Source: a virus. Taken from it: a stretch of 23,558 nt of DNA. A program made the position numbers and the translations under genes. The notes under the pieces are model-generated. The model was not told the origin of the DNA. It saw only the letters and a list, made by a program, of their open reading frames with translations, and searched no databases. The DNA lies in the IMG/VR virus record IMGVR_UViG_3300001851_000409, positions 1 to 23,558 of that record. One strand, given 5' to 3'. The stretch's first letter is position 1; each line of letters opens with the position of its first letter. Positions 1 to 23,558 of this stretch are shown here, piece by piece.

Positions 1-669
1 TCAACACCGAAATCTGATGAAACACCAAACCCTCCTCCAACAACCAGTGGTCGTAGTGGGCAACCATCTACCACAACTACTCGGCGTCCATCAACGCCTG
101 CCACACCAAAAATGACACAGCCAAGAAAAGTGATAGATGGCGAAGTATCGACAGATGATTTGAATAAATTTTCTGACGATCTTGCTAAAGGTAAAAATCC
201 AGTAGCAAAAAATCCACAACAACAAGCTGCCATTGATAGAATTAAACAAAGAATGCAGGATATCACAAAGGAAAACTTTGTATTTCATCCCGTATTCGGT
301 CTAGGAGAAATTTTAGTTATAAATGAAGATTCCTATGATGTTATTTTTGAACATGGCATTGAAAAAAATATTTCGGAAGTGGCGCTAAATTTTTTAGTAA
401 ATGAGGCATCTGATAACGTTGTGAACCAACTTCCGGTTGGGTCGGGTGCCTCTTCATTTAATAATGACGGAAATAATATTCAAATGAATCTGATGTTGAT
501 TGCTGATAAATCTGTTAAATTAGCTCAATTATTAAGTAATAATTCATCAACAGAAAATTGGGTTGAACAAAATGTGGAAAGTGCGTTAGATTACATAAAT
601 AACGTATTTGAATATCTAAATTATGGAAATCAAAATGTTGTTATAAATCCAACGATAAAAGAGCAATAA
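1..669 (+). CDS. Virion-associated protein (putative), 5' end outside the window
   Basis: The reading frame is open from base 1, so the gene begins upstream; the ATG at 112 is probably internal. The first 37 visible residues are rich in Pro, Thr and Ser and look like a flexible linker. Around visible residues 96-120 the pattern HPVFGLGEILV, followed by a V-I-F-E-H-G segment, resembles small KOW/Tudor-like beta barrels. The C-terminal part has WVEQNVESALDYI, similar to a Trp-containing helical motif common in virion proteins of T4-like cyanophages. The next gene starts 1 base after the TAA and the neighbours look structural. Function is unknown; structural role is inferred from context. Confidence 0.7.
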   Translation, partial: STPKSDETPNPPPTTSGRSGQPSTTTTRRPSTPATPKMTQPRKVIDGEVSTDDLNKFSDDLAKGKNPVAKNPQQQAAIDRIKQRMQDITKENFVFHPVFGLGEILVINEDSYDVIFEHGIEKNISEVALNFLVNEASDNVVNQLPVGSGASSFNNDGNNIQMNLMLIADKSVKLAQLLSNNSSTENWVEQNVESALDYINNVFEYLNYGNQNVVINPTIKEQ

Positions 670-670
670 A

Positions 671-925
671 ATGGCAGAAGCTACAGCTACACACACCGGT
701 AGAATTAAATCTAGTTCGCGTATAACAAAAGCTCTTCAAAAAGCTATTACGCGAGATATCGGTGTTGAATATAATTTTGAAGACGGAACGCAAGCTACAA
801 TTGAACCTTCTTTGGCCAAGAGAGCTTTAGCGTATTATCAAAAACTTTCGCCATTTGAAAAAGCTAAAGTAGCTAAAGAAATGCGAACTTCTTTTAAATC
901 ATTTCTTTCAATAGTAAAACGATAA
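671..925 (+). CDS. Small basic phage protein, unknown function
   Basis: 84 residues, basic, mostly helical, ending in KR. The ATG lies 1 base after the preceding stop, with a purine-rich AAAAGAG stretch as ribosome binding site inside the end of the previous gene, so the two genes are probably translationally coupled. No motif I can name. The Ser/Arg-rich start and the helical LAKRALAYYQKLSPFEKAKV segment suggest a small nucleic-acid or particle-associated protein, but this is only an impression. Its position between two putative virion genes is the main clue. Confidence 0.75.
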   Translation: MAEATATHTGRIKSSSRITKALQKAITRDIGVEYNFEDGTQATIEPSLAKRALAYYQKLSPFEKAKVAKEMRTSFKSFLSIVKR

Positions 926-937
926 GGTAAATAATAA

Positions 938-1789
938 ATGTCTCAATTTAGTAATAACGATGTAGCTTCAAATTCAGTTTTATGGGCGCCAGCACAATTC
1001 AATAAAACTGCAAATTCTGCCAACAGAGATACTCTTTTCACCAATACCACAGTAAGTGCATTTATAACAAATCAAACTGTTGGTATGTTTGGCATCGATG
1101 TTGCAGAGGCAAATGTGTCATCTGGAAATCTTGTGTCTGGTATAATTACTTATGCTGGCACGGGTTATACTGCAAATGCAGTTGTGACTTTAACTGTTAC
1201 AAATGGTGGAACAGGCGGTAGTGCCAATGCACAATCAAATTCAACTGGTAAAATTTCTGCGTTAAATGTAACTGCTGCGGGTTCTTCTGGTTATAAAACT
1301 AGACCAACCGTTGATATTGCTGCACCGGCTAATACTACTTTTAATGCTAATTCTGCTGTTTCAGAAGGTCCTAATGGCGGTGCTAATAGTGTAATTACTA
1401 TCTCATCTGCTGGTTTTTTTGTTGCGGGCGATCCTGTTCTTTATCAGGTGTCAGCTACAAATACAGCTATTTCCGGTTTGACTAGTGGCACCACTTATTA
1501 TATTCAATTTGCAAATTCAACCGTAGTTGCGTTGGCAAATACTCCAAATGGCGATAGAATCACATTAACAAAAGGATTGACACAAACCGGCCATGCTCTA
1601 CGTGGAATGCCGGCTACTGGTGTTGTTGTTGTTGGCGGCGCAAAAAATAATGGTGTTGCACACGCTGGGTGGGTAATTCGCACCGTTGGAACCGGTGGAA
1701 GAGCGGGCAGAACGACTCATGAAACCTTAGTAGCTATGGGATCAATGGGTAGCGATGCATCCGACGATTCTATTTTTCCTGATGCATAA
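938..1789 (+). CDS. Virion structural protein, beta-rich
   Basis: 283 residues rich in Gly, Ala, Thr and Asn. Two copies of a degenerate motif occur in the first half (AGTGYTANAVVTLT and AGSSGYKTRPTVDI), a G-Y-x-x-x-P-x-V pattern seen repeatedly in phage tail or head decoration proteins. The middle has the segment AISGLTSGTTYYIQFANST, typical of phage structural beta domains. The C-terminus (GWVIRTVGTGGRAGR, then ETLVAMGSM) resembles a conserved tail of virion proteins from marine myoviruses. AAGG lies 12 bases before the ATG. The exact place in the particle cannot be told from sequence. Confidence 0.8.
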   Translation: MSQFSNNDVASNSVLWAPAQFNKTANSANRDTLFTNTTVSAFITNQTVGMFGIDVAEANVSSGNLVSGIITYAGTGYTANAVVTLTVTNGGTGGSANAQSNSTGKISALNVTAAGSSGYKTRPTVDIAAPANTTFNANSAVSEGPNGGANSVITISSAGFFVAGDPVLYQVSATNTAISGLTSGTTYYIQFANSTVVALANTPNGDRITLTKGLTQTGHALRGMPATGVVVVGGAKNNGVAHAGWVIRTVGTGGRAGRTTHETLVAMGSMGSDASDDSIFPDA

Positions 1790-2076
1790 TGACTAAAATA
1801 TCGAAATTACCAACTGCAAATTCTGTTTCGGCCAACGATTATATAATTGTGTTGACAAATCCAACGACGCAAGCCGAAACAGAAAAAACTTTATTATCTA
1901 CATTATTTTCAAACGTTAATATTATTAGTGTCAATAATTTAATTGTTGCCAATAACTACACGCCGGCCAGTAATAGTGTTACTATGACGAAAGGAACTTT
2001 GTTTTTTTCCAATACTCACCTTTACGTTGCTATTTCTAACAATGTTTTAAGAAGAATTGCATTAGAAACATTTTAA
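1789..2076 (+). CDS. Small virion-associated protein (putative)
   Basis: 95 residues. The ATG shares its A with the TAA of the previous gene (TAATG), indicating coupling. The N-terminus (KISKLPTANSVSANDYIIVL) is like short phage structural proteins that begin with an I-S-x-L-P motif and a beta-rich domain. The C-terminal FFSNTHLYVAI also suggests beta strands. Probably a partner of the preceding structural gene; no catalytic motif is present. Confidence 0.7.
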   Translation: MTKISKLPTANSVSANDYIIVLTNPTTQAETEKTLLSTLFSNVNIISVNNLIVANNYTPASNSVTMTKGTLFFSNTHLYVAISNNVLRRIALETF

Positions 2077-2079
2077 TTT

Positions 2080-2475
2080 ATGTATATTGAAAATTTAACT
2101 GAAAAAAACTATATTTTGTATGCTGCCAAATACTATGATAATGTCAATTGTAGTAGTACAAAAGAATTTATGGATGATCTAGAAAGAATAATATACATAA
2201 AAAGAATTTTCAACAAATATAAAAAAAGTGGTTCAATACAAAGACGATTGGTATTGAACCACTTGACTGTTTTATATAATGTTTTCAATTCACAAGCAAT
2301 AACAAGAATTTTATTTCTTAAATTAAAAGACCATTGGTGTGTGTTAAAACCATTTTTATTATATTTAAATAAATTACCAAATTATGTAATGTGTATTGAA
2401 GATATAAATATTAATACAATTGACATTCCAATGGATGAAAAAATAATAGAAGTTCTGAGACGAAAAAATGATTAA
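2080..2475 (+). CDS. Conserved T4-like phage protein, unknown function
   Basis: 131 residues, helical, with YAAKYYDN near the N-terminus, then FMDDLERIIYIKRIFNKY, then RRLVLNHLTVLYNVF. This pattern resembles a small family in T4-like marine myoviruses, usually near structural genes; no function is known to me. The gene starts 4 bases after the previous stop. A perfect 14-bp inverted repeat (2226-2264) lies within the codons for the SGSIQRRLVLNHL region and is described separately. It overlaps the next gene by 8 bases. Confidence 0.7.
   Translation: MYIENLTEKNYILYAAKYYDNVNCSSTKEFMDDLERIIYIKRIFNKYKKSGSIQRRLVLNHLTVLYNVFNSQAITRILFLKLKDHWCVLKPFLLYLNKLPNYVMCIEDININTIDIPMDEKIIEVLRRKND
2226..2264. 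repeat. Intragenic inverted repeat, 14-bp perfect arms
   Basis: AAGTGGTTCAATAC (2226-2239) and GTATTGAACCACTT (2251-2264), with an 11-base loop, inside the gene at 2080-2475. The right arm is followed by GACTGTTTTATATAAT, so the RNA could form a weak terminator-like hairpin. Confidence 0.85.
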
Positions 2476-2935
2476 ACAAGACATAGACAATATACTTAAT
2501 CTACACGGATTTAGAAAAAATATTCGTTTCCAAGATGACAAGGAAATGAATGATGTATATTGCTATGAATTTTTGATTAGATTTTTGACTCCCTATGAAA
2601 AATGGCCAGCTTTTACCAGCGGTGTCATAGATCAAAATGGTAATATTTTAGTAACTAGAAGAAGAATGAGTTATAGACAAATCAAATCATTTACAAAATT
2701 TGATTTGTTAGTTTTAAAAATAAGAAAAATTATTGAGAAATCCCCTCAAAATTTTTTCATTAAAAATATGTCAACTCAATCATTTTTGTCATCTTTGTTA
2801 AAGGAATCTGAGGTTCCTGTTAATGTTTCTAGTGGTGTGGCACAAAAAGATATACCTATGCTTTTCGTGAAACGTAGAAATCCATTAACTAAGAAAGAAG
2901 ACGATAAAGATGGACGAATTATTAAACACAGCTAA
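2468..2935 (+). CDS. Conserved phage protein, unknown function
   Basis: 155 residues. The start overlaps the previous gene by 8 bases. The central part (WPAFTSGVIDQNGNIL, then RRRMSYRQIKSFTKFDLL) resembles a T4-like myovirus family with an A-F-x-x-G-I-I-D-x-x-G core. The C-terminal 30 residues are charged (RRNPLTKKEDDKDGR) and probably disordered. It overlaps the following holin-like gene by 26 bases, an arrangement fitting translational coupling. Function cannot be inferred. Confidence 0.7.
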   Translation: MIKQDIDNILNLHGFRKNIRFQDDKEMNDVYCYEFLIRFLTPYEKWPAFTSGVIDQNGNILVTRRRMSYRQIKSFTKFDLLVLKIRKIIEKSPQNFFIKNMSTQSFLSSLLKESEVPVNVSSGVAQKDIPMLFVKRRNPLTKKEDDKDGRIIKHS

Positions 2936-3410
2936 GCAAATAATAGCAACAGTAGCTCCAACGGTGGCAACCGCTTTAGGCGGCCCCTTGGGTGGTATGG
3001 CTATGAAAACTATAATGACGGCTCTTGATATTGATCCAAATACAGATGAAAAAACTGTGTTAGAACAAGTCAAAAAAGCCGATCCAGAAATGTTGTTCAA
3101 ATTAAAACAACTTGAACAGCAATTTGTTGTTCAAATGAAACAATTAGAAGTAAATGTGCAAGAATTGGAAGTAAAAAATTTAGATTCTGCACGTAATAGA
3201 GAGATACAACTTAAAGACAACACAAATAAATACCTTGCATATATAATTACATTTCTGTATGCAGTCATGCAGATTTGGTTATTGACTGGCAATATTTTAC
3301 CACAAGAAATGAGGGAGATTGTTATGCGGGCGTTAGGATCAATGGATGCTATATTGGTAATGGTGTTTGGGTATTATTTTGGTTCATCAATCGATAAAAT
3401 AAAGAAATGA
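2910..3410 (+). CDS. Holin-like membrane protein (GTA-holin/3TM type)
   Basis: 166 residues. The N-terminus has a small-residue hydrophobic helix (VAPTVATALGGPLGGMA, residues 15-31), then a long amphipathic helix (about 52-105), then two clear membrane segments (about 108-127 and 144-160). This order matches the Pfam family described as a three-TM holin for gene transfer agent release (PF11351), by recollection of the family layout rather than a search. A holin permeabilises the inner membrane at the end of infection. The next gene, a coiled-coil single-TM protein, overlaps it by 4 bases, which supports a lysis cassette. No endolysin is visible beside it. Ends in TGA. Confidence 0.7.
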   Translation: MDELLNTAKQIIATVAPTVATALGGPLGGMAMKTIMTALDIDPNTDEKTVLEQVKKADPEMLFKLKQLEQQFVVQMKQLEVNVQELEVKNLDSARNREIQLKDNTNKYLAYIITFLYAVMQIWLLTGNILPQEMREIVMRALGSMDAILVMVFGYYFGSSIDKIKK

Positions 3411-3730
3411 TGGAAAATAATACAAAAAATGTTGATGTACGTTTAACTCTTTTGGAACATGATTTAAACAAGGTGGCAGAAGTGTTAGCGAAGTTGGAAA
3501 CAACATTAGAAAAATTAGTTGACGTGTCAACATCATTAAAACAAATAATAGCTATTCATGAAATGAAATTTACTCACAAAGACGAAGATCATGAACTGAT
3601 GAAAACTCAATTTCTTGAACTTAAAAATAAAGTTCAAGAATTTGAGAAATTTCGTTGGTATGCGTATGGCGCATTTGCATTTTTTTCTTTATTGTCTCCG
3701 TTAATATATAAGTTCCTGTTCAAGATTTAA
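3407..3730 (+). CDS. Coiled-coil protein with C-terminal membrane anchor (XhlA-like)
   Basis: 107 residues, or 106 if the second ATG at 3410 is used. Residues 10-80 form a heptad-rich coiled coil and residues 84-105 are a single hydrophobic segment, leaving a very short C-terminal tail. This layout resembles haemolysin XhlA-like proteins that accompany holins. ATG overlaps the TGA of the holin gene (ATGATGG). Likely role: membrane-bound lysis helper; inferred from architecture and neighbour. A 17-position interrupted inverted repeat (3606-3646) lies inside the coding sequence. This is the last gene before a strong promoter. Confidence 0.6.
   Translation: MMENNTKNVDVRLTLLEHDLNKVAEVLAKLETTLEKLVDVSTSLKQIIAIHEMKFTHKDEDHELMKTQFLELKNKVQEFEKFRWYAYGAFAFFSLLSPLIYKFLFKI
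3606..3646. repeat. Intragenic inverted repeat, 16 of 17 positions paired
   Basis: CTCAAtTTCTTGAACTT (3606-3622) pairs with AAGTTCAAGAAtTTGAG (3630-3646); only the central t/t fails. The loop is 7 bases. It lies inside the XhlA-like gene. Confidence 0.85.
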
Positions 3731-3732
3731 GC

Positions 3733-3761
3733 TTGACACACTATGGCATGTATGTTATAGT
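3733..3761 (+). promoter_or_regulatory. Sigma70-like promoter
   Basis: A perfect -35 box TTGACA (3733-3738) is followed after 17 bases by TATAGT (3756-3761), one mismatch from the -10 consensus. Transcription would begin near 3768, about 26 bases before the ATG at 3794. It lies in the only sizeable gap between the structural/lysis genes and the replication/nucleotide genes, so it probably drives the module from 3794 onward early in infection using host RNA polymerase. Confidence 0.75.
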
Positions 3762-3782
3762 TTGTCTGTAAATATAGACAAA
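3761..3782. promoter_or_regulatory. Dyad over the transcription start: operator or 5' hairpin
   Basis: TTTGTCT (3761-3767) and AGACAAA (3776-3782) are perfect 7-bp inverted repeats with an 8-base spacer. They overlap the end of the -10 box and the predicted start site, where repressor operators commonly sit. In RNA it would also form a small hairpin just before the GGGGAA ribosome binding site. Confidence 0.45.
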
Positions 3783-3793
3783 CGGGGAATTAT

Positions 3794-4039
3794 ATGCCAA
3801 AATCATTCAAAGATTTTAATACAATTGCTGAAATTGATGATTATATTAAAAATCTTGTTTACATATTAAACGAAGTAAAATATCTTTGTGTCAATTATGG
3901 AACAATAGATGGCGCACATCACAAAATGTGGGTTATTGATCAAACTTTACGTCTTGTTGATGGTAGTGAATATGAAAACACAATAAAAAATTTATTGGAA
4001 GAATATGATATTGAGTGGGATGAGGGTATAGCACCGTGA
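3794..4039 (+). CDS. Small conserved phage protein (GAHHK / GIAP type)
   Basis: 81 residues, first gene after the promoter at 3733. GGGGAA lies 6 bases before the ATG. The motif GAHHKMWVIDQTLRLV (about residues 39-54) and the C-terminal WDEGIAP resemble a widespread small protein of tailed phages that has the same G-A-H-H-K-x-W core and W-x-x-GIAP end. No function is established as far as I know. The stop TGA overlaps the GTG start of the primase gene (GTGA). Confidence 0.75.
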   Translation: MPKSFKDFNTIAEIDDYIKNLVYILNEVKYLCVNYGTIDGAHHKMWVIDQTLRLVDGSEYENTIKNLLEEYDIEWDEGIAP

Positions 4040-5064
4040 GTGCATGGCTAGACAGAAAATACATTGATTTATCCTCTTCCGGATTGAGAAATTTTAAATG
4101 GAAATCTCCTTCCTTGGCGAATTGCAGTTGTCCACTGTGCGGGGATAGTATTAAAAATAAATTAAAAGCTAGATTTTATTTCTTTGAAAAAAATGATTCA
4201 TTCAATGTTTACTGTCATAATTGCAATGCGAGTTTTTCATTTTCATCCTTTTTGAAAGATTTCAATATTGTTCTATATGGAGAATATAATAAAGAAAAAT
4301 TTTTCGAGAATGCAACAAATTCAGAAATACGAAAAAGAGAATTTAATATAAACGAAAATTCTTTGAAAATTCCTGCTATATCTTTTTCAGATTCACGTAT
4401 TTCAAATTTAAAAAAGATATCGCAATTAAAATTAAATCATAAAGCCAGAATTTATGTGGAGAAAAGGAAAATTCCTTCCTATTACCATTATAAATTATAT
4501 TACGCACCAAAATTTAAACAATGGGTGAACGAAATAATTCCAGATAAATTTGATGCGACTTTTGATGAACCACGATTAGTAATTCCATTTTTTGATAAAA
4601 ATAAAAAAATGTATGCATTTCAAGGAAGAAGTCTGGATAATAGTGAACCAAAATATTATTCAATTGTAATTGATACCTCATATCCAAAAATTTATGGACT
4701 TGATAAAATCAATTTCAATAAACAATATTATATTGTTGAAGGTCCCTTGGATAGTTTATTTCTACCAAATTGTTTGGCTATGTCTGGTTCCCATTTTGAT
4801 ATAGGGTTGAAAAATATAAAAGAAAATGCTGTTATAATTTACGACAACCAGCCTAGAAATAAAGAAATATGCACCAATATGCAAAATTGCTTGAAAAATG
4901 GGATGAAAATAGTAATATGGCCAGACAATATATTATTCAAGGACATCAATGAAATGATAATGAATAATATTTCGGCGGAAACAATTTTAGATATTATTAA
5001 AAACAATACATTTTCCAGTATGGAAGCTGAATTAAGATTAAAACAATGGGTAAAAATTAAATGA
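4036..5064 (+). CDS. DNA primase, T4 gp61-like
   Basis: 342 residues, the same length as T4 gp61. Makes RNA primers for lagging-strand synthesis together with a replicative helicase (not in this window). An N-terminal zinc finger is visible: C32-x2-C35 and C60-x2-C63. The Toprim core follows with VEGPLDS (234-240, E235 being the probable metal ligand) and IIYDNQ with D270. The start is GTG at 4036, overlapping the previous stop by 4 bases; no closer ATG preserves the N-terminal region before the zinc finger. The next gene starts in an ATGA overlap. Assigned from the zinc finger plus Toprim layout, length and context. Confidence 0.88.
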   Translation: MSAWLDRKYIDLSSSGLRNFKWKSPSLANCSCPLCGDSIKNKLKARFYFFEKNDSFNVYCHNCNASFSFSSFLKDFNIVLYGEYNKEKFFENATNSEIRKREFNINENSLKIPAISFSDSRISNLKKISQLKLNHKARIYVEKRKIPSYYHYKLYYAPKFKQWVNEIIPDKFDATFDEPRLVIPFFDKNKKMYAFQGRSLDNSEPKYYSIVIDTSYPKIYGLDKINFNKQYYIVEGPLDSLFLPNCLAMSGSHFDIGLKNIKENAVIIYDNQPRNKEICTNMQNCLKNGMKIVIWPDNILFKDINEMIMNNISAETILDIIKNNTFSSMEAELRLKQWVKIK

Positions 5065-5375
5065 AAAATATTGAATTTACGAAAAATATTATAAATTTCA
5101 ATAAAAATTTTTTAATTGAGTTAATCGAAAACGGTAAAAAAGAATATAGAGATAAGCAATATTCAATTCATTTTAAATATAATTCTTTTCAATCATATTT
5201 TGATGAAGATAGAAATAAGTGGATAACACAAGTGTCTTGTATATTCACCGATTCAGAAAAATATTATTTGTTTACATATATGGCAACACACTCTTATAAG
5301 TATGAAGAAAAATTTAGCCATTTCATAGGTAAACAATCTACTAAGACAGTGGCGTGCGTACAATTGAAAGGATAA
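5061..5375 (+). CDS. Hypothetical protein after primase
   Basis: 104 residues, starting in an ATGA overlap with the primase stop, so probably translated by coupling. Rich in Lys, Asn and Tyr with an aromatic, apparently beta-rich middle (YNSFQSYFDEDRNKWITQ). No membrane segment, no Cys motif. I do not recognise the family. The arrangement suggests an early replication or takeover gene. Confidence 0.65.
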   Translation: MKNIEFTKNIINFNKNFLIELIENGKKEYRDKQYSIHFKYNSFQSYFDEDRNKWITQVSCIFTDSEKYYLFTYMATHSYKYEEKFSHFIGKQSTKTVACVQLKG

Positions 5376-5378
5376 AAT

Positions 5379-5558
5379 ATGTTTAAGCCGTGGCAACGTT
5401 TTTTAATAGGACTTTGCGAAATTATAGATGGATTTTCTGCTGTAGTAAGTCTAGGATTTTATCATTCAGTATTATCCTACTACATACAAAATAAATTTAT
5501 TTCTCATAATTATTATGAACATTCTTTAATTAATGTGAGGGAAACAGATAGTGACTGA
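5379..5558 (+). CDS. Small hydrophobic protein, 59 aa
   Basis: A complete short frame fills the otherwise empty gap between two genes: ATG at 5379, TGA at 5556-5558. It begins MFKPWQRFLIGLCEIIDGF and carries a hydrophobic stretch (FSAVVSLGFYHSVLSYYI, about residues 19-36). The combination of an early Trp-Gln, a GL..IIDG segment and LGFYH resembles small membrane-associated proteins found in many tailed phages. The start is 3 bases after the previous stop, and the end overlaps the next GTG start by 8 bases, the same packing as the true genes around it. Confidence 0.65.
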   Translation: MFKPWQRFLIGLCEIIDGFSAVVSLGFYHSVLSYYIQNKFISHNYYEHSLINVRETDSD

Positions 5559-5979
5559 AATAATTCCCTCTTTGATTGAAAAAAATACAATTTACACAAT
5601 GAAATATAATGGAGAAAATTTAATCAAATATAAAGGTAAGTGGGGAATTTCTACTAATAACAACCGCGATATTTTTTTTATCGATGATATTCACACCAGA
5701 AAATATGATGAATATTTCGATAATTTACAAAAACAAATGTCTCGCGTCGTAATATTTGTGGAACAATCATTGTTCGATGAAGATGACGTTGTTTACAGAA
5801 TTATGACAGGCGAGGAGATTTATTATGATTACTGGAATTTTTGGTATTCAAAAATGCTGAAAAAATTTGGCCCATCCCATGAATTGATAAATCTTCAAAA
5901 CTGTATCGAAGATTTCATTACAACATATTGGGCATGGGATGTTACCGATATTTTAGGTAACATTAATTCCGATGGCTAA
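5551..5979 (+). CDS. Hypothetical protein
   Basis: 142 residues with a GTG start (GTG ACT GAA) preceded by GAGGGAAAC, a good ribosome binding site. Aromatic and acidic; no Cys motif or membrane segment. I do not recognise the family. The last codons carry a small hairpin (5939-5963: ATGTTACC / GGTAACAT, 9-base loop) just before the start of the next gene, which overlaps by 8 bases. Confidence 0.6.
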   Translation: MTEIIPSLIEKNTIYTMKYNGENLIKYKGKWGISTNNNRDIFFIDDIHTRKYDEYFDNLQKQMSRVVIFVEQSLFDEDDVVYRIMTGEEIYYDYWNFWYSKMLKKFGPSHELINLQNCIEDFITTYWAWDVTDILGNINSDG

Positions 5980-6202
5980 TTTAAATTGTGTATTGTGTTC
6001 TGGCAGAGGGTATTACAGTTATGATGAAAATCATGGTAAATTTTGTGAAAATTGTTGCCTGCACAATAAAGGTTTCTGGTTATTGAAAGAACATTACGGA
6101 AAAAACAATGGGAGATATTGTTGTCTAGCGGGATGTGGTTTCACTATTGACAAAGATGAATTGCCCAAGTATAATAAAGCCAATATGAAAATTAAACAAT
6201 AA
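5972..6202 (+). CDS. Cys-rich zinc-binding protein
   Basis: 76 residues. Cys pairs CVLC near the N-terminus, CENCC in the middle and a later CCLAGC suggest one or two structural zinc sites. The first pair is in a C-x-x-C-x-G-x-G setting like DnaJ-type zinc modules (CVLCSGRGYY). It overlaps the previous gene by 8 bases. Too short for an enzyme; could bind nucleic acid or a protein partner. Family not identified. Confidence 0.65.
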   Translation: MANLNCVLCSGRGYYSYDENHGKFCENCCLHNKGFWLLKEHYGKNNGRYCCLAGCGFTIDKDELPKYNKANMKIKQ

Positions 6203-6211
6203 GGAATAAAA

Positions 6212-6904
6212 ATGTCATTTGAGTATTATGATGATTATGCGTCATGTAAAATTATAAGCATGACGAAAAGTTTCATAAAAAATTCAATTAGTTATGCTGA
6301 ATTATCCCCACAAGAATTTATTGCATATCAAGCAAGGGTCAGTAATCCAAGTAATCAGATGAACACTTTAACATCTGAAAAATTACTGATGTATTGTATC
6401 AAAAATAAACATTGGTCTATTTTTGAAATGTTTAATATCGGAATGGAAGTGAGAACTACACGAGACATTTCCCATCAAGCCATTCGTCATTCATCCCTGC
6501 GATTTCAAGAACAAAGTCAACGTTACGCAAATCCATTGGATTTTGATGATGGATTTGTTTTGAGAGAAGCAAGACTTCAAGATAATAAAAATAGACAAAA
6601 TAGTATTTCTGTGACGGATGATGAATTACAACAAGAATGGAAACAACGTCAATTAAATCAAATTCAATTAGCAAAAGATAATTATCTGTGGGCTATTGAA
6701 AGGGGAATCGCTAAAGAACAAGCAAGAGTTGTGTTGCCGGAAGGATTGACTAAAACAGTTTATTATGTCAATGCCACACTACGATCATATATTCATTATA
6801 TTCAAGTGAGAAATGATCCATCAACACAAAAAGAACATAGATTAATTGCCGAAAAGATGAAAAATAATTTACTCGAATATTTTCCATTTTTAGATAACCT
6901 GTAA
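6212..6904 (+). CDS. thyX: FAD-dependent thymidylate synthase ThyX
   Basis: 230 residues. Converts dUMP to dTMP with FAD/NADPH and methylene-tetrahydrofolate. The ThyX signature is at residues 92-105, RHSSLRFQEQSQRY; the usual form is RHRxxSxNExSxRY, so the third Arg is Ser and the sixth-position Ser is Arg here. The flanking SNPSNQM and HWSIFEMFNI are also ThyX-like. AAGGA lies 8 bases before the ATG. It is directly upstream of nrdA and nrdB, a usual phage arrangement for making DNA precursors. Length is normal for phage ThyX. Confidence 0.9.
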   Translation: MSFEYYDDYASCKIISMTKSFIKNSISYAELSPQEFIAYQARVSNPSNQMNTLTSEKLLMYCIKNKHWSIFEMFNIGMEVRTTRDISHQAIRHSSLRFQEQSQRYANPLDFDDGFVLREARLQDNKNRQNSISVTDDELQQEWKQRQLNQIQLAKDNYLWAIERGIAKEQARVVLPEGLTKTVYYVNATLRSYIHYIQVRNDPSTQKEHRLIAEKMKNNLLEYFPFLDNL

Positions 6905-6943
6905 TTCTAAATACAAAATCAAGAAAAAAATAAAGGAAAATAA

Positions 6944-8707
6944 ATGGTATCTATAGATTTATCAAGGGATTCATTGTTTGATTCCCTCGGGTTAATTCGT
7001 CTTCGTGAATCATATATGTTAGAACATGAAAAAAGTCCGCAAGAAAGATTTGCCTTTGTTGCTGAAAAATTTGGTTCAAATCCTGAACATGCACAGAGAA
7101 TTTACGAGTATGCCTCTAAACATTGGTTATCTTTTTCAACACCAATTCTGTCATATGGAAGAACAAGAAACGGTCTACCAATCAGTTGTTTTTTAAATTG
7201 GATGCCCGATACAAGCGAGGGGTTAGTAGATACTTTATCAGAAACAAATTGGTTGTCAATGTTAGGCGGTGGCGTTGGAATAGGTATAGGTATTCGTGCC
7301 AAGGATGATCGTTCAACTGGCATTATGCCACACTTGAAAGTGTATGACGCTGCCTGTAGAGCATATCAACAAGGTTCAACGCGAAGAGGATCATACGCCA
7401 CCTATCTTGATATCTCGCATCCTGACATTGAAATGTTTATTGAAATGAGGAAAGAGACGGGCGATCCAAATCTACGCGCGCCAAATTTGCATCATGGAAT
7501 TAATATAACAGATAATTTCATGAGGATTATTGAAAAATGTATGAGTGATCCAAATTTCGACGATAGTTGGCCACTGATTAATCCAAATAATGGAGAAGTC
7601 AGAAAAATAGTTTCCGCAAAATATTTATGGCAGAAAATATTAGATGTTCGTATGGAAACAGGGGAACCATACATTCATTTCATTGACACATCAAATAGGG
7701 CACTTCCAAATCATTTAAAAGAAAAAGGATTGCGAATTCGTCAATCTAATTTATGCTCCGAAATAATGCTTCCAACAGATGAAAAAAGAACTGCGGTATG
7801 TTGTCTATCCTCCGTTGTCATGGAACAATGGGATGAATGGAAAGATCATCCATTATTTCTACAGGATGTATTGGAATTTTTAGATAACGTGCTGCAAAGT
7901 TTTATTGATAATGCACCGAATGTAATTGAAAGATCAATTTATTCTGCAACCATGGAAAGATCAGTTGGAGTTGGTGTATTAGGATTTCATTCCTATCTCC
8001 AAAAAAACAATATTCCATTTGAATCTCTGCATGCAATTTCTGTTAACAATAATTTCTTCAAGATGATGCAAGAAAAATTAAATGCTGCTAATTTATATCT
8101 TGGAAAAATTCGTGGAGAGGCACCGGACGCAAAGGGAACTGGTAAAAGGCTTTCTCATGTGATGGCGATTGCACCAAATGCATCTTCATCAATTATTGTT
8201 GGCAATTCTTCCCCATCAATCGAACCATACAGAGCAAACGCATACACACAAGTTACTCTGTCTGGTAAAAGAATTGTTAAAAATAAATATTTGAGTAAAT
8301 TGCTTGTGGAAAAATATTCAGAATATAACATTGATGAAATTTGGTCTAGTATTATGTCAAATGATGGTTCAGTGCAGCATCTTGATTTTCTGACGGAACA
8401 TGAAAAGAAAGTATTTAAAACTGCATTAGAAATAGATCAACAATGGATTGTTCTTCACGCATCAGCAAGGCAAAGATTTATAGATCAAGGACAATCTCTT
8501 AATCTATTTTTCAAACCATCAGTTAATATTAAATATTTACACGACACTCATTATCTTGCATGGAAATCTGGTTGTAAAGCCTTATATTATTGCAGAAGCG
8601 AAAAGGTTAAGGGTGCAGATAAAATTGGTAATAAAATAGAACGGCAGATAATTGCAGAACAAATTGGTAATGAACAAGCAGATAATTGTGTTGCGTGCGA
8701 AGGATAA
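6944..8707 (+). CDS. nrdA: Class I ribonucleotide reductase, large subunit
   Basis: 587 residues. Reduces ribonucleoside diphosphates to deoxy forms using a radical passed from NrdB. Expected residues are visible: C82 (SCFLNW) pairing with C287 (CCLSS), and the radical site N269-x-C271-x-E273 (NLCSE). The C-terminus has the redox pair C582-x-x-C585 (CVACEG), normally re-reduced by glutaredoxin or thioredoxin; a glutaredoxin gene is at 13089-13325. There is no room for an N-terminal ATP-cone, so the activity-site allosteric domain is missing, as in many phage enzymes. AAGGAAA lies just before the ATG. NrdB follows after 6 bases. Confidence 0.95.
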   Translation: MVSIDLSRDSLFDSLGLIRLRESYMLEHEKSPQERFAFVAEKFGSNPEHAQRIYEYASKHWLSFSTPILSYGRTRNGLPISCFLNWMPDTSEGLVDTLSETNWLSMLGGGVGIGIGIRAKDDRSTGIMPHLKVYDAACRAYQQGSTRRGSYATYLDISHPDIEMFIEMRKETGDPNLRAPNLHHGINITDNFMRIIEKCMSDPNFDDSWPLINPNNGEVRKIVSAKYLWQKILDVRMETGEPYIHFIDTSNRALPNHLKEKGLRIRQSNLCSEIMLPTDEKRTAVCCLSSVVMEQWDEWKDHPLFLQDVLEFLDNVLQSFIDNAPNVIERSIYSATMERSVGVGVLGFHSYLQKNNIPFESLHAISVNNNFFKMMQEKLNAANLYLGKIRGEAPDAKGTGKRLSHVMAIAPNASSSIIVGNSSPSIEPYRANAYTQVTLSGKRIVKNKYLSKLLVEKYSEYNIDEIWSSIMSNDGSVQHLDFLTEHEKKVFKTALEIDQQWIVLHASARQRFIDQGQSLNLFFKPSVNIKYLHDTHYLAWKSGCKALYYCRSEKVKGADKIGNKIERQIIAEQIGNEQADNCVACEG

Positions 8708-8713
8708 ATTGAA

Positions 8714-9700
8714 ATGATTAGTAGCAGTAAAAAAATAAAAATGACCATGAGAAGGGAATATTTTAAACCATTCACCTATCAATGGGCTTTTGATGCGTGG
8801 TTAATTTCTGAACAATCTCATTGGTTACACACAGTTGTTCCAATGGATAGTGATGTTGCTGATTGGAATTTAAAATTAACGGATACAGAAAGATATTTTT
8901 TGACACAAATTTTTAGATTCTTTACTCAAAGCGACACTGATGTTGCAGATGGTTATGTTGAAAAATATATGCCATATTTTCCACAACCGGAAATTCGTAT
9001 GATGTTATGTTCATTTGCTGCACGAGAAGCAATTCATATAGCTGCATATAGTCATCTTATTGAAACTATAGGAATGCCTGAATCAACATACGAAGAGTTC
9101 TATAATTACAAAGAAATGGTTGACAAACATAATTATTTTCAATCATTAGCTAAAAATGATGAGGAATCTATTACACAACAGATAGCGGCATTCTCTGCAT
9201 TTACAGAAGGAATGCAGTTATTCAGTTCATTTATCATGTTGTTAAATTTTCAAAGACATGGATTGATGAACGGAATGGGACAAATTATAACATGGTCGGT
9301 TGTTGACGAAACTCTTCATTGCGAAAGTATGATTAAATTATTCCGCACTTTTATAGAGGAAAATCGTCATATCTGGAAAGACAAATTGAAAAGAGAGATT
9401 TACACAATTGCAACTAATATGGTGGAATTGGAAGACAATTTTATTGATCTGGCATTCAAAATGGGTAAAATGAGAGATTTAACGGCGGATGAAGTTAAAG
9501 AATATATTCGCTATATTTGTGACAGACGGTTAATTTCTCTTGGATTGAAGGGTATTTTTAAAATTAAGAAAAATCCTTTACCATGGGTTGAAGAATTGAT
9601 TAATGCTCCGTCTCATGTTAATTTCTTTGAAAATCGAAGCACCGATTATGCAAAGGGTGCCCTGACAGGAAGTTGGAAAGATGTGTGGGCCACTCAATGA
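8714..9700 (+). CDS. nrdB: Class I ribonucleotide reductase, small subunit
   Basis: 328 residues. Houses the di-metal centre and tyrosyl radical. The metal ligands align with E. coli NrdB spacing: D74, E105-x-x-H108, E165, E199-x-x-H202; the radical Tyr is Y112, seven residues after E105 as in E. coli (E115/Y122). So this appears to be a Tyr-radical enzyme, not a Tyr-less class Ic form. The ATG at 8714 follows AAGGAT; in-frame ATGs at 8741 and 8747 are possible alternatives and lie just before the conserved part. Ends in TGA. Confidence 0.94.
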   Translation: MISSSKKIKMTMRREYFKPFTYQWAFDAWLISEQSHWLHTVVPMDSDVADWNLKLTDTERYFLTQIFRFFTQSDTDVADGYVEKYMPYFPQPEIRMMLCSFAAREAIHIAAYSHLIETIGMPESTYEEFYNYKEMVDKHNYFQSLAKNDEESITQQIAAFSAFTEGMQLFSSFIMLLNFQRHGLMNGMGQIITWSVVDETLHCESMIKLFRTFIEENRHIWKDKLKREIYTIATNMVELEDNFIDLAFKMGKMRDLTADEVKEYIRYICDRRLISLGLKGIFKIKKNPLPWVEELINAPSHVNFFENRSTDYAKGALTGSWKDVWATQ

Positions 9701-9737
9701 AAATTGTAAATTTTAATAATATTAAGGAGTTAGTAAA

Positions 9738-10085
9738 ATGTCTGACGATGATTTAATTTTTGGAATGCAGAAATTGTATATGGCACATTCTGGATGTGTA
9801 AATATACCACATTCAAATTATATGAAAGCTCTTCTACATTATGTTCGCGAACATGATATGGACCAACTATCACAACAACCAAAGGAGAAACGCATTCCAA
9901 TGCAACTGTGTATGGCAGAGGGAGATACTTGGTCTATAACACGTGTTATAGCTAATGATGGAACAATGTGGAGCCTTCATGGTGCTGGCACAAAATGGAA
10001 TCGTCTTCCAAATGATGGAACAATGTGGAGCCTTCATGGTGCTGGCACAAAATGGAATCGTCTTCCAGAACTACCACAAGATTGA
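9738..10085 (+). CDS. Small phage protein with exact 19-residue tandem duplication
   Basis: 115 residues, strong ribosome binding site AAGGAG before the ATG. The C-terminal half has NDGTMWSLHGAGTKWNRLP twice in a row, then ELPQD. The unit ends in a D-G-T-x-W ... W-x-R-L-P motif that is common at the C-terminus of small phage proteins, normally once, so the unduplicated ancestor was probably about 96 residues. The duplication is exact at DNA level (see repeat 9954-10067). Function unknown. Ends in TGA. Confidence 0.75.
   Translation: MSDDDLIFGMQKLYMAHSGCVNIPHSNYMKALLHYVREHDMDQLSQQPKEKRIPMQLCMAEGDTWSITRVIANDGTMWSLHGAGTKWNRLPNDGTMWSLHGAGTKWNRLPELPQD
9934..9951. repeat. 18-bp perfect palindrome beside the tandem duplication
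   Basis: CTATAACAC followed directly by its reverse complement GTGTTATAG, inside the coding sequence and ending two bases before the first copy of the 57-bp repeat. Such palindromes can stall a polymerase and promote slippage. Confidence 0.7.
9954..10067 (+). repeat. Perfect 57-bp tandem duplication
   Basis: Copy 1 is 9954-10010 and copy 2 is 10011-10067, with no base difference. The unit begins AATGATGGAACAATG and ends CGTCTTCCA. 57 is a multiple of three, so the frame is kept and 19 residues are repeated. Identity at silent sites means the event is recent, or is an assembly or sequencing artefact. Confidence 0.95.
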
Positions 10086-10092
10086 ACAGAAA

Positions 10093-10764
10093 ATGACAAA
10101 TAAATTACCTTCATTTTTAGATTTTATGAGGAATGAAGCGGTGGTTATGGATGATGATTCTAATTTAAATAAAGATGATAAAAATTGGTATGGAATGAAT
10201 GGAGGAAAACCATTTGATCCAAAACAACATGCACAAGAATTGGGAATGTCTCTCAATAGAATATCTACTCTTCCAACTGGCCATCATGTCTATCACACGC
10301 TACATCCGGACGAACCAGATTTACACACAATTTATGCGTGGCACCCACATGATAGAACTTCCCATATTACAATGAGTGCAATAACGACAGAAAATATTAC
10401 ACATTTACCTAAAAATTTACATGTTACCATGGTATCAACCACAGAAAATTCCACTGTTCGCGCTCATAAATTATATGAACATTTGATAAATGATCATGAT
10501 GTTGTGTTTACTGCCCATACACAAACCCCAGGAGGGTTTAAGATATGGCAAAATTTATCAAAAACTGATGGAATTACAGTGCGTGCATTTCATCCGGATA
10601 GCGAAAAATTTACAGGGCCGATGAAATTAGATAGAGTTGAAAATACTCATGTTCCTACTAGTAAAAGTGATGGACAAGAACACACAGAAAAATATAGAAT
10701 GCTTTTAGTTGCGTCTAAATCCACAAATTCACAACCAAAGGTTACACCACCAGAGGAATATTAA
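10093..10764 (+). CDS. Phage protein with possible capsid-targeting leader
   Basis: 223 residues from the ATG at 10093. An upstream in-frame ATG at 9955 would run through the 57-bp repeat of the previous gene in another frame and is rejected. The N-terminus LPSFLDFMRNEA has the hydrophobic F-x-x-F pattern with a Glu-Ala that resembles T4 internal-protein leaders (for example MKTYQEFIAEA), which direct proteins into the prohead. The rest is rich in His, Thr and acidic residues, with several H-x-x-x-H pairs, and is not recognised. The ribosome binding site is weak. Its stop overlaps the dCMP deaminase ATG (TAATG). Confidence 0.7.
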   Translation: MTNKLPSFLDFMRNEAVVMDDDSNLNKDDKNWYGMNGGKPFDPKQHAQELGMSLNRISTLPTGHHVYHTLHPDEPDLHTIYAWHPHDRTSHITMSAITTENITHLPKNLHVTMVSTTENSTVRAHKLYEHLINDHDVVFTAHTQTPGGFKIWQNLSKTDGITVRAFHPDSEKFTGPMKLDRVENTHVPTSKSDGQEHTEKYRMLLVASKSTNSQPKVTPPEEY

Positions 10765-11210
10765 TGAAAGAAAAATTTATAACATATTACATGAATATTG
10801 CGGAGGAAACAGCAAAACTTTCCTCCGCAATTCGTTTGAAGGCCGGTTGTATTGCCGTCAAAGACAATAGAATATTATCTATTGGATATAATGGAACTGT
10901 ATCGGGATGGAGTAATGTGTGTGAAGAAGTAATTGATGGTAATCTAATTACAAAACAAGAAGTTCTTCACGCCGAAATGAATTGTTTGATGAAATTATGT
11001 CAATCACATGAATCTTCATTGGGCGCAACTCTTTTTATTACACATTCTCCTTGCATTCATTGTAGTAAGGCTATATATCAAGCCGGTATAAAAAGAGTTA
11101 TATACAAACACGATTACAGATTACCGGATGGTATAAATTTTATTAAAAAATGCAACGATATCGTAATAGAAAAGTATGACGATATTATAGGGAAAAAACT
11201 AAATTTATAG
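10764..11210 (+). CDS. dCMP deaminase (cytidine deaminase fold)
   Basis: 148 residues. Converts dCMP to dUMP, the substrate of ThyX. Zinc-site motifs are present: H69-A-E71 (E71 as proton shuttle) and P96-C97-x-x-C100. GYNGTVSGW (41-49) is the usual substrate loop of dCMP deaminases. Its place in a window with ThyX and NrdA/NrdB favours dCMP over other substrates. A GC-rich 13-bp inverted repeat (10797-10831) sits 33 bases after the start. Ends in TAG. Confidence 0.88.
   Translation: MKEKFITYYMNIAEETAKLSSAIRLKAGCIAVKDNRILSIGYNGTVSGWSNVCEEVIDGNLITKQEVLHAEMNCLMKLCQSHESSLGATLFITHSPCIHCSKAIYQAGIKRVIYKHDYRLPDGINFIKKCNDIVIEKYDDIIGKKLNL
10797..10831. repeat. Intragenic GC-rich inverted repeat, 13-bp arms
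   Basis: ATTGCGGAGGAAA (10797-10809) and TTTCCTCCGCAAT (10819-10831), with a 9-base loop, near the 5' end of the dCMP deaminase gene. GC content is well above its surroundings, so the RNA hairpin should be stable. Confidence 0.9.
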
Positions 11211-11221
11211 GAAATTATTTA

Positions 11222-12223
11222 ATGGAATTGATTGGTTCACAAATTATTCGTAATGAAGTTAATAAAAATGCCATGGGTGGAACGGAATTATCTGCCCTAA
11301 GTTTATTTGAAAGATTACCAAAGGATTTAATGGAGAATTTTCAAATAATTCATGGCAGAGTTAGAGAATTACACGATGACAAAATTCGTATTTGGACAAT
11401 TCATGACACTGCATATGATCCGGAATGTAGAAAAATTGCTGATAATATTTTCTACAGCAAATTTCACAAAATAGTTTATGTCAGTAATTGGCAATATGAT
11501 ATTTTCAGAAAAGTGTTAAATTTAAAATACAGTGAAAAAGATATTGTAATTGAAAATGGCATTTCTCCAATGCCACTAATTCAAAATAAAGCCACAGACA
11601 CCATTCATTTAATTTATGCATCTACGCCGCAAAGGGGATTGGGTATACTGGTGCCCGTCTTTGATGCTCTATATCGAAACAGGAAAGATATACATTTACA
11701 TGTATTTTCCAGTTTCAAGATTTACGGATGGGATCAAATGGATAATGAATATGAACAATTATTCAAAGTGTGTGAAGATCATCCTGGCATCACTTATTAC
11801 GGGTATCAGGATTACTCTGTATTGAGGCAACAGATGGCCAACTGCCACATCCTAGCCTACCCCAGCATATGGGAGGAAACGTCCTGTAGGGTTCTTATAG
11901 AGGCTATGAGTGCTGGTCTTCTGTGCGTTCACCCTAACTATGGTGCGCTTCCCGATACGTCAGGCGGATTAAACATCATGTATCAGGGAGATTCTGATCC
12001 AAATAAACATGCACAAATTTTTATTAACGTGTTAAATCAAACAATCGACAAAATTAAACAGGGAAATATTGACAATTATTTGAATTTTGTTAAAAATTAC
12101 ACGGACACGAGATTTAATATAGATAAAATAGCAAAACAGTGGGAATTTATGATGATTGATTTACTGAATCAATACCCAACTGTTGAAAGTAGAAAACAAA
12201 ATAAAGCAATATTAACATTTTAA
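11222..12223 (+). CDS. GT-B glycosyltransferase (GT4-like)
   Basis: 333 residues. Seen: an N-terminal GGTELSALSL (19-28) like the acceptor-side Gly loop, IENGISP (110-116), YASTPQRGLGIL (132-143), and the donor-binding E-x7-E motif as E219 and E227 (EETSCRVLIEAMSAG). This is the GT4 pattern of retaining nucleotide-sugar transferases. In phages such enzymes modify DNA, virion proteins or host surface; no context here decides which. Bases 11801-11990, covering the donor-binding region, are about 50% GC while the flanks in the same gene are about 22-30%. AGGAAA lies just before the ATG. Confidence 0.82.
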   Translation: MELIGSQIIRNEVNKNAMGGTELSALSLFERLPKDLMENFQIIHGRVRELHDDKIRIWTIHDTAYDPECRKIADNIFYSKFHKIVYVSNWQYDIFRKVLNLKYSEKDIVIENGISPMPLIQNKATDTIHLIYASTPQRGLGILVPVFDALYRNRKDIHLHVFSSFKIYGWDQMDNEYEQLFKVCEDHPGITYYGYQDYSVLRQQMANCHILAYPSIWEETSCRVLIEAMSAGLLCVHPNYGALPDTSGGLNIMYQGDSDPNKHAQIFINVLNQTIDKIKQGNIDNYLNFVKNYTDTRFNIDKIAKQWEFMMIDLLNQYPTVESRKQNKAILTF

Positions 12224-12233
12224 GGAAAATGAT

Positions 12234-12431
12234 ATGGAAAATGAAGAATATTCATGTAAATTATGTGAGACTATGTTTTCGGTTGAAATTACAGAGGAAG
12301 GTAATTTGGGTTTAGATATTGATTTTTGCCCTGTCTGCGGTAATGAATTACATGATGATGATGTTTCAAATAATGAGTATATTAAATTTATAGATACGGA
12401 TGAAGATGATGAAGACGATGAAGATGAATAA
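12234..12431 (+). CDS. Zinc-ribbon protein with acidic tail
   Basis: 65 residues. Two Cys pairs, C8-x-x-C11 and C32-x-x-C35, form a zinc ribbon. The last ten residues are almost all Asp and Glu, encoded by GAT/GAA triplet repeats. Small ribbon proteins with acidic tails often bind polymerase or other basic partners, but no specific function can be given. AAGGAAA precedes the ATG. The stop overlaps the next start (TAATG). Confidence 0.75.
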   Translation: MENEEYSCKLCETMFSVEITEEGNLGLDIDFCPVCGNELHDDDVSNNEYIKFIDTDEDDEDDEDE

Positions 12432-12850
12432 TGGTGCCAACATACAATAATCCGTGGTTTTATAAACAAAAACCATTTGAAAGTGATGATATAAACCAGT
12501 ATGTTGCCTTCGTTTATATCATCACCAATAAAAAAAATAGAAGAAAATATATTGGTAAAAAATTATTCGTTTCTACCAACAGAGTTAATAGAAAAAATTC
12601 CAAGAAAAAAAGGGTAGTAAGAAAAGAGAGCGATTGGAAAAAATATTACGGAAGCTCTAAAACTCTGGCCATGGATTTAGAAAAATATGGTCATGAAAAT
12701 TTCAATCGAACCATATTACATCTTTGTAAAACGAAAGCCCAGGCAACTTACCTAGAAGCAAAAGAACAATTCAAAAGAGGTTGTCTAGAATCTGAAAATT
12801 TTTATAATGAGTGGATTTATTGCAGAATTCAAAAATCTAACATTATTTAA
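12431..12850 (+). CDS. GIY-YIG nuclease-like protein
   Basis: 139 residues. FVYIITN (27-33) followed by KYIGKK (39-44) matches the GIY-x10-11-YIG pattern, with V-Y-I in place of G-I-Y. A basic insert (51-66) follows, then KKYYGSSKTLAMDL and, at ATYLEAKEQF, a Glu (E109 or E112) in the place of the catalytic Glu. Similar small proteins occur in many T4-like phages and are often called putative endonucleases. It may be a free-standing homing endonuclease or a repair nuclease. It is the last plus-strand gene and its end overlaps the opposing gene by 8 bases. Confidence 0.7.
   Translation: MVPTYNNPWFYKQKPFESDDINQYVAFVYIITNKKNRRKYIGKKLFVSTNRVNRKNSKKKRVVRKESDWKKYYGSSKTLAMDLEKYGHENFNRTILHLCKTKAQATYLEAKEQFKRGCLESENFYNEWIYCRIQKSNII
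12483..12525. repeat. Intragenic inverted repeat, 14-bp perfect arms
   Basis: GTGATGATATAAAC (12483-12496) and GTTTATATCATCAC (12512-12525), 15-base loop, near the start of the GIY-YIG-like gene. Confidence 0.85.
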
Positions 12851-13085
12851 TTGGAATAATGCTTACAATATTGGCTTTCAGAAATGATCGCCACTGTTGT
12901 ATATCTAAATCAAAAATACGTGCAACGTGAACAGGAAAAATAATAGGTGGGCCGGGTGGCCAATGTTCACGTGGCACGTATTTCAAATTTTGTGTACATG
13001 TCATATATCGTAGAGTTTTAAACCCCTTTTTATAAAATACAATATATGCAATGCCATCTAAATGTCTGTAATTAATTAATGCCAT
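12843..13085 (-). CDS. WYL_2-type (Sm/SH3-like barrel) protein
   Basis: 80 residues. GIAYIVFYKKG, then TLRYMTCTQNL, then YVPREHWP and finally DLDIQQWRSF match the small phage family with an Sm-like SH3 beta barrel (DUF2693/WYL_2, from memory of the family pattern: a strand pair, L-R-x-x-x-C-T, V/I-P and a final W-R-S-F). These are common in T4-like phages with no firm function; nucleic-acid or protein binding is plausible. Its 3' end overlaps the opposing GIY-YIG-like gene. A 20-bp inverted repeat lies in its middle. Confidence 0.75.
   Translation of the reverse strand: MALINYRHLDGIAYIVFYKKGFKTLRYMTCTQNLKYVPREHWPPGPPIIFPVHVARIFDLDIQQWRSFLKANIVSIIPIK
12914..12983. repeat. Intragenic inverted repeat, 20-bp arms, 19 paired
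   Basis: AAATACGTGCaACGTGAACA (12914-12933) pairs with TGTTCACGTgGCACGTATTT (12964-12983), the only mismatch being a24/g73 of the local numbering. The 30-base loop holds a nested GGCC/GGCC. It lies entirely within the minus-strand gene 12843-13085, in codons for KYVPREH and PVHVARIF. It is the longest inverted repeat found in the window. Confidence 0.9.
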
Positions 13086-13088
13086 TTA

Positions 13089-13325
13089 TCATGAAAATGT
13101 TTCTGGTTGCACCGTGTTAAGCATCATTAATTCATCATATCCGCCGATAAAATTTTCGTCAATAAAAATTGCTGGTGCAGTTCTGTGTGCAATACTATGA
13201 TATTTTTCTGACGTGATATCCACGCCAATTTTATACTCAGTGAAGGAAACCCCTTTACTTTCAAAAAATTGTTTAGCTTTAATACAGTATGGGCAATCTT
13301 TAATTGTGTAAATTAGAACATTCAT
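13089..13325 (-). CDS. Glutaredoxin (NrdC-like)
   Basis: 78 residues. Active site C11-P-Y-C14; cis-Pro loop TAP (49-51; TVP in most glutaredoxins); GGYDEL (61-66) glutathione-binding motif. It most likely supplies electrons to the NrdA C-terminal Cys pair, as T4 NrdC does, although it lies on the other strand and about 4.4 kb from nrdA. AAGGAG is about 9 bases before the ATG. Ends in TGA, 3 bases before the next gene downstream. Confidence 0.92.
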   Translation of the reverse strand: MNVLIYTIKDCPYCIKAKQFFESKGVSFTEYKIGVDITSEKYHSIAHRTAPAIFIDENFIGGYDELMMLNTVQPETFS

Positions 13326-13337
13326 TGGGGTGTCTCC

Positions 13338-13934
13338 TTAATCTGTAAAGGTAATATATTTAGATATTTCATATGTTGCTACGGCAACTGCCGATGCAAC
13401 ATTGAGCGAACGAATTACTCCTAATTGCGGAATGTGGTATATTTCATTTGAAGTTTTTTGCATCAAAAATTCTGGAATTCCTTTATTTTCATTTCCAAAA
13501 ACTAGGCATGGAATGATGTTTTTGAATTCTGTATTTTGTTGATGGGACAACAAACAAATCTTTTTCCTGATTTCGCTCAATTTTTTAGATGTAGATGTCT
13601 TTTCAATAAAAAATGGGTAAAGATTGTGTTCCAAACACATTTTGCGAAACTCGGCAAGAACGCAATTTTCATCACTGAAATCATCAATTACATGTTTAAT
13701 ATATTGAATATAATTATGTGCGCCAACAGTTCCGCGCGTGTCAACTTTCTTTTTCCCAAAAATCACTACTTTCTTTGCACCGAAAATGTGCGCCGAACGA
13801 ATACTGTTTCCAATATTATTATCATATTCTACATTCATCAAACAAATTGCATAATTCAGTCGGTCTAATTCGGAAGTAGATTTTAGTTCTTCCACACTAC
13901 ACTGCTTTAATGAATCATGAACATTATATGACAT
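13338..13934 (-). CDS. SpoU/TrmH-family RNA 2'-O-methyltransferase (SPOUT)
   Basis: 198 residues. The three SPOUT motifs are present: motif 1 NNIGNSIRSAHIFGA (39-53), motif 2 VFGNENKGIP (145-154), motif 3 IPQLGVIRSLNVASAVAVA (168-186). These form the trefoil-knot AdoMet site and the catalytic Arg (R46). Such enzymes methylate ribose 2'-O positions in tRNA or rRNA; the target cannot be told from sequence. Four tRNA genes in the same transcription direction make tRNA a reasonable guess. AAGG precedes the ATG. The gene begins 4 bases after the RlpA-like stop. Confidence 0.9.
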   Translation of the reverse strand: MSYNVHDSLKQCSVEELKSTSELDRLNYAICLMNVEYDNNIGNSIRSAHIFGAKKVVIFGKKKVDTRGTVGAHNYIQYIKHVIDDFSDENCVLAEFRKMCLEHNLYPFFIEKTSTSKKLSEIRKKICLLSHQQNTEFKNIIPCLVFGNENKGIPEFLMQKTSNEIYHIPQLGVIRSLNVASAVAVATYEISKYITFTD

Positions 13935-13938
13935 ATAT

Positions 13939-14313
13939 TTAACCTTTCAACACTTCAACTTTAATTGTCTTACGTCCGTCTTTAATTATATCCAATTTCA
14001 CTGCACAATTCAATGAAATATCAAATTCAACTCCTTTGACGTATGGACCACGATCATTGACGTGACTAATTATTATTTTATTGTTGTGTGGATTTGTTAA
14101 ACGCAACTTTGTTCCAAATGGTAATTTCTTGTGAGCAATTGTGCAATGTGTGTATGGTCTAAACAAATCTCCATTTGCGGTCTTTTTTCCGTGTTTATAC
14201 CAAGATGTTGTAGCATAATATGTTTTAACAACTTGAACATCTGAAGCATACGCCTGCTTATTTGCTGATAAAGAACAGATAAGCAGCAACAGTATTGCTG
14301 CAAATTTTATCAA
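13939..14313 (-). CDS. Secreted RlpA-like double-psi beta-barrel protein
   Basis: 124 residues from a TTG start at 14313, chosen because AGGAG lies 7 bases upstream and because it leaves a typical signal peptide (MIKFAAILLLLICSLSA, cleavage after AYA at residue 23). A longer frame from TTG 14358 would start inside a terminator stem and is rejected. The mature part has the RlpA pattern: TSWYKHGKKTANGDL, IAHKKLPFGTKLRL (H61), NDRGPYVKG (D87) and FDIS. In P. aeruginosa RlpA, a His and an Asp of these motifs are needed for lytic transglycosylase activity, and both are retained. There is no SPOR domain. Probable role: cutting peptidoglycan from the periplasm, for lysis or wall remodelling. Confidence 0.85.
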   Translation of the reverse strand: MIKFAAILLLLICSLSANKQAYASDVQVVKTYYATTSWYKHGKKTANGDLFRPYTHCTIAHKKLPFGTKLRLTNPHNNKIIISHVNDRGPYVKGVEFDISLNCAVKLDIIKDGRKTIKVEVLKG

Positions 14314-14325
14314 TGGTTTTCTCCT

Positions 14326-14355
14326 AAAAACAAAAGCGGCGGATGACCGCCGCTT
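14326..14355 (-). terminator. Intrinsic terminator, strong GC stem
   Basis: Read on the minus strand: AAGCGGCGG, loop TCAT, CCGCCGCTT, then TTGTTTTT. Nine perfect pairs, seven of them G-C, in an AT-rich genome, with a T-rich tract. It follows the gene 14384-14929 and precedes the RlpA-like gene. Confidence 0.8.
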
Positions 14356-14358
14356 CAA

Positions 14359-14387
14359 AATATAGCAATCTTGATCTTCGCTGTCAA
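14359..14387 (-). promoter_or_regulatory. Sigma70-like promoter nested with the terminator
   Basis: On the minus strand a perfect TTGACA (14387-14382) is followed after exactly 17 bases by TATATT (14364-14359). The predicted start, near 14352, falls inside the first arm of the terminator stem. The TTGACA also contains the TGA stop of the upstream gene. Drives the RlpA-like gene and those after it. Confidence 0.7.
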
Positions 14388-14929
14388 GAAGAAACGATCC
14401 ATGGTGGAGGATCAGTATTTCTCCAACTATGTATATGTTTTTTGCCAGTTATGTAATAATTGCGGTAATTTGTGACAGGATCATCGCTTATCTTATATTG
14501 ATCATCCATAGCACATGGAATTTGTGTCATTGGTACAAGTGGAATTTTTTCTGGCCAGACTGATAGACATTCCATTAAATCGCTTCTGTAGTATGAATGA
14601 TATTTTCCATAGCGTCTAGTGTATTCTACCATAAGAAAAACAAAATGATTATATAACCAGTCATAATTATACCCGCTTTCCCTACACCAAATTGCGCTAG
14701 GATGATTTACATGAGTTGCTTGTAGAAGAATAGTGTCTAGATACATATCTTCCATTTTAAATGATGTATACTTTCTATTATTTTTAATTGTTTCAATTTT
14801 GTTCCCGTCAAGAACTCTATGTGCAGTGGATAATAATTGTGCAGATTCTAGAATCATTTTCACAACATGTTTATCTACCATCCACTTAGCGGCTTGATGC
14901 GGATCGCCAGAAATAAAGAAAATATTCAT
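14384..14929 (-). CDS. Conserved phage protein (DKHVVKM / NHP-W type)
   Basis: 181 residues from ATG 14929; a GTG at 14944 in frame is possible but the family normally begins at MNIF. Features: GDPHQAAKWMVDKHVVKMI (8-26), LESAQLLSTAH (27-37), THVNHPSAIW, and late YKISDDPVTNYRNYYI. This combination is very widespread in tailed phages and some bacteria; to my knowledge it has no demonstrated function. Conserved His, Asp and Trp residues make an enzymatic or nucleotide-binding role possible. Ends in TGA inside the promoter -35 box of the next gene. Confidence 0.8.
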   Translation of the reverse strand: MNIFFISGDPHQAAKWMVDKHVVKMILESAQLLSTAHRVLDGNKIETIKNNRKYTSFKMEDMYLDTILLQATHVNHPSAIWCRESGYNYDWLYNHFVFLMVEYTRRYGKYHSYYRSDLMECLSVWPEKIPLVPMTQIPCAMDDQYKISDDPVTNYRNYYITGKKHIHSWRNTDPPPWIVSS

Positions 14930-14949
14930 TTTAACACCAATCACTTATT

Positions 14950-15276
14950 TTATCGAAAATTACACCAACTAACAAACATTTGTAATTTGGAATTTTCCAT
15001 TTCTTTTTTATCTGGTTTAACAATTTGTATTGGCAGGAAAACATAATATTCATTAGTTTTGGTATTATACATTAATTTAACTTTTTCAATTGGACAATCT
15101 GTTCCTTGAACATAATTTCCTTTAGCTAATCTCTTTGCTGTTTCTTTTAACAAACAATAATGCTTAATATATTCAACACCTCTACCCTCTACCAAGTCGG
15201 AATTTGTGTAGATTGCCCATGCTTCACATTCAATAATATTATTAATAGATACTTGTGGGTGTTTTGAATTAGTCAT
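14950..15276 (-). CDS. Conserved phage protein, unknown function
   Basis: 108 residues. Features: WAIYTNSDLVEGRGVEYI (about 20-37) and KRLAKGNYVQGTDCPIEKV (about 48-66). The TNTDL-x-EGRG type core recurs in phage proteins of unknown function. No membrane or zinc motif. It is packed between the SpeD-like pair (17 bases upstream) and the next gene, in a run of minus-strand genes. Confidence 0.7.
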   Translation of the reverse strand: MTNSKHPQVSINNIIECEAWAIYTNSDLVEGRGVEYIKHYCLLKETAKRLAKGNYVQGTDCPIEKVKLMYNTKTNEYYVFLPIQIVKPDKKEMENSKLQMFVSWCNFR

Positions 15277-15293
15277 GTGTATACTTTCACAAA

Positions 15294-15695
15294 TTACTCT
15301 TTTCCAATAGAAATATTTCGTGGTAGTAATCTATTTGCCGATCTACCAAGATTTATTATACTCCAATCCTGAATTCCATAATATTGAATCATGCAATCTA
15401 TTACTAAATTGATGTTAAATGGTTTACAGGAAAATACATCAAGATACACACTACCATCTTTATCCACGAAATGTGCAGTAATATTTGATGTTTCAATGAG
15501 TTGAACAATAGAATATCCTGCTTTATCAGGATCATGTGTGGCAAAATGTTCAATGAGTGGTTCACCATACGCAACCATGTCAATATCTTTAACTAATTGT
15601 TTCAAAAATAGTGCATGATTTTCTCTATCTGTTATCATATTAAAATCGGCTCCGCTTGCATCAACAATAAGATGCTGGCCCCAAAATTTACTCAT
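15294..15695 (-). CDS. SpeD-like protein with diverged processing site
   Basis: 133 residues, AdoMet decarboxylase fold by similarity to its neighbour and to the family: HLIVDASG (8-15), YGEPLIEHFATHD (43-55), YSIVQLIETSNITAHF (61-76), YLDVFSCKPF (84-93). Aligned with canonical SpeD (E-S-H-V-S-I-H), the site reads T69-S70-N71-I-T-A-H75: the Ser that would become pyruvoyl is kept, but the preceding Glu is Thr and the following His is Asn; the Cys (C90) is kept. It may be a working pyruvoyl enzyme with another substrate, or a regulatory partner. Its start overlaps the end of the SpeD gene by 8 bases. Confidence 0.75.
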   Translation of the reverse strand: MSKFWGQHLIVDASGADFNMITDRENHALFLKQLVKDIDMVAYGEPLIEHFATHDPDKAGYSIVQLIETSNITAHFVDKDGSVYLDVFSCKPFNINLVIDCMIQYYGIQDWSIINLGRSANRLLPRNISIGKE

Positions 15696-16047
15696 TATAA
15701 TTACCTCTTACTTCAAATTTGATTTTACATTTTGTCGGTTTGAAATAGTCTATCAATGCTGGCAATATATTATTTGGATTACATGAACCACACATAAAAG
15801 CATCAATAGCGCAATAACCAGTTTCTTGCCATGTGTGAATACTGACATGACTCTCTGCCAGTAATACCACACCAGTAACGCCGAAGTCAACACCGAAATG
15901 GTGCATGTGACTGAAAAGAACTGTGGCGCCACATATTTCCGCCGCCTTTCTCAATATGCTTTCTATTTCAGATATATTATTTAAAGTATTTTCGGAGCAT
16001 CCCCAAAAATCAATTAAAAGATGCTTGCCTCCTTCCGGAACAACCAT
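15688..16047 (-). CDS. speD: S-adenosylmethionine decarboxylase proenzyme
   Basis: 119 residues, normal for bacterial-type SpeD. Makes decarboxylated AdoMet, the aminopropyl donor for spermidine; phages may use polyamines to neutralise packaged DNA. Key residues: GVTGVVLLAESHVSIHTW (56-73), with self-cleavage expected between E65 and S66 to form the pyruvoyl group; H71; C86 in IDAFMCG. HLLIDFWGC (9-17) is the usual first strand. AGGAG lies about 9 bases before the ATG. It is followed immediately by the diverged paralogue. No spermidine synthase is seen in the window. Confidence 0.9.
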   Translation of the reverse strand: MVVPEGGKHLLIDFWGCSENTLNNISEIESILRKAAEICGATVLFSHMHHFGVDFGVTGVVLLAESHVSIHTWQETGYCAIDAFMCGSCNPNNILPALIDYFKPTKCKIKFEVRGNYNE

Positions 16048-16089
16048 ATAAAGATACTCCTAGTAATTAAATTAAAGATGGTGTATTTA

Positions 16090-16977
16090 TTACCCAAAAT
16101 ACCCTTGTGTATTTTTTCTTTTCTTTATATTAGCATTACGATAAGCTTCTGCAACTTCATTTGCGAATCCATGATCCCGTGCAACTATGAATTGTTTTCC
16201 ATTTGGGTGTGTCCAAATGCCCATATTTTTGATTTGTTGGTAATCATAAGGATTATTACCAGTTTCTCTATGATATTGAACAAATTTTTGAAACAAAGGA
16301 TGTTCTGAAACCTTATTCAATCGCGACTCTTCTTCCTTAGTTCTGAACCAATGTTTACCATTAGCCAAATTATGATCTCTGATCAGTGCATCCACAAATT
16401 CTTCATGTTTAATTCCATCAGGAAATTCGGGTGTTTTTGTTAAATTCCTGAATTGTTTTTTTGAAATATCATCCACATGACCGACATCCGACCAATTATG
16501 GTGTTGTGTGTCATGTTCTAATAAAGGAGGAAAAATACCATGCTCATGATTTGTTATGAAGGAATTTTTTTCTCCTTCTTTTGGTACTAGAACGCGAAAT
16601 CTTCTTTGAACATAATAGTCATTATTTTCATGATAATTTTGCATTTGCCCGAGAGACATTCCATCGTATTCATGTTTATCATGATATCTATCTAATTTAG
16701 AAGTTATTGCAATTTTTGTTCCGAAATGTATGAAATGATCCTGCCCATCTATTTTTATCGGAGTTGGATCGGAATGTTTAATGTATGCACGCGAGGAACC
16801 TACAGGCATATTTCCTTCAACGCCCGTAGGTTCCCCTCTCTCAGATAATTCTTTTATCTTTTTTACTATTAAATTTTTTTTATTTTTATGTGTATCTTTT
16901 TGCTGAATTATATTTCGTAATTCAGGGTGCAAAGATTCCATTATAACTGTCTTTACAAATTCATTGAAATTTTTCAT
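16090..16977 (-). CDS. Putative internal head protein with capsid-targeting leader
   Basis: 295 residues. The N-terminus MKNFNEFVKTVIMES closely follows T4 internal proteins (MKTYQEFIAEA type) and contains I12-M13-E14 followed by Ser, fitting the (L/I)-x-E cleavage rule of the T4 prohead protease gp21. So the first 14 residues are probably a leader removed in the prohead and the rest is packaged and perhaps injected. The body is rich in His, Lys, Asn and Glu with no motif I can name. An exact late-type -10 box lies just upstream. AAGG is about 10 bases before the ATG. Confidence 0.7.
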   Translation of the reverse strand: MKNFNEFVKTVIMESLHPELRNIIQQKDTHKNKKNLIVKKIKELSERGEPTGVEGNMPVGSSRAYIKHSDPTPIKIDGQDHFIHFGTKIAITSKLDRYHDKHEYDGMSLGQMQNYHENNDYYVQRRFRVLVPKEGEKNSFITNHEHGIFPPLLEHDTQHHNWSDVGHVDDISKKQFRNLTKTPEFPDGIKHEEFVDALIRDHNLANGKHWFRTKEEESRLNKVSEHPLFQKFVQYHRETGNNPYDYQQIKNMGIWTHPNGKQFIVARDHGFANEVAEAYRNANIKKRKNTQGYFG

Positions 16978-16978
16978 C

Positions 16979-17010
16979 TATAAATAAATCCTTTTTTGAA
17001 TTTATTTATA
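16979..17010. repeat. AT-rich inverted repeat around a ribosome binding site
   Basis: TATAAATAAAT (16979-16989) and ATTTATTTATA (17000-17010) are perfect 11-bp arms with loop CCTTTTTTGA; on the minus strand the loop holds the AAAAAAGG ribosome binding site of the gene starting at 16977. AT-only arms of this size could arise by chance. Confidence 0.6.
17003..17010 (-). promoter_or_regulatory. T4-type late promoter -10 box
   Basis: The minus strand reads TATAAATA, identical to the T4 late promoter recognised by a gp55-type sigma factor. It lies directly after the stop of the upstream gene and about 26 bases before the ATG of the capsid-targeted gene, a natural place for a late start. No gp55 gene is in the window. 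Confidence 0.55.
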
Positions 17011-17277
17011 CTATGTGTCAATTTTCCTTGCGTTGGGATATTTTCGTAATTCGTTTATATCTTGTAAAGTTGTGAATCTTTTATCACAATCTTGACAATG
17101 CCAATCTATACCATAAGAATTTGCAGATGTATCATAATTTCCATTTGAACCAAAATATTTGTAAGTTATATTTTCGTGTGGACATTCTTCCCGCAACTCG
17201 CATAATTGTTGCGTCAAAGAACTTATTTTACTGGTAATTTTATCATATTTTTTTCTAATATTATTTTGTTTCATCAT
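17011..17277 (-). CDS. Zinc-binding coiled-coil protein
   Basis: 88 residues (87 if the second ATG is used). Residues 1-30 are a short coiled coil. A likely zinc site is made of C-P-H-E (ECPHENITY) and, about 25 residues later, HCQDCDKRF. This is a common plan for small phage proteins with one zinc-finger-like knuckle; function unknown. It overlaps the preceding gene by 17 bases. Ends in TAG. Confidence 0.65.
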   Translation of the reverse strand: MMKQNNIRKKYDKITSKISSLTQQLCELREECPHENITYKYFGSNGNYDTSANSYGIDWHCQDCDKRFTTLQDINELRKYPNARKIDT

Positions 17278-17572
17278 CGGGATATTCTTTATATCTGTAA
17301 TCTACAATAATTTTTTCAACTGCTTCAACTTCAACACATTCCACAAAGTCATCTTCATATTGAAAAGGCATTTCTTCTTGTTGTTCGGTTGCACCATAAC
17401 TGTAAGTAACAGAATATAATCTACCTTCAAATTCAAAGATTAATTCATTAATCTTTGACCATCGAGTTGATTCGATATACTTATTCGAGATAAGTTTTAA
17501 TACATCAGAATCTCCATATAATACTTCTTGTAATTCTTGTTTGTCAAACATTCGTTTGTTATATTTTGGCAT
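17261..17572 (-). CDS. Hypothetical acidic protein
   Basis: 103 residues from ATG 17572, chosen because AAAGGAA lies 9 bases upstream; a longer frame to 17656 would overlap the upstream gene and lacks such a site. C-terminal half acidic and rich in Glu, Asp and Tyr. The region FEFEGRLYSVTYSYGATE looks like beta strands. Not recognised. Its leader is nearly identical to that of the gene 18003-18446. An 11-bp hairpin lies in the coding sequence. Confidence 0.65.
   Translation of the reverse strand: MPKYNKRMFDKQELQEVLYGDSDVLKLISNKYIESTRWSKINELIFEFEGRLYSVTYSYGATEQQEEMPFQYEDDFVECVEVEAVEKIIVDYRYKEYPDDETK
17433..17458. repeat. Intragenic hairpin, 11-bp arms, 4-base loop
   Basis: TCAAAGATTAA (17433-17443) and TTAATCTTTGA (17448-17458) with loop TTCA, inside the gene 17261-17572. 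Confidence 0.8.
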
Positions 17573-17597
17573 AATAAAATTCCTTTCATATATTAAA
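17570..17597 (-). repeat. 28-base leader repeat, copy 1
   Basis: The start codon region and upstream leader of the gene 17261-17572, matching 18444-18471 in 27 of 28 bases. On the minus strand it reads TTTAATATATGAAAGG, then AATTTTATTATG. It includes the ribosome binding site. Confidence 0.85.
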
Positions 17598-18018
17598 TTG
17601 AACCAAGCCAAGTTTTTGTTTTGTCTCCTTCTAGAGACATTGTTCCAAACGCCCAAAATACAGCAAATGGGTGAAATTCTTCTGTCTTTCGGCGTACTTT
17701 ATCCACTCTAGATAATGCATCTTTATGAGTAGAATATGGACCAGCTAAAAAAGCAGTGCGGCCAGCATCTATTGCTGTAATATAATATTTTCTATTAGTC
17801 TCAGGGGGAGGATCGGCTACATCAACTATACGCCATCCCCATTCCCAAGCAGCGCCAGGAGTTATGTGTGTCCCTTTTGATTTATGCCATTGTTTAATTT
17901 TTGGTAGCCATTCCCATATCTCTCTTCGTGGAGAATGTGGTGCCCGGCATTGTGTCACTTTATAGAATTGACGGATATTAATATCATGAGGGATTAATTC
18001 ATTCACTCCATGTTCCAT
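17593..18018 (-). CDS. Conserved phage protein, unknown function
   Basis: 141 residues with many Trp. Distinct segments: REIWEWLPKIKQWHKSKG, then RKYYITAIDAGRTAFLAGPY (about 81-100), and AVFWAFGTMSL followed by KTWLG at the end. This layout (YYITAID-G-x-AL-AGPY, then A-x-G-T, then KT-x-LG) recurs in many tailed phages without known function. It overlaps the upstream gene by 16 bases. Confidence 0.7.
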   Translation of the reverse strand: MEHGVNELIPHDINIRQFYKVTQCRAPHSPRREIWEWLPKIKQWHKSKGTHITPGAAWEWGWRIVDVADPPPETNRKYYITAIDAGRTAFLAGPYSTHKDALSRVDKVRRKTEEFHPFAVFWAFGTMSLEGDKTKTWLGSI

Positions 18019-18446
18019 AGTATATCCTCCAATAATTCCTGTGCTTCATATATTGGTGTATCAGAATTAGCACCAATGCCAACTAAAAGATCAACAATAA
18101 TTTGACTAACTTTAATTTTATCAGATAGTGATAGATCATATGTACAGTTTTCTATAATTGGTAGAGCATCATCAGCAAATTTAATTAGTGCAGATATTTT
18201 CTTTGAAGTAATAGGAGTTTTCTCTGCAACACGTTCTTTTATTTTATCAACCAAACCAGCGCGAGCGGATTTTTCGTCATCATATGGCATTGTGCAATTT
18301 CCAACCGTAACTGAATGCCAATATTTACCACCATCCGATGGCCAAACACTACCACAAAAATATTCTCCCAAATACAAATGATTGCCTTGCCAATTCAATT
18401 TTCCAACAACCACTGGATCATCTATTAGAGTGTTATCCTCTGACAT
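18003..18446 (-). CDS. Hypothetical protein downstream of tRNA-Asn
   Basis: 147 residues. An N-terminal beta-rich half (WQGNHLYLGEYFCGSVWP) is followed by a helical half. No catalytic motif recognised. The ATG is 29 bases after the 3' end of tRNA-Asn, and the leader shares 27 of 28 bases with the leader of the gene starting at 17572. Here the site reads AAAGAAA rather than AAAGGAA, a weaker ribosome binding site. Ends in TGA. Confidence 0.65.
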   Translation of the reverse strand: MSEDNTLIDDPVVVGKLNWQGNHLYLGEYFCGSVWPSDGGKYWHSVTVGNCTMPYDDEKSARAGLVDKIKERVAEKTPITSKKISALIKFADDALPIIENCTYDLSLSDKIKVSQIIVDLLVGIGANSDTPIYEAQELLEDILWNME

Positions 18447-18471
18447 AATAAAATTTCTTTCATATATTAAA
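18444..18471 (-). repeat. 28-base leader repeat, copy 2
   Basis: Second copy of the leader at 17570-17597, differing by one base within the ribosome binding site. Starts right at the T-run after tRNA-Asn. Confidence 0.85.
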
Positions 18472-18475
18472 AAAA

Positions 18476-18560
18476 TGGCTCGGATAGGAGGGGTCGAACC
18501 TCCAAACCTTTCGGTGCTTGATTAACAGTCAAGTGCGTTTACCAATTCCGCCATATCCGA
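18476..18560 (-). tRNA. tRNA with Asn anticodon (GTT) and class II body
   Basis: 85 bases including an encoded CCA. Acceptor TCGGATA/TATCCGA, 7 perfect pairs; D arm GCG/CGC; anticodon stem CTTGA/TCAAG with loop CTGTTAA, so anticodon GTT; T arm GGAGG/CCTCC with loop TTCGACC; discriminator G73. The variable region is 13 bases, CACCGAAAGGTTT, with a 3-bp stem ACC/GGT and a GAAA loop, as in class II tRNAs (Leu, Ser, Tyr). The D arm looks like tRNA-Leu, but anticodon and G73 fit Asn. A T7 run follows the CCA. Confidence 0.9.
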
Positions 18561-18643
18561 TTATTATTATTAAATTAGCCCTCTCCAAACATAATTATTA
18601 ATCTGAAAATAAATTTCCATAAATTTGTTCGGGTGTCATTTAT

Positions 18644-19198
18644 TTAAATCCATCCTATAGTTGGTTCACCTGTATAGCCATGCTGAAATACATACCAGCC
18701 AAAGGCTATCATACTACCGTTCTTATACGATTCTCTGTTGCGTGTCAACTTGACTCTTGAACTAAACACCCACAATTTCTTGAAGGGAATACTTAAAAAT
18801 AATTCCTTTCTTGATTTAGATTCCAGTAGAGCTAACTTTCCAAAAATTGCAACTTTATCTGTTGCCACTTTTAATGAATGTTCTATAAATTGTTGGGATA
18901 AAGAAAATGGTGGGTTGGTGATAACATTTTCAACACAGTTAAATTTTGTTGTTGTTAGAAAATCGATTTCACCATGACCATAATTTCTGTCAATTAAATC
19001 AGAGGAAAATACATCATATCCATTTTTAATTAGAACTTTACTCATGGCACCATCGCCACACGCGGGTTCCCAAATCTTCCCGTAAAATACTTCCCTGTCT
19101 AATAATGCTTGTGTGACATATTCCGGAGTAGGATAAAAATCATCCGGGGGTCTTCCTTCGGAACTACCGACAATGCTTCTAGCAGTATTTTTTGTCAT
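18644..19198 (-). CDS. DNA adenine N6-methyltransferase (class I MTase)
   Basis: 184 residues. FYPTPEYVTQALL (21-33) is the usual N-terminal segment; AdoMet motif I is WEPACGDGAMSK (43-54) with D67 as the acidic ribose ligand; the catalytic motif IV is NPPF (95-98), typical of amino methyltransferases acting on adenine N6. It probably methylates phage DNA against restriction, or a host target. No target-recognition domain is obvious and no restriction enzyme is adjacent. Its ATG lies 1 base before the next gene ends. Confidence 0.85.
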   Translation of the reverse strand: MTKNTARSIVGSSEGRPPDDFYPTPEYVTQALLDREVFYGKIWEPACGDGAMSKVLIKNGYDVFSSDLIDRNYGHGEIDFLTTTKFNCVENVITNPPFSLSQQFIEHSLKVATDKVAIFGKLALLESKSRKELFLSIPFKKLWVFSSRVKLTRNRESYKNGSMIAFGWYVFQHGYTGEPTIGWI

Positions 19199-19497
19199 TA
19201 ATATTTACTTTCGGTCCATTTATTTTTAAAATAATCCCAATGGCGAACATCTTCAATAGAGATTCCAAAAGAATATCCTAAAATATCGATATGAAAACAT
19301 GGACCGGCGTGTGACATATTTCTCCAATTTAAATCTAATTCAATATAAAACAAATTAAAATTATCTTTATAGAATTTCACTTGAAAATATTTATTTTTAC
19401 TCAATTTATAGGATTTTTCAATTATATTTTTATATTGAAAATCTAATTCTTTTTCTTTATAGAAATAATTTCTGATAGAAAATTTAAAATTAATCAT
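19198..19497 (-). CDS. Conserved small protein (HAG / RHWDY type)
   Basis: 99 residues, aromatic. MSHAGPCFHIDILGYSFGI (61-79) and EDVRHWDYFKNKW (82-94) match a widespread small phage and bacterial family with HAG-x-x-x near a strand pair and R-H-W-D-Y near the C-terminus. Function unknown. AAGG lies about 10 bases before the ATG. Its TAA shares a base with the methyltransferase ATG. Confidence 0.7.
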   Translation of the reverse strand: MINFKFSIRNYFYKEKELDFQYKNIIEKSYKLSKNKYFQVKFYKDNFNLFYIELDLNWRNMSHAGPCFHIDILGYSFGISIEDVRHWDYFKNKWTESKY

Positions 19498-19513
19498 AGT
19501 ATTTCACCTTGAT

Positions 19514-19747
19514 TTAATTAACAGAAATTGATGCTCTACAATTACTATCAAAAAAACCTACTTCCGGTTCATAAATATATTGTGAATTTCCGTCAACAAT
19601 ATATTCACGAATCTTGAATTTAATAATATATTTAATACCTATATTATCCTTTATGATTTTCTCATAATGAATTATTTCATTATGTATTCCAATAATAGTA
19701 TACCCGGCATCTTTCAATGATGTAATAGTAATCATATCTCTATCCAT
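19514..19747 (-). CDS. Hypothetical protein
   Basis: 77 residues, rich in Ile, Asn and Tyr, no motif known to me. It overlaps the upstream gene by 8 bases, the typical spacing in this genome. Two hairpin-forming repeats lie in the coding sequence (19574-19605 and 19663-19684). An alternative ATG is present at residue 5. Confidence 0.55.
   Translation of the reverse strand: MDRDMITITSLKDAGYTIIGIHNEIIHYEKIIKDNIGIKYIIKFKIREYIVDGNSQYIYEPEVGFFDSNCRASISVN
19574..19605. repeat. Intragenic inverted repeat, 10-bp arms
   Basis: AATATATTGT (19574-19583) and ACAATATATT (19596-19605), 12-base loop, in the gene 19514-19747. AT-only, so weaker evidence than the others. A second hairpin in the same gene (19663-19684) is CATAATGAA / TTCATTATG with loop TTAT. 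Confidence 0.6.
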
Positions 19748-19997
19748 TTCTTATTTTGAAACGGTTTGGTAAAATCATACAAAGTTGTTTTAGATCAAAC
19801 ATATAATCTGGCGCACTATGTGGAACAATATATCTAACATCCGTTTGGTAGTATTTCAAATCAATTTCTTGTATGCGTTCACTGAGGAGATTTAAATCTC
19901 CCACCTTGTCAGTATAACTAATTGTAAAAAAACTTACATTTTTTTGAACAATATTACCACACGGATCATAAAAATCAAAATAAATTGGAATACTCAT
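19740..19997 (-). CDS. Hypothetical protein downstream of tRNA-Pro
   Basis: 85 residues, not recognised; YFDFYDPCGN near the N-terminus and several aromatic residues suggest a compact beta-containing domain. The ATG is 24 bases after the 3' end of tRNA-Pro. No clear ribosome binding site is visible. A 16-bp palindrome is in the coding sequence. Ends in TAG. Confidence 0.55.
   Translation of the reverse strand: MSIPIYFDFYDPCGNIVQKNVSFFTISYTDKVGDLNLLSERIQEIDLKYYQTDVRYIVPHSAPDYMFDLKQLCMILPNRFKIRNG
19886..19901. repeat. 16-bp perfect palindrome
   Basis: GGAGATTTAAATCTCC, inside the gene 19740-19997. No spacer between arms. Confidence 0.7.
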
Positions 19998-20020
19998 ATA
20001 AAACCCATTATATTAAAAAA

Positions 20021-20098
20021 TGGTCGGGGCAGTAGGACTTGAACCTACGACATCCGGACTCCAAAGCCGGCACTCTACCCAAACTGAGTTACACCCCG
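20021..20098 (-). tRNA. tRNA-Pro (TGG)
   Basis: 78 bases with encoded CCA. Acceptor CGGGGTG/TGCCCCG (two wobble pairs), C1-G72 and A73 as in bacterial tRNA-Pro. Anticodon arm CCGGC-TTTGGAG-TCCGG with anticodon TGG and a C/T mismatch closing the loop. T arm GTAGG/CCTAC. A run of six T follows the CCA. Confidence 0.92.
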
Positions 20099-20366
20099 AT
20101 AAAAAACACATGAAATGTGAAAAAATAAAAATTACTTCAATATGTATATGACAAAAGACAAAACATAAGCAATAAACAACCCACAAACATCAAATTTATA
20201 AATCTCTATATCAATATACAAGCTGTTATGTTTACAGTTTAAAAATTTATAGAGAACAAATTTATGGAGGTAGTGCCCTGTGGAGAGCAAAACCACTATA
20301 TTCCTTGGAATAGATATTGAAAATAAATTTTACATTTCATCATTTCATGTGTATTATGCTATAATA
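20099..20366. other. 268-base AT-rich gap with repeats, no gene
   Basis: The longest non-coding stretch in the window. It holds three copies of AAATTTAT (20192, 20243, 20258), an 8-bp inverted repeat TCTCTATA/TATAGAGA (20203-20210 and 20248-20255), and the dyad TATTCC-TT-GGAATA (20299-20312). It lies upstream of tRNA-Pro in the direction of transcription, so it could carry a tRNA promoter, a small RNA or an origin-like element. I see no convincing promoter pair or reading frame. Confidence 0.5.
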
Positions 20367-20377
20367 CTACAGCATAA
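20354..20377 (-). terminator. Weak hairpin at the end of the gene 20367-20960
   Basis: TTATGCT and AGCATAA arms with a 10-base loop overlapping the TAG stop. No T-run follows on the minus strand, so a terminator role is uncertain; it may protect the 3' end of the message. Confidence 0.3.
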
Positions 20378-20960
20378 TTCCGTTGTTTCTCAAAATGAGA
20401 ATTTGATCCGCAGTCAATTTCACACGCGGAAGCAAATTTTTTGTAAGAATACTATCATTGGCATTTTGAAGAGAACTTTGAAATTCAAGTAGTTGCTGCT
20501 TGAAATTATCGATATCTTGCTCATTGTAAACACCGATGACTTCATAATCACTATTACGGTAATTATCCTTCAAATTTTTCTTGTAATCCAGAAGAGAAGA
20601 AATGTCTGTATTTGACATTGAAGTTGGATCACATTTACCGATAAATTGCTTGAAAAAGCTAATTTCCGATAAAAAAACACTTCTTTCTGCCAGTAGATCA
20701 TCAATATGCTCATCATGATTTGCATCGCCAATCATTTTACGAAGAGACAAATAAACAGATTGAAGCTCATTGATACTGTCAAACATTTTAGCATTCTTCT
20801 CTTTTTGATTTTGAATTAATTTGTTGTAATCAGTGTTTTCACTGTTACCCCACCAAACCGGAAAAGAAATAGTAGTTTCAATTTCGCTGCGTAATTGTGA
20901 AACCTTTTTAGCAATCTCTTCACGAATTGAAGCTGCTTTACGTAGAGTAATAGTGGTCAT
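20367..20960 (-). CDS. Helical phage protein, unknown function
   Basis: 197 residues from ATG 20960; AAAGGA lies 8 bases upstream, and the longer frame from 20975 starts with a TTG inside that site. MTTITLRKAASIREEIA at the start resembles a family of helical phage proteins beginning with I-T-L-R-K-A and a helix. The rest is mostly alpha-helical with coiled-coil segments. No Cys motif. It follows the upstream gene closely and they appear co-expressed. Ends in TAG. Confidence 0.65.
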   Translation of the reverse strand: MTTITLRKAASIREEIAKKVSQLRSEIETTISFPVWWGNSENTDYNKLIQNQKEKNAKMFDSINELQSVYLSLRKMIGDANHDEHIDDLLAERSVFLSEISFFKQFIGKCDPTSMSNTDISSLLDYKKNLKDNYRNSDYEVIGVYNEQDIDNFKQQLLEFQSSLQNANDSILTKNLLPRVKLTADQILILRNNGIML

Positions 20961-20971
20961 AACAAATCCTT

Positions 20972-21277
20972 TCAAAAATTCAAATTACTAATAGTTTCAA
21001 TCATCTGTGTTTTAATTATAACATTGCATTGACGTTTAATTTCATCAATTAATATTTTTCGCGCATCCCCATCATGATCTTTCCATAATTGAGTATGTCT
21101 ATTAATATCTAATGTTATTCTGTTTTGGTTTTTCACCTTCTTGAAGGTGAAGCGAATAGTAGCGTATTCCTCGGTGTGAATCAAGCCTGTTCCTGTCATC
21201 ATTACAGACTTTTCATCTTCTAATCTACCACTAAGATGAAAATTTAGGCTGTCAATTTCAACGACAACATCAGTCAT
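20972..21277 (-). CDS. Hypothetical protein
   Basis: 101 residues; beta-rich N-terminal half (VEIDSLNFHLSGRLEDEK) and a helical C-terminal end. I do not recognise it. It starts in an ATGA overlap with the small gene upstream, and its TGA is 11 bases before the next ATG, so the three are probably one translational unit. A 9-bp palindromic stem (21132-21151, TTCACCTTC/GAAGGTGAA) lies in the coding sequence. Confidence 0.65.
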   Translation of the reverse strand: MTDVVVEIDSLNFHLSGRLEDEKSVMMTGTGLIHTEEYATIRFTFKKVKNQNRITLDINRHTQLWKDHDGDARKILIDEIKRQCNVIIKTQMIETISNLNF

Positions 21278-21432
21278 GTTTTTTTAGTCTGTTTCAAAAA
21301 TTCTTCATAGCAGGCTTCATAACCTTCCCAATTATCGACTCCATTATTTTCCAGAAGATTTAGAAATAATGAATTTTCAAGCAGAGAATTGTAATCTTCC
21401 AGACTGATTGTTATTTCGGCTGTTTGAGACAT
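21274..21432 (-). CDS. Small acidic phage protein, 52 aa
   Basis: A complete short frame: ATG at 21432, TGA overlapping the next ATG (ATGA). It begins MSQTAEITISLEDYNSLLEN and has VDNWEGYEACYEEFL near the end. The I-S-L-E-x-Y start and V-D-N-W-E-G-Y core are seen in very small proteins of many tailed phages. GGAGAATAAATT (AGGAG-like) precedes the ATG at the end of the upstream gene. It fills exactly the space between its neighbours. Confidence 0.75.
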   Translation of the reverse strand: MSQTAEITISLEDYNSLLENSLFLNLLENNGVDNWEGYEACYEEFLKQTKKT

Positions 21433-21435
21433 AAT

Positions 21436-21942
21436 TTATTCTCCATATTTCCTACGTAATTCTATTTCTTTCTCGTGATATTTATTACTCACAAGATCAT
21501 ATATCGCCATCATAGAGTTAGCAAACCATCCTATCATGGTGGCTTCATCAACGTTCGCGTTTGGATTATATTTAATAAATAATTTAGCCCACAACTGTGC
21601 ATCAGGATTGGCGCGGGCTTCTTCAAATTCCAAATCTTCTTTTTGTTGAATTTTATCAACATCTGATGTGATATTATCGCCCGGAGGAATATCTAAAGAT
21701 TTACAAAGACGAATTCTCCATGCATCATATAATTCTCTATCTTCATATATTTCGTATTCAGAATATTTCATTATATTTTTAGACAAAATATCTAAAGTAT
21801 CCAAATAGTCAAAAACTTGTTTCAATAATTCTGGTGGTAAAGTTTTTATTTTTGAAAAAAAATCAATGGGAAAATGTGTATTATCATAACCACAATAATA
21901 CACAATTTTCATCACTGTATCCACTCTAATGAAATTATCCAT
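21436..21942 (-). CDS. Hypothetical protein
   Basis: 168 residues, acidic, mostly helical, with no motif I recognise. FEEARANPDAQLWAKLF (about 104-120) and ATMIGWFANSMMAIYDL (about 134-150) are the most distinctive parts. The ATG shares its A with the TGA of the MazG-like gene (ATGA), suggesting coupling; the next small gene starts 3 bases after its stop. Confidence 0.65.
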   Translation of the reverse strand: MDNFIRVDTVMKIVYYCGYDNTHFPIDFFSKIKTLPPELLKQVFDYLDTLDILSKNIMKYSEYEIYEDRELYDAWRIRLCKSLDIPPGDNITSDVDKIQQKEDLEFEEARANPDAQLWAKLFIKYNPNANVDEATMIGWFANSMMAIYDLVSNKYHEKEIELRRKYGE

Positions 21943-22349
21943 CAGATTTTTTTTCCGCCTTCTTTAATTCTGTTTTCAAATTTGTGATCTGCCCGTTTAT
22001 CATTATATTTCATTTTTTCCAAAAGGGCGGGAATGTCATCATAATACATTGCACCAATTGTGTCCATAATTCTAATGACACAATCAAATAATTCAACAGG
22101 AACCATTTTCCTGTGTGGAAGTTTATCATCCATTAAATTTTTACGATGACCTTCCAATGCCTCAGACAATTCACTGTGCATCAAGGCAATAACTTCGGGA
22201 ATTGAACGTGTTGTTACTTGGCCCGTTTTTAAATCATGATACCAGCCAGCATTCCATGCTCTTCCGTGTGAAGCCTCCACTAAAATTCTAGTAGCTTCTA
22301 GAATTTCTGCATCTGTTGGAATTCTTTTTTTGACAATATTAATTTCCAT
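21942..22349 (-). CDS. MazG-like NTP pyrophosphohydrolase
   Basis: 135 residues. The all-alpha NTP-pyrophosphatase pattern is present: E60-x-x-E63 in MHSELSEALEG (57-67), then E87-x-x-D90 in VELFDCVIRIMD (86-97), which bind Mg. Such enzymes hydrolyse (d)NTPs to monophosphates; in phages they are proposed to tune nucleotide pools or lower host ppGpp. A 9-bp stem (22283-22306) lies in its 5' part. AAAGGAAAAA precedes the ATG. Ends in TGA. Confidence 0.82.
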   Translation of the reverse strand: MEINIVKKRIPTDAEILEATRILVEASHGRAWNAGWYHDLKTGQVTTRSIPEVIALMHSELSEALEGHRKNLMDDKLPHRKMVPVELFDCVIRIMDTIGAMYYDDIPALLEKMKYNDKRADHKFENRIKEGGKKI

Positions 22350-22365
22350 ATTTTTTTTTCCTTTC

Positions 22366-23040
22366 TTACCACAGTTTATTCATATTTCCTTTCATGAAAT
22401 CCACTGCGCTCATTGTTTTTCCGTTTCTGTGATCTACAACTTTATCATTTTGAAATTGTATAGTTCTGATTTTATCGCCTCTTTCACCGGAACCAACTTG
22501 TTTCTGGCGAACATTATTGATTTTCGTGTTTGTATTTTCAACAACCATATTGCGAAGTTGTTCTATCATACTCTTTCGCGCATTGTCAAGACTATTTGTG
22601 CGACTTCGCGTTTGTGCTGTCGTGATTAATCCGGTTGGTTTATGTTTTAATCTACAACAAGTTTGCACTTTATTTCTATTTTGACCACCTTTACCGGTGC
22701 CAGAATACCATTGAATTTCTAAATCATCTTCATTTAATTCAAAGGTATTTTTATCTGGTTCGTTGTTCAAAACAGCCACAGTTACAGTGCTGGTGTGAAC
22801 TCTACCTCTTTTTTCAGTTGGTGGAATTCTTTGCAGACGTAACCCCCCTGCTTCTTTTTTTAATTGATCGATGTTATCACCGATAAATTGTAAACACGCA
22901 AATCCGTGGCGTTTATCTATTAATTTGGTGAGTCAACCAATTTTTGTTGATAATTTCTGATATGCATTGAGCAAATCATCAACAAAAAGACAACTATCTT
23001 CGCCACCTTCTGCGGCTCTAATTTCTAAAAATAAATTCAT
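22366..23040 (-). CDS. RF1-like peptide chain release factor with in-frame UGA
   Basis: 225 codons from ATG 23040 (GGAGTAGAA upstream) to TAA at 22366, with one in-frame TGA at codon 36 (22933-22935). Both sides belong to one protein: FLEIRAAEGGED (4-15) and, after the stop, LRLQRIPPTEKRGRVHTS (67-84), then GTGKGGQNRNK with G118-G119-Q120 for peptide release. The RF1-type PxT motif is P73-P74-T75, so recognition of UAA/UAG is expected. Domain 1 of cellular RF1 is missing. The UGA falls where release factors have a conserved Gly-Trp (AEKKGW type). No frameshift is needed: both parts are in the same frame. It may be read through, be a nonsense mutation or be a sequencing error. Confidence 0.8.
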
Positions 23041-23050
23041 TTCTACTCCT

Positions 23051-23341
23051 TTACTCTTCAACTTTGACATTTAATTCACCCTTCATCAAAGCAATCAAAA
23101 TATCCTTCTTTTTTTTGAGATATAATGTTGCAGTTAATTCTCCATATGAAAACACCAATGAAAGCAGTGATGCAAAATACAGAAATTTATCGAATTTTAA
23201 TTCCATATCATAAGAATATGATGAAAGAAAACAAATTGAAGAAATAAATAATCCCCCCATAAATGCGACGTATGTTGCATTAAACGGGAATAAAAGATCG
23301 ATATTGACATAAATTGGGTCTTTCTGTGTTGCGTCAGACAT
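23051..23341 (-). CDS. Small two-helix membrane protein
   Basis: 96 residues with two hydrophobic segments, about 22-43 (NATYVAFMGGLFISSICFL) and 53-75 (FLYFASLLSLVFSYGELTA), followed by KKKKD and a charged tail. The positive cluster after the second helix predicts cytoplasmic ends. Function not known. AATGGAAAA serves as the ribosome binding site. It lies 29 bases after tRNA-Met and 10 bases before the release factor gene. Confidence 0.65.
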   Translation of the reverse strand: MSDATQKDPIYVNIDLLFPFNATYVAFMGGLFISSICFLSSYSYDMELKFDKFLYFASLLSLVFSYGELTATLYLKKKKDILIALMKGELNVKVEE

Positions 23342-23370
23342 CTATTTTCCATTCATTTTCATAAAAAAAT

Positions 23371-23447
23371 TGGTGTGCCCGGCAGGACTCGAACCTGCAA
23401 CCAAGCGGTTATGAGCCGCCGGCTCTGGCCAATTGAGCTACAGGCAC
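23371..23447 (-). tRNA. tRNA-Met (CAT)
   Basis: 77 bases with encoded CCA. Acceptor GTGCCTG/CGGGCAC; D arm GCTC/GAGC; anticodon arm GGCGG-CTCATAA-CCGCT with anticodon CAT; T arm GCAGG/CCTGC; A73. The acceptor is fully paired (G1-C72), so it is not an initiator. It could instead be a tRNA-Ile with a modified CAT anticodon; the sequence alone does not decide. Confidence 0.92.
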
Positions 23448-23451
23448 CATT

Positions 23452-23526
23452 TGGCGCGCTTGCCTGGACTCGAACCAGGAACACGAGTTTAGAAGACTCG
23501 GGTGATATCCTTTTCACCACAAGCGC
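23452..23526 (-). tRNA. tRNA-Arg (TCT)
   Basis: 75 bases with encoded CCA. Acceptor GCGCTTG/CAAGCGC; anticodon arm CGAGT-CTTCTAA-ACTCG with anticodon TCT; T arm CCTGG/CCAGG; discriminator G. It reads AGA, a codon frequent in this AT-rich genome. Four bases separate it from tRNA-Met, so they are probably processed from one transcript. Confidence 0.93.
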
Positions 23527-23558
23527 AATATAATATATATTCATGTAACGAAGGCTGT

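Follow-up and report, generated by a model that had tools for sequence, protein, structure and literature searches.

What is a stop codon doing inside the gene for a protein that acts at stop codons? The question is raised by a 23,558-nucleotide stretch of viral DNA (IMG/VR record IMGVR_UViG_3300001851_000409, positions 1 to 23,558; hereafter the window), in which a gene for an RF1-like class-I release factor is interrupted by an in-frame UGA at codon 36. An initial annotation, made from the letters of the DNA, put forward readthrough as its leading idea, linked it to the regulation of prfB, and listed a phage suppressor tRNA and a nonsense mutation or sequencing error as alternatives. Our comparative analysis makes it probable that the UGA is a programmed readthrough site, through which the output of an RF1-like factor without domain 1 would be metered by termination capacity.

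The gene starts with an ATG (23038-23040) on the minus strand, and the TGA at codon 36 is the sole in-frame stop before its end. The reading frame, the ATG, the AGGAG sequence upstream and the two Pfam domains of the protein (PCRF at residues 2-88 and RF-1 at residues 98-205) confirm that, as first annotated, the gene is intact but for this triplet. The relevant features of the window are as follows.

22366 to 23040, minus strand: RF1-like class-I release factor gene without domain 1, 224 amino acids if codon 36 is read as Trp
22933 to 22935, minus strand: the in-frame UGA at codon 36, followed by C, at an aromatic position (Trp in RF1, Phe in RF2)
22936 to 22938, minus strand: GGU Gly codon directly 5′ of the UGA, GGC or GGU in nearly all relatives
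22933 to 23040, minus strand: first open reading frame of 35 codons up to the UGA, giving the product upon termination there
23046 to 23050, minus strand: AGGAG, the ribosome-binding site of the release factor gene as judged from the sequence
22864 to 22925, minus strand: positions matching the 3′ hairpin of the main subgroup (+10 to +71 from the U of UGA); folding z of the window copy -0.65
22816 to 22824, minus strand: PPT (PxT-type) stop-recognition tripeptide, codons 73-75, from translation and alignment
22681 to 22689, minus strand: GGQ peptide-release motif, codons 118-120, from translation and alignment
23371 to 23447, minus strand: tRNA-Met (CAU) upstream of the release factor gene, from a tRNA search
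23452 to 23526, minus strand: tRNA-Arg (UCU) upstream of the release factor gene, from a tRNA search

The frame continues unchanged past the UGA, with no CUU UGA +1 shift of the prfB type. A separate 20-kb metagenome contig (L001) carries the same 675 bases and is 99.6-99.8% identical to the window across 6 kb; among cultured phage records there is no close relative, all matches falling below 60% identity. Elsewhere in the window, a short tandem duplication (NDGTMWSLHGAGTKWNRLP, present twice) at 9955-10085 is readable in two overlapping open reading frames.

The protein is closest to RF1. Among NCBIfam profiles the nearest is prfA (192 bits, covering profile positions 105-334 only), followed by prfB (109 bits) and PrfH (39.8 bits). 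The prfA score lies below the equivalog cut-off of 400 bits because domain 1 is missing, so that the protein is not a full-length prfA product. PrfH (TIGR03072; cut-off 166.65 bits), which is likewise an RF1/2-like protein without domain 1, was rejected as an assignment: the window protein scores far below that cut-off and, unlike PrfH, keeps a PxT motif. An AlphaFold model (pLDDT 89) has as its best PDB match RF1 in the 70S ribosome (TM-score 0.85 by query). The GGQ motif, the PCRF and RF-1 domains, the PPT tripeptide and the predicted fold of domains 2-4, which is that of ribosome-bound RF1, all mark an RF1-type class-I factor. In cellular RF1 the PxT motif mediates recognition of UAA and UAG. 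In the model, codon 36 falls in domain 2 between a long helix (residues 14-34) and the next strand (37-44). Its equivalent is Trp in E. coli RF1 and Phe in RF2, and the position of the cellular RF1 Trp, to which the UGA had been assigned by eye, is upheld by this alignment.

Conservation of the UGA is evident from viral contigs, in which a profile scan confirmed 468 relatives; the best 80, including L001, were kept, 80 being the most loci retained in any scan. All 79 relatives beyond L001 among these best 80 of 468 carry a single in-frame TGA, which lies at codon 36, and the codon before it is GGC or GGU nearly always. This uniformity is not due to selection, since the peptide patterns used in the scan avoid codon 36 and carriers of TGG would score at least as well. 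A direct DNA pattern scan at codon 36, which answers the earlier call to compare TGG with TGA in relatives, found TGA in at least 120 contigs against TGG in 2. Both TGG carriers are release factors. One (L340) lacks any internal stop; the other (L341, near 9728-9808, minus strand) is a natural variant whose codon 36 is TGG and whose codon 40 is TGA, and here the stop has moved but not vanished, which shows that the element retained is the stop and not the Trp codon. In 30 sampled members, third codon positions differ most on both sides of the UGA (0.60 at position 3 against 0.27 and 0.19 at positions 1 and 2 upstream; 0.64 against 0.27 and 0.23 beyond codon 61), and therefore both halves are coding. 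A stop conserved in orthologues and coding constraint on both sides, the marks of programmed readthrough, are thus found together, in line with the idea that the initial annotation placed first. As judged from the sequences, codon 36 is a conserved feature and no mutation. A nonsense mutation, sequencing error, pseudogene or assembly error, which might be suspected because the window is a single contig of which the coverage is not given, is refuted by the identical copy in L001, the same codon in 79 of 79 relatives (best 80 of 468) and the constraint on both sides.

The wider family contains further internal stops and frameshifts. Viral genes with distinct sequences were classed by HMM across three frames. 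An in-frame UGA at codon 36 (UGA36 genes) is found in 86, and 22 have their in-frame stop, in one case UAG, elsewhere (model positions 37 to 51). A +1 frameshift at UGA is predicted in 49 genes, 48 of them with CTT|TGA and 39 with an SD-like purine run; a +1 shift at CTT|TAG in 16 and at CTT|TAA in one, where the shift assignments of L146, L149 and L180 are unsure owing to weak contexts and L003 and L151 are one contig. Ten genes lack an internal stop, five of which have an RF2-type (SPF-like) or deviant loop; six RF1-like members are free of any internal stop (L016, L159, L218, L230, L285 and L340). Nine more matches to the family are partial only. Some members, such as those in phage records LR756501 (735 kb) and LR745206, have two in-frame UGAs. 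This arrangement (model positions 43 and 51, or 38 and 51) was observed in release factor genes of huge phages and their relatives (L012, L015; L141, L142, L145, L147, L134), and in the phage records sampled among its carriers (W01, W04) UGA is otherwise a stop. Two UGAs would make readthrough very inefficient unless termination were strongly depressed.

Members of the family also occur in bacteria: genes with an in-frame UGA36 in Thalassospira xianhensis, Jiella sp. and a Rhodospirillales MAG, genes with a CTT|TGA shift in several Nannocystis species, Minicystis rosea, Achromobacter and Novimethylophilus, and genes with a CTT|TAG shift in Kofleriaceae and others. In Nannocystis pusilla Na p29 (L322), CTTGAC stands in place of CTTTGAC, so that no frameshift would be needed; the control may have been lost naturally, or a homopolymer error may be responsible. 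In a tree built by a quick method, the UGA36 genes form one clade (support 99). By the same method the CTT|TAG genes are scattered, 15 genes needing 14 changes, and swaps between UGA and UAG are forced at least seven times by well-supported branches. The recognition loop is identical in genes with UAG or UGA as the internal stop. Relatives usually lie beside a tRNA array, with a tRNA within 3 kb of the release factor gene in 23 of 35 long loci. These comparisons suggest that UGA36 belongs to a recoding signal shared across the family, mostly with one event per gene, and that the more distant viral and bacterial members preserve an internal stop within the same N-terminal region in different ways. 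The UGAs at other codons and the +1 shifts at UGA or UAG were missed in the initial annotation, as was the covarying hairpin of the main subgroup described below.

Readthrough is lowered by a U at the +4 position, and tRNA-Trp is liable to misread UGA-A (PMC5289835). In 112 unique sequences the base after the UGA is A in 85, G in 18 and C in nine, and never U; the window has UGAC, as originally described, and the context is thus of the leaky kind throughout. Synonymous variation collapses right after the UGA, to 0.51 bits at codon 38 (1.90 expected) and 0.39 bits at codon 41 (1.57 expected), and again in a second block at codons 53-60, with no such constraint upstream. The two blocks pair with each other as a hairpin. 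In the main subgroup this comprises 18 base pairs and starts 7 nucleotides 3′ of the UGA (counting the U of UGA as 0, pairs 10-71 to 12-69, 14-67 to 20-61 and 22-59 to 29-52). Individual folds revealed the long hairpin, which pair counts then put to the test; an RNAalifold consensus fold missed it. Of the cells in 69 gap-free sequences, 78.1% are paired, against 69.0% in shuffles and at most 47.8% with slid partners, and double changes occur at 15 of the 18 pairs (128 double-change cells against 40.8 in shuffles, with none of 500 shuffles reaching 128). Folding z, the energy against synonymous-codon shuffles, averages -2.87 3′ of the UGA in 81 sequences; a control region gives -0.43 and the UGA frameshift class, where a hairpin is not expected to be needed, -0.41.

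A 3′ stimulatory structure is thus supported in the main subgroup. In the window copy the hairpin is not significant (z -0.65), and the sole stimulator visible there is UGAC. Of the three bacterial UGA36 genes, two are followed past the UGA by strong hairpins, though different ones. The small loop between TTGGT and ACCAA around the UGA, to which the initial annotation drew attention, is present in the sequence and its pairing is conserved in relatives; its covariation does not exceed that of shuffles (142 of 500 as high), and a function is therefore not supported. A UGA followed by a hairpin, as in the main subgroup, might also suggest a selenocysteine codon, a reading with next to no probability given that the homologous position in cellular release factors is Trp or Phe and not Cys, that the hairpin begins 7 nucleotides past the UGA and differs between lineages, that the Rfam matches of the window at gathering thresholds are all tRNAs, with no bacterial SECIS among them, and that the alternatives used by relatives are frameshifts.

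Hardly more credible is a true stop at the UGA with the remainder made by re-initiation, resulting in a two-chain factor. A downstream open reading frame of 137 amino acids that starts with GTG (22366-22779) could serve such a scheme, but the break would fall within domain 2, between helix and strand, the frame is preserved across the UGA in 79 of 79 relatives (best 80 of 468), and a +1 shift, which several relatives need, has no role there.

A genome-wide or late-phase reassignment of UGA, with a suppressor tRNA and an RF1-like factor that ends translation at UAA and UAG, deserves slightly more consideration, as code-4 phages with RF1 and a Trp suppressor have been described (cited in PMC10746230). 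The window gene resembles that system in being a phage-encoded RF1-like factor and differs from it in that UGA is an ordinary stop everywhere else. In the window TGA ends six of the 26 open reading frames of at least 120 amino acids, and the sequence past those TGAs is short and non-coding, which agrees with the earlier statement, based on about 12 of 47 genes ending in TGA, that UGA is a normal stop and the code not globally changed. Across 50 loci of the UGA36 clade TGA ends 219 of 721 such reading frames, with examples in all 50 and a median extension of nine codons, and in a complete 278-kb contig (G002) it ends 125 of 246. Genes with in-frame UGAs in the numbers typical of genetic code 4 were found neither in the window nor in G002 or the 50 loci. 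The window has four tRNAs (Asn, Pro, Met and Arg), none of them a Trp or UCA tRNA, and ARAGORN found no UCA-anticodon tRNA in the complete G002, in 83 loci or in parts of the huge phages, which gives no evidence for the phage suppressor tRNA once proposed. Since UGA is an ordinary stop and no UCA tRNA was found, code reassignment with a suppressor tRNA is not the explanation; moreover, some members use UAG or a frameshift instead. This reading is largely refuted and very improbable.

Features of the ordinary tRNA-Trp may also bear on the reading of UGA. An unpinned top anticodon-stem pair and a Hirsh-like A24 have been reported to promote it (PMC13092985). The former is seen in about six of 19 viral tRNA-Trp, compared with about 12% of other tRNAs (Fisher p 0.025; a small sample), and the latter, judged by eye in the same small sample, in four; it is suggestive only that viral tRNA-Trp may carry UGA-reading features. 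Viral tRNA-Trp(CCA) genes near the release factor genes often show one or the other of these features (L055, L063, L067, L089, L102, L105, L106, L110, L116 and L120). Separately, CUA-anticodon tRNAs, called tRNA-Pyl by ARAGORN, lie near release factor genes at L003:1495-1566 (contig G003) and L066:14139-14215, and the G003 release factor, near its CUA tRNA, itself has a CUU|UAG shift site.

We therefore return to programmed readthrough at codon 36. At the sequence level it is supported by the conserved stop, the coding nature of both sides, the normal use of UGA as a stop, the leaky context, the hairpin of the main subgroup and the replacement of the site in relatives. Against it stand the lack of a significant hairpin in the window copy, the PxT motif of the factor (where feedback by the factor itself at UGA is concerned), the six RF1-like members free of internal stops and the two UGAs in huge phages. 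Ribosomes that terminate at codon 36 would release a 35-residue peptide incapable of acting as a release factor, whereas those that read through would make the full-length RF1-like factor without domain 1. The likeliest decoder would be a near-cognate Trp-tRNA(CCA), which would insert the Trp that cellular RF1 carries at this position; we infer both the readthrough and the identity of the inserted residue from the comparisons above. If the full-length product is made only by readthrough, its yield should go up with slow termination at the internal stop and down with fast termination, an inverse dependence proposed by analogy with prfB. The site could then act as a homeostatic sensor of termination capacity similar to that of prfB, by in-frame readthrough instead of +1 frameshifting.

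Whether such a response would be feedback by the factor itself, or the sensing of host RF2 alone, depends on which stops the factor reads. If it reads UAA and UAG only, readthrough would be real and the UGA would report a shortage of host RF2, raising the output of an RF1-like factor when RF2 runs short, with no feedback; the initial annotation assumed such sensing of host RF2 from the PxT motif. Several observations fit this: the PPT loop and a Gln at the position equivalent to Q181 of RF1 in the UGA36 clade, the closer match to prfA (192 bits) than to prfB (109 bits), and the terminal stop of the UGA36 genes themselves, which is UAA in 80 of 86. However, sister lineages pair the same loop with CUU|UGA or CUU|UAG, often swapped, which fits a factor or pool that reads both, and there is no avoidance of UGA in the viral genomes, where it ends 30-51% of genes. 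We regard sensing of host RF2 without feedback as rather unlikely, though the strongest of the alternatives. Because UGA and UAG swap in relatives without a change in the recognition loop, we lean, by a narrow margin of confidence, towards feedback by the factor itself, and the simplest reading of the swaps would be a factor that handles both UAG and UGA. Sensing of host RF1 and RF2 would be the alternative, and for the UGA36 genes PxT would speak for it. A bolder proposal, for which the present comparisons fall somewhat short of an even case, is that the family represents a third widespread lineage, viral and bacterial, without domain 1 and with PxT, which reads all three stops and controls itself via an internal stop. 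The means would be in-frame UGA readthrough in one clade and, elsewhere in the family, a +1 frameshift that depends on UGA or UAG.

Among the closest known systems is prfB. Both have an early internal stop in a class-I release factor gene, and slow termination should raise expression in both; in addition, CUU|UGA with an SD-like sequence is used by distant relatives of the window gene, as it is by prfB (CUU UGA C with an upstream SD-like sequence). In contrast to prfB, the window gene is RF1-like and has no frameshift, its stop lies inside domain 2, and relatives have a 3′ hairpin. UAG was found in the prfB motif in 0 of 8,164 genomes, with no sign of a regulated prfA (Prince et al. 2025, PMC12421855), whereas 16 viral relatives use CUU|UAG; a CUU|UAG +1 shift is new for RF1-type genes. 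Before the sequence of the RF2 gene was available, in-frame UGA readthrough had been considered for it, but an early in-frame UGA with both open reading frames in one frame is found in no RF2 gene, the RF2 frameshift is not known to be replaced by readthrough in any organism, with one exception in an amoeba giant virus, and a UAG/RF1 counterpart was unknown (Atkins et al. 2016, PMC5009743). That exception, the class-I release factor of Mimivirus and Megavirus (R726/mg280), is of eRF1 type and combines UGA readthrough with a +1 shift (PMC3521657). It resembles the window gene as a viral release factor gene with an in-frame UGA in the context UGAC and Trp as the proposed insertion, and its shift stop varies between UAG and UAA (PMC3521657), as the shift stop of the window family also varies. 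It differs in that the protein is eukaryotic/archaeal in type, the host virus infects amoebae and both events occur in one gene, while the present family is of bacterial type, occurs in phages and bacteria and has a covarying hairpin; the likeness is convergent, since the protein families are different. Genes for RF1 and RF2 have been described in huge phages (PMC7162821), in passages that make no mention of internal stops. In the open-licence literature we found no prior report of internal-stop readthrough in a bacterial-type release factor.

If the proposed control is true, these would be the first autoregulated RF1-type genes and the first case of regulatory stop-codon readthrough in a bacterial-type release factor, and the family appears to supply close equivalents of the cases that Atkins et al. 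2016 list as missing. It may include an omnipotent bacterial-type release factor and offers a candidate readthrough hairpin in prokaryotic mRNA. There is also a practical warning, as gene callers truncate or miss release factor genes interrupted in this way. Since cultured bacteria (Thalassospira xianhensis, Nannocystis, Minicystis rosea) are among the carriers, beside viral contigs in the hundreds, the question is testable at once. Within a single protein family, naturally occurring recoding signals that can be converted into one another form a series: UGA readthrough, UGA shift and UAG shift.
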